DNA from: Bacteroidales bacterium
GTDB taxonomy: Bacteria > Bacteroidota > Bacteroidia > Bacteroidales > Bacteroidaceae
Assembly (NCBI GenBank): GCA_015060865.1
Contig: SUXS01000001.1
Coordinates: forward strand, 1-64,000
Length of the DNA stretch: 64,000 nucleotides
Reading direction: 5' to 3'
Part shown: piece after piece, positions 1 to 64,000 of the stretch
How positions within the stretch are numbered: the stretch's first letter is position 1
Layout of the letters: every line of letters starts with the position of its first letter
Program-made: the position numbers and the translations under genes
Notes under the pieces: model-generated
What the model was told of the DNA's origin: nothing
What the model saw: the letters and a program-made list of their open reading frames with translations, nothing else
Database searches by the model: none

Positions 1-211
1 ACAGTTGCGCCAACTTCTCGCGCAGGGAGAAATAGTTGTCGGTATAGTCTTCGGCATTGATTCCTGCTTCAAAGTCAATCAGCAGGTCTATGTCACTCTT
101 GTCGGTAAACTCCGGTGTGTTTACCGAGCCGAAGGTATAGAGGCTCTTCACCCTGTACTGTTTACAGAGTGCCCTTACATTGCCCAACTGTCTTTGAATA
201 ATCGGATTCAT
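1..211 (-). CDS. MNT-type nucleotidyltransferase domain protein (3' end off window)
   Basis: Read on the minus strand from the ATG at 209-211, the protein starts MNPIIQRQLGNVRALCKQYR and continues off the window at base 1, so about 70 N-terminal residues are visible. It carries GS followed by exactly ten residues and then DID (GSVN...DKSDIDLLIDF). That is the GSX10DXD active-site signature of minimal nucleotidyltransferases of the MntA/KNTase fold. In MntA-type systems such proteins AMPylate a partner HEPN protein as antitoxins; whether a HEPN gene lies further left cannot be seen. A weak -7 box (TTTCTTTG on the minus strand, 228-235) precedes it. The family call is firm; the toxin-antitoxin role is inferred. 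Confidence 0.8.
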   Translation of the reverse strand, partial: MNPIIQRQLGNVRALCKQYRVKSLYTFGSVNTPEFTDKSDIDLLIDFEAGINAEDYTDNYFSLREKLAQL

Positions 212-259
212 AACGCCTTGTTTTTTGCAAAGAAACAAATTGTAACTCAAATATCCTAA

Positions 260-571
260 TATTTGAGACTGTTTTTGATGTTTGGCACACCAAATACATT
301 CATTATTTATGGAGACTTATGTGTGAAAATACCCAATCAGGCACGTCCGAACGAGAATTATTTCCCTCCATTTTCCCCCATTTCATCGTCTAAAACGACA
401 TTTTTAGACGTCTAAAGATGCATTTTTAGATTTTTCTTTTGGCGAGGGGCGAGTTTTTCTATTCATTTGCGCAGGTTTTGCGGAGCGCGGAGGTCCCTTC
501 CCTGAGACTGGGGTGTTCTCTGCCTCCTCATAATCGGCCATAAATATTCATAAATAAGATATAGACGAACA
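260..571. other. AT-rich spacer with repeated TTTTTAGA motif
   Basis: No convincing gene is visible. Near 390-435 the block ATTTTTAGA occurs twice around a short palindrome AGACGTCT, which could be a protein binding site. The stretch lies between the divergent nucleotidyltransferase and the small ORF at 572, so it should hold the promoter of the latter, but no clean TAnnTTTG box is seen. Confidence 0.4.
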
Positions 572-769
572 ATGAAGAAGCTGTACGACAAACAGGAAAT
601 AGCCCCGCTACTCGACAAGTTTATGACTGGCGTGAGCACTGCAGACGAGGAACAAGTGCTGGAGCAGTACTTTCTCACTCACGAGGTGAGCAAAGAGTGG
701 AGAGTATATAAGGAGATGTTTGCCCTGTTCAACAATGGAGAGGTGGACATCGAGATGGATGCAGAGTAG
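572..769 (+). CDS. small helical protein resembling the N-terminus of FecR-type anti-sigma factors
   Basis: A 65-residue acidic protein without signal peptide or membrane segment. The segment LLDKFMTGVSTADEEQVLEQYF, followed by an acidic tail (EVDIEMDAE), resembles the cytoplasmic N-terminal helices of Bacteroidetes anti-sigma (FecR-like) proteins, which bind ECF sigma factors. No sigma factor gene is visible within the window, so partner and role are unknown. It lies about 220 bases upstream of three thioredoxin-like lipoprotein genes in the same orientation, which suggests but does not prove a functional link. The spacer after it contains a hairpin, so co-transcription is uncertain. Confidence 0.6.
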   Translation: MKKLYDKQEIAPLLDKFMTGVSTADEEQVLEQYFLTHEVSKEWRVYKEMFALFNNGEVDIEMDAE

Positions 770-838
770 CGACTTCCACACTTTGCAAGAAAAGTAAAAC
801 AATCATATAATGTATAAACCAATAAAGTAATTTAGATA

Positions 839-919
839 ATGGTCAAGACCAATCCATGCCGGGGCTGTGAAGTTCTGGCATGGACATTTAAGAAACATCA
901 GTGCATCCTTCTTTTTTAA
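839..919 (+). CDS. possible 26-residue cysteine-containing micro-protein
   Basis: ATG at 839 opens a 26-codon frame ending TAA at 917-919; the peptide begins MVKTNPCRGCEVLAW and contains three cysteines, one CxxC. It has no recognised family. The same DNA forms a hairpin (853-860 with 877-884), so this may be a structured RNA leader or terminator instead of a gene. The duplicated leader of the lipoprotein genes starts exactly at its stop codon. Confidence 0.2.
   Translation: MVKTNPCRGCEVLAWTFKKHQCILLF
853..884. terminator. 8-bp-arm hairpin upstream of the lipoprotein genes
   Basis: TCCATGCC at 853-860 pairs perfectly with GGCATGGA at 877-884, leaving a 16-nt loop. There is no T-run directly after it, so it is only a weak candidate terminator for the 572-769 gene. 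It overlaps the possible micro-ORF. Confidence 0.3.
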
Positions 920-991
920 CATAAATTCCCGTAAATTGCCCACAAATTATCCATAAATAAAATTCGTGTAACAACATAAACAACCAATACA
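918..991 (+). repeat. 74-bp duplicated leader of lipoprotein genes, copy 1
   Basis: This block (AACATAAATTCCCGTAAATT... up to the ATG) recurs at 3396-3469 with only two differences that I can see, directly before another thioredoxin-like lipoprotein gene. A truncated third copy lies at 5933-5950. It probably duplicated together with the lipoprotein signal-peptide region. Confidence 0.85.
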
Positions 992-2182
992 ATGAAGACC
1001 AAACTATTCCTTGCCCTTGCCCTTGCCGTGGCGGTGCTGCTGGGGGCGTGTGCACCGAAGATAGATGCGGACAAGTTTCTGATAGAAGGACAGGTTTGCA
1101 ATATTCCCGATAGTGTAGTTCTTAATCTGTGTATATACAAGAACGGAATGTATTCGCAGATTGCATCGGATACAATCATTGATGGGTACTTTTCATTTAC
1201 CGATACCGTGTCTGAGGTGCGTCAACTCTGTCTGTTAACTCATGCAAAAGGATTCCCCAACCATATACTGCCCATTTGGGTGGCGCCCGGTGAACTTGTG
1301 CGTATCAAAGGAGAAGACAAACTACATAGTACATGGATTGTGACCAGTAGACTTATTGAGCAGAAGGACCAAAATGCTCTGCAGGCGTGCGCCATTGATA
1401 TACGTAAGAAGTATGCAACATTGGATGCAGAAGAGGCTGATATACTGAAGGGACGTTTAGGGAGAAATCATACCGATGCGGAATCCGCCAAACAATTACG
1501 GGAAAAGATATATGCTTTGCGCGAAAAGAGTACACCGCTGCGCACACAAGTCTATAAGGCCGAAATAGATTATATGAGTACGATGCCGCGTCGTCGTGTT
1601 TGGATGGAGACTTTGGTGATGTATGCAAAGTTTGCCAAGCTATCACCGAAGTATATGCCTTATAGTACTGAGTTGAAAGCTCTCTATGAGACACTTCCTG
1701 AAGAACTGAAACAGTCAGAACAAGGACAATTGGCCTATGGGCACCTCTATCCAGTGCACCCGTTAGAGATTGGTGACGATATGGTCGATGCCACACTCTA
1801 TGATATTGAAGGAGGTGAGCATCATCTGGCCGAATTGAAAGACCGTTACATCTTATTGGACTTTTGGAGTAAAGGGTGCGGGCCATGCAGAGAGTCCATT
1901 CCCGAATTGGAAGAAATCGCTGCAGCGTATGCCGAAAGTCTGGAAGTGGTAAGCCTCTCTATCGACCCCAAGGATGAATGGGTGGAGTATGTGCGCGAGA
2001 AGAATCTTACAGGGCATCAATGGAATGAGTTGGCAGCTGCCCGCACTGGTCTTTCCACTCGCTACAATGTACGTGGCATCCCGCATTATGTGCTCATCAC
2101 CCCCGAAGGTAAAGTTCAAGCGGTATGGAGTGGCTATGCCAAGGGGTATCTATGGCAGGAAATAAAGAGACATATCAAATAA
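992..2182 (+). CDS. TlpA-like thiol-disulfide lipoprotein (DUF4369-type N-terminus)
   Basis: A 396-residue exported lipoprotein: the leader MKTKLFLALALAVAVLLGAC ends in the lipobox LGAC. Residues about 25-130 look like a DUF4369-type beta domain. A helical middle is followed, from about residue 255, by an AhpC/TSA-thioredoxin fold with active site CGPCRE in the context FWSKGCGPCRESIP. Such proteins act in the periplasm or at the outer membrane as thiol-disulfide reductases or as chaperones of secreted cysteine proteins; the substrate is unknown. It is the first of three tandem paralogues and is 9 bases from the next start, so the first two are probably co-transcribed. The ATG is fixed by the signal peptide and the duplicated leader. 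Confidence 0.88.
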   Translation: MKTKLFLALALAVAVLLGACAPKIDADKFLIEGQVCNIPDSVVLNLCIYKNGMYSQIASDTIIDGYFSFTDTVSEVRQLCLLTHAKGFPNHILPIWVAPGELVRIKGEDKLHSTWIVTSRLIEQKDQNALQACAIDIRKKYATLDAEEADILKGRLGRNHTDAESAKQLREKIYALREKSTPLRTQVYKAEIDYMSTMPRRRVWMETLVMYAKFAKLSPKYMPYSTELKALYETLPEELKQSEQGQLAYGHLYPVHPLEIGDDMVDATLYDIEGGEHHLAELKDRYILLDFWSKGCGPCRESIPELEEIAAAYAESLEVVSLSIDPKDEWVEYVREKNLTGHQWNELAAARTGLSTRYNVRGIPHYVLITPEGKVQAVWSGYAKGYLWQEIKRHIK

Positions 2183-2191
2183 CCCAATACA

Positions 2192-3313
2192 ATGAAACCA
2201 ACCAAACTTTCAATTTTGAATTTTCAATTTTCAATTTCTTTCGCCCTTGCCGTGGCACTGCTGCTGGGGGCGTGTACGAACCAAGAGAGATATTACACGT
2301 TGACGGGTGAACTGCCTGATTCGAGTTACAATGGAAAGACCGTCTATCTCACCGACTTTGATAATGGCTGCAAGATTGATTCTACTACAGTCGATGGCAA
2401 TAGGGTGACTTTTAGAGGCATTGCTCCCGATACTGCGCTTAATTGTCGCATTGACATTGCCCGTGGCCTCTTTTCAAATCCCATCTTGGAAAAGGGCGAT
2501 ATTGTGACAGACTTTGTGAACCATCGCACATCGGGTACGCCTCTCAATGACGAGATGGCACGCATCCTCACATACTTGGCCGATTGGCACGACAGAGCAA
2601 ATAAAACACGCGAGGAGTTTGAGGGAACACAAGAGGAGTTTGTAGCCCGGTATATGGACGAATTCTATGCCGAACTAAAATCGCTGATGAAAGAAGAATT
2701 TCTGAAACACACCAATGATGCCGTAGGCTATTTGATAGTGCGAGAGGGTCTCGGTAGTGTGGAGTTAATGAAACACGTATGTGACAACAGTGGCCCTTGG
2801 CTCAACAACAAGGGGATGGTTAAACGTATGAGACAAAATACGCAAGGGCTTCTTGCTACAGCTGAGGGTATGACCTATACAGACATCAAAGGCACCGACA
2901 TTGACGGTAAGCCCTTAGCGCTATCGGACTTTGTAGGCAAAGGCAACTACGTGTTGGTGGACTTCTGGGCTTCGTGGTGTGGTCCCTGCCGTGGTGAGAT
3001 TCCCAACTTGCGCAAACTTTACGAGAAGTACAACGGTAAAGGCCTCACCATCCTTGGCATCTATGTCTGGGACAGCATAGAAAACATGAAGACGGCCATC
3101 AAGGAGGAACAGGTTGCCTGGCCACAGATTTTCGATTCTGAGGGGACAGCTACTGGAAGCTATGGTGTAGACGGCACTGGCATCCCTCATCTCATCCTCT
3201 TCGGCCCCGACGGCACAATCCTTGAACGTGATATTGAACGTGGCCAAAACAAGCTCCGCGGCGAGAATATGATAAAGACCGTGGGTGAGTATTTGGAGGC
3301 TGAGAAAGAATAA
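2192..3313 (+). CDS. TlpA-like thiol-disulfide lipoprotein (DUF4369 + thioredoxin fold)
   Basis: A 373-residue lipoprotein with lipobox LLGAC (Cys about 28). The signal peptide contains an extra ILNFQFS segment compared with the paralogue at 3470. It corresponds to a 21-bp AT-rich insertion that keeps the frame. Residues about 30-130 form a DUF4369-like domain (YYTLTGELPDSSYNGKTVYL). The C-terminal thioredoxin domain contains the canonical WCGPC active site (FWASWCGPCRGEIPNLRKLY), followed by the cis-Pro loop TGIPHLILF. It is a classic TlpA/ResA-like periplasmic reductase anchored by lipid, probably co-transcribed with the preceding gene. Confidence 0.9.
   Translation: MKPTKLSILNFQFSISFALAVALLLGACTNQERYYTLTGELPDSSYNGKTVYLTDFDNGCKIDSTTVDGNRVTFRGIAPDTALNCRIDIARGLFSNPILEKGDIVTDFVNHRTSGTPLNDEMARILTYLADWHDRANKTREEFEGTQEEFVARYMDEFYAELKSLMKEEFLKHTNDAVGYLIVREGLGSVELMKHVCDNSGPWLNNKGMVKRMRQNTQGLLATAEGMTYTDIKGTDIDGKPLALSDFVGKGNYVLVDFWASWCGPCRGEIPNLRKLYEKYNGKGLTILGIYVWDSIENMKTAIKEEQVAWPQIFDSEGTATGSYGVDGTGIPHLILFGPDGTILERDIERGQNKLRGENMIKTVGEYLEAEKE
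2211..2240 (+). repeat. AT-rich family D block inside a signal-peptide coding region
   Basis: Compared with the otherwise near-identical start of the gene at 3470, the gene at 2192 has 21 additional bases made of repeated AATTTTCAATTTT units. They encode extra hydrophobic-region residues without shifting the frame. Similar AATT-rich strings occur in spacers at 14525 and 31582. Confidence 0.7.
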
Positions 3314-3333
3314 TTCATGAAAATTTATGGCCA

Positions 3334-3394
3334 ATTCATGAGCATTGCCTTTAGCCCCTGCGGGCGGCGAACTTTGTTTCGTGTTCCCTTTTTT
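3334..3394 (+). repeat. GC-rich repeat related to family A, copy downstream of lipoprotein 2
   Basis: The string GCCTTTAGCCCCTGCGGGCG, followed by a GAACTTTGTTTCGTG-like tail, occurs here and at 5871-5932. A related version (GCCTTTGGCCCCTTCGGGCG) is inside the repeat at 10217-10392. The CCCCTGCGGGC core can form a small hairpin and may help terminate the upstream gene. Confidence 0.75.
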
Positions 3395-3395
3395 C

Positions 3396-3469
3396 AACAT
3401 AAATTCCCGTAAATTGCCCACAAATTATCCACAAATAAAATTCGTGTAACAACATAAACAACCAATACG
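3396..3469 (+). repeat. 74-bp duplicated leader of lipoprotein genes, copy 2
   Basis: This is the second copy of the block at 918-991 and ends directly at the ATG of the third lipoprotein gene. The match extends through the AACAACATAAACAACCAATA segment next to the start codon. It indicates a recent duplication of leader plus gene start. Confidence 0.85.
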
Positions 3470-5851
3470 ATGAAACCAACCAAACTTTCAATTTCTTTCG
3501 CCCTTGCCGTGGCGGTGCTGCTGGGGGCGTGTGCAGAAAAGACAAAAGCAGAGGACAACCGCGTGTGGAATGATGTAGCGATAGGCTATAACAACACATT
3601 CGATGTCATTAAAGTGACGAACGTAAAACTACTGGACGAGCAGACTGAAGTGAAGGTGCATATAACCTTCCCTGCCAATCATTGGATCAGAATAGCTTCG
3701 AACACCTATCTGCAAGCAGGGGATAAGCAGTATAAAGTAAAGGCCATAGTGCCCGACTCAACGAAAGCCGTGCCCGAACTCGACAAGGAGTTTTGGATGC
3801 CATCCACTGGAGAAGTGGATTTCGTGATGACTTTCGAGCCCTTGCCCGAGGGGACTGAACGATTCGACCTTATTGAACCCAACGGATGGCAGGTACTGAA
3901 TGTGCGCAGCACCAGTCTCCTGCCTCAAGGCATTACCGACACCTATTGGCGAAACCCGAAGACAGGCGACTGGGTTATCGGATTTGCGGAGAAGCATGTG
4001 ATATATGACAATGCCGTTTGGGATATCGTGGAGCATACAGAGCAAGGCGGCGGCTACGTACTCACCGTGAGTAAAGGAGCAGAGACGACCAACGTCACCG
4101 TAGGCCCGATGAAGAGAGGCAAACGCCATCTTCAGGTAGGCAATAGCAGACGTATGGCGGTAACTCCCATCACCACCAACACCCTGCCCGACTATCCCAA
4201 TCGCGACCGTCGCCAAGGCTTCAAGGACAATGGCTATCGCATGGGCGACAGCGTGACCATCGTGGGATGGCTCAAAGGGATGACACAGACCGAACGGAGC
4301 AGAGGCGGTGGGTCATTCAGCGCAGACATCTGGAATATCATTTCTGGTGAGCAGCAAAGCTTCTCGGCCCAGATGGACCTGCTCGGACGTTTCACCTTGA
4401 AGATTCCTTTACTTAACAGTTCGCAGGTCTTCTTGGATTGGGGAAGAACAAACCTCAGCACCCTACTCGAACCAAGCAAGACCTACTTCTATCTGCGCGA
4501 CTACACTACGGGGCAGAAACTCTTTATGGGCACTGATGCCCGCTTGCAGAACGAACTGCTGTCCTATCCACACCACTGGGCCAACGAGCGCATGGAAGGA
4601 GACAATAGAGGCGAAAAGGAGGCGATGGAGTTTTGGGAACTCACTACTCGCGAGCGAGAGAAGCACCTGAACCAACTGCAGGAAACAGTACGACTCCACC
4701 CTAATCTGTCGCAGCGATATATCAACTATCTCACCGGCTACTACCTGACAGGCCAAGGCATGTCGATGATGCAGGCACGATTCGCCATGAAAGGCAGGGT
4801 GCTGCCCCAAGCCTATATGGACTATGTGAACAAGGAGATTTGGCAGAAGGCCGTCAAGCCCTACACACTCTACCGTGACTTCTCTTGGTTCAAGAGAGAC
4901 TATCTCGAGCAGTTGGAAAGTACCCGGGAGACCAAAACATGGGTAGATATTGTCCGAAACATGATTAAAAAGGGTGAGATATCCTTGACAGATGAAGAAC
5001 TGAACAAGCTGGACTGTTATGAGGCGAGGTTAAACAAACATAATACTGATGTCATGAATGCACCGACACACGCACATGCACACGCTTTATGGGACAGTTT
5101 CCAGGCCGATCCTCTGGTCATTGAGGTTCACGAACTAATGGAACGCTATACCGAATGCTTAAATAAGGCCGTACTCCAAGAATCGTTGGCCGTGATAGAT
5201 TCTGTAGGGTGCGACCGCAACTTACGTGACCTCCACCTCGCATTCAGACTATATGTAAAGATTGACAACGAACGCAAGCCACTTGACCCCGAAGTGATAA
5301 CGTGGATGGAACAGGAGATTCAACTTCCTGCCGCCAAAGCTGCAGTGACAGAACTGAACGACAAGTACCTTGCCATCGCTCGCCGCGACTTTGCCTATGC
5401 CAGCAGTCTGAAGTCGTCAGACGATGTGGAGGGCATGAGCGATGGCGAGAAGATACTGCGAAAACTCATAGAGCCCTATAAGGGTAAGTTCATCCTGCTC
5501 GACGTATGGGGCACATGGTGCGGCCCTTGCAAGGCTGCCTTAGCGAACAGCCAAGAGGAATACGAGCGTCTGAATCCCTACGACATCGTATACCTCTACC
5601 TCGCTAACAACTCCAGTGAGGAGTCGTGGGAGAACGTTATCAAGGAATACAACGTGACGGGCGACAACGTGGTGCACTACAACCTCCCCGCCGAGCAGCA
5701 AGCAGCCATCGAGCACTTCCTTGGCGTGAACAGCTACCCCACATACAAACTCATCGACCGCGACGGCAACATCCTCGACGTGAATGCCGACCCTCGCGAC
5801 CTGAATGCGTTGGAAAACTTGCTGAAGATGATGAACGGGACGAAGAATTAA
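3470..5851 (+). CDS. large TlpA-like lipoprotein with C-terminal thioredoxin fold
   Basis: A 793-residue lipoprotein (lipobox LLGAC at about residues 17-21), roughly twice the size of its two neighbours. The N-terminal third is beta-rich (ETTNVTV, TFPANHWIRI) and unrecognised. The middle is largely helical. From about residue 660 a thioredoxin domain carries the active site WGTWCGPCKAAL and a cis-Pro region NSYPTYKLID. The arrangement, a long exported sensor or binding region followed by TlpA, is common in Bacteroidales clusters of this type. Codon use and leader match its neighbours, so it is a resident paralogue and not a recent import. Confidence 0.88.
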   Translation: MKPTKLSISFALAVAVLLGACAEKTKAEDNRVWNDVAIGYNNTFDVIKVTNVKLLDEQTEVKVHITFPANHWIRIASNTYLQAGDKQYKVKAIVPDSTKAVPELDKEFWMPSTGEVDFVMTFEPLPEGTERFDLIEPNGWQVLNVRSTSLLPQGITDTYWRNPKTGDWVIGFAEKHVIYDNAVWDIVEHTEQGGGYVLTVSKGAETTNVTVGPMKRGKRHLQVGNSRRMAVTPITTNTLPDYPNRDRRQGFKDNGYRMGDSVTIVGWLKGMTQTERSRGGGSFSADIWNIISGEQQSFSAQMDLLGRFTLKIPLLNSSQVFLDWGRTNLSTLLEPSKTYFYLRDYTTGQKLFMGTDARLQNELLSYPHHWANERMEGDNRGEKEAMEFWELTTREREKHLNQLQETVRLHPNLSQRYINYLTGYYLTGQGMSMMQARFAMKGRVLPQAYMDYVNKEIWQKAVKPYTLYRDFSWFKRDYLEQLESTRETKTWVDIVRNMIKKGEISLTDEELNKLDCYEARLNKHNTDVMNAPTHAHAHALWDSFQADPLVIEVHELMERYTECLNKAVLQESLAVIDSVGCDRNLRDLHLAFRLYVKIDNERKPLDPEVITWMEQEIQLPAAKAAVTELNDKYLAIARRDFAYASSLKSSDDVEGMSDGEKILRKLIEPYKGKFILLDVWGTWCGPCKAALANSQEEYERLNPYDIVYLYLANNSSEESWENVIKEYNVTGDNVVHYNLPAEQQAAIEHFLGVNSYPTYKLIDRDGNILDVNADPRDLNALENLLKMMNGTKN

Positions 5852-5870
5852 TTCGTGGCTAATTCGGTTA

Positions 5871-5950
5871 ATTCATGAGCATTGCCTTTAGCCCCTGCGG
5901 GCGGCGAACTTCGTTTCGTGTTCCCTTTTCCCAACATAAATTCCCGTAAA
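5871..5950 (+). repeat. second copy of GC-rich repeat plus truncated leader
   Basis: Bases 5871-5932 repeat the 3334-3394 block. Bases 5933-5950 repeat only the first 18 bases of the lipoprotein leader (AACATAAATTCCCGTAAA) before the sequence diverges. A fourth lipoprotein copy may once have followed here. Confidence 0.75.
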
Positions 5951-5991
5951 TCAAACAGATATTATTCATATAATTAAATTCAAACAGCATT

Positions 5992-6511
5992 ATGTACCAA
6001 AATGTACCAATTGAATTGATCGAGCGCATAGAGGCGCTGGAGAGGAGAATGGAAAAAAATTGAGAACTCAATTTTTTTCAACGATGACGATAACGTTGAC
6101 GATAACCAACCATTGACTGTAGCGTCGACCTGCGGTTCGGAGGGTAAACATCGCGAAGCTCAGTCTTCGTCTTCGTTAGCGTCTTCGTTGGAAAGGCTGA
6201 TGCACCACCGCACGCCCGACGGGCGCTACCTGATGCGGCACAGGTACCAGTGGTGGGCGGTATATCATGTATTGGTGCGGCAGTGCGGCTTCCCTGACGG
6301 GTACCGCGAATTTGTGGCCTGTATCGCGCAGCTCTTCCCCGAAGGGCTGCGCGTGCCATGTACGGAGAGTACGATGAAGCAGCTGTCGCAGACACGCTAC
6401 ATGGAGCCCGTCCGTGACTGGCGCTACGATGCACTCTACCACGGCTCACCCGAACGCTTCCGGCTGATGAGGGAGACGGTGGAGTGGATGGGGAAGATGG
6501 TGGGTGGTTAG
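5992..6511 (+). pseudogene. small island gene apparently split by a family C element
   Basis: ATG at 5992 opens a 23-codon coiled-coil-like start (MYQNVPIELIERIEALERRM) that ends at TGA 6061-6063. A palindromic element follows (6079-6190). After it a different frame encodes LMHHRTPDGRYLMRHRYQWW and continues to the stop at 6509-6511. The downstream part can be read from an ATG inside the element at 6113 as a 132-residue protein. That reading gives an odd Ser-rich start containing HREAQSSSS, residues shared with an element-derived stretch of the 7653-8855 protein. I infer one ancestral gene of about 120 codons interrupted by the element; a re-started shortened protein is still possible. Function unknown. 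Confidence 0.6.
6079..6190 (+). repeat. family C palindromic element, copy 1
   Basis: The left arm is built of ACGATGACGATAACG-type units and the right arm of TCTTCGTCTTCGTTAGCG-type units. The core GGAGGGTAAACATCGCGAAG is nearly the same as in the copy at 8438-8530. It supplies the start codon and first residues of the 6113 reading frame. Confidence 0.8.
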
Positions 6512-6550
6512 AAGCTGGCGGCCATCATCTCGCGACCCCTGAGGGTACTT

Positions 6551-6712
6551 TCCCTCTTGTACCCCCACCCGGCCTGCGGCCTCGTCCCCCTGTCAGGGGG
6601 ACAGTGCAGGAGAGTGCAATCATCGCGGTAAGACTATTCCGGGAAAACTGTCCCCCAGGCAGGGGGACGAATGTAGAGAGCGTTAGCGAACGGAATGGAG
6701 GGGGTGCTGTTT
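6551..6712 (+). repeat. family A GC-rich palindromic element, copy 1 (left of DUF559 gene)
   Basis: Contains CACCCGGCCTGCGGCCTCG, an inner palindrome CCCCCTG..CAGGGGG, the motif ATCGCGG (6622-6628) and a right arm running from ACTGTCCCCC to GGAGGGGGT. The 6551-6617 part is repeated in the same orientation at 7207-7283. Only four substitutions and one 10-bp tandem duplication separate them by my reading. Confidence 0.85.
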
Positions 6713-6730
6713 AGAGGGTGAAGGAAACGA

Positions 6731-7123
6731 TTACATATTGGCTAATATCTTTTTCGTGACCTCACGGATATGTTCTATTACTGCATCTTGATGGATGAAG
6801 ATGTCTTTGTTCTCAAAGCGAAGCGTATGTATGCCATGCTGCTGCATTAGCCATTCCTCGCGCCTAAGGTCATATTCGCTACCCTCTATAGTATTATGTG
6901 GCGCACCATCCAACTCAATGCATAAATGCAGATACGGACAATAAAAGTCAAGGATGTACGGTCCTACTCCAAACTGTCGACGCCAACGCATACCTTCTAT
7001 TTGCTTCCCTTTGAGCCTAAGCCAAAGTGTAGCCTCGGCCGCAGTCCCCTCGTTACGTAGATTCTTGCGCAGAGGTGCCTGATTGTGATGGTTGTAGGGG
7101 TATCGTTCGTCGTTGTTTTGCAT
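6731..7123 (-). CDS. DUF559 domain (Vsr-like fold) putative endonuclease
   Basis: A 130-residue protein with the typical DUF559 order: an N-terminal helix with LRKNLRNEGTAAEATLWLRL, then MRWRRQFGVGPYILDFYCP, IELDGAPH, and a C-terminal LRFENKDIF. The D in ILDFYCP and E/D in CIELDG match the restriction-endonuclease-like metal site of the family. Cellular roles of DUF559 proteins are largely undefined. It is bracketed by direct copies of a family A repeat. A promoter, TTTG (7155-7158 on the minus strand), 19-bp spacer, TACCTTCG (7128-7135), sits only 4 bases before the ATG, so the mRNA may be leaderless. Confidence 0.88.
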   Translation of the reverse strand: MQNNDERYPYNHHNQAPLRKNLRNEGTAAEATLWLRLKGKQIEGMRWRRQFGVGPYILDFYCPYLHLCIELDGAPHNTIEGSEYDLRREEWLMQQHGIHTLRFENKDIFIHQDAVIEHIREVTKKILANM

Positions 7124-7127
7124 AGGG

Positions 7128-7158
7128 CGAAGGTATGAAAAATAGGGGAGATTGCAAA
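7128..7158 (-). promoter_or_regulatory. Bacteroidetes promoter of the DUF559 gene, at the start codon
   Basis: On the minus strand TTTG is followed after 19 bases by TACCTTCG, close to the consensus TTTG-N19-TAnnTTTG. Only four bases separate the -7 element from the ATG, which leaves no room for a normal 5' leader. Confidence 0.65.
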
Positions 7159-7167
7159 ATGTTATGC

Positions 7168-7290
7168 TATTTTTGTACCCCCACCCGGCCTACGGCCTCA
7201 TTACGCTCCCTCTTGCACCCCCACCCGGCTTGCGGCCTCGTCCCCCTGCTAGGGGGACAGTGCAGGACAGTGCAGGAGAGTGCTAGCTAT
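7168..7290 (+). repeat. family A element, copy 2 (right of DUF559 gene)
   Basis: Holds one and a half copies of the unit starting ACCCCCACCCGGC (7172 and 7216), then CCCCCTGCTAGGGGG and a 10-bp tandem duplication ACAGTGCAGG. It is a direct repeat of 6551-6617 and lies between the DUF559 gene and the antitoxin-like micro-ORF. Confidence 0.85.
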
Positions 7291-7294
7291 GCGA

Positions 7295-7423
7295 TTATTG
7301 CAATACCTCTATCAGAGATTCTATATTGTCAGTATACAATGTTTCAAGATTGTCACTTTGTAGTGCATCCTGCATTGCATTGATCGTCTCTTGATTAGGT
7401 TGTTTGTCTACGATAAAATCCAT
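7295..7423 (-). CDS. antitoxin-like micro-protein (42 residues)
   Basis: A minus-strand frame from ATG 7421-7423 to TAA 7295-7297 encodes an acidic helical peptide, MDFIVDKQPNQETINAMQDA followed by LQSDNLETLYTD. The pattern (xxIVDKxPNxETIxAMxxA...LExL) resembles RelB-like antitoxin N-terminal regions of Bacteroidales. No toxin gene is next to it; the neighbour on the same strand is the DUF559 gene with a family A element between them. A possible -7 (TACATTTA) again lies only about five bases from the start codon. It could be an orphan antitoxin or a remnant. Confidence 0.45.
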   Translation of the reverse strand: MDFIVDKQPNQETINAMQDALQSDNLETLYTDNIESLIEVLQ

Positions 7424-7652
7424 GTTTGTAAATGTATAACACTCGTATCACAAATACAAGGAAACGGGTGAAAAAGTTGATTGAATTTACAATCTTTAAT
7501 GAATACCTCCCAATTATAACCCATTTGTAACCCGCGGGTTATTTTCTTGGGGATATGGTGCAGATTGGCTTACTTCGCATAGAAATTGAGTTTTTGAGTT
7601 CTTTAGTTTTTGAGTTTGACAAACTAATGAACTTATAAACTTAAAAACTCAC
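7424..7652. other. spacer with 12-bp palindrome AACCCGCGGGTT and family D text
   Basis: A perfect palindrome AACCCGCGGGTT lies at 7529-7540. Bases about 7585-7650 consist of TTTTTGAGTT / AACTTATAAAC-type strings that recur after the next gene (8845-8915), so the 7653-8855 gene is bracketed by related AT-rich text. No gene is visible. Confidence 0.5.
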
Positions 7653-8855
7653 ATGCGTTACCGATTAGCCACCTACCGCGAGTGCAAGGCACACCGCGAA
7701 TGGAACACCACCTGCCCCGACTGCGGGCGCCGTGGCAAGTTCTCTCCCTACATCGACATCGCGACCATGCAGCCTGTTGATGACAAGCGCTGTGGCCGCT
7801 GCAGCCGCCTCTCCAACTGTGGGTATCATCTGCCGCCCCGTGAGATGCCTCGCACGGAGGATTATGGTTCACGCGCATCTCGCGAAAGGCGCGAAAATCC
7901 AGGTCCTGAAAATTATGCCTCACACAGATCGCACAAATCTCACAGAAGCTGCATCGCAGAAAGCTCGCAGCTGCCATCCGGTGTGTACACTCGGCGCAGC
8001 CGACAGCAAGGGCGAAGCGACTTGCCATTTCGTGAGATTTGTGAGATCTGTGTGAGACAGAAAGAGGAGTTTGGTGAGACAAACAACTCCCAGCGCGAGG
8101 CCAGCGAGTTTTATGAGAAGATGCGCCGCGCCTGCGAGCAGTCGCAACCCTGGGGCAGCCATCTGGTGACCTGGCTGCGCACCAAGTTTCCCCGCGAGCA
8201 GGTCGATGCCGCACTGAAGCGCTACCGCGTGGGCGGCACACCCGACGGCGCCACCCTCTGGTGGCAGATTGATGAGCAGGGACGCGTGCACACTGGCAAG
8301 GCCATGCTGTATAATCCGCTGACGGGACACCGCGTGAAGGAGCAGGGCTTTCCCGTCAACTGGGCACACCGCATGCGCCGCTATGGTGAGCCGTCAGAGC
8401 TGGTGGCACCGCAATGTCTGTTTGGGTTACATCTGATCAACGTTGACGTTAACGCTAACGATAACTGCCATCCGGAGGATATACATCGCGAAGCCCAGTC
8501 AACGTTATCGTTTTCGTCATCGTTAGCATTACAAGCGGCGACGCTGCCGCTTGTAATGCTTGTCGAAAGCGAGAAGACCGCCCTCATCATGAGCCTCGTC
8601 TGCCCCGACAAGGTGTGGCTTGCCACCGGCGGCAAAGCAAACTTCAAGGAATCGATGCTCGCGCCCCTCATAGGACTCGAGGTAGCCGTATACCCCGATG
8701 CCGATGCCCTGCACGACTGGTACACCCGCGCTGTGGAAATGAACCGCACCCTCGGCACCCACCTGCATATCCCCACTGGCTACTACAACCTGATGGACCA
8801 CGACGAAACACGCCGCGAGGGATGGGACTTGGCAGACGTCGTTTTAAGTTCATAA
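7653..8855 (+). CDS. DUF6371-like zinc-finger/toprim-like island protein carrying two repeat insertions
   Basis: A 400-residue protein. Residues 20-57 hold a CPDC...CGRC zinc-ribbon with an NCGYH tail, as in primase-like proteins. The C-terminal half contains LVESEKTALI (about residue 305) and later VYPDADALHDW, a toprim-like arrangement seen in DUF6371-type proteins of Bacteroidales mobile regions. These may act on DNA replication. Residues about 90-135 (family B hairpin, 7920-8057) and about 263-293 (family C element, 8438-8530) are encoded by repeats. The first is Arg/Ser-rich (SHRSHKSHRS) and both keep the frame. They fall in linkers, so the protein may still fold. It starts an island with DUF4248, HU, smalltalk and a peptidase. 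Confidence 0.75.
   Translation: MRYRLATYRECKAHREWNTTCPDCGRRGKFSPYIDIATMQPVDDKRCGRCSRLSNCGYHLPPREMPRTEDYGSRASRERRENPGPENYASHRSHKSHRSCIAESSQLPSGVYTRRSRQQGRSDLPFREICEICVRQKEEFGETNNSQREASEFYEKMRRACEQSQPWGSHLVTWLRTKFPREQVDAALKRYRVGGTPDGATLWWQIDEQGRVHTGKAMLYNPLTGHRVKEQGFPVNWAHRMRRYGEPSELVAPQCLFGLHLINVDVNANDNCHPEDIHREAQSTLSFSSSLALQAATLPLVMLVESEKTALIMSLVCPDKVWLATGGKANFKESMLAPLIGLEVAVYPDADALHDWYTRAVEMNRTLGTHLHIPTGYYNLMDHDETRREGWDLADVVLSS
7920..8057 (+). repeat. family B palindromic element inside a coding sequence
   Basis: The left arm TCACACAGATCGCACAAATC (7920 on) pairs with the right arm ending GTGAGATCTGTGTGA (8029-8055), with few mismatches. The 80-odd bases between contain smaller CTTCGC/GCGAAG text. 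Related hairpins lie at 10611-10794, 26633-26804 and 55524-55610. Confidence 0.85.
8438..8530 (+). repeat. family C palindromic element inside a coding sequence, copy 2
   Basis: The left arm AACGTTGACGTTAACGCTAA and right arm ATCGTTTTCGTCATCGTTAG flank the core CCGGAGGATATACATCGCGAAG. It adds about 31 residues, including IHREAQS, to the DUF6371-like protein, in frame. The copy at 6079 yields KHREAQS in a different protein. Confidence 0.85.
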
Positions 8856-8912
8856 GTTTTTGAGTTTATAAGTTGGCAAACTCAACAACTAAGGAACTCA
8901 TAAACTCAAATC

Positions 8913-9173
8913 CTACGGTTCACCCAGATACTCAAATATCAGTTGCACCTGCCGACGGGTGAGTCGGCGCGAGGCACGCTGGTAGCCTACACGCTCCAGT
9001 GCAGGGAGCAGACCGTGGGCGGAGGTGATATACTTGTGCAGCAGGCGCAGGGCCGAGGAGCGCGGGGCACCGGGGAAGTAGAGCTGGGCAAGCTCGCTTT
9101 TGGTGAGGGAGGAGGGAGACCCACCCCAGCCCTCCCTATAAGGGAGGGTGATACAGGCATCGTTGGTATTCAT
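8913..9173 (-). CDS. DUF4248 domain protein with repeat-derived N-terminus
   Basis: An 86-residue protein. Residues about 24-86 (SELAQLYFPGAPRSSALRLL, later RRLTRRQVQLIFEYLGEP) match the DUF4248 pattern of small helix-turn-helix-like proteins found beside HU and smalltalk genes in Bacteroidales. The first about 22 residues (MNTNDACITLPYREGWGG) are encoded by a family A-type palindrome, so the start codon appears to be supplied by the repeat. Family members normally begin shortly before the SELAQLY motif. It faces the opposite way to its island neighbours. DNA binding is inferred only. Confidence 0.8.
   Translation of the reverse strand: MNTNDACITLPYREGWGGSPSSLTKSELAQLYFPGAPRSSALRLLHKYITSAHGLLPALERVGYQRASRRLTRRQVQLIFEYLGEP
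9107..9173. repeat. family A-type palindrome forming the start of the DUF4248 gene
   Basis: CCCTCCCTATAAGGGAGGG forms a short perfect palindrome, flanked by GGAGGGAGACCCACCCCAGC. The minus-strand ATG of the DUF4248 frame lies at its right edge. Confidence 0.7.
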
Positions 9174-9231
9174 AATGGTTATAGTTATCGGTTTTCTATT
9201 TATTTAAATTGGCTTCTATCGCGGAATTCCT

Positions 9232-9397
9232 TACCCCCTCCGTTTCGCTACGTAAACTCCGCTACACTCGTCCCCCTTAAAGGGCGACAGTTCTTTTTAA
9301 TTTGTTTGTACGCGCGATAAGACTATTCAAAAGGCACTGTCGCCCTTTAAGGGGGACGAGCGAAATGGAGCCTCAGCGCAATGGAGCGGAGGGGGTA
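9232..9397 (+). repeat. family A element with long inverted arms, copy 3
   Basis: The 25-bp block at 9267-9291 is the exact reverse complement of 9336-9360. The outer ends (TACCCCCTCCG at 9232 and CGGAGGGGGTA at 9387-9397) also match, while the parts between have diverged. The loop contains CGCGATAAGACTATTCAAAA, shared with copy 1 (TAAGACTATTC). The motif ATCGCGG lies just outside at 9218-9224. The 25-bp block recurs identically inside the activase gene at 36163-36187. Confidence 0.92.
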
Positions 9398-9398
9398 A

Positions 9399-9431
9399 CG
9401 GTTATCGTTTTCGTTATCGTCATCGTTGAAA
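9399..9431 (+). repeat. family C half-element
   Basis: GTTATCGTTTTCGTTATCGT followed by CATCGTTG is one arm of the family C hairpin without its partner. It abuts the right end of the family A element, as if elements nest or stack here. Confidence 0.6.
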
Positions 9432-9794
9432 AGCAATGCTTTTCACCCTATAAAGTTACAAAAAAACCACCACATAATCAACGGTTAATAAATTTATTTT
9501 CAATCTCTTCAAAGATTATTTATAGGGCTTACCGTAACTCTCATCTGCGGAACGTTGCCCTACTGCAAGGTGGTACCTTTGCAGTAGGAATTCTGAATTA
9601 TGAATTCTGAATTCCCGCATGCGAAATTAACCTTATTTATTAACCCGAATTGTGAAATACGATTTGTCATCCGGAGGCAATTCAACATTAGTTGATGTTT
9701 GGCTGCACTCGCTGAGAAATTGCAAACAAGTTTGCATTTCGCTCGTTTGCACAAGCATTCATAATTCATAATTCAAAATTCAGAATTAAAAGAC
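9432..9794. other. spacer before HU gene: hairpin with -7 box, family D and E repeats
   Basis: CCTACTGCAAGGT (9559 on) pairs with the segment ending CTTTGCAGTAGG at 9588 in a near-perfect hairpin that contains a -7-like TACCTTTG at 9574-9581. Family D text follows (GAATTCTGAATTATGAATTC at about 9590). Then comes a family E-like block at 9714-9755 (TTGCATTTCGCTCGTTTGCA) and a second family D block at 9759-9788, directly before the HU start. No gene is visible. Confidence 0.6.
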
Positions 9795-10211
9795 ATGCCT
9801 ATCAACTACGCAATCAAGAAAGTGAAGAACCCCAACGGTATCGAAGGTACCCAGTATTTCCACGGCCAAGCCATCAAGACGGGTGAGCTCACCCTGGACA
9901 AGCTGGCCCGCCGCATCAACAACAGCACCACCGTGACGCAGACCGACTGCCGCGCCGTGCTCCTCAGCATGAAGGACCACATCATCGAAGCCCTCACCGA
10001 AGGTCAGGTGGTGGTGCTCGACGACCTCGGCCGCTTCCAGGTGACCCTGCAGGGCAAGTGCTACTCGCAGGACACGATGGCCGCCAGTGACTTCGCACCC
10101 TCATCGATGATCAAGGGGCACAAGATCGTGTTCCGCCCCGATGCGGCACTCAAGAAGGCCGTGGCTGCGGACTTCTCGCTGAAGCGTATATCGTCTGAAG
10201 CGATGGCGTAA
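9795..10211 (+). CDS. HU-like DNA-binding protein (Bacteroidales long form)
   Basis: A 138-residue protein that begins MPINYAIKKVKNPNGIEGTQ. It shows the HU/IHF core pattern (LARRINNSTTVTQTDCRAVL, VVLDDLGRFQVTLQG), with a C-terminal extension (KGHKIVFRPDAALKKAV). Long HU-like proteins of this sort accompany DUF4248 and smalltalk genes across Bacteroidales. They presumably bend or coat DNA, but their specific role is unknown. The start is preceded by family D repeats and not by a clear ribosome binding site, as is common in the phylum. Confidence 0.9.
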   Translation: MPINYAIKKVKNPNGIEGTQYFHGQAIKTGELTLDKLARRINNSTTVTQTDCRAVLLSMKDHIIEALTEGQVVVLDDLGRFQVTLQGKCYSQDTMAASDFAPSSMIKGHKIVFRPDAALKKAVAADFSLKRISSEAMA

Positions 10212-10216
10212 AACAA

Positions 10217-10392
10217 CTCCCCCTCTGTTCATAGAGGGGGTGCCCAAAGGGCGGGGGCGTTGCCTTTGGCCCCTTCGGGCGGCTAACTTCGTTTTCCAAG
10301 ACGTAGCGCGTAGTGGTTCTGCTCCGCACTTCGTTTGGAACTCCCTCCGCTCCATTTCATTTCGCTCGTCCCTCTATGAACAGAGGGACAGT
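10217..10392 (+). repeat. family A element with inverted ends, copy 4
   Basis: CCCTCTGTTCATAGAGGG at the left and CCCTCTATGAACAGAGGG at the right are inverted copies. The right side, CCGCTCCATTTCATTTCGCT then CGTCCC, parallels the left arm of the 9232 element. The interior GCCTTTGGCCCCTTCGGGCG is related to the repeats at 3334 and 5871. It lies between the HU gene and smalltalk. Confidence 0.85.
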
Positions 10393-10432
10393 TAGTAAAC
10401 CGCAAACTCTCTAACATTAAACTCAAAATCCT

Positions 10433-10537
10433 ATGACCACACAATCCACCACTTTCAACTGGAGCAAGCTCCTCAAAGTTCTCATCGCTGTACTCACCGC
10501 CTTGGCCGGTTCGCTGGGCTTGGCAAGTTGCGTCTAA
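10433..10537 (+). CDS. smalltalk micro-protein
   Basis: A 34-residue protein, MTTQSTTFNWSKLLKVLIAV followed by LTALAGSLGLASCV. The amphipathic start, one hydrophobic helix ending in G-x-x-S-C, the length, and its place between an HU-like gene and a cell-wall hydrolase gene fit the Bacteroidales smalltalk family. Its function is not established. It is probably membrane-associated. It lies about 220 bases after the HU gene with a family A repeat between. Confidence 0.85.
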   Translation: MTTQSTTFNWSKLLKVLIAVLTALAGSLGLASCV

Positions 10538-10540
10538 GCC

Positions 10541-10600
10541 ATGAGCACCTTCCTCCGTGCGCTGCTGCTACTCGGCAGCGCACTCACTCTAATCGCTTGA
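10541..10600 (+). CDS. possible 19-residue hydrophobic peptide after smalltalk
   Basis: ATG three bases after the smalltalk stop opens MSTFLRALLLLGSALTLIA and ends TGA at 10598-10600. It is a single hydrophobic helix in perfect operon spacing. It could be a translated companion peptide or chance; nothing like it is recognised. Confidence 0.3.
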   Translation: MSTFLRALLLLGSALTLIA

Positions 10601-10610
10601 TAATAATTCC

Positions 10611-10794
10611 AACCACAGATTACTCGGATTAACACAGATTTCTTTTTGTCTGTCAACAGATTTAACTGATTTCACAGATTGACGCACACGCTTCGCTTGT
10701 GCTAGCCTCCGGCGTGATATCACTCGGCAGCTGTGCCGACAAAGTGCGAGCAGAGCGATGCACATAATCTGTGTAATCCGTGACATCTGTGGTT
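10611..10794 (+). repeat. family B hairpin element, intergenic copy
   Basis: The left arm AACCACAGATTACTCGGATT and the right arm TAATCCGTGACATCTGTGGTT pair over about 30 bases. Inside are CAACAGATTTAACTG and CTTCGCTTGTGC text and a small GCAGCTGTGC palindrome. It separates smalltalk from the peptidase gene. Confidence 0.88.
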
Positions 10795-10823
10795 TAATAA
10801 AAAATAATATCAGTTGAAAATCT

Positions 10824-11231
10824 ATGAAGTATTTCTCGATAAATGAATTAACAAGCAGCGCCACGGCGCTGCGCGAAGGCATCAACAACCGCCCATCGAA
10901 GTGTGCCTATCATCTGTTGCACGTACTGGTACAGCAACTCCTCGACCCCATACGCGAAGCGTGGGGCGAGCCTATCGTTGTCAGTAGCGGCTACCGCTGC
11001 AAGCAGCTCAACGCCCTGGTGGGCGGTGCCAAGTATAGCCACCACATCCTCGGCTGTGCGGCCGATATTATTGCTGGTAACAGGGCCGACCACCGCAAAC
11101 TGTTCCGCCTCATCGTAAAGATGCAGCAGGAGGGGCGCATCAAGTTCACTCAGCTCATCCTTGAGGGCGATGGAAGATGGATTCACATCTCGTACGTCCC
11201 CGGTGACCTGCGCTGTCAGGTGATAGAATAA
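10824..11231 (+). CDS. M15-type D-Ala-D-Ala carboxypeptidase-like cell-wall hydrolase
   Basis: A 135-residue protein without signal peptide. The Zn-peptidase motifs of the M15 (Peptidase_M15_3/DUF882) fold are visible: SGYRCKQLNALVGG, then SHHILGCAADI (HxxGxAxD, about residues 73-82) and WIHISY (about 120-125). It should cleave peptidoglycan cross-links; endolysin-like enzymes of this size occur in phage-derived cassettes. As the last gene of the HU-smalltalk cassette it takes the place usually held by an N-acetylmuramoyl-L-alanine amidase. Lack of a secretion signal suggests release by lysis or another route. Confidence 0.88.
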   Translation: MKYFSINELTSSATALREGINNRPSKCAYHLLHVLVQQLLDPIREAWGEPIVVSSGYRCKQLNALVGGAKYSHHILGCAADIIAGNRADHRKLFRLIVKMQQEGRIKFTQLILEGDGRWIHISYVPGDLRCQVIE

Positions 11232-11303
11232 ATGCCGTCAGAACTGTATTGCCATACATGACACACGCCGCAGAGCATATGAGGATGCTTTGCGGCGTGT
11301 TGT

Positions 11304-12197
11304 CTATTCCACCCCACCGCTGCGCCTGTATTCGGTGGGCGACTGCCCTGTCTGGCGGCGGAAGTAGCGGCAGAAGTAGGAGTCGTTGGGGAAGCCCAGT
11401 GCGTCGGCTACGGCAGACACGGTCTTCGTGGGGTCTCTGAGGAGGATGCGGGCATCGAGCACTACGGCCTTGTCGATCCACTCCGAGGCTGTCTTGCCGC
11501 TCACCTGCGTCACGGCCTTGCTGAGGTATTGGGGTGTCACGCAGAGGCGGTCGGCATAGTAGGCGACGGGCTGCTTGCCGGGGCGGCAGGCTGCGAGTTC
11601 GGCCATGAAGCGGGCATAGAGCATCTCGGCTGCCGAGCGTGCCGTATGCTCCTCATCGCTGCCGGGCAGCGTGGCCACGTGGCGGAGGAGCGCTATCGCC
11701 AGCAGGTCGGCCACCTCGGCGCGGTAGGGCTCCGAGGAAGCTATGGAGTAGATGGCGTGGAGCAGCAGGGTGATGTCGTCCCAGTCTTTCGGTGCGGGAT
11801 GCCGCTTCACGAAATGGCGGCACAGCAGCAGGTGCTGATGGTGCCTTTCGGGCACGAAGGCCATAATCTGCCCCTGGGTGTCGGGCGCCACCTCAAATAT
11901 CTCTACATAGGTGTTCTCGGGTAGGATGAGGATATCGCCACCTACCACTACATGCTCGGTGAAGTTGATCTCGAGACGTGCCTCTCCCGAGAGCACTCGC
12001 AGCAGGCGATAGTCCTTCACGATGAGTGAGCGCACCTTGTCGAACAGCTGAAGCCCCACCTTGTTGACTGCCATATCGAGGTTAAGTGCCAAGCGGTCGC
12101 GGATGAGCAGTTGCTCGAAGCGCACCTCTGACCTCTTGATGATGGAGGAGATGAGCTCAATATTCAGCGGGCGGAAGCGTTCCTTATCGTTCTTCAT
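11304..12197 (-). CDS. AraC-family transcriptional regulator
   Basis: A 297-residue protein if read from the ATG at 12195-12197 (MKNDKERFRPLNIELISSII). An upstream in-frame start at 12257 is rejected because a minus-strand -7 box TATCTTTG lies at 12217-12224. Residues about 50-180 form a cupin-like sensing domain. The C-terminal pair of helix-turn-helix motifs is clear, ending VADALGFPNDSYFCRYFRRQ then TGQSPTEYR, the AraC signature. It is divergent from the export operon starting at 12359 and most likely controls it. The effector is unknown. Confidence 0.88.
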   Translation of the reverse strand: MKNDKERFRPLNIELISSIIKRSEVRFEQLLIRDRLALNLDMAVNKVGLQLFDKVRSLIVKDYRLLRVLSGEARLEINFTEHVVVGGDILILPENTYVEIFEVAPDTQGQIMAFVPERHHQHLLLCRHFVKRHPAPKDWDDITLLLHAIYSIASSEPYRAEVADLLAIALLRHVATLPGSDEEHTARSAAEMLYARFMAELAACRPGKQPVAYYADRLCVTPQYLSKAVTQVSGKTASEWIDKAVVLDARILLRDPTKTVSAVADALGFPNDSYFCRYFRRQTGQSPTEYRRSGGVE

Positions 12198-12216
12198 AAC
12201 TTGGTTATTTTCATTG

Positions 12217-12224
12217 CAAAGATA
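12217..12224 (-). promoter_or_regulatory. -7 promoter element of the AraC regulator
   Basis: TATCTTTG on the minus strand, about 20 bases before the chosen ATG. It supports the shorter start of the regulator. Confidence 0.55.
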
Positions 12225-12358
12225 ATGAATATCGCCTAAAATATGCTCTTTTTGCAAAGAATGATTACAAAAAGGACATTATTTGCCATGAATAGACAAT
12301 GGCGGTACGGAGAAGAATGGCGTACTTTGCAACGGATGATTTAGTAACATTACAACCT

Positions 12359-13636
12359 ATGAAACGAATATTGCTATTGACCTCACTGCTGGCTTCGCTG
12401 GCAGTATGTGCACAGCCGAGTGTGGAGCGGTGCAAGGAGATGGCGCGCGAGCACTATCCGCTCATCAGACGGTATGGGCTGATAGAGCAGAGCCGCGACT
12501 ACACGCTGAGCAATGCCGCCAGGGCGTGGCTGCCGCAGGTGACGCTCTCGGGGCAGGCCACGCTGCAGTCCGACGTGGTGAGCTGGCCCGAGGAGTTCGA
12601 GTCGATGCTGGCCATGCAGGGACTTGACATGCCGGGCATACGCCGCGACCAGTACAAGGTGCAGATTGATGTGCAGCAGACCCTCTGGGATGGTGGGAAG
12701 AGCCGTACCGACCGAGCCATCGCCGAGGGCGAGGCCGCGCAGGAGCGCATGAGTACCGAGGTGGAGCTGTACGCGGTAGACAGCCGTGTAGAGGACATCT
12801 ACTTCGGCATACTGCTGATGCAGGAGCAGCAGCGGCAGATAGGGGAGATGATGCAGCGCCTGCAGACCAACCTCGACCAGGTGAATGCCCTCGTGGAGAA
12901 CGGGATGGCCATGCAGGCCGATGCCGATGCCGTGGAGGTGCAGCTGCTGACGCAGCGCCAGAGCCTCGGACAGGTGGAGGCCCGCCTGCAGAGCTTCCGC
13001 CGCATACTGGGCCTCTTCATCGGTGAGGAGCTGGGCGAGGTGCCCCTGCCCATGCCTGTGGCCGAGGAGCCTGTGGGGTACGACTCTGAGCGCCCCGAGC
13101 TGCGGCTGATGGATGCGCAGATGGCTCTGCTGCAGGCACGCGAGCAGATGGTCGACGTGTCGCTCGCTCCGCGTGTGGCACTCTTCGCGCAGGGCTACTA
13201 CGGCTATCCGGGGCTCAACATGTTTGAGAACATGGTGAGCCACCGCTGGACGCTCAACGGCATTGTGGGGGTGCGCATGAACTGGAACATCAGCAGCCTG
13301 TATACGTCGAAGACATCGCGTCGGCAGCTGCAGAACGCACGCGACAATGTGATGCTGCAGCGCGAGGTGTTTGCCTTCAACAGCCGCTTGCAGGCCGAGC
13401 AGGAGAGTGCCGAGGTGCGCCGCATACGTGAGGCCATCGCGGACGACGACCGCATAGTGGCACTGCGCAGTCGGGTACGCGAGGCTGCCGAAGTGCGCTT
13501 GCAGGAGGGCATGATAGACACGCACGACCTGCTGGGCAAAATCAGCGACGAGACCTCCGCCAAGATAGCTCGCAGCACGCACCAGATAGAGCTGGTGAAG
13601 GCCATTTATGATTTGAAGCATACGTTAAATAAATAG
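12359..13636 (+). CDS. TolC-family outer membrane efflux protein
   Basis: A 425-residue protein from ATG 12359; the signal peptide is MKRILLLTSLLASLAVCAQP. Two long helical coiled-coil regions rich in Gln/Glu/Ala/Arg (for example VEAVELYAVDSRVED-like and QVEARLQSFRRILGLF text) alternate with beta segments, the OEP repeat of TolC proteins. It forms the outer-membrane duct of a tripartite exporter with the adaptor and ABC proteins encoded next. Downstream spacing is 4 bases. An in-frame start at 12299 exists but lacks the signal peptide at its N-terminus. Confidence 0.9.
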   Translation: MKRILLLTSLLASLAVCAQPSVERCKEMAREHYPLIRRYGLIEQSRDYTLSNAARAWLPQVTLSGQATLQSDVVSWPEEFESMLAMQGLDMPGIRRDQYKVQIDVQQTLWDGGKSRTDRAIAEGEAAQERMSTEVELYAVDSRVEDIYFGILLMQEQQRQIGEMMQRLQTNLDQVNALVENGMAMQADADAVEVQLLTQRQSLGQVEARLQSFRRILGLFIGEELGEVPLPMPVAEEPVGYDSERPELRLMDAQMALLQAREQMVDVSLAPRVALFAQGYYGYPGLNMFENMVSHRWTLNGIVGVRMNWNISSLYTSKTSRRQLQNARDNVMLQREVFAFNSRLQAEQESAEVRRIREAIADDDRIVALRSRVREAAEVRLQEGMIDTHDLLGKISDETSAKIARSTHQIELVKAIYDLKHTLNK

Positions 13637-13640
13637 GATT

Positions 13641-14537
13641 ATGAAAAAAGAAATATATACAATCATTGCCGCCCTGATGTGCGGCGCATGTGCTGACAAG
13701 GCTACGTACGATGCCTGCGGCACCTTTGAGGCCGAGGAGATACTGGTGTCGTCGCAAGGCACCGGACAGTTGGTATGGTTCGATGTGCGCGAGGGTGCAC
13801 AGGTGGAGCCGGGTGTGGTGCTGGGAGTGGTCGACACCATACAGCTGCACTGGCAGAAGGTGCAGCTGGAGGCACAGGCCGAGGCCATCCGCAGTGCACG
13901 CCCCGACATACGCAGTCAGCTCTCGGCCATAGAGAGCCAGATCGCTACGCTCAAGTCCGAGAAGCAGCGCATAGAGAAGCTGGTGGCCAAAAATGCCGTA
14001 CCCACCAAGCAGCTCGACGACCTCAACGCCCAGCTGCAGGTGCTCGAGAGGCAGCGCGTGGCGCAGCAGACTGCCCTGTCGGGTAACACCTCGGCAGCCG
14101 ACTACAATGCCGAGGCCATAGCCGCGCAGATAGCCATCGTGGAGGACCGCATTGCCAAGTGCCGCATAGCATCGCCCATCGGGGGCACCGTGCTGGCCAA
14201 GTACAAGAGTGCAGGCGAACTGGTGAGCATGGGCACACCGCTGATGAAGGTGGCCAACCTCGATGCGATGTACCTGCGTGCCTACTTCACCTCCGACCAG
14301 CTGGCCACGCTCAACCTCGGCGACGAGGTGGAGGTGACAGCCGACTTTGGCGGCGACCAGCAGTATGCCTACAAGGGCACGGTGATGTGGATAGCATCGG
14401 AGAGCGAGTTTACCCCCAAAGCCATACAGACACGCAACACACGCGCCAACCTCGTGTATGCCGTGAAGATTGCCGTAGAGAACGACGGACGTCTGAAGGT
14501 GGGTATGTATGGGGAGACGAAAATAATTGACAATTAA
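13641..14537 (+). CDS. HlyD/YbhG-type periplasmic adaptor (membrane fusion) lipoprotein
   Basis: A 298-residue protein: a short leader with probable lipidation cysteine (MKKEIYTIIAALMCGACADK), a first half-lipoyl segment (FDVREGAQVEPGVVLGVVDT), and a coiled-coil hairpin of about residues 70-160 (SAIESQIATLKSEKQRIEKL). The second half-lipoyl segment follows (IASPIGGTVLAKYKSAGELV), then a beta-barrel domain (DEVEVTADFGGDQQYAYKGT). It bridges the ABC permeases and the TolC-like duct. Family D repeats lie just after its stop. Confidence 0.9.
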   Translation: MKKEIYTIIAALMCGACADKATYDACGTFEAEEILVSSQGTGQLVWFDVREGAQVEPGVVLGVVDTIQLHWQKVQLEAQAEAIRSARPDIRSQLSAIESQIATLKSEKQRIEKLVAKNAVPTKQLDDLNAQLQVLERQRVAQQTALSGNTSAADYNAEAIAAQIAIVEDRIAKCRIASPIGGTVLAKYKSAGELVSMGTPLMKVANLDAMYLRAYFTSDQLATLNLGDEVEVTADFGGDQQYAYKGTVMWIASESEFTPKAIQTRNTRANLVYAVKIAVENDGRLKVGMYGETKIIDN

Positions 14538-14583
14538 AAATTGAAAATTGAAACAGACCCTCAACTCTCAACCCTCAACCAAC
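14525..14583 (+). repeat. family D AT-rich/CTCAAC repeat at the adaptor-ABC junction
   Basis: AATTGACAATTAAAAATTGA is followed by AAATTGAAAC and CCTCAACTCTCAACCCTCAA. It spans the adaptor stop and the upstream part of the ABC gene. It adds an alternative in-frame start (14548) with a Gln/Asn-rich extension to the ABC ATPase. Confidence 0.75.
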
Positions 14584-15315
14584 ATGCCATCCATCAGAGT
14601 AGAAAACATATCGAAGCGCTACGGCACATTCACTGCGCTCGACGGAGTATCCTTCGAGGTGGAGCGTGGCGAGCTCTTCGGACTCATCGGGCCCGACGGG
14701 GCAGGCAAGACCACGCTGTTTCGCCTGCTCACTACGCTGATGCTCCCCGACGGAGGTAGCGCCACCGTCGACGGGCTCGATGTCGTCACCGACTACAAGT
14801 CTATCCGGCAGATAGTGGGCTATATGCCCGGGCGCTTCTCGCTCTACCAGGACCTCTCGGTGGAGGAGAACCTGGAGTTCTTTGCCTCGCTCTTTGGCAC
14901 CACCATTGCCGAGGGGTACGACCTCATAGCCCCCATATACCGGCAGATAGAGCCCTACAAGACGCGCCGTGCCGGACGCCTGTCGGGCGGCATGAAGCAG
15001 AAGCTCGCCCTCTCCTGTGCCCTCGTGCACAAGCCCCGCGTGCTCTTCCTCGACGAGCCCACCACGGGCGTCGACGCCGTGAGCCGCAGCGAGTTCTGGG
15101 ATATGCTCCACACCCTGCGCCAGCACGGCATCACCATCCTCGTGTCCACCCCCTACATGGACGAGGCCAGCCGTTGCGACCGCATAGCCCTCATCAACGA
15201 AGGCAAGATATTGCGTATCGACACCCCCGACCGTATCACCGATGCGGGGGCAACGCTCGAAGATACATTCATCAGACTAATCCAGGAGGAGTATGGAAAA
15301 CATCATATCGGTTAG
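14584..15315 (+). CDS. ABC exporter ATPase 1 (YbhF N-half-like)
   Basis: A 243-residue nucleotide-binding protein from ATG 14584 (MPSIRVENISKRYGTFTALD). Walker A is GPDGAGKTT, with Asp where many homologues have Asn; Q-loop region MPGRFSLYQDL; signature LSGGMKQK; Walker B VLFLDEPTTGVD; switch His absent in the usual place (STPYMDEASRCD, reminiscent of YbhF-type halves). An upstream ATG at 14548 would only add repeat-encoded residues, so I prefer 14584. It overlaps the next ATPase gene by 23 bases, which suggests coupled synthesis of a heterodimeric ATPase. Confidence 0.9.
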   Translation: MPSIRVENISKRYGTFTALDGVSFEVERGELFGLIGPDGAGKTTLFRLLTTLMLPDGGSATVDGLDVVTDYKSIRQIVGYMPGRFSLYQDLSVEENLEFFASLFGTTIAEGYDLIAPIYRQIEPYKTRRAGRLSGGMKQKLALSCALVHKPRVLFLDEPTTGVDAVSRSEFWDMLHTLRQHGITILVSTPYMDEASRCDRIALINEGKILRIDTPDRITDAGATLEDTFIRLIQEEYGKHHIG

Positions 15316-16030
15316 GAACCTCACCAAGCAGTTCGGTGCCTTCCGTGCGGTCGACAACATATCGTTCGATGTGGCACAGGGCGAGATCTTCGGCTTCCTC
15401 GGAGCCAATGGCGCCGGCAAGACCACTGCCATACGCATCCTCTGCGGACTGAGCCGTGCCACCTCGGGCACGGGCAGCGTGGCTGGGTGCGACATCATGA
15501 CACAGAGCGAAGACATCAAGCGCAACATCGGCTACATGTGTCAGAAGTTCTCCCTCTACGAGGACCTCACCGTGCTGGAAAATATGGAGCTCTACGGAGG
15601 CATCTACGGCATGCACCGCAAGGAGATACTCGCCAAGGCCGAGGCCATGCTCACCGAGCTCGAGTTCTGGCATCATCGCCACGACCTCGTGCGCAGCATC
15701 CCTGCCGGATGGCGACAGAAGCTGGCCTTCACCGTGGCCAACCTGCATGCCCCCAAGGTCATCTTCCTTGATGAGCCTACGGGCGGGGTCGACCCCCTCA
15801 CGCGCCGTCAGTTCTGGGGCATGATACGCCGCGCCGCCGCTGCCGGCACCACCGTGTTTGTCACCACCCACTATATGGACGAGGCCGCCCTGTGCGACCG
15901 CGTGTCCATCATGGTCGACGGGCGCATCATGGCGCTCGGCACGCCCGAGGCGCTCATCAGCAAGTACCAAGTAAGAACGATGGACGAGGTGTTCCGCACC
16001 CTCGCCCGCAATGCTGTAAGGAATGAATAG
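15293..16030 (+). CDS. ABC exporter ATPase 2 with degenerate signature motif
   Basis: A 245-residue nucleotide-binding protein: Walker A GANGAGKTT, Walker B VIFLDEPTGGVD, switch region TTHYMDEAALCD with the catalytic His. The signature motif reads SIPAGWRQKL where LSGGQ-type text is expected. Paired with ATPase 1, which has a good signature but no switch His, this suggests an asymmetric heterodimer with one competent ATP site. It overlaps both neighbouring genes (23 and 8 bases). Confidence 0.9.
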   Translation: MENIISVRNLTKQFGAFRAVDNISFDVAQGEIFGFLGANGAGKTTAIRILCGLSRATSGTGSVAGCDIMTQSEDIKRNIGYMCQKFSLYEDLTVLENMELYGGIYGMHRKEILAKAEAMLTELEFWHHRHDLVRSIPAGWRQKLAFTVANLHAPKVIFLDEPTGGVDPLTRRQFWGMIRRAAAAGTTVFVTTHYMDEAALCDRVSIMVDGRIMALGTPEALISKYQVRTMDEVFRTLARNAVRNE

Positions 16031-17105
16031 ATTTGCCCATTTCGTCAAGAAGGAGTCGCTGCATATCCTGCGCGATGTGCGCACCATCCTCGTGGTCATA
16101 GGCATCCCCATCGTGCTCACCCTGCTCTTCGGCTTTGCCATATCCACCGATGTCAACAACATCAACGTGGCTGCCTGTGCGCCCCATCGCACGGCCGCTG
16201 TGCGCGATGCCGTGTCGCGTGTCAGCCACACCCCCCTCTTCACCTTCAAGGGGTATGTCGCCCCCGACGAGATTGACAAGGTGCTGCGCACCGGCACTGC
16301 CGAGGCCGTGATGGCCTTTGCCGACGACTACGACCGCCTCGTGGCAGGCACCGCCGAGGTGGCAGGCTGCGGCGTGCAGCTCGTGCTCGACGGCTCCAAC
16401 CCCAACGTGGCCGCCTCGGCCTCGGTCTACCTCATGCAGACCCTCAGCGGCGTGGCTGCTGCCTCGCCCGTCGATACCCACATCCTCTACAACCCCCAGA
16501 TGAAGAGTGCCTACAACTTCGTGCCCGGCATCCTCGGCCTCATCTTCATCCTCGTGTGCGCCATGATGACCTCCATCTCCATCGTGCGCGAGAAGGAACT
16601 GGGCTCCATGGAGGTGCTGCTTGTGTCGCCCGTCAAGCCACTGTGGATTATCGCTGCCAAGATGATACCCTACTTTGCCCTCAGCTGTATCAACCTGCTC
16701 TCCGTGCTGCTCATCGCCCGCTATGCCCTTGGCGTACCCATGACAGGCAGCGTGGGCGGCATCCTCCTCATCTCGGGCATCTACATCGCCCTCTCCCTCG
16801 GCTTCGGGTTGCTCGTCTCCACCGTCACCGACAAGCAGATGGTGGCGCTGCTCATCTCCGGCATGGTGCTCATGCTGCCCATCATGATGTTCTCCGGCAT
16901 GCTCTTCCCCACCGAGAACCTGCCCCTCGTGCTCCGTCCCATCACCTACATCGTCCCTGCACGATGGTATATCGATGCCATGCGCAAACTGATGATCGAG
17001 GGACTCGCCTTCGGCGATGTGCTGCTCGAGCTTGGTATCCTCGCCGCGATGACCATCGGCATCATCCGTGTGGCATTGATGAAGTTTAACGACCGTTTGG
17101 AATAA
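16023..17105 (+). CDS. ABC-2 type permease 1 (YbhS/YhhJ-like)
   Basis: A 360-residue membrane protein with the ABC-2 exporter layout: one N-terminal membrane helix (TILVVIGIPIVLTLLFGFAI), a periplasmic domain of about 140 residues, then five helices beginning FVPGILGLIFILVCAMMTSI. The cytoplasmic loop SIVREKELGSMEVLLVSPV is the typical EKE..G..E.L...P coupling region. Together with permease 2 it forms the channel of the efflux system. The start overlaps the preceding ATPase stop by 8 bases. Confidence 0.9.
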   Translation: MNRFAHFVKKESLHILRDVRTILVVIGIPIVLTLLFGFAISTDVNNINVAACAPHRTAAVRDAVSRVSHTPLFTFKGYVAPDEIDKVLRTGTAEAVMAFADDYDRLVAGTAEVAGCGVQLVLDGSNPNVAASASVYLMQTLSGVAAASPVDTHILYNPQMKSAYNFVPGILGLIFILVCAMMTSISIVREKELGSMEVLLVSPVKPLWIIAAKMIPYFALSCINLLSVLLIARYALGVPMTGSVGGILLISGIYIALSLGFGLLVSTVTDKQMVALLISGMVLMLPIMMFSGMLFPTENLPLVLRPITYIVPARWYIDAMRKLMIEGLAFGDVLLELGILAAMTIGIIRVALMKFNDRLE

Positions 17106-17115
17106 CTTGACCACT

Positions 17116-18231
17116 ATGCGCGTACTACGAACCCTGATTATTAAAGAGCTGCGGCAGTTTCGCCGCAACCCCTTCCTCCCCAAGCTGGTAGTGGGCTTTC
17201 CCCTCGCCATCGTCCTCATACTGCCCTGGATAGCCAACATGGATGTCAAGGGTGTGAGCGTGGGCATTGTCGATGCCGACCGCTCCGACGTGTCGCGCCG
17301 CATCACCTCGCATGTCGAGGCCTCCGAGTACCTGCGCCTCCACGACCTCTATGCCGACTACCCCTCGGCACTCGCCGACCTCGAAGACGGCCACATCGAT
17401 GCCATCCTCGAGATACCCAACGGCTTCGGCCATAGCTTCCACGCCACCCCCAAGCGGCTCAGCATCTGGGCCAACGGTGTCAACGCCATGAAAGGCTCCC
17501 TCGGCTCCCAGTACCTTATGCAGACCGTAATGAGGGCCCTCCCTACAGGGAGCGCTCCGACGCAACCTTCGTTTGAGAACAGCGAAATTGTCAATTCTCC
17601 ATTATCAATTGTCAATTACTACAACCCCACCATGGACTACAAGCACTTCATGATACCCGCCCTGATGATTATGCTCATGGTGATGGTCGGCGGATTCCTG
17701 CCCGCCCTCAACCTCGTGTCCGAGAAGGAGCTGGGCACCATAGAGCAGATCAATGTCACCCCCGTGAGCCGCCTTACCTTCACCCTCTCCAAGCTCATCC
17801 CTTTCTGGGTCATCTGCCTCCTCGAGCTCGCCCTCTGCATGACTCTCGCCCTCCTCGTCTACGGCCTCCCCGTGGCCGGTTCCGTAGGGGCCATCTTCCT
17901 TGCGGCGCTGCTCTTCATCATCGTCATGTCCAGCATAGGCGTCATCATCGCCAACCTCTCCGACACCATGCAGCAGACCATGTTTCTCATGCTCTTCGTC
18001 GTGCTCTCCTTCATCCTCCTCAGCGGCCTCATGACCCCTGTCGAGAGCATGCCCCTCTGGGCCCAGCACTTCACCCGCCTGCTGCCGCCCACCTACATGG
18101 TCGAGATCATGCGAGCCGTATACCTGCGTGGCACCACCGTGGCCGAGCTCTCGGGCAGCTACCTCGCCCTTGCCGCCTTCGCCCTCACCTTTGCCACCCT
18201 GGCATCGTTCACCTACCGCAAGCGTGGGTGA
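17116..18231 (+). CDS. ABC-2 type permease 2 (YbhR-like) with repeat-encoded linker
   Basis: A 371-residue paralogue of permease 1 from ATG 17116 (MRVLRTLIIKELRQFRRNPF). It has an N-terminal helix, a periplasmic domain, then five helices starting FMIPALMIMLMVMVGGFLPA; the coupling loop is LVSEKELGTIEQINVTPV. Residues about 142-167 (LPTGSAPTQPSFENSEIVNS then PLSIVNYY) are encoded by a short GC palindrome plus a family D AT-rich block, in frame, at the edge of the periplasmic domain just before the second helix. The operon ends here. Confidence 0.88.
   Translation: MRVLRTLIIKELRQFRRNPFLPKLVVGFPLAIVLILPWIANMDVKGVSVGIVDADRSDVSRRITSHVEASEYLRLHDLYADYPSALADLEDGHIDAILEIPNGFGHSFHATPKRLSIWANGVNAMKGSLGSQYLMQTVMRALPTGSAPTQPSFENSEIVNSPLSIVNYYNPTMDYKHFMIPALMIMLMVMVGGFLPALNLVSEKELGTIEQINVTPVSRLTFTLSKLIPFWVICLLELALCMTLALLVYGLPVAGSVGAIFLAALLFIIVMSSIGVIIANLSDTMQQTMFLMLFVVLSFILLSGLMTPVESMPLWAQHFTRLLPPTYMVEIMRAVYLRGTTVAELSGSYLALAAFALTFATLASFTYRKRG
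17541..17618 (+). repeat. family A/D composite repeat inside permease 2
   Basis: CCCTCCCTACAGGGAGCG, a small GC palindrome, is followed by AATTGTCAATTCTCCATTAT and CAATTGTCAATTAC. The second part equals family D text from spacers. The whole stretch is in frame and encodes a linker. Confidence 0.8.
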
Positions 18232-18301
18232 GGGGCGGTAGCCTCTTTCGCTCCTCTTTCTGTTAAACAGTGCTAAAAATATCGTTTTTCTTCGATGTTT
18301 T

Positions 18302-18350
18302 ATTGTTTTTCGATAAAACTTATATACCTTTGCATCGTTAAACGATAAAA
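18302..18350 (+). promoter_or_regulatory. promoter of the DUF2975/XRE operon with CGATAAAA direct repeats
   Basis: TTG at 18303-18305 and TACCTTTG at 18325-18332 are 19 bases apart, a good Bacteroidetes promoter. CGATAAAA occurs at 18311-18318 and 18343-18350, 32 bases apart (three helical turns), and an inverted related copy (ATCGTTTTT) lies at 18281. These could be operators for the XRE protein of the operon. Confidence 0.6.
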
Positions 18351-18362
18351 ACTTATTGAATT

Positions 18363-18818
18363 ATGAGAACTAATCTTTCAAAACGGATGTCGGTAGTTAC
18401 CGGTCTTGTGATCTTTTTCGGAGTGTTTAATATTTTATACACACTAGCGGAGGCCAAAATTTGGATAGACCATGGTCGATGGGACGAAGAATGGTATGTA
18501 TGGAAAGTACTTATCCTTAGTGGGTGCATTCTATTTGGAATTGCAATAAACGTGCTTGCTATGGTGTTTATGTTGCATTCCGTCAAGTTGATTAAGCGCG
18601 GAGAATTCTTCTCTAAGTTTAATGCCTATACGTTATGGTGGTCAGCACCTATATGTTTTCTTTATAATCTAAGCATCGCCAATCTCCCCATAATCAATGG
18701 TCTCCATCGCATAATACTTAAGGCTGACACTTTTTTGTTTCCCCTTCTCCTCATTGGTGTAGCTATGATCTATTCGGCAGGTGTTCGCCTGAGCGAAGAG
18801 AACCGCTTGACCGTGTAA
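18363..18818 (+). CDS. DUF2975 integral membrane protein
   Basis: A 151-residue protein with four predicted membrane helices: MSVVTGLVIFFGVFNILYTL, ILSGCILFGIAINVLAMVFM, an LWWSAPICFLYNLSI region, and TFLFPLLLIGVAMIYSAGV. The motif VKLIKRGEFFSKFNAYTLWW between helices 2 and 3 is typical of DUF2975. Family members are nearly always followed by a small YozG-like XRE regulator, as here. Function unknown; probably a membrane sensor or stress protein. Confidence 0.88.
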   Translation: MRTNLSKRMSVVTGLVIFFGVFNILYTLAEAKIWIDHGRWDEEWYVWKVLILSGCILFGIAINVLAMVFMLHSVKLIKRGEFFSKFNAYTLWWSAPICFLYNLSIANLPIINGLHRIILKADTFLFPLLLIGVAMIYSAGVRLSEENRLTV

Positions 18819-18851
18819 CCTTATTGTCTCATCCTATCAAAAGAAACAGAT

Positions 18852-19055
18852 ATGTCAATCATAGTAAATGTAGATGTGATGCTCGCCAAACGCAAGATGA
18901 CCTCGGGCGAGCTGGCCGAGAAGGTGGGCATCACCGCAGCCAACCTCTCTATACTGAAGACGGGCAAGGCACGTGCCATCCGCTTCTCTACCCTCGATGC
19001 CATATGCAAGGCGCTCGACTGCCAGCCGGGCGATATACTCGAGTATCGCGACTAA
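18852..19055 (+). CDS. YozG-like XRE helix-turn-helix regulator
   Basis: A 67-residue one-domain repressor, MSIIVNVDVMLAKRKMTSGE onward, with helix-turn-helix ELAEKVGITAANLSILKTGK and the closing pattern LDAICKALDCQPGDILEY. It lies 33 bases after the DUF2975 gene, the conserved pair order, and probably autoregulates the operon through the CGATAAAA sites upstream. Confidence 0.92.
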   Translation: MSIIVNVDVMLAKRKMTSGELAEKVGITAANLSILKTGKARAIRFSTLDAICKALDCQPGDILEYRD

Positions 19056-19056
19056 T

Positions 19057-19707
19057 ATGAACCGCATGGTCCTATACGTTATCACCGCACTGCTCCTTGC
19101 CCTCACCGCCACAAGGAGCAGTGCCCAGACCCCTACCTGCGAAGAGCAGTTGCAGGAGGTGGTGGTCCTTGGCAAGCAGAGGCAGAAAAACCTCTTGCGC
19201 CGAGGAACACGGATACCGGGAGCCATCGTCATGCTCACTCCCGACCAAGTAGGGCACGAGGTAGGCTCTGCGCTCACTCTGAATCATGCTACCGAACTGA
19301 AGGAGATAACCCTCGATATCGTATCAAACAGCATCGCAGAAGCCACGCTGAGCATCATGATATATCGCAACAGCACATGCACCGAAGTGCTCGAAAGTCC
19401 TCTCATAGCACACATTCCTCAAGGAAAGAAACAGACAATCACCGTCACCCCCGAAAAGCCTCTCCTACTTGAGCACGGGCGATACATCATTGCCGTCAGC
19501 TTCGCCGACTGCGCCAAAGAGACTCGGGTGCAATGGGTCCAGAGCGACCAATGGCCCGACAAGCAACGCTACGAAATGGCCCAGCAATGCTGCATGCAAT
19601 TCCCACTCTACAGCAAGGAGGGCTACATAAGAGCCGATGCAACCGACACTTTCGAAAAGCGCAACCTGAATATCGGGTTGAAGGTGAAGGGATGCGGTGT
19701 CCATTAA
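19057..19707 (+). CDS. exported protein homologous to the C-terminal domain of the adjacent BlaR1
   Basis: 216 residues from ATG 19057, one base after the regulator stop; signal peptide MNRMVLYVITALLLALTATR then SSAQ. The mature part (RRGTRIPGAIVMLTPDQVGH, later GRYIIAVSFADC and YIRADATDTFEKRNLNIGLK) aligns along nearly its full length with residues about 659-840 of the BlaR1-like protein at 20277. The fold looks like a beta-sandwich; the function is unknown. A soluble periplasmic copy next to a membrane-sensor copy suggests a shared ligand or interaction. A longer in-frame start at 18973 lies inside the regulator gene and is rejected. Confidence 0.7.
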   Translation: MNRMVLYVITALLLALTATRSSAQTPTCEEQLQEVVVLGKQRQKNLLRRGTRIPGAIVMLTPDQVGHEVGSALTLNHATELKEITLDIVSNSIAEATLSIMIYRNSTCTEVLESPLIAHIPQGKKQTITVTPEKPLLLEHGRYIIAVSFADCAKETRVQWVQSDQWPDKQRYEMAQQCCMQFPLYSKEGYIRADATDTFEKRNLNIGLKVKGCGVH

Positions 19708-19767
19708 GTCAGGCGCACCTATGGATTTCGCTCTATTTCTACGAATAAATGTTAAAAGTTCGGGTAA

Positions 19768-19783
19768 ATCGAAAGTTTTCGAT
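19768..19783. promoter_or_regulatory. 7+2+7 palindrome, candidate BlaI operator
   Basis: ATCGAAAGTTTTCGAT is a perfect palindrome around a GT centre. CGATAT repeats follow at 19780 and 19796. It lies about 105 bases before the BlaI gene, where an autoregulatory operator would be expected. Confidence 0.45.
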
Positions 19784-19889
19784 ATTTAAGTTTTACGATA
19801 TTGCGCGAATATTCCTTACTTTGTCCTCAGCTAATGGCGACTGCAGCGCCCGAGCGGCTACACATTGACAACAAAAACACCAGTATCGT

Positions 19890-20273
19890 ATGAAACGAAA
19901 AGACAACACACTGACCAAGATGGAATTTCAAATCATGTCCATCCTTTGGGACATCAACCACTCGGCTTGCGCCTGGGATATCCTCAACCGGATGGATGAG
20001 CCCAAGCCTGCCTACACCACCATCGCCACCTACATGAAGATTCTCTATGAGAAGGGCTATGTAGACTATTTCAAGAACAAGGGCGAGGGCAAGACCCACC
20101 TGTATGTGGCCAAGGTGAAGCGTGCCGAATACACCCGCCAGACCATGCAGGAGATGAAGAAGAGCCTTTTCGACGGCAGCCTGAAGTCGATGCTCAGCTT
20201 CTTCGTCAAGGAGGAGAACCTCTCCACCGATGAGATAAAGGAGTTGCTTGACTTAATAGAACAGGAGGACTAA
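19890..20273 (+). CDS. BlaI/MecI/CopY-family repressor
   Basis: A 127-residue winged-helix repressor, MKRKDNTLTKMEFQIMSILW onward. The recognition region contains KPAYTTIATYMKILYEKGYV and the wing YFKNKGEGKTHLYVAKV. The C-terminal helices (FVKEENLSTDEIKELLDLIE) dimerise in this family. It pairs with the downstream BlaR1-type sensor, whose signal would lead to repressor cleavage. Three bases separate the two genes, so they form an operon. The regulon is unknown; no beta-lactamase gene is near. Confidence 0.93.
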   Translation: MKRKDNTLTKMEFQIMSILWDINHSACAWDILNRMDEPKPAYTTIATYMKILYEKGYVDYFKNKGEGKTHLYVAKVKRAEYTRQTMQEMKKSLFDGSLKSMLSFFVKEENLSTDEIKELLDLIEQED

Positions 20274-20276
20274 GCC

Positions 20277-22799
20277 ATGTGGAACGAACTATTTGTCTAT
20301 GCCGCGAAGTCGGCCTTCGTGCTTACACTGCTCTATGCGCCCTACACGCTGTTGCTACGCAAGGAGCACTTCTTCCGTCAGAATCGCTTGACGCTTGTCG
20401 GTATACTTGTGCTATCGCTCATATTGCCATTTATCAATCTGCTGCATGGAGAGATTGGGTTTGTTGCACCTCAGCCTGAGCCTGTGGTTACGTTTGTGGA
20501 GTCGCAGGCGGTTGTAACCGCAGAACCCACATCTGTTTCAGAAGCGACGCCCCAAACATCGCAACCTGTTGCCGTAAGCCAACCCACACGCCAACCTATC
20601 GACTATGCGCAGTGGCTATGTATCCTATATATAATAGGTGTATCGGTTGCCATCGGCATACGTTTCTGGCAATTCCTCCGTATGGACCGCCTCATTCGCA
20701 CGGGTTGCCTGTGGCACGATACGGTAGACGGCATCACCATCTACTGCCACGCCAGCGACATTGCGCCTTATAGCTGGATGCGCCGCATCGTCATCAGCCA
20801 GCACGACTACGACAACCACCGTCACGAGATACTGCTCCACGAGCGTGGCCACGTGCTTTGCCACCACTCTTGGGACATCCTGCTGCTGATGCTTGTGCAG
20901 ACGGTGCAGTGGTTCAATCCCTTCGTCTATATGTTTGGTGCCAGTCTCCGCGATGTTCACGAGTACGAGGCCGACGACTATGTGCTGCGCCAAGGCGTAT
21001 CGGCCGGCCAGTACCAGACTCTGCTGCTCAAGACAGCCGTTGGTGCCAGTGCCTACTCCTTTGCCAACAACTTCAACCACTCAAAGATCAAGAGCCGCAT
21101 CGTGATGATGAAGCACAAAAAGATAAATCCGTGGATGCGTTGCAAGGTGCTCTACATCCTGCCCGTGGCTTTTGCGGCACTTATTGTCTATGCCCAGCCC
21201 GAAATCATCGAGCCTATAATCCCTGATTCTGTGCAGAACGTCGATGAGGAATTCCACAAGATTCTCGACGAGATGCTGCTCCTATACGATGGTGAGGTGG
21301 TTGATACCGACCGTTTCCTCGAACTGCTGCGCACCGACTACGACTCCGATGATGTGCTCCGTGCCATGCCGCGTAAGAAACTGGAGAAGCATGTCCATAA
21401 ACTGGCTGTGCCCAACATCGGATGGCTCCTGGTGGATGGCGACGAAGAGATTCAAATGCGCCTGTATTATGACCGTACCCACAACGAGAAAGCCAAGAAT
21501 GGCGCACTCGAGGTTTACAAGGACGGCCCGGACAGATTGATGGAGGTCGATGGACATCTGGAGCCATATCCTTTCCCTCGTGTGGAAAGTCTCGACGAAG
21601 TACTCCTTATCTACGATGACAAAGTAGTGGAAAAAGAAGAGTTTATCCGCTTGAAAAAAGAGGACTATGACAACAATGATTTGGTGTATGTCGTGAACAA
21701 ATATTTGGCACCACATGTAAAGAGTCTTTATCCGCACACTATACGATGGTATAAAGACTACGAAGATTTTGAAGTTGCAAAAGAAATGTACGAAAGAACA
21801 GGAAATAAAAAAGCGCTGAATGGTGTGGTAATAGTAGAAAAAGTAGATGCCAATGCAATTCCTAGGCCATGGCCATCCGTCAACTTCGCTCTTGAAGGAC
21901 ATGTTTCTTCCGACATCAAGGATGTTGCTTATATGATTACATTAGAAGATGGAGTAGACGCCATCAATCAAAAAAACGAATGTGTAGTATATGTCAAGGA
22001 TGGGAAATTCTCTTACCATGCCCAACTCGACAAACCCACCAAAGCAACTATCCGTGCCATATTTGCAGACGGTTCCTTGTGCGAGGCATACATAGAGCAG
22101 GTTTTCGTTCCTGGTAAAAAACTTAATATCCTCGTTATGGACAATAAGTTTGTGGCAAGCTATACTCCTTTTACAGAGAGTAAATCAGAGAGTCAAAGTG
22201 TGCCTTTCTCCGAGTGGGGCATGCATCCCTCCAAACGAGAGGAGCAGCCACAAAGAGTTGTTACGCAAGGCAAGCAGAAGGAGAAGAAACTCTTCGGCCG
22301 AGGTACACGCGTGCCTGGCACCAGCATGCAGTACACCCCTAACCAAATAGGGCAGGAGATAGGAACGGCATTGACCATCGCCCGCCCTACAGAGATTAGA
22401 GAGTTCTCGTTCGATGTACTTTCGTGCAACATCAAAGACGCCGTGATGGGCATAAACATCTATCGTGCCGACACCGATACAAAGTTTATCGGCCCCATCC
22501 TTGCAAACGTTGAGCAAGGAAAGAAGCAGGCGATAGGCCTTCGCCCTGTGGAATTCTTCGTTCTGGAGCCAGGAGAATACATCATTTCCATCAGTCTTGT
22601 CGACTGCGACGAAGAGACAAAATCGCTATGGGCCAACAGCCACCAGTGGGACGAAGAGCGGCGTCGCGAGATGGCGAAGCAGAGTTCCCTGCAACTCCCC
22701 TTCTATGTCAAGGAAAGTTATATAAGAGCCGATGAGAACGACACTTTCGAGAAGCGTAACATCAACGTCGGGTTACAAGTGAAGGGTGTTGAGTACTGA
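20277..22799 (+). CDS. BlaR1-like M56 metallopeptidase sensor with plug-like repeats and extra C-terminal domain
   Basis: An 840-residue protein. Membrane helices lie near residues 5-25, 37-55, 108-127 and 290-306. The M56 zinc site HERGH is at 188-192 with a downstream HEYEADDYVL. The periplasmic part holds two related segments from about 330 (LDEMLLLYDGEVVDTDRFLE) and about 438 (LDEVLLIYDDKVVEKEEFIR). Each ends NEKAKNGALEVY or NKKALNGVVIVE, reminiscent of TonB-receptor plug repeats seen in Bacteroidetes M56 proteins. The last about 180 residues duplicate the exported protein at 19057. It should sense an envelope signal and relieve BlaI repression by proteolysis. Confidence 0.88.
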   Translation: MWNELFVYAAKSAFVLTLLYAPYTLLLRKEHFFRQNRLTLVGILVLSLILPFINLLHGEIGFVAPQPEPVVTFVESQAVVTAEPTSVSEATPQTSQPVAVSQPTRQPIDYAQWLCILYIIGVSVAIGIRFWQFLRMDRLIRTGCLWHDTVDGITIYCHASDIAPYSWMRRIVISQHDYDNHRHEILLHERGHVLCHHSWDILLLMLVQTVQWFNPFVYMFGASLRDVHEYEADDYVLRQGVSAGQYQTLLLKTAVGASAYSFANNFNHSKIKSRIVMMKHKKINPWMRCKVLYILPVAFAALIVYAQPEIIEPIIPDSVQNVDEEFHKILDEMLLLYDGEVVDTDRFLELLRTDYDSDDVLRAMPRKKLEKHVHKLAVPNIGWLLVDGDEEIQMRLYYDRTHNEKAKNGALEVYKDGPDRLMEVDGHLEPYPFPRVESLDEVLLIYDDKVVEKEEFIRLKKEDYDNNDLVYVVNKYLAPHVKSLYPHTIRWYKDYEDFEVAKEMYERTGNKKALNGVVIVEKVDANAIPRPWPSVNFALEGHVSSDIKDVAYMITLEDGVDAINQKNECVVYVKDGKFSYHAQLDKPTKATIRAIFADGSLCEAYIEQVFVPGKKLNILVMDNKFVASYTPFTESKSESQSVPFSEWGMHPSKREEQPQRVVTQGKQKEKKLFGRGTRVPGTSMQYTPNQIGQEIGTALTIARPTEIREFSFDVLSCNIKDAVMGINIYRADTDTKFIGPILANVEQGKKQAIGLRPVEFFVLEPGEYIISISLVDCDEETKSLWANSHQWDEERRREMAKQSSLQLPFYVKESYIRADENDTFEKRNINVGLQVKGVEY

Positions 22800-22844
22800 T
22801 TCCTAAAGGTAACAGCCAATAAAGTGATACATTTCTCCAACCCT

Positions 22845-22872
22845 CCCGAATGTGCTGTGAAGCACGTTCGGG
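22845..22872. repeat. 12-bp-arm hairpin after BlaR1
   Basis: CCCGAATGTGCT (22845-22856) pairs with AGCACGTTCGGG (22861-22872), with one wobble, around GTGA. There is no T-run, so it is a possible processing or termination structure 45 bases after the BlaR1 stop. Confidence 0.45.
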
Positions 22873-22895
22873 ATTCAGAACTTTACCAAAAATAT

Positions 22896-23033
22896 TCAAC
22901 CTATACGATTGGGGGCTCTCTTGTACGGATGATTTTGTTTCACGCTCTCGAATCTCGCAAAGAACGCATCCGCAACAAGCTTACCGCCGACCTCTGCGAA
23001 GTAATATTCGGAAGTTAGTGCGAACCTTGCCAC
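22896..23033 (-). pseudogene. ParE/RelE-type toxin remnant
   Basis: A minus-strand frame of 45 residues (SEYYFAEVGGKLVADAFFAR followed by FESVKQNHPYKRAP) resembles the first helices of ParE-like toxins (YY-E-GG-LA-F---FE---). It then hits a stop and is followed by further out-of-frame fragments. It lies directly downstream of an intact ParE-type toxin gene on the same strand. I read it as a decayed second toxin gene; a short functional protein is unlikely. Confidence 0.45.
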
Positions 23034-23039
23034 TCTCCG

Positions 23040-23336
23040 TCAGTATGGAGCTTTGTCTGGATTCTGCCGAGTATCGAAGACGGCTTCGACCTCTATACAA
23101 GTAGCGCGAACGCTGTAATACACCTTGAAATATTCACAGACAAACACTCGGGTATCGGGAACGGATGTAGAACGATACATCAATGGGTACTTCGCCACCA
23201 AGCGTAAAGTGTCCTTGATCATCTTCATCACAGAACGGCTGTATTTGGCATTGCCATTTCGCAGAGCATAGAACATCAGTATTCTATTCAATTCTGATGT
23301 GGCTCGTGCAGACCATCGTACCTTTAGCGCAGCCAT
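23040..23336 (-). CDS. ParE/RelE-family toxin
   Basis: A 98-residue basic protein beginning MAALKVRWSARATSELNRIL, with the ParE core RWSARATSELNRILMFYALR, YPLMYRST and a C-terminal VFVCEYFKVYYSVRATCIEV. ParE toxins poison gyrase; related RelE toxins cleave mRNA; which applies here is not decidable. Its start overlaps the stop of the antitoxin gene by 13 bases, the usual antitoxin-first coupling. Confidence 0.88.
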   Translation of the reverse strand: MAALKVRWSARATSELNRILMFYALRNGNAKYSRSVMKMIKDTLRLVAKYPLMYRSTSVPDTRVFVCEYFKVYYSVRATCIEVEAVFDTRQNPDKAPY

Positions 23337-23548
23337 TCCTCCACCATTTTATCTACTTCTTCCTGCGTATAGAAACGGCCCTCTTCGAAATCCTTCTTTG
23401 ATTGCATTATCACCTCCGTCTCATACGGAGTAGGATGGTACATGGGACTTTCAGTAGCGGCAGTGTGTCCATACGTTGCCATCGGTTCGCCGGCACGCGG
23501 GGCTTCCATAGGAGCCGCATCGTAGGGGGGGAGGGACATATCGTTCAT
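23324..23548 (-). CDS. type II antitoxin of the ParE-like toxin
   Basis: A 74-residue protein. The N-terminal 50 residues are Pro/Ala/Thr-rich and look disordered. The C-terminal KKDFEEGRFYTQEEVDKMVE then EWLR is the helical toxin-binding tail typical of Bacteroidetes ParE antitoxins (IEEGR-T-EEV---W). A usual DNA-binding N-terminus is not evident. It lies upstream of and overlaps the toxin gene. Antitoxins of this type normally repress their own operon; the first residues may vary with start choice. Confidence 0.78.
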   Translation of the reverse strand: MNDMSLPPYDAAPMEAPRAGEPMATYGHTAATESPMYHPTPYETEVIMQSKKDFEEGRFYTQEEVDKMVEEWLR

Positions 23549-24152
23549 ACGCTCGTTTTTGTCTTACACATATTATTTTGCGAAGATACAACATCCTCCA
23601 CAATGCCGCAACTTTTCCAATACATTTTTGCCATTCCGAGCAAACGGAAGGGTCCGCATTATGCAAGCATGAAGATACGATTATATATGCAAGTGATATC
23701 TATAACATAAGAAAAACTGAATACACACAAGCAATAATCTTGCAGAAAGTGTCCGAAAAGTTTTCAAAGCAAACACGCAAAAAGTAAAATATCCACGGAT
23801 ACGTAATGAAATATCCGTGAATACGTGATGAAATATCCGCGGATATTTAATGAAGTATCCATGGATACGCAAACTTTTCGGTAAGCGGAACTGAAAAAAT
23901 GGAAGGGAAGAACCGAAAAATAGGAAGGGAAAGTATGGAAAACGAAAAAAAAGAATTGTCCTACTCGGCAAAAGTGTCAAAAAATTTGACAATTTTCGTC
24001 GAAAAAAACATTTTTCGCAAAAAAGTCATGGTGACGTTTGGCAGTTTCAATAATTTTGCCTATAGATTTATATGCGGCAAGAGAGTGCGCCCCTTTTCTG
24101 CATAATAAGGTATGATGGAACTATGAATGTATAACTAAAAGAACTTACTCAA
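23549..24152. other. AT-rich spacer containing a 4 x 22-bp palindromic array
   Basis: Between the antitoxin start and the first FtsX-type permease. It contains the tandem array at 23787-23874 and purine-rich AT text. A 68-codon frame at 23899-24105 lacks any protein-like character and I do not call it. The permease promoter is presumably near 24080-24140 but is not clear. Confidence 0.5.
23753..23881. repeat. four tandem 22-bp palindromic units enclosed by 11-bp inverted repeats
   Basis: Units at 23787-23808, 23809-23830, 23831-23852 and 23853-23874 have exactly 22-bp spacing, each built around TATCC(N)2GGATA-like centres (TATCCGCGGATA and TATCCATGGATA are perfect palindromes). CCGAAAAGTTT at 23753-23763 and AAACTTTTCGG at 23871-23881 are perfect inverted repeats around the array. 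It looks like a multi-site operator or iteron. It is not a CRISPR, since it has no unique spacers. Confidence 0.85.
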
Positions 24153-26543
24153 ATGATACGACACTACATCACAGTAGGCCTGCGCAACCTACGCAAATAC
24201 CCCGCGCAAACCGCCATCTCCGTGCTCGGCCTCGCCGCCGGCTTCGTGTGCCTCTCGCTCTCCGCCCTGTGGATACACTACGAGAACACCTACGACACGA
24301 TGCACAAGGATTATGAGCGGATATATACGTTTGTGGATGGTGATAATCTGAAAAAAACAGGAGTGGCCTCTCAGTATACGCGCTTACAGACAACATCGGC
24401 ATTAGTAAAAAAGTTACAAGACGAACACCCCGAAGTGGAGGATGTAGCTTATTGCTATACAAGCAGCCAGACTTTCATCATAAACGGGTTGGAAGCGCGT
24501 CGCATGGCCATTGACTCCACTTTTATCCGTATGTTTGACCTCTCGCTCGTGCAGGGTGATTATGGTTTTCTTGCTAATCGCAATACATTAGAGGAGATAG
24601 CCATTACCGAGGAGTTTGCGCAACGTCTCTTCCCAGGCGAGACAGATGTTGTAGGCAAAGAGGTGGTGATATTTGCTGGCGGTAAATTGAAGATTGGTGC
24701 CGTGGTAAAGGGATTTGGTGAGCATAGCATCTTTCAGTTTGATTTCTTACATACGGAACAATTTGAGTATTTCATGCTTAGCCCCCAATCACTATTGTCT
24801 ATATTTGCAAAAGTTTATGAAACTGCCAATGTAGACTCATTAGCAGCGGATGTAAAGCAGTTCTCTATTTGGGGAACCCCGCAAAACATCGCAACCATTC
24901 CCATTACCGATGCCCATAAGTTGGCCGGCAACTTCCTTAGCCTCAGTTGGGAACATTTGCGTGTGTTCCTTGCTTGCAGCGCATTGCTGATAGTGTGTGC
25001 CCTCATCAATTACCTCGTGCTCTACCTCATTCGTCTGCGTAGTCGCGAGCGTGAGATGGCCTTGCGTATAGTCAATGGCTCTACCGTGGGCGGACTGATG
25101 ACGATGTTTCTCATCGAGGTTGCCATTGTGCTCTTGGCAGCCATACTGCTCGGGGTGCTTGGTGTAGAGTGGCTGTATGGTGTCTTTACCCGCTTTGCGC
25201 AGATTGATATGGACTATGGCTACCTTTTCGGCAGTGCCTTCTTGATTATGCTTGCAACGGCTGTCCTTTGCTTCCTGTTCTGCATCTTGCCCATCGCCAT
25301 AGTGCGGAACCGTACGCTCACGGGACGTACTCGCCGTAACGACACTTTCCGTAAGGCAAGTTCGTTTGTGCAGCTCACCGTGAGTATGGTCTTCATCTTC
25401 TGTACGGTAGTGATGCTGCGGCAAATTGTATTCATGAAAAACACGGATTGGGGATTTGCCATCAAGGGACGGGCACAATTGCATGTGGATTATGTGGTGG
25501 ACCCCAGCAACCCACACTTGTATAACTATGGTGCAACAAACGAAACGTTGGAGGGATTGCTACACCGTCTGCACGAGATGCCTATGGTTACCGAAGCCAA
25601 GCGTGAATATGACTTTAACTTCGATGCCATCGTGCAAAACAAGGACTATATGGGACTTTCTCCCCAATCGCTGGATGTATATACTACTTACTATCCTGGA
25701 TTTTGGGATATTGGTCACCCTATGCATGGATTTTCTGTGGTTGAAGGTGTGCTCCCCCGTAAGGAAGCATGGCAGAGCAATGAGGTGGTTATCACTGAGA
25801 AGGTGCGCAAAGACCTTGGACTCGACCAAGCAGTAGGTCATACCGTATATACTAGGCCAGATAGGGGATACCCCTATACAGATAACAGCGTCAATCAATT
25901 TACCATTGTAGCTGTCATCAAAGACATTTACTACCAGTCGCCGACACATGAGCCAATCGGGTTTGTATTCTTTCCACAACATACCAATAAAGATTCAGGT
26001 ATACCCAATTTCCTCACCATCGCATTTATACCGGGCGAGCGTGAAGAGTTTGAAAGCCGTGTACATGAGCTGATGGAGGATGATTATCCCGAGGCGGAGT
26101 ACAGACTGGTGTTCTTTGAAGACACCTTCAACGACAAAATCAAGAGCGAGACCAACCTGATGACAATCCTCGGCATCATCACCGCCGTCTGCATCCTCGT
26201 GGCCGTGTTCGGCGTATACTCCATCGTGACGCTTGCCTGTGCCCAAAGGCGCAAGGAGATAGCCCTGCGCAAGATTCACGGTGCCACGCTGACGGACATC
26301 CTCTCTATATTTATAAAGGAGTACGGCCTCATCGTCCTTGCCGCCTCGGCCGTCGCCTTCCCCATAGGCTATATGATAATGAAGGAGTGGGTGGCTCAAT
26401 ACGTGAAGCAAGCGCCCATCGCCTGGTGGATATACGTTGTCATCTTCCTCGCCATTGTTCTGCTCATTGCCCTCTCAGTAGGCTCGCGTGTATGGCGTAC
26501 CGCCCACGAGAATCCTGCGGAGGTGATAAAGAGGGGGAACTAA
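24153..26543 (+). CDS. FtsX/MacB-type ABC transporter permease 1
   Basis: A 796-residue protein with the double FtsX layout of Bacteroidales. Helix 1 (ISVLGLAAGFVCLSLSALWI) is followed by a MacB-like periplasmic domain. Three helices follow near residues 275-415 (FLACSALLIVCALINYLVLY), then a fourth leading into a second periplasmic domain. Three terminal helices begin LMTILGIITAVCILVAVFGV. The motif REMALRIVNGST and its C-terminal match KEIALRKIHGATLTDILSIF are the cytoplasmic coupling loops of FtsX domains. No ATPase gene is adjacent. Such proteins often export peptides or relay envelope stress. Confidence 0.88.
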   Translation: MIRHYITVGLRNLRKYPAQTAISVLGLAAGFVCLSLSALWIHYENTYDTMHKDYERIYTFVDGDNLKKTGVASQYTRLQTTSALVKKLQDEHPEVEDVAYCYTSSQTFIINGLEARRMAIDSTFIRMFDLSLVQGDYGFLANRNTLEEIAITEEFAQRLFPGETDVVGKEVVIFAGGKLKIGAVVKGFGEHSIFQFDFLHTEQFEYFMLSPQSLLSIFAKVYETANVDSLAADVKQFSIWGTPQNIATIPITDAHKLAGNFLSLSWEHLRVFLACSALLIVCALINYLVLYLIRLRSREREMALRIVNGSTVGGLMTMFLIEVAIVLLAAILLGVLGVEWLYGVFTRFAQIDMDYGYLFGSAFLIMLATAVLCFLFCILPIAIVRNRTLTGRTRRNDTFRKASSFVQLTVSMVFIFCTVVMLRQIVFMKNTDWGFAIKGRAQLHVDYVVDPSNPHLYNYGATNETLEGLLHRLHEMPMVTEAKREYDFNFDAIVQNKDYMGLSPQSLDVYTTYYPGFWDIGHPMHGFSVVEGVLPRKEAWQSNEVVITEKVRKDLGLDQAVGHTVYTRPDRGYPYTDNSVNQFTIVAVIKDIYYQSPTHEPIGFVFFPQHTNKDSGIPNFLTIAFIPGEREEFESRVHELMEDDYPEAEYRLVFFEDTFNDKIKSETNLMTILGIITAVCILVAVFGVYSIVTLACAQRRKEIALRKIHGATLTDILSIFIKEYGLIVLAASAVAFPIGYMIMKEWVAQYVKQAPIAWWIYVVIFLAIVLLIALSVGSRVWRTAHENPAEVIKRGN

Positions 26544-26590
26544 GGAGCCCCCTCTAACTCCCCTCTATGGGGAGGACTCGGGCATCGCGG
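26541..26590 (+). repeat. short family A element after permease 1
   Basis: AGCCCCCTCTAACTCCCCTC is followed by TATGGGGAGG and the conserved GCATCGCGG (ATCGCGG at 26584-26590), directly after the permease stop. Confidence 0.7.
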
Positions 26591-26632
26591 AATAAAAACA
26601 AATTAATTCAACCAGTACAAATGATTTTAATG

Positions 26633-26804
26633 AACCACAGATTAAACGGATTTCACAGATTTATGCACGTCGCTACGCCCGCGCTTACCATCCGGATGGT
26701 ACACGCGAGTGAAACGATGCGTGCTTCGCGAGATTTGCGAGAGCGTGAGATAAAAAAACGCGATGAAGGAGAATTTCGTGAGATCTGTGAGATTTGTGTG
26801 AGAC
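26633..26804 (+). repeat. family B hairpin element between the two permease genes
   Basis: The left arm AACCACAGATTAAACGGATT and a right part GTGAGATCTGTGAGATTTGT flank text such as CATCCGGATGGTACACGCGA. It resembles the in-gene copy at 7920-8057 in its right arm and the copy at 10611 in its left arm. The 326-base gap 26544-26869 otherwise holds only AT-rich CTCACAAACTCAAAA text before the next start. Confidence 0.85.
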
Positions 26805-26869
26805 CCAAATTAGCGATGAAAGAACTTAGCGTGAAATAAAGAAAACTTAACTCACAAACTCAAAATAAT

Positions 26870-29317
26870 ATGAAAGAGTTCTTCAAGAATCTCGGACGCT
26901 ACAAAGTGTCGTCCGTGCTCAACATCCTCGGTCTGAGCATCGCCTTTGCGGCGGCCTACATCATCTTGGTGCAAGTGAACCACGACCTCACCTACAACCG
27001 CTGCTTCAAGGATGCGGATAGGGTGTATAGGCTCGACTTTACCTCTTCTTTTATTACCGACGAGCAGGACGAGTGGATGATGCTCATGTCGCACGCCTTA
27101 GGAGAAGCATTGGGTACGGACAATAGTGCCGTAGAGCAAATGGGCTACATGGAGTTATACGCCTCCTTAATACGTCCGTCTCTGAATGGGAAGGAGATAT
27201 ACGTGCCTATAGAGGGTAAGGAAGATGAACTGATGGAGGTGCATACGCACGTCGGCTCTGCCGAACTGCCTCAGATGCTGGGCGTGGAGCTCATCGCCGG
27301 AGACTATAGCCATCTGAAGAAGCCCAACAGCATACTGATTAACGAGAGCTTTGCCCGGCGCTACGGCTTCGAGATTGACGATGCCATCAGAGACAAGGAC
27401 AATGTGCTATGGACAGTAAGGGGCATTTACGAAGATTTGCCTACAAACTGCATCTTGGGCGAGCACGACATATTCACAGTGTTCGGTACCGAGAATCGTG
27501 GCTGGAGCAACGTATACTATTATAAGTTGGTGGGCGAGGAGCAAGAGGAGGTTTTCTTGCTGAACGGCATCAAGAAACTTGCCGATATGGGGGTTATGTA
27601 TGAACTGTATGGAAACACGTGGAAACGGCCCAGTGACGATGCTCGCGAGGAGTGGCTGAACATGGCAAGTAAGATTATGCGCCTCACACCGTTCTACGAG
27701 AGTCATTTCATTACCAATATGTATGGTACCATACAGCCGCAAAACGACAAGAGCACCGTATACATTCTGCTGAGTATTGCCGTACTCATCCTCGTCATTG
27801 CCTTTATCAACTTTGTCAACTTCTTCATGGCCATGGTGCCGCGCCGTATTCGGCGTGTCAACACCGAAAAGGTATTCGGATGTACTACTCGCCGCTTGCG
27901 TATGAATTTCGTCCTTGAGGCTGTTGGCTTGGTGGCAATCAGTCTGCTGATAGCCCTGTACATCGTGTTTATGATTGCTCCCGAACTCACAGGGATAATC
28001 TCCTCATCGGCACAGATAGAGGACAACCTTAAGATAACGCTGTTCCTCATCGTTGCAGGTCTCTTGCTTGCCGTTGTCAGCAGCATTTACCCCGCCTATT
28101 ACATCACCTCCGTTCCTCCGGCCTTTGCGTTGAAGGGTACGTTCGGCAATACGGCATCGGGGCGTCGGCTGCGCTATGTGCTACTGACCCTACAGTTCGT
28201 TATATCCATTATCCTTATTATATGCTCCTCCTTTATTCGTATGCAGTACTTCTATATGGTAAATGACGACATCGGATACGACAAAGAGGATGTGTTGATG
28301 GCCGATATTTCTTCGGCCGGGTACCCGCAGCCGGGAATGTTCTTCCCCTCGTGGAACTATGAGCAACGCCAACAGTTGACCTCCATGCTGAAAGAGAACC
28401 CGCAGATTACTGATGTCACCTATGCTTGGAATCAGTTTGTCACAGAGGATCACGCAAGTCAGTCGTTCCACAAGGAGGACGGTGCGGAATTCAGTTCCTT
28501 CATCTACGACGTCGCCCACAATTTCCTGCAGTTCATGGGTATCGATGTTGTAGATGGAGAAGACTTCACACTGGAGGATGAGTTGCAGCGTGATTATCTC
28601 AAATATATATTCAATGAGACCGCACGCAAGGAACTGGACCTCTCGCTCAATGAAAAGTTTATGGATGAGCGCCCGATAAGAGTGGTGGGATTCTGCAACG
28701 ACTTCAAGCTCCGCTACATGAAGGAGCGCATACAGCCCTTCGCATTTTACATTGGAGGATTTGCCTATTATAACTATCTTTTTGTGCGCACGATACCCGC
28801 TGCCGACGTTGAAGAGGTAAAGGCACATATCAATCACTGTATAGCCAAGCTTGGGTCAACAGGCAATGCCGATAAGATAAAGATAACCTCCATTGAGCAG
28901 GAGCTGAGCTCGAAGTACGAGCACGAACGCAAGCTCAACCTCCTCATCACTATCTTCTCGCTTATATCCATCTGCATATCGCTGATGGGAGTCTTCGGCC
29001 TTGTATTCTTCGAGACCCAGTATCGCCGTCGCGAGATTGCCGTGCGCCGTGTACACGGAGCCTCCATCAACAGTATCCTTATGATGTTCGTGGGGCAATA
29101 TGCTCGTATGGTGCTTGTGGCTTTCCTCTTTGCTATGCCCGTGGGTTATATGCTCATGTCGCGTTGGCTCGAAGAGTATGCCTACCACATCCCGCTCTAC
29201 TGGTGGGTATTCGCCCTTGCCCTCCTCATCGTGCTTGCCGTAACCAGCGGCATCGTGCTGGTACGTTCGTGGAAGACTGCACATGAGAATCCCGTAAACT
29301 CGCTGTATAAGGAGTAG
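26870..29317 (+). CDS. FtsX/MacB-type ABC transporter permease 2
   Basis: An 815-residue paralogue of the previous permease: first helix SVLNILGLSIAFAAAYIILV, middle helices starting YILLSIAVLILVIAFINFVN, and C-terminal helices starting LLITIFSLISICISLMGVFG. FtsX coupling loops read RRIRRVNTEKVFGCTTRRLR and RREIAVRRVHGASINSILMM. Its start is set by ATG 26870 after an AT-rich repeat spacer. The pair probably works as a heterodimer or in sequence with an ATPase encoded elsewhere. Confidence 0.88.
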   Translation: MKEFFKNLGRYKVSSVLNILGLSIAFAAAYIILVQVNHDLTYNRCFKDADRVYRLDFTSSFITDEQDEWMMLMSHALGEALGTDNSAVEQMGYMELYASLIRPSLNGKEIYVPIEGKEDELMEVHTHVGSAELPQMLGVELIAGDYSHLKKPNSILINESFARRYGFEIDDAIRDKDNVLWTVRGIYEDLPTNCILGEHDIFTVFGTENRGWSNVYYYKLVGEEQEEVFLLNGIKKLADMGVMYELYGNTWKRPSDDAREEWLNMASKIMRLTPFYESHFITNMYGTIQPQNDKSTVYILLSIAVLILVIAFINFVNFFMAMVPRRIRRVNTEKVFGCTTRRLRMNFVLEAVGLVAISLLIALYIVFMIAPELTGIISSSAQIEDNLKITLFLIVAGLLLAVVSSIYPAYYITSVPPAFALKGTFGNTASGRRLRYVLLTLQFVISIILIICSSFIRMQYFYMVNDDIGYDKEDVLMADISSAGYPQPGMFFPSWNYEQRQQLTSMLKENPQITDVTYAWNQFVTEDHASQSFHKEDGAEFSSFIYDVAHNFLQFMGIDVVDGEDFTLEDELQRDYLKYIFNETARKELDLSLNEKFMDERPIRVVGFCNDFKLRYMKERIQPFAFYIGGFAYYNYLFVRTIPAADVEEVKAHINHCIAKLGSTGNADKIKITSIEQELSSKYEHERKLNLLITIFSLISICISLMGVFGLVFFETQYRRREIAVRRVHGASINSILMMFVGQYARMVLVAFLFAMPVGYMLMSRWLEEYAYHIPLYWWVFALALLIVLAVTSGIVLVRSWKTAHENPVNSLYKE

Positions 29318-29372
29318 AAAAAGGACTGTTGCCACTTGAAAGTAAAATACAAAATTAGAACAATATACCACA

Positions 29373-29447
29373 ATGAAACCAACCAAACTATTCCTTGCCC
29401 TTGCCGTGGAACAGCTGCTGAAGAATCATGCAGGGAAATGTGCGTAA
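29373..29447 (+). pseudogene. stranded lipoprotein leader fragment
   Basis: ATG at 29373 starts MKPTKLFLALAVEQLLKNHA and stops after 24 codons. The first about 36 bases (ATGAAACCAACCAAACTATT and CCTTGCCCTTGCCGTGG) match the starts of the TlpA-like lipoprotein genes at 992, 2192 and 3470, 25 kb away, after which similarity ends. It appears to be a copied or left-over signal-peptide cassette without its gene. Confidence 0.6.
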
Positions 29448-29480
29448 AACAGCGGAATCGCTAAAAAATATGGATTCCAC

Positions 29481-29509
29481 TTGTTTACGCACGAAATTTA
29501 GTATCTTCG
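29481..29509 (+). promoter_or_regulatory. promoter before the 29531 small ORF
   Basis: TTG at 29481 and TATCTTCG at 29502-29509 are 18 bases apart. The -7 element ends 21 bases before the ATG at 29531. Confidence 0.6.
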
Positions 29510-29530
29510 CGGCATACAAATAGGCTTGAT

Positions 29531-29677
29531 ATGGGAACGAAAGAAGCCCCAACTGCTTATTGGAGAAGATTAAAACAGAGATTAAAAGCGGAAGGGAATG
29601 AAACGGTGACAAATTGTCACCAGTTGAAACTTCGAGCTGCTAAGGGAAGAGGAATAGATATTTTCGACTACTTGTAA
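29531..29677 (+). CDS. 48-residue protein resembling a segment of phage antirepressor-like (Bro-type) proteins
   Basis: The frame reads MGTKEAPTAYWRRLKQRLKA then EGNETVTNCHQLKLRAAKGR and ends GIDIFDYL. The pattern YW..LK.RLK.EGN.TVTNCH.LK..A.(D/K)G recalls the middle of Bacteroidales antirepressor-like proteins that contain a Bro-N domain, but only this piece is present. A good promoter lies upstream, so it may be expressed as a small protein; otherwise it is a fragment of a lost prophage gene. The flanks hold other debris. Confidence 0.45.
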   Translation: MGTKEAPTAYWRRLKQRLKAEGNETVTNCHQLKLRAAKGRGIDIFDYL

Positions 29678-29686
29678 CTCTCGGGG

Positions 29687-29790
29687 CTCGCCAAGTGTAC
29701 GTTTAGCAACTGAGCATGGCGTATGATGGTCGGGCACAGGCGTGCCTAGGCAGTGCGCCGCACACCTTTTTTTCGTGTAGGAACGGATAA
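29687..29790. other. GC-rich structured block of unknown nature
   Basis: The block contains TGCCTAGGCA (perfect palindrome) and GTGCGCCGCAC (hairpin), followed by a run CCTTTTTTTCG. It could be the 3' end of a small RNA with terminator on the plus strand. Its GC content stands out from the AT-rich surroundings. No protein or known RNA family is recognised. Confidence 0.35.
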
Positions 29791-29827
29791 ATCTACTGAT
29801 TTTCTTTTTTACTCGGCAGAAAGGCGG

Positions 29828-29835
29828 TAATTTTG
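29828..29835 (+). promoter_or_regulatory. -7 element TAATTTTG of the AspT-like transporter gene
   Basis: A perfect TAnnTTTG, 71 bases before the ATG; the -33 position, 19 bases upstream, reads TTTT. Confidence 0.6.
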
Positions 29836-29906
29836 CAGCGCAAAACGCGCAGGCAAGCGCGTAGCATGTTTCCTAAGGAGAAGAAATAGGTAAAAGAAAT
29901 AGCATC

Positions 29907-31580
29907 ATGGAATGGTTAGTAAATCTGTTCACCGGTAGTGGCGTGGCCCACTCGGTGTTTATCGTGGCCGTGGTCATCGCCATCGGCCTCGGACTGAATC
30001 GAATCAAGTTTGGCAGCGTGTCGCTGGGCGTGACGTGGATACTCTTCGTGGGTATCGTGGCAGGTCACTTCGGCTTCCTGCTCGATGCCACCACCTCGCA
30101 CTTCGTCAAGGAGTTTGGCCTCATCCTCTTCATCTACTCCATCGGCTTGGAGGTAGGTCCGGGATTCTTCTCCTCGTTCCGCAAGGGAGGCGTCACACTC
30201 AACATGCTGGCTGCGGGCATCGTACTGCTGGGCTGCTGCACGGCCTACGGCATACATCTTATCACGGGTACCGACCTCATCAGCATGATCGGTGTGCTCA
30301 GCGGTGCCGTGACCAACACGCCCGGTATGGGTGCTGCACAGCAGACCTTCTACGACATGACGGGGCAGACCAACACCACCATCGCTCAGGGCTATGCCGT
30401 GGCCTATCCTCTGGGTGTGGTAGGTATCATCCTGAGCATCATCGTGCTGAAGCGCATCTTCCGTGTCAACTTCGACAATGAGCGCCGCATCATGATGGAA
30501 CGCAACAAGGAGAATGCCGAGCAGCTCGAAGCTGTCACCCTCGAGGTACACAACGACTCCGTGTGCGGACACACCATCCGTGAGATACAGGAGCTCTTCG
30601 GGCGCAAGTGCGTCATCACCCGCGTGCTGCACGAGCAGACCCACGACATCGAGTTGGCCGAGTCGAACACTACGCTGGGCATGGGCGACAAGATATTCCT
30701 CGTGGCTGCACCGCTCGAGATCGAGGCACTGACACTGCTCATCGGTCCGCGCATCGACATGAACATGGCCGAGTGGGATGCCATCGAGGCCAACAACCTC
30801 ACTGCCGAGCGCTTCGTCATCACCAACCCCGCCATCAACGGCAAGCGCCTGGGCGACCTCAAGCTGCGTCAGACCTTCAATGTCACCATCTCGCGCATCA
30901 GCCGTGCCGGCGTAGACCTTATCGCCGAGCCACACCTGCTGCTCCAGCTGGGCGACCGCGTAGTCGTAGTGGGCAAGCCCAAGAGCATCGAGAAGATATC
31001 GCGCCTCATGGGCAACTCGGTGAAGCGTCTCGAAGAGCCCAACCTCGCTGCCATCTTCCTTGGCATCGCCCTCGGTGTGGTGCTGGGCTCGCTGCCCATC
31101 TTCATCCCCAACGTGCCCGTGCCCGTGAAGCTCGGTCTTGCCGGAGGTCCGCTCATCGTGTCTATCCTCATCAGCAAGTTTGGCCCCCAGCTGAAGCTGG
31201 TGACCTATACCACTTCGTCGGCCAACAAGATGATACGTCAGATAGGTATCACGCTGTTCCTCGCCTCGGTGGGCATCGGTGCCGGCGACGGCTTCATTGA
31301 CACCATCATGAACGGTGGTTACTGGTGGATACTCTACGGCTTCCTCATCACCGTCATCCCCTGCCTCATCATCGGCGTTGTGGCCCGCATGAAGTGCAAG
31401 CTCAGCTACTTCACCATTGCCGGACTCATCTCGGGTGCCATGACCGACCCTCCAGCCCTCGCCTATAGCAACGAGATATGCGGCAACAACCAGGCCTCGG
31501 TAGCTTACTCTACCGTATATCCGCTCACGATGTTCCTGCGTGTGGTGACGGCACAGATACTGGTGCTGATGGCGCTGTAA
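29907..31580 (+). CDS. AspT/YidE-family putative transporter with two RCK-C domains
   Basis: A 557-residue membrane protein of the aspartate:alanine exchanger family. Five to six helices lie at residues 1-180 (FIVAVVIAIGLGLNRIKFGS; EFGLILFIYSIGLEVGPGFF), then two TrkA-C-like cytoplasmic domains (about 205-285 and 290-370; VVVVGKPKSIEKISRLMG). A second membrane half follows from about 380 (IFLGIALGVVLGSLPIFIPN; SGAMTDPPALAYSNEICGN). The GAxTNTPGMGAAQ/SGAMTDPPALAY internal pseudo-symmetry is typical. The substrate is not predictable. It lies 29 bases before the next gene. Confidence 0.9.
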   Translation: MEWLVNLFTGSGVAHSVFIVAVVIAIGLGLNRIKFGSVSLGVTWILFVGIVAGHFGFLLDATTSHFVKEFGLILFIYSIGLEVGPGFFSSFRKGGVTLNMLAAGIVLLGCCTAYGIHLITGTDLISMIGVLSGAVTNTPGMGAAQQTFYDMTGQTNTTIAQGYAVAYPLGVVGIILSIIVLKRIFRVNFDNERRIMMERNKENAEQLEAVTLEVHNDSVCGHTIREIQELFGRKCVITRVLHEQTHDIELAESNTTLGMGDKIFLVAAPLEIEALTLLIGPRIDMNMAEWDAIEANNLTAERFVITNPAINGKRLGDLKLRQTFNVTISRISRAGVDLIAEPHLLLQLGDRVVVVGKPKSIEKISRLMGNSVKRLEEPNLAAIFLGIALGVVLGSLPIFIPNVPVPVKLGLAGGPLIVSILISKFGPQLKLVTYTTSSANKMIRQIGITLFLASVGIGAGDGFIDTIMNGGYWWILYGFLITVIPCLIIGVVARMKCKLSYFTIAGLISGAMTDPPALAYSNEICGNNQASVAYSTVYPLTMFLRVVTAQILVLMAL

Positions 31581-31609
31581 AAGAATTGAAAATTGAGAAT
31601 TAACTAAGC

Positions 31610-33064
31610 ATGACATTCCTCACCTCAGGTAACATCCTCCTCATAGGCTCAGTGCTGCTTTTCGTGAGCATTGCCGTGAGCAAGACCAGTGCGCGATTCG
31701 GTGTGCCCACCCTGTTGCTCTTCCTCTTCGTGGGTATGCTCTTCGGCACCGACGGCTTCGGCATACAGTTCGACGACATGCGCGGTGCCCAGTTCGTGGG
31801 TATGATAGCCCTCTGTATCATCCTGTTCTCGGGTGGTATGGACACCAAGTTTGCCGAGATCAAGCCCGTGCTTGGCCCCGGACTGGTGCTCTCTACCGTA
31901 GGCGTGCTGCTCACAGCCCTGTTCACGGGTGTCTTCGTGTGGTGGCTCTCGGGGATGTCGTGGAGCTGTGTGGGCTTTGCCTTGCTCCCCTCGTTGCTCC
32001 TGGCCGCCACGATGTCGTCTACCGACTCGGCATCGGTGTTTGCCATCCTGCGCTCGCAGAACATCAACCTGAAGCACAACCTGCGCCCCATGCTTGAGCT
32101 GGAGAGCGGAAGTAACGACCCCATGGCCTATATGCTCACCATCGTGCTCATCCAGTTCATCGGGGGCGATGTGAGCGGTGCGGGCAGCATACTGCTCACC
32201 TTCGGGCAGCAGTTCGTGTTTGGTGGTGCCATCGGCTACGGCGTGGGCAAGCTGGCGGTGTATATCATCAATAAGCTCAACCTCGACAACAAGTCGCTCT
32301 ACTCCGTCTTTATGCTTGCGGTAGCCTTCTTCACCTTCGCGTTCACCGACCTCTTCAAGGGCAACGGCTACCTGGCGGTATACATCGCCGGCATGATTAT
32401 CGGTAACTCCAAAATTGCCAACCGCAAGGAGGTATCCACCTTCTTCGATGGGCTGACGTGGCTGTTCCAAATCGTGATGTTCATCCTCCTCGGTCTGCTC
32501 GTCAACCCCAAGGAGATGCTTGCTGTGGCTCCCGTGGCCTTGCTCATCGGAGCGTTCATGATCTTCGTGGGACGCCCGCTCAGCGTGTTCCTCAGCCTGC
32601 TTCCCTTCCGCTGGCTCACAGGCCGCTCGCGCCTCTACATCTCGTGGGTAGGCCTGCGCGGTGCTGTGCCCATCATCTTCGCCACCTACCCCGTGGTAGC
32701 CGGCATCGAGGGCTCAAATCAAATCTTCAACATCGTCTTCTTCATTACCCTGCTCTCGCTCATCCTGCAGGGCACTACGCTGCCCTTCTTTGCCCGCAAG
32801 CTAGGCCTCTCGGCTCCGATGGAGAAGACGGGCAACGACTTCGGCGTGGAGCTCCCCGACGAGATAGATACCGACCTCACCGACCTCACCGTCACCGCCG
32901 AGATGATTGCCGATGGCGATACGCTGAAGGAGATGAACCTGCCCCAAGGCAGCTTGGTAATGATCGTGAAGCGCGGCACCGAGTTCCTCGTTCCCAACGG
33001 CTCGCTGCACCTGCAGGTGGGCGACAAGTTGCTGCTCATCTCGGAAGGGGAGAAGGGAAATTAA
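31610..33064 (+). CDS. potassium/proton antiporter (CPA1, CvrA/NhaP2-like)
   Basis: A 484-residue membrane protein: about twelve helices starting GNILLIGSVLLFVSIAVSKT, the CPA1 motif SSTDSASVFAIL (paired with ESGSNDPMAYML, residues about 140-175) that forms the ion site, and a helix 10 region WVGLRGAVPIIFATYP. A C-terminal cytoplasmic TrkA-C-like domain follows (from about 420: EMNLPQGSLVMIVKRGTEFL). It should exchange K+ or Na+ for protons in pH and ion balance. It is co-oriented with the AspT-like gene and close to NhaD, making an ion-transport cluster. Confidence 0.9.
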   Translation: MTFLTSGNILLIGSVLLFVSIAVSKTSARFGVPTLLLFLFVGMLFGTDGFGIQFDDMRGAQFVGMIALCIILFSGGMDTKFAEIKPVLGPGLVLSTVGVLLTALFTGVFVWWLSGMSWSCVGFALLPSLLLAATMSSTDSASVFAILRSQNINLKHNLRPMLELESGSNDPMAYMLTIVLIQFIGGDVSGAGSILLTFGQQFVFGGAIGYGVGKLAVYIINKLNLDNKSLYSVFMLAVAFFTFAFTDLFKGNGYLAVYIAGMIIGNSKIANRKEVSTFFDGLTWLFQIVMFILLGLLVNPKEMLAVAPVALLIGAFMIFVGRPLSVFLSLLPFRWLTGRSRLYISWVGLRGAVPIIFATYPVVAGIEGSNQIFNIVFFITLLSLILQGTTLPFFARKLGLSAPMEKTGNDFGVELPDEIDTDLTDLTVTAEMIADGDTLKEMNLPQGSLVMIVKRGTEFLVPNGSLHLQVGDKLLLISEGEKGN

Positions 33065-33192
33065 AACCGCACCGCTCATCCGTCCCCTGTTGCACTGTCC
33101 CGGCTGCGCTTTACCGTACAAAACCGATTGGGAACTCCGTTCGGCAAACTTGGAATAAAAGCAAGCCGGTTCTAAATATTTTTGCTAAAAAT

Positions 33193-33222
33193 TTTGTTTT
33201 AGTGTTAGATTGCGTATTTTTG
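33193..33222 (+). promoter_or_regulatory. promoter of the small exported protein
   Basis: TTTG at 33193-33196, 18-bp spacer, TATTTTTG at 33215-33222. An ATG at 33249 opens a three-codon frame (MST) whose stop overlaps the real start ATG at 33257, a minimal upstream ORF. Confidence 0.65.
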
Positions 33223-33256
33223 CAGTGATAGCTGCGTGCAGCAAGCGCATGAGCAC

Positions 33257-33667
33257 ATGAAGAAGCTGATAGGACTCATCTTTACCTTACTGGTGTGTGG
33301 CCTGGTAGCCCCACATCGGGTGGCAGACGGCGGGGCAGAGCGCTCCGCGAGCGAGGCGGCATGTGCAGTGGCTGCGGCAGTTGACAGCTCTACGGCTCAC
33401 CATGCCCTGGCAGCTTCCGAGGATGACAGCCTGGCACTGCAGCGTCTGCTCGATGAGGTGGCGGTCATCGTGCCCAGTGCCGATATGGCTGCTGGCAAGA
33501 CCTCGGCGAAGAACGACTGCGGCAAATGGTGCAGGGAGTGTGGCGGCAGGCTACACAAGCATGCTGGACGAGCCTCAGAGGAGGCTGCGCTGTGCTGCTC
33601 GGGCGTGGCGGCTTTTGCCAGAGCCATTGACCACTATGTGTATGCCTTCAGGCATATCATCATTTAG
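33257..33667 (+). CDS. small exported Ala/Cys-rich protein, unknown function
   Basis: 136 residues from ATG 33257; signal peptide MKKLIGLIFTLLVCGLVAPH. The mature part is rich in Ala and contains a CGKWCRECGGRLHKH segment and a further CC pair, so it may bind metal or form disulfides. No family is recognised. A good promoter directly upstream supports a real gene. It lies between two cation antiporters, which may hint at an envelope or ion-related task; this is a guess. Confidence 0.55.
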   Translation: MKKLIGLIFTLLVCGLVAPHRVADGGAERSASEAACAVAAAVDSSTAHHALAASEDDSLALQRLLDEVAVIVPSADMAAGKTSAKNDCGKWCRECGGRLHKHAGRASEEAALCCSGVAAFARAIDHYVYAFRHIII

Positions 33668-33849
33668 CATACGTATCGTAGTATCGTGAGTGCATGCACC
33701 CTTGGCGGATGTGCTCGTTTGTGGCGCTGAAGCACCTGTAGGTGGCTCGGGGCTGCGGTTTATCCATATATTTTCTTATTCATCGGGGTCTCCTCTACGC
33801 GGCATAGGGGTGCCGTATGTTAACATAAAAAAAGTGGTATTAGATTCTT
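33668..33849. other. 182-bp spacer before nhaD-like gene
   Basis: It contains TACGCGGCA..TGCCGTA inverted text near 33797-33818 and a poly-A stretch before the start. No promoter of consensus quality and no recognised riboswitch is seen. Confidence 0.3.
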
Positions 33850-35184
33850 ATGATACTGACAATGATAATCCTGTTTGCTCTAGGGTATATGTGTATTGCG
33901 CTGGAGCATAGAATAAAGATTGACAAGTCGGCCACGGCGCTGGCCATGTTTGCCGTGATATGGTCGGTATATGCACTGGCATCGGGCGATGCCGACACGG
34001 GCAGCAAGCTGTTGGAGCATCTGGGCAGCACCTGCGAGACACTCGTGTTCCTCATCGGTGCTATGACCATCGTGGACCTGATAGACCGGAATGGTGGATT
34101 TAGCATCATCACCGACCACATCACCTCGCGTAACAAGATCACGCTGCTATGGACGCTAGCCTTCATCACCTTCTTCATGTCGGCCGTGTTGGACAATATG
34201 ACTACTACCATCATCATGATCATGATGTTGCGAAAGCTGGTGCCTACATTGCGCGACCGATGGATATATGCGGGCGTCATCATCATTGCAGCCAATACGG
34301 GTGGCGCGTGGTCGCCCATAGGCGATGTCACCACCATCATGCTGTGGATGCGCGGCAACGTGACAGCCGGCAGCCTCATCCTCTACCTCATGGTGCCGTG
34401 CCTGGTGTCGATGGTGATACCCGTGGTGATGGCCATGAGGAAATTGCGTGGAGGCACGCTGATGCTGCCGCAAGTGGAGGCGGCCACGCCACTGCCCCGT
34501 GGCGTGGGGAAGCGATTTAGCCGAGGCGTGCTGTGCCTGGGTGTGGCGGGACTGCTGTTCGTGCCCGTGTTCAAGAGCCTCACAGGACTACCTCCCTATG
34601 TGGGCATGATGCTCTCGCTCGGCGTGGTATGGATAGTCACGGAGTGGATATATGGGCACAGGAAGCTGAACGTGAATGAGGACTCGAAGCATCGTGTGTC
34701 GCAGATAGTGAAGAATATCGACATGCCCACCATCCTGTTCTTCCTCGGCATACTGATGTCAGTGGCAGGGCTGCAGACGGCAGGCATACTGAGCGATACG
34801 GCCAACCTCCTCGACAGGAGCATCCACGAGGTGTTTACCATCACCTCCATCATCGGCGTGCTCTCCTCGGTCATCGACAATGTGCCGCTGGTGGCTGCTT
34901 GTATAGGCATGTATCCCATGCCCGATGTGGCGGCTATCGCTGCCAGTGCCGACCCTGCATATGCGCAGCTGTTTGCACCCGACGGACTGTTCTGGCTGCT
35001 CCTCTCCTACTGTGCCGGTGTGGGTGGCAGCATCCTCATCATAGGCTCGGCAGCAGGCGTGGTTGCCATGGGACTCGAGCGGATAGATTTTGCATGGTAT
35101 CTGAAGAATATCTCCCTGATGGCCTTCGTGGGCTACGTGGCTGGTATAGTGGTCATACTCATGGAGTCGATACTGTTTATGTAA
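33850..35184 (+). CDS. nhaD: NhaD-type sodium/proton antiporter
   Basis: A 444-residue membrane protein of the ArsB/NhaD superfamily. Motifs include FLIGAMTIVDLIDRNGGFSI, the conserved SAVLDNMTTTIIMIMMLRKL and ANTGGAWSPIGDVTTIMLW at residues about 100-165. A second half contains ILSSVIDNVPLVAACIGM, the internal-repeat counterpart, and GVGGSILIIGSAAGVVAMG. NhaD exports Na+ in exchange for H+ at alkaline pH. It stands alone with its own start after a 182-bp spacer. Confidence 0.9.
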   Translation: MILTMIILFALGYMCIALEHRIKIDKSATALAMFAVIWSVYALASGDADTGSKLLEHLGSTCETLVFLIGAMTIVDLIDRNGGFSIITDHITSRNKITLLWTLAFITFFMSAVLDNMTTTIIMIMMLRKLVPTLRDRWIYAGVIIIAANTGGAWSPIGDVTTIMLWMRGNVTAGSLILYLMVPCLVSMVIPVVMAMRKLRGGTLMLPQVEAATPLPRGVGKRFSRGVLCLGVAGLLFVPVFKSLTGLPPYVGMMLSLGVVWIVTEWIYGHRKLNVNEDSKHRVSQIVKNIDMPTILFFLGILMSVAGLQTAGILSDTANLLDRSIHEVFTITSIIGVLSSVIDNVPLVAACIGMYPMPDVAAIAASADPAYAQLFAPDGLFWLLLSYCAGVGGSILIIGSAAGVVAMGLERIDFAWYLKNISLMAFVGYVAGIVVILMESILFM

Positions 35185-35312
35185 GGAATAGCATTTGAGA
35201 AATTGCACAAAGATTCGAATGTTTTGGTCTTTTGCAATCAGTGGATATAAGTTAATTTTGCGGTGTAATTTGGGGCACTATGTGTTGTGCCCATAGAGTA
35301 TGATTGATGATT

Positions 35313-38300
35313 ATGAAGAATATTCGAGTGGGACTGGATATAGGGTCCACGACGTTGAAAGCGATAGCCATTGATGATAGCGCGAAGCCGCTGTTTACCT
35401 ACTATGAGCGTCATAATGCCGATGTGCTGGGGCGCATGGAGCACTGCTTCGGGCAGCTGCGCCAGAAACTGGGCGAGGAGGTGCAGTATAGCATCTGCCT
35501 CACAGGCTCGGTGGCCATGGGCGTGGCCGAGCGAGAGGGGCTGGACTTTGTGCAGGAGGTGGTAGCAGCAGCGGAGTATGTGAAACGCTGCCATCCCGAG
35601 GTGAGCACGATGATTGATATCGGGGGCGAGGATGCCAAAATTGTGCTCTTCGAGCAGGGCAAGGCAAAGGACCTGCGCATGAACGGCAACTGTGCCGGTG
35701 GTACGGGTGCCTTCATCGACCAGATGGCGGTGCTGCTCGACGTGGATGTGGCGGCACTCGATGCGCTGGCACGGGAGGCCACGCAGACCTATGCCATAGC
35801 CTCGCGCTGTGGCGTGTTCTGCAAGACCGACATACAGAACCTCATCGCCAAGAATGCGGCGAAGAGCGATATCGCTGCCTCCATCTTCCGTGCCGTGACG
35901 GTGCAGACGGTGTCGACCCTTGCCCACGGCTGCGAGCTGCGGGCGCCAATGATGCTGGTGGGTGGCCCCTTGACCTTTATCCCCTCGCTGCGCAAGTCGT
36001 TCATCGACTTCCTCCACTTGAGCGAATCCGACATCATACTTCCCGAAGAGGGTGCCCTCATACCGGCTTGGGGTGCAGCACTGAGAGCGAAGAAAAACGG
36101 CCTCCCCCAACCCCCTCCCGAAGAGGGGGCTCTCCCCATCGCGGACGAACTAACTAAAAAGAACTGTCGCCCTTTAAGGGGGACGAGTGGAGTGCAGTGC
36201 AACGAAACGGAACGGAGGGGGTCGGAGTGCTCTCAAGGGCATTTGGAGAAGATTTTTACTTCCAAGTCCGACTACGATGCGTGGCGCACCAAGGCCGACA
36301 GCTGTGCCATGCGTGCTGCGGTGTGGAAGCACGATGACGAGCAGACTATATATATAGGTATAGACTCGGGCAGCACCACCACGAAGATTGTGGCGCTCAC
36401 TCCCGAGCGTGAGTTGCTCTACACCTACTACCGCGTGAACCGTGGCAACCCCATCGCCACGGTGGTGGAGGGACTGCGCCGACTCGACGGAGAGGCACAG
36501 GCACGTGGCGTACGTCTACGTGTAGCAGGGTGCTGTACCACAGGCTATGGCGAGGATCTCATCAAGGCGGCCATGCGTGCCGAGCATGGCATCATAGAGA
36601 CCATGGCGCACTATATGGCGGCGGCATACCTCACGCCCGACGTATCGTTCATCCTCGACATCGGCGGACAGGACATGAAGGCTATCTTCGTGGACCAGGG
36701 TATCATCAATCGCATCGAAATCAACGAGGCCTGCTCCTCGGGCTGCGGCTCCTTCATTGCAGCTTTTGCACAATCCTTAGGCTACACGCTCGAACACTTT
36801 GCCCACGAGGCCTGCATCGCCGGGCACCCCTGCGACCTCGGCACACGTTGCACCGTATTCATGAACTCGAAGGTGAAGCAAAAGCTCCGCGAGGGGGCTA
36901 CCGTGGCCGACATCGCTGCGGGGCTCTCCTACTCGGTGGTGAAGAACTGTCTCTTCAAGGTGCTGCGCCTCACCGACACCGCCGTGCTGGGCGACCACAT
37001 CGTGGTGCAGGGCGGCACGATGAAGAACGACTCCGTAGTGCGTGCCTTCGAGCTCCTCACCGGCAAGTCCGTACTGCGCAGCAACACACCCGAACTGATG
37101 GGTGCCGTGGGCTGTGCCCTCTATGCCATAGCCCATGCCTCGGTCACCACACAGTGGCTCGACGAACTCCTCGACACCTGTACCTACACTACCCGACAGG
37201 CGCAATGCCATGGCTGCGAAAACCAGTGCCTCATACAGCGCTATACCTTTGCCAACGGTGCTCGCTACGTATCGGGAAACCGCTGCGAACGCATCTACAC
37301 CAATGGTGCCACCGCCGTGGAGAATGGCCGCAATGCGTATGAGGAGAAGAGGAGGTGCCTGTTTGGCGAGTTAGGAATTAGGAGTGAGGAATTAGGAGTT
37401 AACTCACAACTCTCAACCCACAACTCACAACTTAAAATCGGTCTTCCCCGCTGCCTCAACATCTTCGAGGAGTACCCCTTCTGGAATGCGCTGTTCACGG
37501 CGTGCGGCATGGAGGTGGTGCTGTCATCGCCCTCCGACTATGGGCGCTACGAACGGGTGGCACGGCAAATCATGTCCGACAACATCTGCTTCCCAGCCAA
37601 GCTGGCCCATGCACATGTGCAGGAATTGGTAGACAGGCGCGTCGACCGCGTGTTCATGCCCTTCGTGGTGTATGAGCGCTCACGGGGCGAGCAGAACAGC
37701 TACAACTGCCCCGTGGTGACGGGCTACTCGCAGGTAATCAAGAGCGTGCAGACCACCGATGTGCCCATCGACGCGCCGGTGTTCTCCTTCAAGGACGAGA
37801 AGACGCTGTACCGCCAGTGTCGCCGCTACCTGTTGGAGCTCGGAGTAGACGAGAGTTGCATACGCAGTGCCTTTGCTGAGGCCATCAAGGCACAGGAGGA
37901 CTATGAGCACGAAGTGGTGGAGATAAACCGCCGCATCTATGCCGAGGCGCTGGAGCTGGGCCGCCCCGTCATCCTGCTTGCCGGACGACCCTACCATACC
38001 GACCCGCTCATACAGCACCAGCTCTCCGACGTGGCAGCCTCGCTGGGCGCCTACGTCATCACCGAAGATATAGCCCGCGAACTCGACGTGCCCATGGGCG
38101 AGACCCATATCCTGGCGCAGTGGTCGTTCCCGAACCGCATTGTACGTGCCGCCAAGTGGGCGGTGGAGCAACCAGTGGACATACTCTTCATGCAGATTAC
38201 CTCATTTGGCTGCGGCCCCGACGCCTTCTTCCTCGACGAGATAGCCACCTTCCTTGCCCGTCACGGCAAGGCACTCACCCTCATCAAGGTAGACGACGTG

Positions 38301-39674
38301 AACAATGTGGGTTCGCTCAAGCTGCGCATACGCTCAGCGTTGCAGAGTAGGGAAAGGGTGGCCCCCTCAACTCCCCCCGAGGGGGAGCTTAATGCGGCGA
38401 TGTCTGAGAGCCCCCTCTTCGGGAGGGGGTTGGGGGAGGCTTCTCCCTTCACTACCACCCGTAGGTTTACCAAGGATGAGCGTCACCGCAAGGTGCTGGC
38501 ACCCTTCTTCACCCCTTTCATCTCGCCCCTACTACCCAAGCTGTTCGGGCTGGCGGGATACGATGTAGATATATTGCCCGTGAGTGACAAGGTGTCCGAC
38601 GAGTGGGGACTCAAGTATGCCAACAACGAAGTGTGCTACCCCGCCACGCTCGTCATCGGTGATATCGTGAAGGCTTTCAAGGAGCATCGCTACGACCCCA
38701 AGAATACGGCTGTGGCCATGTCGCAGACGGGCGGACAGTGCCGCGCCAGCAACTACGTGCCCATGATCAAGAGTGCGCTCGTGCAGATGGGCCTCGAGGA
38801 GGTACCCGTAATCTCCTTTGCCATGACCGACAGCATACAGAACGACCAACCCGGATTTACCATTCCCTGGGCCAAGGTCATCCGTGTGGCCATAGCGGCC
38901 GTGCTGTGCAGCGATGCCATTGCCAAGATGTACTATGCCGCCGTGGTGCGCGAGACCCGTCAGGGTGAGGCAGCACGCCTGCGCGACCACTATATTGCCC
39001 TGTTAGGCAAGGCTGTAGAGCACAACAACCCCGACCGCCTCTATGCCACGCTTGGTGAGGCGGCACGCGACTTCGATGCCATCTGTCAGGACAAGCACTG
39101 CCCTAAGGTAGGTGTGGTGGGCGAGATATTGCTCAAGTTTCACCCCTATGCCCAGCGCGGTGTCACCGACTGGCTCGTGGAGCGCGGCATTGAGGTATTG
39201 CCTCCGCTGATGACCGAGTTCTTCCTCGAGACCTTCGTCAACAAGGAGGCACGCCGCGAGGCGCTCATCGATACCTCCACCGTCTCACCTATACTATATA
39301 AGTGGGCCTACAGCTACCTGCGCCGACAGATGCGCCGTGCAGACAAGCTTTGCGCCCCCTTCCGCTACTACCAGCCCTTCCACGACATCTTCGACATAGC
39401 CCGCGAGGCCAGCCATGTAATCAACCTCAACACCCAGTTTGGCGAGGGATGGCTGCTCCCCGCCGAGGTCATCGGTGCCGTGCGCAGCGGTGCCACCCAT
39501 GTGGTGAGCCTGCAGCCCTTCGGTTGCATAGCCAACCATATCGTGTGCCGTGGCGTGGAGAATAAGCTCAAGCGCTACCTGCCCGAGCTCAATCTGCTCT
39601 CGCTCGACTTTGACAGCAACGTGAGCGAGGTCAACGTGGTGAACCGTCTGCTGCTCTTCGTGGAGGACCTTTGA
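35313..39674 (+). CDS. very long BadF/BcrA + HgdB-type activase (acyl-CoA dehydratase activase family) with three repeat-encoded insertions
   Basis: About 1453 residues from ATG 35313 (MKNIRVGLDIGSTTLKAIAI). There are two ASKHA ATPase units: the first with DIGSTTLK, DIGGEDAK and NGNCAGGTGAFI; the second from about residue 345 with GIDSGSTTTK, DIGGQDMKAI and CSSGCGSFI, whose cysteines normally bridge a [4Fe-4S] cluster. From about 640 come a cysteine cluster CHGCENQC and DUF2229-like text (IGLPRCLNIFEEYPFWNALF). HgdB-like dehydratase folds follow (VLAPFFTPFISPLLPKLFG; NEVCYPATLVIGDIVKAF). Family members activate radical dehydratases or act in benzoyl-CoA-type reduction; the role of the long Bacteroidales form is unclear. 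Insertions lie near residues 260-310, 684-709 and 1010-1049. Confidence 0.88.
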   Translation: MKNIRVGLDIGSTTLKAIAIDDSAKPLFTYYERHNADVLGRMEHCFGQLRQKLGEEVQYSICLTGSVAMGVAEREGLDFVQEVVAAAEYVKRCHPEVSTMIDIGGEDAKIVLFEQGKAKDLRMNGNCAGGTGAFIDQMAVLLDVDVAALDALAREATQTYAIASRCGVFCKTDIQNLIAKNAAKSDIAASIFRAVTVQTVSTLAHGCELRAPMMLVGGPLTFIPSLRKSFIDFLHLSESDIILPEEGALIPAWGAALRAKKNGLPQPPPEEGALPIADELTKKNCRPLRGTSGVQCNETERRGSECSQGHLEKIFTSKSDYDAWRTKADSCAMRAAVWKHDDEQTIYIGIDSGSTTTKIVALTPERELLYTYYRVNRGNPIATVVEGLRRLDGEAQARGVRLRVAGCCTTGYGEDLIKAAMRAEHGIIETMAHYMAAAYLTPDVSFILDIGGQDMKAIFVDQGIINRIEINEACSSGCGSFIAAFAQSLGYTLEHFAHEACIAGHPCDLGTRCTVFMNSKVKQKLREGATVADIAAGLSYSVVKNCLFKVLRLTDTAVLGDHIVVQGGTMKNDSVVRAFELLTGKSVLRSNTPELMGAVGCALYAIAHASVTTQWLDELLDTCTYTTRQAQCHGCENQCLIQRYTFANGARYVSGNRCERIYTNGATAVENGRNAYEEKRRCLFGELGIRSEELGVNSQLSTHNSQLKIGLPRCLNIFEEYPFWNALFTACGMEVVLSSPSDYGRYERVARQIMSDNICFPAKLAHAHVQELVDRRVDRVFMPFVVYERSRGEQNSYNCPVVTGYSQVIKSVQTTDVPIDAPVFSFKDEKTLYRQCRRYLLELGVDESCIRSAFAEAIKAQEDYEHEVVEINRRIYAEALELGRPVILLAGRPYHTDPLIQHQLSDVAASLGAYVITEDIARELDVPMGETHILAQWSFPNRIVRAAKWAVEQPVDILFMQITSFGCGPDAFFLDEIATFLARHGKALTLIKVDDVNNVGSLKLRIRSALQSRERVAPSTPPEGELNAAMSESPLFGRGLGEASPFTTTRRFTKDERHRKVLAPFFTPFISPLLPKLFGLAGYDVDILPVSDKVSDEWGLKYANNEVCYPATLVIGDIVKAFKEHRYDPKNTAVAMSQTGGQCRASNYVPMIKSALVQMGLEEVPVISFAMTDSIQNDQPGFTIPWAKVIRVAIAAVLCSDAIAKMYYAAVVRETRQGEAARLRDHYIALLGKAVEHNNPDRLYATLGEAARDFDAICQDKHCPKVGVVGEILLKFHPYAQRGVTDWLVERGIEVLPPLMTEFFLETFVNKEARREALIDTSTVSPILYKWAYSYLRRQMRRADKLCAPFRYYQPFHDIFDIAREASHVINLNTQFGEGWLLPAEVIGAVRSGATHVVSLQPFGCIANHIVCRGVENKLKRYLPELNLLSLDFDSNVSEVNVVNRLLLFVEDL
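36098..36240 (+). repeat. family A element in frame inside the activase (insertion 1)
   Basis: CCTCCCCCAACCCCCTCCC and GAAGAGGGGGCTCTCCCC, the motif ATCGCGG at 36138-36144, then a 25-bp block at 36163-36187 that is identical to 9336-9360 in the island. Next come GCAACGAAACGGAACGGAGG and GGGTC. It encodes a linker between the two ATPase units. Confidence 0.92.
37364..37436 (+). repeat. family D repeat in frame inside the activase (insertion 2)
   Basis: GTTAGGAATTAGGAGTGAGG leads into AATTAGGAGTTAACTCACAA and CTCTCAACCCACAACTCACA. It encodes GIRSEELGVNSQLSTHNSQL between the Cys-rich segment and the DUF2229-like domain. Confidence 0.85.
38352..38452 (+). repeat. family A element in frame inside the activase (insertion 3)
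   Basis: CCCCCTCAACTCCCCCCGAG and GGGGGAGCTTAATGCGGCGA, followed by AGCCCCCTCTTCGGGAGGGG and GTTGGGGGAGG; the latter is a strong palindrome. It encodes the linker VAPSTPPEGELNAAMSESPL followed by FGRGLGEAS. Confidence 0.88.
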
Positions 39675-39688
39675 GATTTGGATTTTCG

Positions 39689-39793
39689 CTCGGTTTGCAC
39701 TACCTTTAGTGACTTCGTCACAGAAATTAGGCGGCACCTCGGAAAATCGCAAATAAATTTGCATTTTCGCTCGGTTTGCACTATCTTTGCACC
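39689..39793 (+). repeat. family E promoter-bearing repeat upstream of rplY
   Basis: Two direct copies of TTTTCGCTCGGTTTGCACTA (39692 and 39765) enclose GTGACTTCGTCACAGAAATT and a palindrome GCAAATAAATTTGC. The inverse complement of 53289-53395 before tRNA-Pro aligns along its full length. The second copy runs into the rplY -7 element TATCTTTG (39782-39789), with TTTG at 39758-39761. Confidence 0.85.
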
Positions 39794-39830
39794 CGCTTTT
39801 CGTAGAGCCCCTTGAAAAAGGCTCTTACAT
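39758..39830 (+). promoter_or_regulatory. rplY promoter and leader hairpin
   Basis: TTTG (39758), 20-bp spacer and TATCTTTG (39782-39789) form the promoter. In the roughly 100-base leader AGAGCC/GGCTCT pair around CCTTGAAAAA at about 39805-39825, a small hairpin that might have a regulatory role. Confidence 0.6.
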
Positions 39831-39894
39831 CGTGTGATGGCGAATTGAGCAGAAAACTTAATTTAGAGTAACACATTTAAAAGAAAAACAAAAC

Positions 39895-40464
39895 ATGAAA
39901 TCATTTGATTTGAAAGGTACTGCACGTACCGAAGTAGGCAAGAAGAGCACAAGCGAGCTCCGTAAGAACAATGGTATCCCCTGCGTATTGTATGGTATCG
40001 AGAAGGAAGCTCAGGCTTTCGCTGTAACAACCGACGCTGTACGCAAGCTCGTTTACACTCCCGACATCCACCTCGTAAACCTCACCATCGACGGCAAGGA
40101 GTGCACCGCTATCTTGAAGGACATCCAGTTCCACCCTGTTAAGGATACTATCCTCCACATGGACTTCCTCCAGGTAGTAGCTGACAAACCCATCGTAATG
40201 GAGGTTCCCACCGTACTCAACGGTCTCGCTGCCGGTGTGAAACTTGGTGGTAAGCTGCAGCAGGCTATCCGCAAGATCAAGGTGAAGGCTCTCTATGCCA
40301 ATATCCCCGAGAAGTTGACCGTAGACGTTACCGAGCTTGGCCTTGGCAAGTCTATCAAGGTTGGCGACCTCTCATTCGAGAACCTCGAGCTCGTAACTCC
40401 CGCTCAGACCGTTGTATGCAGCGTAGCCGCTACACGTGCTTCTCGCGAGGCTGCCGGCAAGTAA
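39895..40464 (+). CDS. rplY: 50S ribosomal protein L25 (CTC/general stress long form)
   Basis: A 189-residue protein: MKSFDLKGTARTEVGKKSTS, then the L25 domain with VLYGIEKEAQAFAVTTDAVR and IQFHPVKDTILHMDFLQV. A C-terminal TL5/CTC beta domain follows (VPTVLNGLAAGVKLGGKLQQ to AQTVVCSVAATR). It binds 5S rRNA in the large subunit. Codon use is strongly biased (GTA, CGT, TAC-rich) compared with neighbours, as expected for a highly expressed gene. It is followed by pth, a conserved order in Bacteroidales. Confidence 0.95.
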   Translation: MKSFDLKGTARTEVGKKSTSELRKNNGIPCVLYGIEKEAQAFAVTTDAVRKLVYTPDIHLVNLTIDGKECTAILKDIQFHPVKDTILHMDFLQVVADKPIVMEVPTVLNGLAAGVKLGGKLQQAIRKIKVKALYANIPEKLTVDVTELGLGKSIKVGDLSFENLELVTPAQTVVCSVAATRASREAAGK

Positions 40465-40483
40465 TCACGAGGACATATCGCGT

Positions 40484-40530
40484 AAGGTTGAGAGTTGAGG
40501 GCATACGTTCCCCGCTTTCAACCTTTTTTT
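40484..40530 (+). terminator. rho-independent terminator after rplY
   Basis: AAGGTTGA at 40484-40491 pairs with TCAACCTT at 40518-40525, followed by a T-run. The stem loop includes family D-like GAGTTGAGGG text. Confidence 0.7.
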
Positions 40531-40537
40531 ATGCACA

Positions 40538-40566
40538 AAATTCATAATTCAAAATTCAGAATTAAT
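40538..40566 (+). repeat. family D repeat between rplY terminator and pth
   Basis: AATTCATAATTCAAAATTCA then GAATTAA, nearly identical to 9759-9788 before the HU gene. It occupies the place where the pth ribosome binding site would be. Confidence 0.75.
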
Positions 40567-40569
40567 TAC

Positions 40570-41151
40570 GTGAAATACCTAATAGTAGGCCTGGGAAATC
40601 CCGGCTATGAATACGACGGCACACGCCACAACATCGGCTTCCGCGTGGTAGACGCACTGGCCAAGGCGGCTGGCGTCGCCTTCGAGGACAAGCGCTACGG
40701 GTTCGTGGCCCAGATGAGAGTGAAGAACGCACAGCTCGTGCTGCTCAAGCCCACTACCTACATGAACCTCAGCGGCAATGCCGTGCGCTATTGGCTGGAG
40801 AAGGAGAACATCCCCAACGAGAACCTGCTCATCGTGGTGGACGACCTATCGCTACCCACAGGCACCCTGCGCCTCAAGGGCAAGGGCAGCGACGGCGGAC
40901 ACAACGGACTGAAGCACATCGCCCAGCTCATAGGGCAGAACTACGCCCGCCTGAAGTTCGGCATCGGCAATGAGTTTCCCCGAGGAACACAGGTCGACTA
41001 CGTGCTCGGCAAGTTTGACGCCGAGGACGAGGCCATCATCGAGCAGCAGCTACCCACGGCCTGCGACATCATCAAGAGCTTCTGCCTCGCCGGTATCACC
41101 ATCACGATGAACCAATACAACAAGAAGGGAGTAGGCCTCCCCCCTGCTTAA
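40570..41151 (+). CDS. pth: peptidyl-tRNA hydrolase
   Basis: 193 residues from the GTG at 40570 ([20 protein letters not shown]). Upstream frames at 40495 and 40531 would only add terminator- and repeat-encoded residues, so I reject them. The catalytic His of TRHNIGF, the Asn of [10 protein letters not shown], the Asp of VVDDLSLP, and [14 protein letters not shown] are all present. The enzyme recycles peptidyl-tRNAs dropped from ribosomes. The final residues GVGLPPA and the stop codon are encoded by the left end of a family A repeat. Confidence 0.94.
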
Positions 41152-41253
41152 AGCTCGCAAGCGAGACTCCTTGGTGCCGATAAACCGGCAGTCGTCGCAA
41201 CCGACGCTCATTTCGCGTCGGCCCAAGGAGGGGTGACTCAGTCATCGCGGAAA
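41136..41253 (+). repeat. family A-like repeat overlapping the end of pth
   Basis: CCTCCCCCCTGCTTAAAGCT, then GCTCGCAAGCGAG, GCCGATAAACCGGC, CGACGC..GCGTCG hairpins and CCCAAGGAGGGG, ending in the conserved CATCGCGGA (ATCGCGG at 41244-41250). It supplies the last pth codons and its stop. Confidence 0.8.
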
Positions 41254-41304
41254 CATTCCGCAATCATGATATTACGTTACTAAACTCCTAATTAAAAAAG
41301 ACGC

Positions 41305-41733
41305 TTGGAAGCAAGAATTGACAAATGGCTATGGGCGGTGCGCCTTTACAAGACCCGCTCGATGGCGACAGATGCCTGCAAGAAAGGACAGGTAACGATG
41401 AACGGCGCGACGATGAAACCCTCGAAGACCATCAAGGAGGGCGATGTGGTGAGTGTGCGCAAACCGCCCATCACCTATACCTTCCGTGTGCTCAAGGCCA
41501 TAGAAAACCGCGTGGGAGCCAAACTCGTGCCCGAGATGCTGGAGAACATTACCCCCAAGGAGCAGTACGACATCCTCGAGATGAGCAAGATAAGCGGATT
41601 TGCCAACCGTATGCGAGGCACCGGACGCCCCACCAAGAAGGAGCGCCGCGACCTTGACGAGTTCCTGGGCGACGACAACTTCGGTGCCGACCTCTTCTTC
41701 TTTGACGATGAGGATGAGGACGACGAAGACTAA
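41305..41733 (+). CDS. hslR: S4-domain RNA-binding protein (Hsp15-like)
   Basis: 142 residues, apparently from a TTG at 41305 (MEARIDKWLWAVRLYKTRSM); no ATG exists at the proper place. S4 domain: RIDKWLWAVRLYKTRSMATD, KKGQVTMNGATMKPSKTIKE, GDVVSVRKPPITYTFRV. The tail is strongly acidic (FFFDDEDEDDED). Hsp15 proteins bind 50S subunits carrying stalled nascent chains, which fits the neighbour pth. The stop codon overlaps that of mazG on the other strand by 4 bases. Confidence 0.88.
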   Translation: MEARIDKWLWAVRLYKTRSMATDACKKGQVTMNGATMKPSKTIKEGDVVSVRKPPITYTFRVLKAIENRVGAKLVPEMLENITPKEQYDILEMSKISGFANRMRGTGRPTKKERRDLDEFLGDDNFGADLFFFDDEDEDDED

Positions 41734-42521
41734 CCCTGCGCTTCGTTGCGCTTAGCCTCATCCCACAGCGCATCCATCTCTTCCAATGTCATATCCTTGA
41801 GATTGCGTCCCTGGGCTATGGCATTCTCCTCCACATAGTTAAAACGGCGGATAAATTTCTGATTCGTACGTTCCAGCGCATTATCGGGGCTGAGCCCGTT
41901 CATGCGTGCCACATTGATGGCGGCAAACAGCAGGTCACCTAGTTCGGCTTCGGCCAAATCATGGTTGTCATGCTCCAGTTCTACTTTGAGTTCCTCAATC
42001 TCCTCAAGCAGTTTGTCCCAAGCCCCCGATGCGTCGTCCCACTCGAAACCTACGTTGCGTGCCTTCTCCTGTATACGATAGGCCTTTACAATCGACGGCA
42101 GCCCAGCCGGAACTCCACTGAGTACCCGTTTGTTCCCCCCCTTCTCCTTCAGTTTGAGCTGTTCCCAGTTTTCAGATACCTGTGCGGCATTCTCCACCTC
42201 CACAGTGCCAAACACGTGTGGATGACGAAAGATAAGCTTGTCGCACAAGCGATCACACACATTCTTCATGTCAAACGCCCCCTTCTCTGAAGCTATTTTG
42301 GCATAGAAAGCTACATGCAACAACACATCGCCCAGCTCCTTACAGATGTTGGCCTCATCCTCATTGATTAGGGCATCGCACAGCTCATACACCTCTTCTA
42401 TCGTATTGGGCCGCAAGCTTTCATTAGTCTGTTTACGATCCCATGGACATTTCTCACGCAATTCGTCCAGCACATCCAGGAAGCGTCCGAAGGCCTCCAT
42501 TTGCTCTTGTCTTGTACTCAT
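41730..42521 (-). CDS. mazG: MazG nucleoside triphosphate pyrophosphohydrolase
   Basis: 263 residues from the ATG at 42519-42521 (MSTRQEQMEAFGRFLDVLDE). An upstream start at 42566 is excluded because the minus-strand -7 TACCTTTG lies at 42544-42551. Two MazG repeats: the first with CPWDRKQTNESLRPNTIEEV then YELCDALINEDEANICKELG (EExxE and ExxD metal motifs); the second with WDKLLEEIEELKVELEHDNH and AEAELGDLLFAAINVARM. It hydrolyses (d)NTPs to monophosphates and affects ppGpp and oxidised nucleotide levels. The length equals the E. coli enzyme. Confidence 0.95.
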   Translation of the reverse strand: MSTRQEQMEAFGRFLDVLDELREKCPWDRKQTNESLRPNTIEEVYELCDALINEDEANICKELGDVLLHVAFYAKIASEKGAFDMKNVCDRLCDKLIFRHPHVFGTVEVENAAQVSENWEQLKLKEKGGNKRVLSGVPAGLPSIVKAYRIQEKARNVGFEWDDASGAWDKLLEEIEELKVELEHDNHDLAEAELGDLLFAAINVARMNGLSPDNALERTNQKFIRRFNYVEENAIAQGRNLKDMTLEEMDALWDEAKRNEAQG

Positions 42522-42543
42522 ACCATCATATATTTCTGACACG

Positions 42544-42551
42544 CAAAGGTA
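42544..42551 (-). promoter_or_regulatory. mazG -7 promoter element
   Basis: TACCTTTG on the minus strand, 22 bases before the ATG; it decides the mazG start. Confidence 0.6.
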
Positions 42552-42698
42552 ATGCTTTATCGGCAAATCACCACTACCCTACCCCAAATATAAAACAAAA
42601 AAAAGAAAGATACAGTAAAATATCCGAAGACACTACCCTGCAGTATTCCCACATCCTTGCAACTTTATACAATGAGATCTTTTATTTCAAGAAAGCAA

Positions 42699-42729
42699 TT
42701 ACCCCTGCCGCAGGTTGCAACAGGGGTAA
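42699..42729. terminator. hairpin between mazG and the large surface-protein gene
   Basis: TTACCCCTG (42699-42707) pairs perfectly with CAGGGGTAA (42721-42729). It lies about 45 bases past the stop of the 42774-45650 gene and likely terminates it. Confidence 0.6.
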
Positions 42730-42773
42730 CTTATTTTTAAGGGCGCTTGCAGACGCCGTATATGCATGTTTTA

Positions 42774-45650
42774 TTATCGCATCATCACCTTGGCAGATGT
42801 AGTGGTGCCGTCAGCACGTACTTCACGACGGATGACTACGCCTTGCTGTGCACCGTGTACCTTCACACCCATGAGGTTGTAGTACTCAACAGCTACTACA
42901 GGAGCAGAGGTGGCATTGTGGATACCATCGCCAGGCACATCTTCGGGAACGAATGGGATGAGCTTCCAGCCGAAGTTGTAGGCCGAGTTCACGCCACGTC
43001 CCACGGTGGTTCCGCCAGGGAGCATCACGTTGGTCCATCCCTTAGCAAACGAACCGTTACCGCCTACGATGCAATAGCAAGTACCATTATAGAAGATACG
43101 GAAGCCATGCCACAGCACGTTGGAAGGATCGTACACGTTATATACGCCGCCATATACGCTCTGCATGTTTTCCTTGATGTGATAGAAGTTTTCAGAAGCA
43201 CTACTTCCTGCCTCTTCTTCCTCTTCAAGGGTCCATGTAAGCCCGTCGTTCTTACGGGTAGCGATGGCGTATACGCCATTGGTCTCATCGTATCCGATAT
43301 GCCATACCTGAGCGTTCTGCTGCGTGAAGGTAGAGTCAATCAACGCACTGACAGGTGTAGCCACCTTAGTGCCTCCGCCAGGAGCTGTGATATAGTTTCC
43401 AGTAACGGCATCCTGGATATAGTAGAGTCCGTCAGCCAAGATCTGCCAATCGGTAAGGTCGAGCAGCGTATCGGCAGGTGCCACATCGCTACCCAAGCAC
43501 ACGCCATATCCTGCCGATGCATAGAGGGCATTAATATAGTCGTCAATGGTGATGACCATCTGGTTCACTTCGGGCTGTGATGCCAAGTGCACGGCATACA
43601 TATTCTCGGCCACCTTTACAATAGAGTCGAGGTTGGCATAGGCCACGCTGTCTACCTGTGCAAATCCGGTACCGATCTTGTCGGCCATAGCGCCCAGCAC
43701 CTCTTTACCTTTTTCGATGGCAGGAGGCAATACGCTGAAGTCCTCGGCAGGAGTATAAGGATTGAAGAACAGGAGGCCGCTATTCTCGGCATCGGCCTTG
43801 GTGTAAACTCCCTCTTCACCCTTGCTACCCAATACATAAAGGGTATCGATTTTTGAGAGTGCGTTACCATTTCCATTATGGCGGCAGTCGCCCAATGTCA
43901 CGGCAATCTTGTCACCAGCCTTGAGGTTGGCAAAGAACTGGATGTCCGCAGGATCCGTATTGCTGTTATAGGATACAAAATCGGTAATCTGACTTACATT
44001 AGTTGCCCCATTCTGCACATAGTAAGCATAGCTTCTAAGGTCGCCACGATTCTTGGCTGCACGATTGGCATCTTGCGAAGATATCGTGGAATGGAATATA
44101 TACACACCATCCTGAGAAGCCGTAAAGATAGCTACAGGGGGGGTATCCTTCAACGGATGGAATATACCGTCGGTTCTGATATAGAGCCATGAGGTAGATG
44201 CCTGGTTGTGCCATGAGAGTATACCGTTGGCAGTGCCCTTGCCATCTTCGCTATAGCCGGTATCACAACCTGCATTGTTGATGTCCCACTGCTCGATGGT
44301 ACCGCCCGAAAGCAGACCAAAGCTCCATACGCCATTGCCCATGAAGAGCTCGTCGTGAGCGTAAGCCTCTTCTTCAATGGTGGCATCGTAGGGGAACAGG
44401 CGAGAGTTGAGCGGAAGAGTGAAGTCAATGGTCACCATGGCATTCCAGAAATCAGCAACCGTAGCCCACATCTCATCCAACATAGGAAGCAGCTCGGAAG
44501 CTGTCATCCCACCAGCCTCATAGACATCCATGCAATTGGATATGTTTTCCTGCAACTCATTCATTCTATCCATCCATGCAGCCGGGAACGTACCATAGGA
44601 GGTACCCGCCTCGCAAGTGTTCAATATGAAATCGATTGAGTCCGCCAAGATGTAAAGTTGCTCAGCAACCACCACTTTCGACTTTGCCTCATCCAAAGAG
44701 GCTACCTGGGCGCTAATCTCCGCTGTATCGGCCTCTGCCATATCATAGAGGGTAATGGAGTTCTCGATAGTCTCGCTCAGCTGGCCTACCAAGTCGACTA
44801 AATTTTCGTGTGTAAGGTATGAGTCACGCACTTCCTGCGCCTCACCAATCGCTACATTGAGGCCTGCATAGGCTCCTATCGAAGCATCTACGGCAGCCAT
44901 AGCATCTACCAAATTGGTGATAGCCTCCTGAACGGCTTCTACCGATTCTGCTCCAGTGGAGAGGAGGTCTTGAGCCATAGCCAGACATTCGGTCAAGGTG
45001 TTGAACGCAGCTATCTGCACTTTTACAGTGTCAGAATAGGTCTCAGCCTTGGCTATTGCATCATTTAGTGCAAAGCAAGCTACGGTAAGTTCCTTATCCA
45101 AACCTTCGGAATAGTAATAGAGCTGGGCATTGTCCCAGGCAATCCAGTTGGCTGTAGTGGCCGAGGTCTTGAAACCTACGGTCAGCGAACCATCAACCAC
45201 TTCTGTGGCCACATAGAACCTCTCGGGTACTCCGTTGCCGGTAGACACCGTTTCCAATACGTCGTTGGCATAGAGATAGGTACCCTCTACAACCGAACCA
45301 TCACCTTGCTGGCATGCGATACAGGCAGCCGAGAAGAGATAATGCCCGTCAGGCAAATCAACCAGTGTCTGTGACAAGGATATGTCGTCCAGATAAGCAA
45401 TGCTGGAAGCCGAAGATGCTTTCCATTGCTCAATGAACTGGCCGCCAAACATTGGCGTATAGTTGTCTCCCTTGGCACTAACCTTAAAGCCGTTGTTGTT
45501 CCACAATGCCAAAGCCGTCTCCCCAGTCTCAGCATTCGACATGTCGGCAGCCTTCAGTTCAGAAGTCAAATCTTCACCTTGCCAGGCATACCCCATGAAA
45601 GGCAGCAAAGCAGCTGCCAAAAGAGTCATTTTACGTAAAGTTTTACTCAT
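42774..45650 (-). CDS. large secreted multi-domain surface protein with C-terminal sorting-like tail
   Basis: 958 residues; signal peptide MSKTLRKMTLLAAALLPFMG then YAWQ. Residues about 30-180 form a beta-sandwich ending TTANWIAWDNAQLYYYS. About 185-400 are helical repeats of the FIVAR kind (FALNDAIAKAETYSDTVKVQ; EAITNLVDAMAAVDASIGAY). About 420-640 form a second beta domain (GGTIEQWDINNAGCDTGYSE). From about 740 there is a lectin-like module (ILADGLYYIQDAVTGNYITA). The end, YYNLMGVKVHGAQQGVVIRR then EVRADG and SAKVMMR, resembles type IX secretion tails. It may bind glycans at the cell surface. The substrate is unknown and it stands alone, not in a PUL. Confidence 0.7.
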   Translation of the reverse strand: MSKTLRKMTLLAAALLPFMGYAWQGEDLTSELKAADMSNAETGETALALWNNNGFKVSAKGDNYTPMFGGQFIEQWKASSASSIAYLDDISLSQTLVDLPDGHYLFSAACIACQQGDGSVVEGTYLYANDVLETVSTGNGVPERFYVATEVVDGSLTVGFKTSATTANWIAWDNAQLYYYSEGLDKELTVACFALNDAIAKAETYSDTVKVQIAAFNTLTECLAMAQDLLSTGAESVEAVQEAITNLVDAMAAVDASIGAYAGLNVAIGEAQEVRDSYLTHENLVDLVGQLSETIENSITLYDMAEADTAEISAQVASLDEAKSKVVVAEQLYILADSIDFILNTCEAGTSYGTFPAAWMDRMNELQENISNCMDVYEAGGMTASELLPMLDEMWATVADFWNAMVTIDFTLPLNSRLFPYDATIEEEAYAHDELFMGNGVWSFGLLSGGTIEQWDINNAGCDTGYSEDGKGTANGILSWHNQASTSWLYIRTDGIFHPLKDTPPVAIFTASQDGVYIFHSTISSQDANRAAKNRGDLRSYAYYVQNGATNVSQITDFVSYNSNTDPADIQFFANLKAGDKIAVTLGDCRHNGNGNALSKIDTLYVLGSKGEEGVYTKADAENSGLLFFNPYTPAEDFSVLPPAIEKGKEVLGAMADKIGTGFAQVDSVAYANLDSIVKVAENMYAVHLASQPEVNQMVITIDDYINALYASAGYGVCLGSDVAPADTLLDLTDWQILADGLYYIQDAVTGNYITAPGGGTKVATPVSALIDSTFTQQNAQVWHIGYDETNGVYAIATRKNDGLTWTLEEEEEAGSSASENFYHIKENMQSVYGGVYNVYDPSNVLWHGFRIFYNGTCYCIVGGNGSFAKGWTNVMLPGGTTVGRGVNSAYNFGWKLIPFVPEDVPGDGIHNATSAPVVAVEYYNLMGVKVHGAQQGVVIRREVRADGTTTSAKVMMR

Positions 45651-45759
45651 GATAATGATATTTAAGTTAATAATAGAATGTTTTTAGCTTTTTTTGTTTT
45701 TATTGGCCAAAAATAATTATTTTTTTTCACCGCTCCAAAAATCAAGATATTTTTTTTCG

Positions 45760-45767
45760 TATCTTCG
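45760..45767 (+). promoter_or_regulatory. nfo -7 promoter element
   Basis: TATCTTCG, 24 bases before the ATG of the endonuclease IV gene. Confidence 0.5.
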
Positions 45768-45791
45768 CACTATCAACCAAAAATTAGGACA

Positions 45792-46640
45792 ATGAAACAC
45801 ATAGGACCGCATGTATCCGCTTCGGGGGGCGTAGAATATGCCCCACTCAATGCCAAAGATTTGGGAGCTACAGCCTTTGCCCTCTTCACCCGCAACCAAC
45901 GCCAATGGGTATCAAAGCCACTGACCGAGACCAGCATCAACCTCTTCAAGGAACGCTGCGCCGAATATGGCTACGATGCAAAATATATACTGCCCCACGA
46001 CAGCTATCTCATCAACCTCGGGCATCCTCAGGAAGAGGGTCTGGCGAAGTCGCGCGCGGCATTCTACGATGAGATGCACCGCTGCGAACAGCTGGGGCTC
46101 ACGATGCTCAACTTCCATCCTGGCAGCCACCTCAACGAAATAGACAAGGATGCCTGCCTGGCCCGTATTGCCGAGAGTATCAATATCGCTATAGAGCGCA
46201 CCCAAGGAGTGACAGCCGTCATTGAAAACACAGCCGGACAAGGCAGCAACCTGGGCTTCTCATTCTACCAGTTAGCCCAGATCATCGAGCAGGTAGAAGA
46301 CAAAAGTCGTGTGGGAGTATGTCTGGACACTTGCCACACCTATTCGGCAGGCTATGACATCAAAGATGATTATGAAACCGTATTCCAGGAATTTGAAGAG
46401 GTAGTGGGGTTCAACTATCTGAAAGCCATCCACCTCAATGACACCAAAAAGGCACTGGGTTCCCGGGTAGACCGCCATGAGAGTATAGGATTGGGCCTCT
46501 TGGGAATAGACTTCTTCAAACGCTTCATGCAAGACCCGCGTTTCAATGACATCCCCCTCATATTGGAGACGCCCGACGAAACAAGATGGGCCGACGAGAT
46601 AGCCCTGCTCAAGAGTTTCGAACGACAGGATATCGGCTAA
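45792..46640 (+). CDS. nfo: deoxyribonuclease IV (AP endonuclease)
   Basis: 282 residues with all hallmarks of endonuclease [22 protein letters not shown] at the start, [74 protein letters not shown] and a C-terminal LILETPD. These residues bind three zinc ions. It incises abasic sites and oxidised 3' ends in base-excision repair. It is transcribed from its own promoter; its neighbours are unrelated. Confidence 0.97.
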
Positions 46641-46663
46641 GGCACTGCCTGAATGACATCGTC

Positions 46664-47431
46664 TCAGCGCAACACGATTTGCTTTCTTTCTATATCATAA
46701 TAGAGGTCATCGCTATCCAGGAAGGCTGATATATAGCCATCTGCCGACAGTTCATCAAGCGTACCATCCTGCAAGCCATCCTGCCGCAAGAGCCACAGGC
46801 GGTCGGCTGTTTGGAAAGCAATCTCCAGATCATGAGTCGACAGCAGGATAAGTTTGTCCTGCTCATGCGCCAAGCGACGCAACAGCTGCATCATTGCAAT
46901 CTTGCTGGGATAATCGAGAAAGGCCGTTGGCTCATCCAACAAGATGACAGGTGTCTGTTGGGCTAGCGCCTTGGCAATCATCGCCTTCTGACGTTCGCCA
47001 TCACTCACCTGATATATTTTCCTATGGCGAAGCCCTGCCAGCCCGACAAGCCTGATAGCCTCGTCTACAATGCGGACATCCTCATCCGAGAGGGTTCCCC
47101 AGAAATTCGTATACGGCGATCTTCCCATGCCAACCACCTCCTCTATAGTCAAGTCGGCCTGCAAGTTCCTCTCGGTCAGGACCACACCCACCAACCCTGA
47201 GAGTTCCTTTGGGGTATAATCGGCAAGCGGACGTCCGCCAATACACACTTCACCGCGCAGTGGCTGCTGAAAAGCAGCCATCGTACGCATGAGCGTAGAC
47301 TTCCCCACCCCATTGGCACCTATCAGGCATGTTAGTTGCCCACATGACAACGAGGCACTGAGCGTCTCAGCTACAATATGGCGATCGCTGTCATCGTCAT
47401 ACCCGATATAAAGATTGCGTAACTCCAACAT
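46664..47431 (-). CDS. FecE/HmuV-type ABC transporter ATPase
   Basis: A 255-residue nucleotide-binding protein: Walker A GANGVGKST, Q-loop region VVLTERNLQADLTIEEVVGM, signature VSDGERQK, Walker B VILLDEPTAFLD, switch STHDLEIA. The GRSPYTNFWG segment after the Q-loop is typical of iron-siderophore, heme or cobalamin importer ATPases (FecCD partners). No permease or binding-protein gene is next to it in this window; the gene upstream is a peptidase, so it may serve a transporter encoded elsewhere. Confidence 0.85.
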   Translation of the reverse strand: MLELRNLYIGYDDDSDRHIVAETLSASLSCGQLTCLIGANGVGKSTLMRTMAAFQQPLRGEVCIGGRPLADYTPKELSGLVGVVLTERNLQADLTIEEVVGMGRSPYTNFWGTLSDEDVRIVDEAIRLVGLAGLRHRKIYQVSDGERQKAMIAKALAQQTPVILLDEPTAFLDYPSKIAMMQLLRRLAHEQDKLILLSTHDLEIAFQTADRLWLLRQDGLQDGTLDELSADGYISAFLDSDDLYYDIERKQIVLR

Positions 47432-47446
47432 ATCCCCTCCTCAGCA

Positions 47447-48730
47447 CTATTCACACCAAACACGAAGAATCTCCTTTATCTCTTTCTGCACCTCTTCGGG
47501 CATCGTGGCAATACGAGCCTTATGCGAGCCTTCGGGTTCCACGAACACGTGCATCCGCCTCTTGCCTTCAAGCCAAGTAACACCTGTAGCCGTCCATGGG
47601 TCGTACTCACCGTAGATGAACATCATCGGGCAGTCCTCATTGGCCAGAAAGCTATTGACACGTTCGTACAACGACGCATCAAATTCTATATAGGAAAGCG
47701 AGTCGGGAATCATTACACGGCGCATATATCCCTCGGCATGAGGTACCGAAAGATATGCCTCAAATGGCTTCGTATCATAGCCATAATAACCCAACTCACG
47801 CATAGCCTGCACGTTAAACGGAGTATAGGGAGTCTGCTGGGCAAAATAGCTTGGCTCACATTTCGCTATCAGATGGCGATAATATATACTGTCCGAATCT
47901 TCCGCTGAAGGTATCTGCTCCACCTTATCCCCCCACTGCCAAAAGGCAAACGAATATTCAAGCACCGCCAAATCAAAAATCTCACTTACCGGAACCCTAA
48001 AGGTATATCCCTTGCTACGGCAATAGTCGGCAAACATAGGTTGAAGAGCTTCACGGCGCTTAAGCGTCTCCAGTTGAAAATCGCGAATACGCGCACGTTG
48101 TGTGGGGACACCTGCCCCCTCAATGAAGGGTTCGTGACGGCCATCTTCAAGCGACCTGTTGAGAGGAGCCACATACGATACCGTACCATCCACATCGTCA
48201 GGATAGAACGTCCTATAAAACAACGCAGTCTGCCCCCCCTTACTAATACCTGTGGCAAACCACTTCCCGGGATATATGCTTCTCAGCAGATTGCGTATAT
48301 GATGGTAATCCCCCACTGAGTTCTTCACCGTAAGGTATTGCCAGTCACACGGGAAAGGAGTAGAGTCAAGGAAATAGCGATGCTCTACAAAAACAAGGTT
48401 GGCATCAAGCAACGTAGACAACTCTTCCTGATAAGACGGGTTCATGGCATATGCCGCCCCATACCCCTCAGTGACCAATACCGTAGGGCGGTCAAAGCCA
48501 CGATGCTTGACTATCACCCGCTGTTCAAAAGTACCCGCTCCGGCATCTTCCCAATCCAGCTGCTGCCTCACATGAAACACCAGCTTCTCCAACTTGTCTA
48601 CAGACTGTAGAACCGTCAGCCTACCCACCTGAGGCAAGCCACCAAGCCTATCACTCAACTCCGTAGCGCCAACAGCCATTGTAGCCCAAAGCATCAATAC
48701 GGACAACATTCCTCGGTACAATATACGCAT
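47447..48730 (-). CDS. S37-family (PS-10) secreted aminopeptidase
   Basis: 427 residues; signal peptide MRILYRGMLSVLMLWATMAV then GATELS. Alpha/beta-hydrolase features include ANLVFVEHRYF, the nucleophile elbow GISKGGQTALFYRTFYPDDV (Ser in GISKG) and a late MFIYGEYDPW with a likely Asp, then a C-terminal His near GSHKAR. This is the layout of the tripeptidyl-aminopeptidase-like S37 family known from Streptomyces and found as S28/S37 homologues in Bacteroidales. Exported, so it probably trims peptides in the periplasm. Sixteen bases separate it from the ATPase gene downstream. Confidence 0.85.
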   Translation of the reverse strand: MRILYRGMLSVLMLWATMAVGATELSDRLGGLPQVGRLTVLQSVDKLEKLVFHVRQQLDWEDAGAGTFEQRVIVKHRGFDRPTVLVTEGYGAAYAMNPSYQEELSTLLDANLVFVEHRYFLDSTPFPCDWQYLTVKNSVGDYHHIRNLLRSIYPGKWFATGISKGGQTALFYRTFYPDDVDGTVSYVAPLNRSLEDGRHEPFIEGAGVPTQRARIRDFQLETLKRREALQPMFADYCRSKGYTFRVPVSEIFDLAVLEYSFAFWQWGDKVEQIPSAEDSDSIYYRHLIAKCEPSYFAQQTPYTPFNVQAMRELGYYGYDTKPFEAYLSVPHAEGYMRRVMIPDSLSYIEFDASLYERVNSFLANEDCPMMFIYGEYDPWTATGVTWLEGKRRMHVFVEPEGSHKARIATMPEEVQKEIKEILRVWCE

Positions 48731-48877
48731 TCTCTATTCCTTTAAATATTGATTTAAATACAAAATTAGCCCACTTACACTATACAAAGATATACATTTT
48801 TCTTAAACAAAGTTAATGCTCAGTCATTTTTTATCCACGCATGACACTTCCAGCAACAATTATTACCTCGTTTTCAT

Positions 48878-48885
48878 TATCTTTG
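48878..48885 (+). promoter_or_regulatory. -7 promoter element of the DUF5103 gene
   Basis: TATCTTTG, ending 24 bases before the ATG at 48910. It rules out an in-frame start at 48841. Confidence 0.55.
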
Positions 48886-48909
48886 CAAATAATTATACCA
48901 ACGTCCAAG

Positions 48910-50178
48910 ATGACTACACACACTCCCAAATACCTATTTCTATTCTTCTGGCTGATGGCATCGCTTTCCACAAGTGCACAAAGCAACAAGGTAAACGACC
49001 CCATGATACACACCCTACAGACCATTGTCAACGACGATTGGTTGCTTGACGATGTCATCACACTCGGCTCCGAGGATTGGGTAAGAATTTCATTCGACCA
49101 TTTCTCGCACGACTATCATAGGTTTATCTACAAAATCATCCATTGCAATGCAGACTGGAGCCCCTCGGACCTATTCGAAGTTGACTATATGGACGGATTC
49201 AACGGGCAGCCCATCGAAGACTATGAGAATTCGCTCAACACCACCATGCTTTATACACACTACCGGCTGGACCTACCCAACGAGAACATACAGTTCAAGG
49301 TTTCGGGTAATTACAAAGTAGAGATCTACAAAGATGACGATGAGAACGATAGCGACACCCCTGTAGCTATTGCCTGTTTCCGCATAGTGGAGCCACGCGT
49401 AGCACTCAACGCATCAGTCACCGCCAACACCGACACCGACACTTACCAAAGCCACCAACAGGTATCATTCACCATCAACTATAACAGCAACGAAGTCATC
49501 AACCCTACCACAGAATTCAAACCGTACATCTATCAGAACAACCGCACCGACAATGCCGTAAGCGACCTCAAGCCCACCTACGAAAGTCCTGGACATCTGG
49601 AATATACCCATAACCGCAGCCTCATCTTCCCCGCAGGCAATGAATACCGCCGCTTTGAAATCATCAATATGCACTATGCCACACAAGGGGTAGACAAGAT
49701 TACCTATTATGCCCCTTATTATCACGCCGAACTCTTAGCCGATTACCCCCGACGCAACTACAGTTTCGATCAGGACCATGACGGACGTTACCTCATACGC
49801 TACAATCTCGCCGAGCACAATGATACGGAAGCAGACTATATGTTCGTACACTTCAGTCTCGAAATGCCACCACTCTCAGGCGGAAAATTCTACTTATCGG
49901 GAGAGTTCACCTACAACGATTTCACGCCCCCCTTCCAGGCCACATACAACGAAACCTCAAAATCCTACGAGACTACCGTAATGCTTAAACAGGGAGCATA
50001 CGACTTTCTATACCTTTGGGTTCCCGATGGGACCACATCCGGACATACCGGTCCTTCTGCCGGAAATTTCTATGAGACAGAGAATGAATACCAGATATAC
50101 ATCTATCACCGGCCATTTGGTGGACGATACGACAAACTTGTGGGTACGCAACAAATAAAGTTCACTCAAGAGCAATAG
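48910..50178 (+). CDS. DUF5103 type IX secretion system plug protein
   Basis: 422 residues from ATG 48910; signal peptide MTTHTPKYLFLFFWLMASLS then TSAQ. The conserved pattern FDHFSHDYHRFIYKIIHCNA then DWSPSDLFEVDYMDGFNG, followed by NTTMLYTHYRLDLPNENIQF, defines the DUF5103 (PorV/plug-associated) family. A C-terminal domain with DFLYLWVPDG follows. In T9SS organisms this protein seals or gates the SprA translocon. The presence of a T9SS-like tail on the 42774 protein fits. Confidence 0.9.
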   Translation: MTTHTPKYLFLFFWLMASLSTSAQSNKVNDPMIHTLQTIVNDDWLLDDVITLGSEDWVRISFDHFSHDYHRFIYKIIHCNADWSPSDLFEVDYMDGFNGQPIEDYENSLNTTMLYTHYRLDLPNENIQFKVSGNYKVEIYKDDDENDSDTPVAIACFRIVEPRVALNASVTANTDTDTYQSHQQVSFTINYNSNEVINPTTEFKPYIYQNNRTDNAVSDLKPTYESPGHLEYTHNRSLIFPAGNEYRRFEIINMHYATQGVDKITYYAPYYHAELLADYPRRNYSFDQDHDGRYLIRYNLAEHNDTEADYMFVHFSLEMPPLSGGKFYLSGEFTYNDFTPPFQATYNETSKSYETTVMLKQGAYDFLYLWVPDGTTSGHTGPSAGNFYETENEYQIYIYHRPFGGRYDKLVGTQQIKFTQEQ

Positions 50179-50314
50179 CATCACCCCGCACAAAAGTCCA
50201 TGGTGAATTTGTACAATATCTACATGCGTAAACGTACAGAGCGCAAGCGCCAGACAAGGCAATAACCCACTCTAACAAAGCTGATTACGCATAAAAGATA
50301 CAAAACAAATAGAA

Positions 50315-51241
50315 TCACCCGAAAAGATCGAGCGACAAGTACCGTTCTCCGCCATCAGGCAACAGTACGACAACCATCTTGTCAGCCCATTCGGTACGAG
50401 AAGCCACCATGCGTGCAGCACAAAGCGCCGCCCCTCCGCTGATGCCAACAAACAGCCCTTCCGTAGCAGCAAGTTCACGAACCGCAGCTACAGCCTCAGC
50501 CTCACCCACACCTATCACCTCATCTACCACGGCATCATCATAATTGTCGGGCACGAAGTTCGCCCCTATCCCCTGTATGCCGTGCGAAGCAGCCTTGCCA
50601 CCTTGCAGCAGAGGAGATGCCTCAGGCTCCACAGCCACAACATATACATTAGAATTACAAGCCTTGAGTCCACGCCCTACCCCCGACACCGTACCACCAG
50701 TCCCTACCCCAGCCACGAAAACATCTACCGTGCCATCCGTATCGTTCCATATCTCAGAAGCCGTAGTCCGCTCGTGCACAAGCGGATTGGCCACATTGGA
50801 GAACTGTTGAGGAATAAAACTGTTTGCCATAGCCGCATGCAGCTCCTCAGCCTTAGCTATGCTCCCAGCCATCCCCAACCTACCATCAGTAAGCACTACC
50901 TCGGCCCCGTAGGCCACAAGTAGCTTACGCCGTTCCACACTCATCGTATCGGGCATTGTAAGGATTAGCCTATACCCCTTGACAGCAGCTACCATAGCCA
51001 GACCTATCCCCGTATTGCCACTCGTAGGCTCTATGATAGTACCACCAGGCCGCAATAGCCCACGCCACTCGGCATCCTCTATCATAGCAAGAGCAGCCCT
51101 GGCTTTCACACTACCGCTCGGATTGAAAGCCTCTATCTTGGCCACAAGCCTCGCCTTGACATCATGCTTCCGGGCATATGCCTTCAGGTCCACCAACGGC
51201 GTGTTCCCAATAAGTCCTGTCACGTTATCAGCTATCTTCAT
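50315..51241 (-). CDS. cysK: cysteine synthase A (O-acetylserine sulfhydrylase)
   Basis: 308 residues from the ATG at 51239-51241 (MKIADNVTGLIGNTPLVDLK). The PLP lysine lies in NPSGSVKARAAL, followed by EPTSGNTGIGLAMVAAVKGY (phosphate and substrate loop), GTGGTVSGVGRGLK (PLP phosphate cup) and FVGISGGAALCAA with the C-terminal serine. It makes cysteine from O-acetylserine and sulfide. A minus-strand TAAGTTTG at 51272-51279 is its -7 element, which makes the ATG at 51262 unlikely. Confidence 0.95.
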   Translation of the reverse strand: MKIADNVTGLIGNTPLVDLKAYARKHDVKARLVAKIEAFNPSGSVKARAALAMIEDAEWRGLLRPGGTIIEPTSGNTGIGLAMVAAVKGYRLILTMPDTMSVERRKLLVAYGAEVVLTDGRLGMAGSIAKAEELHAAMANSFIPQQFSNVANPLVHERTTASEIWNDTDGTVDVFVAGVGTGGTVSGVGRGLKACNSNVYVVAVEPEASPLLQGGKAASHGIQGIGANFVPDNYDDAVVDEVIGVGEAEAVAAVRELAATEGLFVGISGGAALCAARMVASRTEWADKMVVVLLPDGGERYLSLDLFG

Positions 51242-51358
51242 AGAGCAATATCCATCCATCAAATAATGTCACAAACTTACATAATATTTTTCAAACAGCA
51301 AACAATCACCGTTCCTGTTTGTTTGCAAGGAAAAACTTTTTCAAAACGACATTTGAAT

Positions 51359-52441
51359 ATGAAAAAAATGGCAAAATCATTTCTCTTAGGCCTTGCCACC
51401 TTATGTGGAAGCGCCACCCCATCTATTGCCTGTACCGGCATATCACTTACAGCGAAAGATGGTAGCTACGTACAAGCCCGTACCATTGAAGGCGCAGCAC
51501 TGAAACTCATCAGCGAATATGTCATCATCCCACGCGGCCACCAAATGCAATCCTACACGCCCAACGCCCTTAACGGACTGAAGTTCACCGCCAAATATGG
51601 TGTAGTAGGCCTTTGCGTGGTGCAGAAGGAGTTCATTGCCGAGGGCATCAACGAAGCCGGCCTATCAACAGGACTCTTCTTCTTCCCCAACTACGGGAGC
51701 TACCTCCCCTACAACCCATCCGAAGCCGAACATAGCGTAGGTGACTTGCAGTTAAATGCCTGGATGCTATCGCAGTTTGCAACCGTCGACGAAGTCATCA
51801 CCGCCATCAATTCAGGTAAGATACGCGTAGTGGGTCTCGATGCCAATTCAGTAGTACACTACCGCATAGGCGACAAAAGCGGACGTCAGGTAGTACTCGA
51901 ATTCGTAGACGGCAAGCCCCATTTCTACGAGAACACGGTAGGTGTCATCACCAACTCTCCAGGCTTCCCATGGCATCTGGCCAATCTGAACAACTACGTC
52001 AACCTATTCCCGGGCAGTGCCCCCAACCAACTACTTGGTGAGCAAGCGTTGAGTCCCTTTGGGGGCAACTCTGGGATGCTCGGCCTGCCAGGCGATGCCA
52101 CACCTCCGTCACGCTTCATCCGAGCAGCCTTCTTCCGCAATACAGCACCGCAACGTCCCGACGGATTCAGCACTGTGACACAATGCTTCCATATCCTGAA
52201 CAACTTTGATATTCCCATCGGCATTGAACACAAAAAAGGAGAAGGTCCCGACATCCCCAGCGCCACCCAATGGACCTCTGCCATAGACCTCACCAATGGG
52301 AGAGTATACTACAAGACCTCATATAACAATAATATACGATGTATTGACCTACGATCAATCAACTTCGCCAACATTAAGTACCAATGGCACCCGATGGACC
52401 CCACAGAGAAACAACCCATCGAAATGATTACGGTTAAATAG
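51359..52441 (+). CDS. choloylglycine hydrolase-family (linear amide C-N hydrolase) enzyme
   Basis: 360 residues from ATG 51359; signal peptide MKKMAKSFLLGLATLCGSAT then PSIAC. The Ntn catalytic Cys is exposed by cleavage before CTGISLTAKDGSYVQARTIE. Other active-site landmarks are present: RTIE (Arg then Glu where bile salt hydrolases have Asp), FTAKYGVVGL, GINEAGLSTGLFF, VITNSPGFPW with the Asn, and PSRFIRAAF with the Arg. The RTIE motif leans to the penicillin-V-acylase-like branch, so bile-salt deconjugation is possible but not assured. Frames starting at 51164 overlap cysK and lack a signal, so I reject them. Confidence 0.88.
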   Translation: MKKMAKSFLLGLATLCGSATPSIACTGISLTAKDGSYVQARTIEGAALKLISEYVIIPRGHQMQSYTPNALNGLKFTAKYGVVGLCVVQKEFIAEGINEAGLSTGLFFFPNYGSYLPYNPSEAEHSVGDLQLNAWMLSQFATVDEVITAINSGKIRVVGLDANSVVHYRIGDKSGRQVVLEFVDGKPHFYENTVGVITNSPGFPWHLANLNNYVNLFPGSAPNQLLGEQALSPFGGNSGMLGLPGDATPPSRFIRAAFFRNTAPQRPDGFSTVTQCFHILNNFDIPIGIEHKKGEGPDIPSATQWTSAIDLTNGRVYYKTSYNNNIRCIDLRSINFANIKYQWHPMDPTEKQPIEMITVK

Positions 52442-52450
52442 CAAACAACC

Positions 52451-52482
52451 AAAAAGGCCGAGGGAGTCCTCGACCTTTTTTT
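52451..52482 (+). terminator. rho-independent terminator after the choloylglycine hydrolase gene
   Basis: AAAAAGGCCGAGG pairs with CCTCGACCTTTTT around GAGT, with one mismatch and a closing T-run. Confidence 0.88.
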
Positions 52483-52516
52483 GTTTCCAACCACGCTCCA
52501 GCACTCAGCCGTATGT

Positions 52517-53116
52517 TTAATGGAAAAAGATAAAGCCCAAATAGCAGCGTGGGCCAACAGGCATATACAAGTCATCAGCGCCCAACCCATACAGGCAATC
52601 CACCTTAAGCGTCAAGTGGAAAGCGTCGCTGACCATATAGTCACATCCCACAAAGGGGTCAACAGCCACGAATGCCTGTTTATTGAACACCACATCCTCC
52701 TCACGGGTCCAATCATCAGACCGTCCTTCACTCATCAGGAAAGTAGTCAGTTTACCTCCCCCGACAGTTACACCGGCATACGGCATCCATCTTCCCCATG
52801 TCCATCGCCAATCGGCAAGCAGACCAGCCCAGAAGCATTTCACATAACTGCCATTATCCCGTAGGCTAAGCGAAGAGGTATACCCCTCCGTTCCCAAGCG
52901 GAAATGGTTGCCTACATGCATACGTATGGCACCGCCTATACCCATCGGCATACCTGCGGCTTTATTGCCCAAAACCATATTTTCCCCACTTATATATCCC
53001 GTATGCAACATCATGCCGCCATCATAACCGCGCACAATTTTTCCAGAATCATCCCGTGCCAACAGATTAAAACAAATCAGAGAAAATAAAAACATCAAAG
53101 AATAAAAGCGTTTCAT
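52517..53116 (-). CDS. outer-membrane beta-barrel protein, unknown function
   Basis: 199 residues; signal peptide MKRFYSLMFLFSLICFNLLA. The mature part shows alternating amphipathic strands with aromatic ends (GIGGAIRMHVGNHFRLGTEG, YAGVTVGGGKLTTFLM, HLTLKVDCLYGLGADDLYMP) and finishes RCYLGFIFFH, an aromatic C-terminal residue pattern of outer-membrane barrels. About eight strands are likely. No family symbol is recognised. Confidence 0.65.
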   Translation of the reverse strand: MKRFYSLMFLFSLICFNLLARDDSGKIVRGYDGGMMLHTGYISGENMVLGNKAAGMPMGIGGAIRMHVGNHFRLGTEGYTSSLSLRDNGSYVKCFWAGLLADWRWTWGRWMPYAGVTVGGGKLTTFLMSEGRSDDWTREEDVVFNKQAFVAVDPFVGCDYMVSDAFHLTLKVDCLYGLGADDLYMPVGPRCYLGFIFFH

Positions 53117-53152
53117 AGTTTTTAGGCAAATAGGTAAACATTAATAATAACG

Positions 53153-53185
53153 AAAAACGGATGATATTGTCTATCACCCGTTTTT
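53153..53185. terminator. bidirectional terminator between the barrel gene and tRNA-Pro
   Basis: AAAAACGGATGATA (53153-53166) pairs with TATCACCCGTTTTT (53172-53185), with one wobble. T-runs exist on both sides, so it can stop the tRNA transcript (minus strand) and any plus-strand transcript. Confidence 0.75.
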
Positions 53186-53197
53186 TTCCTTTTTTTG

Positions 53198-53270
53198 TCG
53201 GGATGACACGACTCGAACGTGCGACCCCTTGGTCCCAAACCAAGTATACTACCAACTGTACTACATCCCG
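53198..53270 (-). tRNA. tRNA-Pro (anticodon TGG)
   Basis: On the minus strand CGGGATG pairs with CATCCCG plus discriminator A. The D-arm contains AGTTGGTAGTA. The anticodon loop is TTTGGGA with anticodon TGG between the ACTTGG/CCAAG stem strands. The T-arm has GTTCGAGTC. CCA is not encoded. A promoter with TAATTTTG (minus strand, 53297-53304) lies 26 bases upstream inside a family E repeat. Confidence 0.95.
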
Positions 53271-53662
53271 AAAGCCTTCCTTCTTGAAAAGCGCTGCAAA
53301 ATTAGTGCAAGGCGAGCGAAAAACCAAATTTTTATTTGAGTTTTTCCGAACCGAAGCCTAAATTCTGTGACAAAATCACTAAAGACAGTGCAAAACCGAA
53401 TAAAAAAGTCCAGTTTATCCAGAAATCTTCTGCCAACGAAGTTATTTAAAATTAATGCAAGGTGTGAGCGAAAAACCAAATTTATTTGAGTTTTTGAGCG
53501 AACAGTACCAAATGGTATTCTACTTGAAAGATACAAACCCAATTCATTTATGATTTTTGATTAGCGGCACCTATTTAATGGCTATTTTTGAAGAAAATAT
53601 GATTTTTTAGCTGTATATTTGCAGTTTGTTAACTGCATATTAAAATTATAAACAATATACTT
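53271..53662. other. spacer with two family E repeats and divergent promoters of tRNA-Pro and aspS
   Basis: Minus-strand family E copies lie at 53289-53395 (complete; it also matches the outer part of the rplY copy) and 53450-53510 (partial: GAGCGAAAAACCAAATTTAT). The tRNA promoter -7 is at 53297-53304. For aspS a TATATTTG box lies at 53614-53621. No gene is visible. Confidence 0.7.
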
Positions 53663-55423
53663 ATGTACAGAACGAATACTTGTGGAGAGCTGCGCATCTC
53701 CAATGTAGGACAGAAGGTGACCCTGGCTGGATGGGTACAGCGTACCCGTAAGATGGGAGGTATGACATTCGTGGATCTCCGCGACCGCTACGGTCTCACC
53801 CAGTTGGTGTTTGATGAGAACCACGATGCCTCGCTTACCGAGCAGGCCAACAAGTTGGGCCGTGAATATGTGGTTCAGGTGACGGGTACCGTGAGCGAGC
53901 GCTCGGCCAAGAACCCCAAGATGGAGACGGGCGACATCGAGATTATCGTAGAGGCAATGACCGTGCTCAATGCTTCACAGACTCCTCCCTTTACTATAGA
54001 GGACAACACCGACGGTGGCGACGATATCCGTATGAAATACCGCTACCTCGACCTGCGTCGTGGTGCCGTGCGCCGCAACCTTGAGCTGCGCCATAAGATG
54101 GCTTTCGAGGTACGCCGCTACCTCGACGAACGTGGCTTCCTTGAGGTGGAGACACCGGTGCTCATCGGCTCTACTCCCGAGGGTGCCCGCGACTTCGTGG
54201 TGCCTTCACGCATGAACCCCGGACAGTTCTACGCACTGCCCCAGAGCCCGCAGCTCTTCAAGCAGATACTGATGGTGTCGGGCTTCGACCGCTACTTCCA
54301 GATTGTGAAGTGCTTCCGCGATGAGGACCTCCGTGCCGACCGTCAGCCTGAGTTTACCCAGATCGACTGCGAGATGTCGTTCGTGGAGCAGGAAGATGTG
54401 ATTTCACTCTTCGAGGACATGTCAAAGCACCTCTTCAAGTCAATCCTCGGTATCGATATGCCCGAGGCATTCCCCCGCATGACCTGGCACGATGCCATGA
54501 AGTACTATGGTAGCGACAAGCCCGACCTCCGCTTCGACATGCGCTTCGTGGAACTCATGGACGTATTGCAGGGACATGGCTTCAGCGTATTCGATAGCGC
54601 TGCCTACATCGGCGGTATCTGTGCCAAGGGTGCTGCCACCTATACCCGCAAGCAACTCGATGCGCTCACCGACTATGTGAAGCGTCCGCAGATTGGTGCC
54701 AAGGGTATGGTATATGCCCGTGTGGAGGCCGACGGCAATGTGAAGTCAAGCGTAGATAAGTTCTATACACAAGAGGTGTTGCAGCAGCTGAAGGCTGCCA
54801 TGAACGCCGAGCCCGGTGACCTCATCCTCATCCTCTCGGGCGATGATGTGATGAAGACCCGCAAGCAACTCTGTGAGCTTCGTCTCGAGGTGGCTGAGCA
54901 GCTTGGCCTACGCGACAAGAACAAGTTTGCTTGCCTTTGGGTGGTAGACTTCCCCATGTTCGAGTGGAGCGACGAGGAGCAGCGCCTCATGGCCATGCAC
55001 CATCCGTTCACCTCACCCAAACCTGAAGATATCGAACTCCTCAGCACCAACCCCGCTGCCGTACGTGCCAATGCCTACGACATGGTCATCAATGGTGTAG
55101 AGGTAGGTGGCGGCTCTATCCGTATCCACGACAACGAGTTGCAGAAGAAGGCCTTCGAGATTCTCGGCTTCTCTGAGGAGCGTGCCCAGTCACAGTTTGG
55201 CTACCTGCTCAACGCCTTCAAGTACGGTGCGCCCCCTCACGGTGGCTTGGCCTATGGCCTCGACCGCTTCGTGAGCCTCTTTGCCGGTCTCGACAGCATC
55301 CGCGACTGCATCGCCTTCCCGAAGAACAACTCGGGTCGTGATGTCATGATTGATGCTCCCGCACCGCTTGAGCAGGCTCAGCTCGACGAACTCAACATTC
55401 TGGTGGATTTGAAGGAGAAGTAG
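53663..55423 (+). CDS. aspS: aspartyl-tRNA synthetase
   Basis: 586 residues: the N-terminal OB anticodon-binding domain begins [20 protein letters not shown], then class II motifs follow. Motif 1 lies near [20 protein letters not shown], motif 2 is [20 protein letters not shown], and motif 3 is [16 protein letters not shown]. The bacterial GAD insertion sits between motifs 2 and 3. It charges tRNA-Asp. Length and motifs are those of the bacterial-type enzyme. Confidence 0.97.
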
Positions 55424-55523
55424 ACCTACGTTTTCGTCTGCCGTCCTCTGCCCAAAGCAGATAGCTCGCGAATATACCAGCATTTGTTGACGGACACCAC
55501 GTCAGCAACCCACATTGACTGAA

Positions 55524-55610
55524 AACCACGGATTTCCCAGACTACACAAGAATTCTAAAGAATATGCATCTTAGATTTCGTGTAATCTGAGTAATCTGTG
55601 ATTTTTTTAG
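55524..55610. repeat. family B hairpin, copy after aspS
   Basis: AACCACGGATTTCCCAGACT at the left and GTAATCTGAGTAATCTGTGA then TTTTTTT at the right. It is shorter and more diverged than the other copies, and may serve as aspS terminator. Confidence 0.7.
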
Positions 55611-55751
55611 AACCCCTGTTCACACCGATGCAGGAAAGAATCCATCAGTGGGTACAAACACACCATCCGAGGGGTATAAAAACATGTTTACCCGTTTTTG
55701 GTCAAGGTATCGGTAATCGGACATAACACACTATCATATTGTCTGTTACCG

Positions 55752-56063
55752 ACCGACACCCCCGTTGCGGGGTATCGGTCCCCCACTATATACAGAGTAA
55801 AAACAGTTTCACTCAATAAAGGTACTCAAACAAGTAATTGGAGAAATCTGTAGTTAGTATAGAAATATTGCAAGGCTCTGATCAAAATGTTAGACAAAGA
55901 GATTTCAAAAATTCTCTTTGTCCAATTTGGAAGTTGCATGTATGCAATTCAAAAACCGCCTTTTTCGGCCTACCGAAATCTGACGTTTTGCTACCAAAAC
56001 AGACAAAATACTGACATTATGCTACACCCACACCCACCGATACCCCGCAGCAGGGGTGTCGGT
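55752..56063. repeat. 312-bp segment bounded by inverted 28-bp hairpins
   Basis: ACCGACACCCC..GGGGTATCGGT at 55752-55779 and ACCGATACCCC..GGGGTGTCGGT at 56036-56063 are each hairpins and are inverse complements of each other with one or two differences in the loops. That is the end structure expected of a small mobile element. Confidence 0.65.
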
Positions 56064-56188
56064 GGATAAGTCGTATATATTCAATGCATTGCACACAAAT
56101 ACCGACACCTACGCTAAAAAAAAAAGCAAAACTCATCTCTTAAAAAATAGGATAAGAAGCCCCCTACCCTATTATTCGTCAAAAGCTA

Positions 56189-57628
56189 TCAAAGGATAGT
56201 TTTTACGGTTTCGAGCATGCCAACTTGCTGGATACTGTCGAGATACTTGACTACGAGATCGGTGAGACCTGGAATCTCGTTGAGGTTGCACTTCCAAATG
56301 CTATCCTCAGCAAGTACACCTTCGGCCACCTTACGAGTATCGCCCGTCGCCCAGAGTTCCTTGAGCAGTGCCATGATCTCGGGAGCGTCATTGGGAACAA
56401 TCTCTGCGCCATCTTCGCGCACGCCACCCTTATAATAGGTAATAATGGCTGCAAGACCCAGTACAAGCCCCTTGGGCAGTTCACCCTTACGAGCAAGGTA
56501 TGTCTTGAGACCAGGAAGATCGCGTGTTTCGTATTTGGGGAACGAGTTGAGCATGATGCTGGTTACCTGATGATCCACGAATGGGTTCACGAAACGCTCA
56601 AGCACATCGCCAGCAAACTTCTGCAGTTCCTCCTTGGGCAAGTTGAGTGTCTCCATAAGCTCTTCGTACATCACCTTATTGATATACTTACCAATTACAG
56701 GATGTTGACATGCATCGCGTACGATGTTCACGCCCGACAGGTAAGCTACAGGAGAGAGCACGGTGTGAGGACCATTGAGCAGCGTCACCTTACGCTCGTG
56801 ATAGGGCTCTTCTGAGGGCACGAAGAGCACGTTCAGACCAGCCTTATCAGCGGGGAATTCATCAGCGATATCGGCAGGTGCCTCGATGACCCAAAGGTGG
56901 AAGAACTCACCTTGAACGACCATATTGTCATCATAGCCGAGTTTGGCCTTGATATCGTCGATCTCCTTACGGGGGAAGCCCGGCACGATGCGGTCAACCA
57001 ATGTCGCATACACGCCACAAGCATTAAGGAACCAATTCTTGAAGTCCTCACCAAGGTTCCACAATTCAATGTACTGAAGTATACACTCCTTGAGCTTGTG
57101 GCCATTGAGGAAGATAAGTTCGCAAGGGAACACGATGAGTCCCTTGGTCATATCGCCCTTAAAGTATTCATAACGATGATAGAGCAGTTGTGTGAGCTTG
57201 CCGGGATAGGACGACGCAGGCTTGTCGGTCAGTTTACATGAAGGGTCAAAGGCAATGCCTGCCTCTGTAGTATTGGAGATTACGAAACGCATCTCGGGCT
57301 GCTCGGCTAAACGCATAAACTCATCATTCTGAGTATAAGCATTCAGTGCACGGCTGATAACGTCAATTTTAGTCAAGCTGTTCACAGGCTCTCCGCCGTC
57401 GAGTCCCTGCAGGTTAACATGATAAAGACAGTCTTGTCCGTTGAGCATATCAATCATTCCCTTCTCGATAGGCTGCACCACTACTACGCTACCATTGAAA
57501 TCGGTTTTTTCATTCATGTTGAAGATTATCCAATCCACAAAAGCGCGAAGGAAGTTACCTTCACCAAACTGAATCACCTTTTCGGGGCGTATGGTCTTGC
57601 CCGCAGTTTCTTTGTTTAATGCTTTCAT
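56189..57628 (-). CDS. uxaB: tagaturonate reductase (altronate oxidoreductase)
   Basis: 479 residues, MKALNKETAGKTIRPEKVIQ then FGEGNFLRAFVDWIIFNMN: the GxGxFLRAF dinucleotide-binding start of the mannitol dehydrogenase family. Later come ISNTTEAGIAFDP, a VDRIVPGFPRKE segment and KVTLLNGPHTVLSPVAYLSG with the catalytic Lys region. It interconverts tagaturonate and altronate using NADH in galacturonate breakdown. It is divergent from uxaC, with both -7 elements reading TAATTTCG. Confidence 0.95.
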   Translation of the reverse strand: MKALNKETAGKTIRPEKVIQFGEGNFLRAFVDWIIFNMNEKTDFNGSVVVVQPIEKGMIDMLNGQDCLYHVNLQGLDGGEPVNSLTKIDVISRALNAYTQNDEFMRLAEQPEMRFVISNTTEAGIAFDPSCKLTDKPASSYPGKLTQLLYHRYEYFKGDMTKGLIVFPCELIFLNGHKLKECILQYIELWNLGEDFKNWFLNACGVYATLVDRIVPGFPRKEIDDIKAKLGYDDNMVVQGEFFHLWVIEAPADIADEFPADKAGLNVLFVPSEEPYHERKVTLLNGPHTVLSPVAYLSGVNIVRDACQHPVIGKYINKVMYEELMETLNLPKEELQKFAGDVLERFVNPFVDHQVTSIMLNSFPKYETRDLPGLKTYLARKGELPKGLVLGLAAIITYYKGGVREDGAEIVPNDAPEIMALLKELWATGDTRKVAEGVLAEDSIWKCNLNEIPGLTDLVVKYLDSIQQVGMLETVKTIL

Positions 57629-57660
57629 CAGTATAGTTCTTTTAATTCATTACGATGTTG

Positions 57661-57760
57661 CGAAATTAGTATAACCCCTCAAAAAAAGCAAGCACGAAGC
57701 ATAAAAAGAATAAAAAAAACGTCCAACATTTGCGCAAAAAAAAGAAATCCGCTAATTTCG
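57661..57760. promoter_or_regulatory. divergent uxaB/uxaC promoters
   Basis: For uxaC: TTTG at 57729-57732, 20-bp spacer, TAATTTCG at 57753-57760. For uxaB: TAATTTCG on the minus strand at 57661-57668. The identical -7 boxes suggest joint control of the two hexuronate genes. No operator palindrome is obvious. Confidence 0.65.
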
Positions 57761-57802
57761 TCACTTGCGAAAACATTATACAACTTATATAAATAGCAAC
57801 GT

Positions 57803-59209
57803 ATGAAAAACTTTATGGATGAAAACTTTCTGTTGACCACCGAAACGGCGCAGAAGCTGTATCACGAGCATGCCAAGAAGATGCCCATCATCGACTATCA
57901 CTGTCACCTCATCCCTCAGATGGTTGCCGATGACCACCAGTTCCGCTCACTCACCGAGATATGGCTCGGTGGCGACCATTACAAGTGGCGCGCCATGCGC
58001 ACCAACGGTGTGAACGAGCGCTATTGCACAGGCAAGGACACTACCGACTGGGAGAAGTTCGAGAAATGGGCTGAGACCGTACCCTATACCTTCCGCAACC
58101 CGCTCTATCACTGGACTCACCTGGAGCTGAAGACCGCTTTCGGCATCGACAAGATACTGAGCCCGAAGACAGCACGCGAAATCTACGAAGAGTGTAACGA
58201 GAAGCTGAAACAGCCCGAATACACAGCACGCGGATTCATGCGCCGTTACCATGTAGAGGTAGTATGTACGACCGACGATCCCGTTGACTCACTCGAATAT
58301 CATATCAAAACCCGCGAGAGCGGCTTCGAAGTGAAGATGCTGCCCACATGGCGCCCCGACAAGGCCATGGCCGTAGAGGTACCCGCCAACTTCCGTGCCT
58401 ACATCGACAAGTTGTCAGAGGTGAGTGGTGTTACTATTAGCAAGTTCAGCGATGTCATCGAAGCTCTGCGCGTACGTCACAAATTCTTCGAGGAGCAGGG
58501 CTGTAAGCTGAGCGACCACGGTATCGAGGAGTTCTATGCCGAGGACTACACCGATGCTGAGATTGAGTCAATCTTCAACAAGGTATATGGTGGCACCGAG
58601 CTTACCAAGGAGGAGATTTTGAAGTACAAGAGCGCCATGATGATTGAGTTCGGTATCATGGATGCTGAGACTGGCTGGACACAGCAGTTCCACTATGGAG
58701 CCATCCGCGACAACAACAGCAAGATGTTCAAGCTCCTCGGCCCTGACACAGGTTTCGACTCTATCGGCGAATTCACCACAGCCAAGGCTATGGCCAAGTA
58801 TCTCGACAAGCTCAACTCTATGGGCAAACTGGCTAAGACCATCCTCTACAACCTCAACCCCTGTGCCAACGAGGTGATTGCCACCATGTTGGGTAACTTC
58901 CAGGACGGTAGCGTACCCGGAAAGATACAGTTCGGTTCAGGTTGGTGGTTCCTCGACCAGAAGGATGGTATGGAGAAGCAGATGAACGCCCTCTCTGTAC
59001 TCGGCCTGCTGAGCCGCTTCGTAGGTATGCTCACCGATTCACGCTCATTCCTCTCATATCCTCGTCACGAGTACTTCCGTCGTACCCTGTGTAACCTCGT
59101 GGGTCGCGATGTGGAGAACGGTGAGATTCCTTACAGCGAAATGGAGCGCGTAAATCAGATGATCGAAGATATTAGCTACAACAACGCGAAGAACTTCTTC
59201 CAGTTCTAA
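57803..59209 (+). CDS. uxaC: glucuronate isomerase (uronate isomerase)
   Basis: 468 residues: MKNFMDENFLLTTETAQKLY, the metal motif PIIDYHCHLIP, RAMRTNGVNERYCTG, VVCTTDDPVDSL, FHYGAIRDNNSKMFKLLGPD, DQKDGMEKQMNALSVLGLLS and TDSRSFLSYPRHEYFRRTLC. All are hallmarks of the amidohydrolase-fold uronate isomerases. It converts galacturonate to tagaturonate and glucuronate to fructuronate, feeding uxaB. Confidence 0.97.
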   Translation: MKNFMDENFLLTTETAQKLYHEHAKKMPIIDYHCHLIPQMVADDHQFRSLTEIWLGGDHYKWRAMRTNGVNERYCTGKDTTDWEKFEKWAETVPYTFRNPLYHWTHLELKTAFGIDKILSPKTAREIYEECNEKLKQPEYTARGFMRRYHVEVVCTTDDPVDSLEYHIKTRESGFEVKMLPTWRPDKAMAVEVPANFRAYIDKLSEVSGVTISKFSDVIEALRVRHKFFEEQGCKLSDHGIEEFYAEDYTDAEIESIFNKVYGGTELTKEEILKYKSAMMIEFGIMDAETGWTQQFHYGAIRDNNSKMFKLLGPDTGFDSIGEFTTAKAMAKYLDKLNSMGKLAKTILYNLNPCANEVIATMLGNFQDGSVPGKIQFGSGWWFLDQKDGMEKQMNALSVLGLLSRFVGMLTDSRSFLSYPRHEYFRRTLCNLVGRDVENGEIPYSEMERVNQMIEDISYNNAKNFFQF

Positions 59210-59273
59210 TGAGAGAACACTTAAGATGATAAAATTGGCTGACCATCTTACAGTTTGAAACTATTCCAATAAG

Positions 59274-59320
59274 AAAAGACCATTTCATTGCTCGGTGAAG
59301 AGCTCCGAAATGGTCTTTTT
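59274..59320 (+). terminator. rho-independent terminator after uxaC
   Basis: AAAAGACCATTTC pairs perfectly with GAAATGGTCTTTT around a 20-nt loop, followed by TT. Confidence 0.92.
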
Positions 59321-59650
59321 CTGCATTAGCAAGTATTCAACTTACAAATTGAAAGCTTGGATATTGTAAAATCCTATTTTGCACCCTTTTTCATTTCTTA
59401 GAAGGACAAAACAAAGGGAGAATAGCCTCAAGCCATAACAATGCAGACGGATGACATGTCGGCAGAAGGTACCAAGTTGGCATTTTTGAGAGAATCACCT
59501 TACTTTTGTAAAGAAAAACGAGCTCCTTACCGCCTAAATTGGAACAAAACCCTTACATTTAGTAAGTTTTTTAGCAAAAAGTGCCAAATATATGTTGTAC
59601 GACATGAAAAAATGTTTTGTAAGTTCAAAAAAAATGAAGACCTTTGCATC
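59321..59650. other. AT-rich spacer after uxaC
   Basis: A frame at 59441-59689 (82 codons, Lys/Phe/Cys-rich) has no signal, motif or family likeness and overlaps a promoter, so I do not call it. Several T-rich strings are seen but no repeat. Confidence 0.4.
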
Positions 59651-59730
59651 GTTATCCTAACAAACAATCTTTTTACCTTAAAAAACTAATACCTATTGAT
59701 CTATACGGGGCTCTGTGAAGAGCCCTTTAT
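59616..59730 (+). ncRNA. candidate small RNA with own promoter and terminator
   Basis: TTTG (59616-59619), 19-bp spacer, GACCTTTG (59639-59646, one mismatch to consensus) predict a start near 59651. GGGCTCT (59708-59714) pairs perfectly with AGAGCCC (59719-59725) and is followed by TTTATAGTTT. The implied transcript is about 80 nt and has no ORF. It lies upstream of the separate promoter at 59770, so it is not simply a leader of the next gene. Confidence 0.45.
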
Positions 59731-59769
59731 AGTTTCGTGCAAGCAAGCATAAAAAAGAGCAGAATGGAT

Positions 59770-59800
59770 TTTGCTTTTTCTCCCACTTTTTCTAATTTTG
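59770..59800 (+). promoter_or_regulatory. perfect consensus promoter abutting the EEP gene
   Basis: TTTG (59770-59773), exactly 19 bases, TAATTTTG (59793-59800). The ATG of the EEP gene lies 5 bases later at 59806, so transcription should start at or near the start codon. Confidence 0.8.
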
Positions 59801-59805
59801 CATAC

Positions 59806-60570
59806 ATGAAAAAATTAGCACTCATAATGTTGCTGACAGCCTTGGCTGCATGCGTATCGGCCCAAGATAGCCTCACCTTGATGAGCTATAATATCAGGAA
59901 TGCAAAAGGGATGGACAAAAAAAGGGACATCCAACGCATTGCTGACATCATCTCCCGCGAGAAGCCCGATGCTGTAGCCATACAAGAGGTTGACAATATG
60001 ACCCTACGATGCTTCAAAAACGTAATGAAGGAGCTTGGGAAACTGACGGGAATGCATGCGACTTTCGCACCAGCTATAAATGTTGTCATCGGTAAATATG
60101 GAATAGGCATCCTATCGCGCGAGAAACCAATCAGCACACAGATTATACGTCTGCCAGGTAGCGAAGAGAAGCGAGTATTGCTGATTACCGAATTTAATGA
60201 CTACTACTTCTGCAGCACCCATCTATCACTCACTCCAGAAGACCGCATGGCCTCCCTTGACATCATCAACCAATATGCTGAGAAGAGAACCAAGCCATTC
60301 TTCCTCGGCGGTGACTTGAATGCCCGTCCCGACTCTGAACTTATCGACTCCATGAGCATACGATTCGACATACTCAATGATGTCAATGCACACACCTACC
60401 CTTCGGCAGTGCCCGACAGGACTATAGACTATATTATATCGTGGAAACCCTACGCGGCGCAATACTCCATAGCAGACAGTAGAGTTCTCTACGAGCCTAT
60501 CGCCTCAGACCATAGACCCATTGTCGTAAAAATAAAGAAGACTACACCACCTGACGATGCACAACCGTAA
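59806..60570 (+). CDS. secreted endonuclease/exonuclease/phosphatase-family enzyme
   Basis: 254 residues from ATG 59806; signal peptide MKKLALIMLLTALAACVSAQ, which may be lipid-modified at LAAC. EEP motifs: LMSYNIRNAKG, AVAIQEVDNMT (metal Glu), GKYGIGILSR, FCSTHLSLTPEDR, FFLGGDLNARPDSELI and a terminal SDHRPIVV. Substrates of such exported enzymes range from nucleic acids to phospholipids and inositol phosphates; none can be chosen here. Its stop overlaps the start of the next gene by 14 bases. Confidence 0.88.
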   Translation: MKKLALIMLLTALAACVSAQDSLTLMSYNIRNAKGMDKKRDIQRIADIISREKPDAVAIQEVDNMTLRCFKNVMKELGKLTGMHATFAPAINVVIGKYGIGILSREKPISTQIIRLPGSEEKRVLLITEFNDYYFCSTHLSLTPEDRMASLDIINQYAEKRTKPFFLGGDLNARPDSELIDSMSIRFDILNDVNAHTYPSAVPDRTIDYIISWKPYAAQYSIADSRVLYEPIASDHRPIVVKIKKTTPPDDAQP

Positions 60571-63508
60571 ACAACATTGTATATTTCTCGCGCTCTGCAT
60601 GCTTCTTTACCTGTTGCCCTTAAATGCAATAGGGCAAACACGTAACCGTACCGTAGAGCAACGGCTCAAACAATACTTCCTCAACTATAAAGCCGACAGT
60701 GTCGACGTTGGGAAATGCAAACTTGTGCGCTATCAGCTCAATCCACAGAAGCGCACCCTTACCATCCATGCCAATGCCAACTTTGCCTACCAACCCTTCC
60801 GAAGCACTACCACAGCAAAAATTTATCAAGACATACGAAATATTCTACCTGGCCCTATCAATTACTACCACATTACCGTACTAGTAGGAGAAAAAAGCAT
60901 CGACGACCTCATCCCCAACAACCACCGAAAGGTGAAGGATGTCACACGCCTTTGGGGAGAAACCGAACACCAGGGTAATCCGTGGGTACAGAATCTGTCG
61001 CGTCCCTACACAATCACACAAGGTTTACAAGGACGGCATCTGTCCGTCACTCCCAGCCACGGGATGTTTTACAAGAACGAAGAAAGGCGTTGGAAATGGC
61101 AACGCCCCTCCCTATTCTGTACACGTGAAGACTTGCTATCGCAATCCATCGTAGTTCCCTACCTAATCCCCATGCTTGAGAATGCCGGTGCCGTAGTTTT
61201 CACCGCACGAGAGCGAGACCATAGGGCACAAAACCTTATTGTCGACAATGATTTCACCTCTCCTGAAAATGGGTTATATAGAGAGAAGATGCACCAACAA
61301 ACCCTTTGGGAAAGTACACCTATTGGTTTTGCTACCCCCGAAGGACTGCTTGACAGCACGATGAACCCCTTCACGATGGGTACGGCACGTATCATGCATA
61401 CTACTCAGGAAGAAAGTTTGAGTTCGTCCATACAATGGGTACCCAACATTCCCGAAGATGGCACTTATGCCGTATATGTCAGTTATCAAAGTACGCCTTC
61501 AAGTATATCCGACGCCCACTATCAAGTACATCACAAGGGAGGAGTCACCCATATTCGTGTAAACCAACAGATGGGTAGTGGCACATGGGTATACATAGGC
61601 AGTTACGAGTTTGCCAAAGGACAATCAGACAAACAAATGGTGATGCTCAGCAACAAGAGTCAAGAGAAGGGAGACGTCTGTGCTGATGCTGTGCGCTTTG
61701 GCGGTGGTTCTTCCTTAGTAAATAGAGGGAACGGAGATACAATCAGCATTGCCCGCATACCACGGTATTACGAAGGAGCACGCTATCAAGCACAATGGTC
61801 AGGATTCCCCTATGAACGATATGCCAACTATCAAGGAGAGAACGACTATGCAGAAGACATCAACAGTCGGTCTCTTACAACCAACTACCTGCTTGGGGGC
61901 TCCGTATACAGCCCTGACAGCATAGGATTGCGTGTACCCATCGAACTGTCGCTAAGCCTTCATACCGATGCCGGCGTGAGAGACAACGATGCCATCATTG
62001 GCACTTTAGGCATCTACACCACCGACTACAACCACGGCCGTATAGCAGGGGGAACCCTCTCACGCCACACCTCACGCGACCTTACGGACATCACCATGAC
62101 CAATCTTATGCGCGACATACGCTACCATAACAATACAGACTCAATCTATACACGCCGTGGCATGTGGGACAAGAACTATAGTGAGTCACGCCTACCCGAA
62201 GTACCCTCGTGCATCATAGAATTGCTGTCGCACCAGAATTTCAGTGACATGCGCTATGCACACGATCCACACTTCAAGTTTATCGTAGCACGTGCCATAT
62301 ATAAATCTATCCTCCAGTACACCTCCCTAATGCATAGCACATCATATACTATGCAACCTCTTCCGATAAACACATTTGCCATTGATCTTGTAGGAGACAA
62401 TAAAGTGCGACTTTCATGGCAACCCACCCCCGACCCATTAGAGCCTTCAGCCGTTCCCACCCAATATATCTTATATACCCGCATCGACCATGGAGGGTTT
62501 GACAATGGACAAGTCCTACGCACCAATGGATGTGAGATTACCCTTACAAAGGGACATACCTATAACTTCAAAGTGACAGCCGTAAACAAGGGAGGCGAGA
62601 GCTTTCCTTCCGAAATACTTGCCACCTACATTGCCGAGGAGCCCAAAGGGAACATCCTCATCGTTAATGGCTTTCAACGTATAAGCGGTCCTGCCGCATT
62701 CCAAAACGAGAAGCAAGCTGGATTTGACCTTCTACGTGACCCAGGTGTTCCTTACATAGGAAGCACTGCATACAGCGGTATACAACATGTATTTGATCGC
62801 GACAAGGCCCGACACCCAGAAGAGGAACTTCAATTCGGAGCCAGCGGTGACGAACTTAACGGTGCATATATGGCAGGCAACACATTTGATTTTGCTTCTG
62901 TACACGGTACTTCCATCAAGGCCGCAGGATATAGCTTCGTATCATGTAGCCGCAAAGCATTTGAGCGGGGAGTGGTCATGCCCGATTCCTTCGATGTGGT
63001 AGACCTTTACCTCGGCCTCCAACGATATAGCGATAGCGATGTCGTGCAACATCCTGATTACAGTACCGTAACACCAGCTTTACTGCGTCAACTCACCCGA
63101 CATACCCAGCGAGGTGGGCACCTTCTTGTCAGTGGTTCCTATTTAGGGATAGAGAGCACCTACAACTCCTCAGCCAGAGACCTACTCCACGATGTGTTGC
63201 ATGGTCGTTACGACGATTCGGTGACACAGTACGAAGAGACCCACATCCACGGATTAGAAAACCTTACCATACAAATTCCGCGTTGGGTAGGTCCCGAGCG
63301 ATATGGCGTACCAGCTCCAGAAGTACTAAAGCCCGATACCGAATCCTTTACCCCCTTCGTATACGACCTCAGCCATCGGAGCGCCGCTGTAGCCTACAAA
63401 GGGAAGAACTACCGGAGTGTTTGTCTCGGCTTTCCTTTTGAATCCATACACAGTGTACGTGACCGGCATATTGTAATGATGTCACTGCTCAAATTTCTGA
63501 CAGAATAG
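60557..63508 (+). CDS. exported golvesin-domain/N-acetylmuramoyl-L-alanine amidase-like protein
   Basis: 983 residues; signal peptide MHNRKQHCIFLALCMLLYLL then PLNAIGQ. Residues about 165-230 (QGRHLSVTPSHGMFYKNEER; MLENAGAVVFTARERD) give the first half of an amidase_3 fold. About 235-385 form an inserted golvesin C-terminal-like beta domain (DGTYAVYVSYQSTPSSISDA; HIRVNQQMGSGTWVYIGSYE). The amidase resumes with ELSLSLHTDAGV and SCIIELLSHQNFSDM, which hold the Zn-His and catalytic Glu. A fibronectin type III-like region (about 615-690) and a Rossmann-like C-terminal part follow. Relatives are often labelled xanthan lyase; peptidoglycan cleavage is the better inference. Confidence 0.82.
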   Translation: MHNRKQHCIFLALCMLLYLLPLNAIGQTRNRTVEQRLKQYFLNYKADSVDVGKCKLVRYQLNPQKRTLTIHANANFAYQPFRSTTTAKIYQDIRNILPGPINYYHITVLVGEKSIDDLIPNNHRKVKDVTRLWGETEHQGNPWVQNLSRPYTITQGLQGRHLSVTPSHGMFYKNEERRWKWQRPSLFCTREDLLSQSIVVPYLIPMLENAGAVVFTARERDHRAQNLIVDNDFTSPENGLYREKMHQQTLWESTPIGFATPEGLLDSTMNPFTMGTARIMHTTQEESLSSSIQWVPNIPEDGTYAVYVSYQSTPSSISDAHYQVHHKGGVTHIRVNQQMGSGTWVYIGSYEFAKGQSDKQMVMLSNKSQEKGDVCADAVRFGGGSSLVNRGNGDTISIARIPRYYEGARYQAQWSGFPYERYANYQGENDYAEDINSRSLTTNYLLGGSVYSPDSIGLRVPIELSLSLHTDAGVRDNDAIIGTLGIYTTDYNHGRIAGGTLSRHTSRDLTDITMTNLMRDIRYHNNTDSIYTRRGMWDKNYSESRLPEVPSCIIELLSHQNFSDMRYAHDPHFKFIVARAIYKSILQYTSLMHSTSYTMQPLPINTFAIDLVGDNKVRLSWQPTPDPLEPSAVPTQYILYTRIDHGGFDNGQVLRTNGCEITLTKGHTYNFKVTAVNKGGESFPSEILATYIAEEPKGNILIVNGFQRISGPAAFQNEKQAGFDLLRDPGVPYIGSTAYSGIQHVFDRDKARHPEEELQFGASGDELNGAYMAGNTFDFASVHGTSIKAAGYSFVSCSRKAFERGVVMPDSFDVVDLYLGLQRYSDSDVVQHPDYSTVTPALLRQLTRHTQRGGHLLVSGSYLGIESTYNSSARDLLHDVLHGRYDDSVTQYEETHIHGLENLTIQIPRWVGPERYGVPAPEVLKPDTESFTPFVYDLSHRSAAVAYKGKNYRSVCLGFPFESIHSVRDRHIVMMSLLKFLTE

Positions 63509-63570
63509 AAAAATCACGGTTATACTAAAGGTTTTCCCAAAGAAAAAAACGATAGTTGAAGTAAAAGGCG

Positions 63571-63578
63571 TATATTTG
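63571..63578 (+). promoter_or_regulatory. -7 element TATATTTG before the 63610 gene
   Basis: A perfect TAnnTTTG ending 31 bases before the ATG. Confidence 0.55.
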
Positions 63579-63609
63579 CATATCAAACAATCGAAACGAA
63601 TACACCATT

Positions 63610-63939
63610 ATGTATACCATTAAGACCAACAAAAGCGGTACACGCAGCATGGAGATTTCAGAAGAGCATCTGCTCACGATAGAGAAGTACCAACTGTTGA
63701 GCAGTCTGGTAGGCAGCAACGGCATCGTTGACGAAGGCGTGCTCGACAAGCTGAAATTCACCATACGCTCACTCATCGTGTCGCAAGACGGTAGCAAGGA
63801 GCTGCTCGACCTCTGCATCGATGTCATCTACCACAACAACATGAAGGCTCTTGGCCTGAGTGCGCTCATTGAGCTCTACAAGGAGTGGAAGGAAAGGCAG
63901 ACAGAAGAAGAAAGCAATCGCCCTTCAGATGAGTGTTGA
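63610..63939 (+). CDS. small acidic helical protein upstream of ygiQ
   Basis: 109 residues, MYTIKTNKSGTRSMEISEEH onward, no signal peptide, helical with a C-terminal Glu/Arg-rich tail (YKEWKERQTEEESNRPSDEC). No family is recognised. It has its own promoter and its last 11 bases overlap the start of the next gene, so the two are translationally coupled, which suggests a role tied to that radical SAM protein. Confidence 0.65.
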   Translation: MYTIKTNKSGTRSMEISEEHLLTIEKYQLLSSLVGSNGIVDEGVLDKLKFTIRSLIVSQDGSKELLDLCIDVIYHNNMKALGLSALIELYKEWKERQTEEESNRPSDEC

Positions 63940-64000
63940 CTACCAACTGACCGATTTTCTCCCTACCACCCGCAAGGAGATGGAGCTGCGTGGGTGGGAC
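63929..64000 (+). CDS. YgiQ-family radical SAM protein (start only)
   Basis: ATG at 63929 reads MSVDYQLTDFLPTTRKEMEL then RGWD to the window edge. The pattern LTDFLPTTRKEME.RGWD is the conserved opening of YgiQ-type B12-independent radical SAM proteins (DUF3362 class). Only 24 codons are visible, so this rests on that motif. Role unknown in the family. Confidence 0.8.
   Translation, partial: MSVDYQLTDFLPTTRKEMELRGWD

Follow-up and report, generated by a model that had tools for sequence, protein, structure and literature searches.

The window, the whole stretch of 64,000 nucleotides analysed here, is the beginning of contig C24 in a 3.03-Mb genome of 36 contigs, the nearest named relatives of which are ruminant-gut Bacteroidaceae MAGs (L030-L033). 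On its forward strand, at 35313-39674, lies a gene for an acyl-CoA dehydratase activase-type protein of 1453 residues with two BcrAD/BadFG ATPase domains and a DUF2229 domain; the frame starts with the ATG at 35313, ends with the stop at 39672-39674 and is open throughout. The ATPase domains, at residues ~6-262 and 350-608, flank linker 1 (36099-36222) on both sides, and this linker is a two-part palindromic repeat lying in frame between them, as the initial annotation had stated. Its left half is a GC palindrome (36099-36134), of which bases 36100-36134 are repeated exactly, in inverted orientation, at 38406-38440 of this gene. It is followed by the joint ATCGCGG (36138-36144), to which joints in several other composite elements are similar, and by the right half (36148-36222), a unit of the element found in the accessory island of the window, with an A-rich lead, a hairpin core at 36164-36187 and a CGGAGGGGGT end; all three parts are read on the forward strand, and the terminator-like strand of the right half runs antisense to the activase gene. 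The right half is identical to the island over 25 bp in direct orientation (36163-36187 and 9336-9360), just as first reported, and over 35 bp in inverted orientation (9299-9265), which is longer than the inverted match originally claimed for 9267-9291. The end of linker 1, ...CGAAACGGAACGGAGGGGGT, is also the end of the island element. The likeness had been extended to the neighbouring GC palindromes as well, and for the left one this has to be corrected: since it matches 38406-38440 and not the island, the insert in linker 1 combines two kinds of repeat that meet near ATCGCGG. Perfect copies of the 24-bp core are found at three places in the window (9267-9290 on the reverse strand, 9337-9360 and 36164-36187 on the forward strand) and in none of 100 shuffled sequences. 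In the source genome the core is matched at 10 places when up to 3 mismatches are allowed, and BLAST with the 148-bp stretch finds 19 places, the query's own place being counted in both.

Two further linkers of the activase are repeat-derived. Linker 2 (37368-37436, forward strand, residues ~689-711) consists of AT-rich heptamer arrays, inverted and placed back-to-back, and linker 3 (38360-38440, forward strand, residues ~1019-1046) is a pair of GC palindromes, with 27 repeat codons in the window at a place where two sister species (G005 and G014) have ~11 ordinary codons, the old codons having been replaced. Mean pLDDT was 84.5 in the AlphaFold model of residues 4-623 (36 sequences) and 79.9 in that of residues 600-1456 (32 sequences). 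Runs with pLDDT below 50 that were longer than 7 residues comprised residues 267-311 (codons at 36102-36236, forward strand), 691-706 and 1021-1042, all inside the three linkers; shorter ones were residues 130-133, the first 7 residues of the second fragment and two runs of 3 residues. This low model confidence suggests that all three linkers are disordered.

In the island the element is present as an intergenic inverted dimer of 168 bp (9231-9398, no strand assigned) that reads TTACCCCCTCCG...CGGAGGGGGTAA and is terminator-like. Within the unit an A-rich lead is followed by the core hairpin and a middle that varies, and most copies end in GGAGGGGGTAA. Copies of the core in the fetched loci comprised 8 inverted dimers and 21 with no second exact pattern match within 260 bp, and several of the dimers contain ATCGCG-like joints. 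A short palindrome with many intergenic copies, both single and as inverted dimers, is what is expected of REP/BIME sequences, while the TTACCCCCTCCG...CGGAGGGGGTAA-like ends of the dimers form terminal inverted repeats in the manner of MITEs. CGTC occurs in the core, CTCGTCCCCCTTAAAGGGCGACAG, but the stem that follows it opens with C-G pairs, and there is no CCA tail. Other repeats were noticed in the window besides this element. Two 73-nt hairpin copies in the island (6546-6618 and 7202-7274), 90% alike, read CTGTCCCCCTNNNAGGGGGACGAG and then become GCC-rich, with the same skeleton as the island element, and at 23787-23874 a 22-bp tandem repeat is present in four copies, the majority of them with a palindromic ATCCNNGGAT block.

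The opposite strand of many element halves reads as a hairpin followed by a T tract, and a strong T tail was found on 31 of 46 halves. A terminator scan listed sites at 9268-9287 and 36186-36167, the latter antisense to the gene, and terminator-like sites were not much rarer in shuffled sequence (2 against a shuffle mean of 1.0, and 3 against 2.8). Among 38 distinct element copies in the fetched loci seven had open frames reaching 40 codons on each side; two of these lie together in one frame of locus L194 that has no Pfam match, which leaves five copies in recognisable hosts. The L194 copies were excluded beforehand from a small test of strand against T tail, in which the halves in the five hosts (n=8) divided completely: the four sense halves all were without a T tail and the four antisense halves all had one (Fisher p 0.029). 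A unit that contains GGGGGTAA and lies sense in a recognisable host would yield an in-frame TAA. The three sense coding copies instead have GGGGGTCGG (linker 1 of the window and linker 3 of G006) or GGGGGTAT (a DUF6371 gene of G018), while the reverse-oriented coding copies (L009, L201) retain GGGGGTAA, which gives no stop on the coding strand.

The core pattern is present in 10 of 19 genomes of the genus and in none of the seven whose PorX protein (see below) is without an insert, a tally over related genomes which does not amount to 19 independent tests. G007 and G012 have PorX inserts and no match to the core pattern, so other repeats must act there. Over 301 genomes of the family the pattern was found in 14, the ten of the genus and four from two other genera (G255, G244, G182 and G267). 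G255 has 64 matches, and the rest of its genus in the scan has none except for one genome with a single match. None of ten G255 copies examined lies in an open frame of at least 100 codons, and their middle and lead are unlike those of the genus copies. Most of these ten (L243-L252) share a AACTTTTTT...AAAAAAGTT-like middle and a conserved flank, from which they look like a related, amplified element.

Five congeneric activases, that of the window and those of four named MAGs (L030 in G005, L033 in G014, L031 in G007 and L032 in G006), were compared. They are collinear, and outside the linkers the only gap is of three residues near the N terminus of L032. Without the linkers their bodies are 83-96% identical over 4005 aligned nucleotides, with dS of 0.18-0.81 and dN/dS of 0.03-0.11. 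Linker 1 over its length is common to no pair of the five species; the congeners' sequences at its position differ from that of the window and are largely repeats. Short pieces are alike, namely the 31-nt left palindrome of the window and G005 (87%) and the first 24 nt of G006 and G014, and therefore part of the linker may be inherited and not newly arrived. Linker 2 is identical in G005 and G014, and that of the window resembles that of G007 (75% over 65 nt), while linker 3 of G005 and G014 is plain, of ordinary length, 90% alike and without a hairpin element. For many of these linkers the likeness to one another is confined to repeats, of which several are inverted or lie at another linker, and the same element lies in the same frame in linker 1 of the window and linker 3 of G006 (80% over 85 nt). 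In a further genome, G018, the activase (L115/L118/L123, G018:C63:7220-8402) comprises residues 1-270, 364-393 and 1339-1456 on one 12-kb contig, which is either a large internal deletion or a misassembly.

Outside the genus the inserts are absent. We aligned 80 of 81 activases, 80 loci and the window, leaving out L056, which is short. The median lengths between the anchors are 65, 34 and 34 residues, as compared with 88, 46 and 52 in the window. The initial annotation had made the origin of linker 1 depend on whether distant species carry the same residues, and none of the 75 outside-genus activases shares even five consecutive residues with insert 1; the same is true of insert 3. With insert 2, three of the 75 have a 5-mer in common but none has a 6-mer. 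Linker 1 or linker 2 is long in five of the 75 (L107, L076, L059, L049 and L067). These five linkers had no match in the sampled source genome or in the rest of their own fetched loci and thus are not shown to be repeats.

The activase is not the only gene concerned. We sampled 461,781 bp, or 15% of the source genome (the window, contig C21 and the first 120 kb of C15 and C14), in which a simple longest-first call gave 267 open reading frames of at least 200 codons. With a threshold of 40 bits intergenic DNA gave 42 matches in 16 of the 267, internal in nine (more than 60 nt from both ends), in two of which the match falls close to the N terminus; intergenic DNA that had been reversed gave no match in this search. 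Two other approaches were abandoned: a strict hairpin scan of the sampled genome (stem of 8 or more) found only 5 sites and missed known ones, some stems being shorter, and comparison of the window with stretches of G014, G005 and G007 gave 4, 4 and 3 matching reading frames, too few for a gene-by-gene count.

PorX (NF052313, 804.7 bits) is present in 18 of the 19 genus genomes, the match in G009 being only a distant receiver domain, and in G017 it is a fragment containing a stop. In the alignment 11 of the 18 have extra residues at the junction of the receiver and PglZ domains, between residues 211 and 216 of the solved PorX 7pv7, and seven have none. The nine inserts measured are of 29-39 residues, as compared with 7, and form four groups (G000/G003/G004/G005, G014/G018, G006/G007 and G010; G011 and G012 were left out). 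In alpha-L-rhamnosidase (12 proteins) heptamer-type sequence is present at site 1 in five of six proteins of the insert clade and in none of the six others, and at site 2 only G000 has a long insert. The island element lies between the domains of a kinase-FGE protein, and it is also present in a BT4734-like protein of G003 and the DUF6371 protein of G018. The window has its own island gene with a Zn-ribbon and DUF6371 (7653-8855, forward strand), 41% identical to that of G018, in which a common start is followed by other sequence at the site of the element; it has repeat-like stretches of its own at residues ~86-98, 125-135 and 271-290. MazG of G005 has 28 extra residues that are absent from the MazG of the window (41730-42566), and an inverted repeat is visible by eye in their DNA. 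A nucleotidyltransferase was not counted, as G000 was the only insert-clade genome with a match at E 1e-30 and the loop in question also varies in the other species. At 40495-41151 of the window the listed start of a peptidyl-tRNA hydrolase falls within an AT-rich repeat; the pth model begins at residue 29, and the true start is therefore probably downstream.

From these results linker 1 is very probably a composite of two dispersed palindromes of the REP/BIME/MITE kind that came to lie in frame, and one case of a clade-wide process; it now forms a predicted disordered spacer between the ATPase domains. This reading is based on dispersed copies, an open frame, absence in outgroups, differing repeats at the same sites, conserved domains, low model confidence at the linkers and several affected genes. 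Several unrelated families are involved, namely GC palindromes, the terminator-like palindrome and AT-rich heptamer arrays. The view of the initial annotation, that a repeat family has been spreading into coding DNA, where it is tolerated as a linker, is supported in substance and was too narrow, as several families, three linkers and other proteins are concerned; moreover, the old linker has been replaced rather than simply added to, and spread by transposition is an inference. On the present reading, intergenic repeat families in part of the genus repeatedly land in genes and persist where an arbitrary open peptide is tolerated, mainly at domain junctions and in loops. Resident repeats are later replaced by others, so that close relatives come to differ at the same junction. 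A transposase supplied in trans could have driven the spread, or hairpins could have prompted template switching, with purifying selection then presumably keeping the frame open and avoiding termination on the sense strand. Copies would in this way arrive anywhere, and the survivors would be those that preserve frame and transcription, mostly at junctions; the strand bias of the T tails, the open frames and the missing TAA fit such a filter. Replacement of old codons fits insertion followed by deletion, or template switching. Neither a target-site duplication nor a clean empty site could be resolved. The search for a parent element covered Y1_Tnp (PF01797), to which the source genome has two weak matches, one of them under the Pfam cut-off; the better, a weak RAYT-like candidate, has 43.7 bits against a cut-off of 80 for the NCBIfam REP-associated transposase, and no such palindromes were seen by eye in the 3 kb around it. 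A more far-reaching version, which we put forward tentatively as possible, is that linkers in this clade are still being rewritten by repeat copying, that is by replacement through template switching or conversion at palindromes and not by transposition alone, while the domains stay fixed. If this were true, bacteria would have in modular repeat swapping a general means of gaining new unstructured protein sequence.

It is rather unlikely, although with some evidence in its favour, that the linkers are hypervariable for another cause and are swapped among strains or species, with homologous recombination in the conserved domains carrying the repeats along. The PorX insert groups do not track the tree of the PorX domains (17 proteins): G005 and G018, which are sisters in the tree (support 85), have inserts that are unrelated, G005 grouping by insert with G000, G003 and G004, and G018 with G014. 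Several nodes of this tree are, however, poorly supported (43, 55, 58 and 63), and such exchange leaves unexplained both why the exchanged linkers consist of intergenic repeats and why some inserts occur in single genomes, as in rhamnosidase site 2 of G000 and in MazG of G005 when compared with the window. We consider it improbable that the hairpins are retained because they serve a role at the DNA or mRNA level, such as slower translation between domains for stepwise folding. The position of inserts at domain junctions of the activase, PorX and the kinase-FGE protein would suit such a role, and linker 3 as RNA folds far better than its shuffles (z -4.06); however, linker 2 does hardly better (z -0.32) and linker 1 no better (z 0.07), linker 3 is without a hairpin element in two sister species, and AT-rich arrays do as well as GC palindromes.

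Repeats are common points of misassembly, the named congeneric records are all MAGs and the G018 activase is broken on its 12-kb contig, yet a fusion of unrelated loci at repeats during metagenome assembly is very improbable as the source of these linkers: the frame is open across the repeat in the activases of five species, whose domains are all collinear, and in PorX of 11 genomes, where chimeric joins would disrupt frame and gene order, and a typical short read is longer than the exact repeat blocks (25-35 bp). That the linker is ancestral coding sequence or a chance likeness of low complexity is hardly credible, for although linkers vary in other Bacteroidales too and five of the 75 outside proteins have a long linker 1 or 2, those five match neither the sampled source genome nor the loci of one another, inserts 1 and 3 share no 5-mer with the 75, and 25-35 bp of DNA identity with intergenic copies stands against none expected and none in the reversed control.

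Taken as repeats that overwrite linkers, these inserts have wider consequences. In this ruminant-gut group intergenic repeats have turned into domain spacers, which bears on the speed with which selfish-looking DNA can become protein. The lineage, so far known from MAGs, displays the process at short range, as species at dS of about 0.2 differ and the outgroups are without any of it. Two questions are thereby opened to simple comparison, the origin of new unstructured protein sequence and the freedom with which linkers can be exchanged. A linker peptide in a genome of this sort can derive from repeat DNA, and this may mislead searches for domains, homology and tandem repeats.

Bidirectional intrinsic terminators are characterized by a hairpin plus a T tract, and many element halves would resemble them by sequence in having both; unlike them, the coding copies have no T tract in the sense direction. 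The best-known in-frame palindromic repeats are those of Rickettsia. The Rickettsia palindromic elements (RPE), as outlined in the available parts of two accounts, are intergenic palindromes that also lie in frame within conserved genes, typically in unstructured segments, have been reported for Wolbachia and Methanocaldococcus too, and in one case are borne by an enzyme reported to be active (PMC2996958, PMC2229807). The activase repeats behave in the same way, being inserted in frame, with the frame open, and absent from orthologues. They differ from RPE, as far as these are covered there, in sequence and host phylum, and in that unrelated families occupy the same junctions and old codons are replaced. 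There is a likeness to intragenic REPs of the GTAG and CGTC superfamilies as well: in the portion of the account at hand these are short palindromes and inverted dimers, both intergenic and intragenic, many of which encode 20-30 residues, and recB of two Xanthomonas species has different REPs at about the same site (PMC3733652). The island core is, however, without a GTAG tag, and its stem and tail depart from the CGTC families as described there, which have A-T first pairs and mostly CCA tails (PMC3733652); recurrent turnover over several genes is not among the features that this portion describes. Enterobacterial RU/ERIC sequences are likewise MITE-like repeats with open frames fused into genes, but these are other elements in other hosts, and the emphasis in the part of that report at hand is on new proteins and not on linker replacement (PMC2759123). 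With in-frame palindromes on record from Rickettsia, Wolbachia, a methanogen and enterobacteria, and with intragenic REPs in many genomes, the kind of event is already known. We found no report of such repeat-overwritten linkers in Bacteroidales or Prevotella in the literature searched, the coverage of which leaves out most subscription journals. What appears new within that coverage is that, in Bacteroidales, the same junctions are overwritten again and again, by unrelated repeats and in more than one gene.
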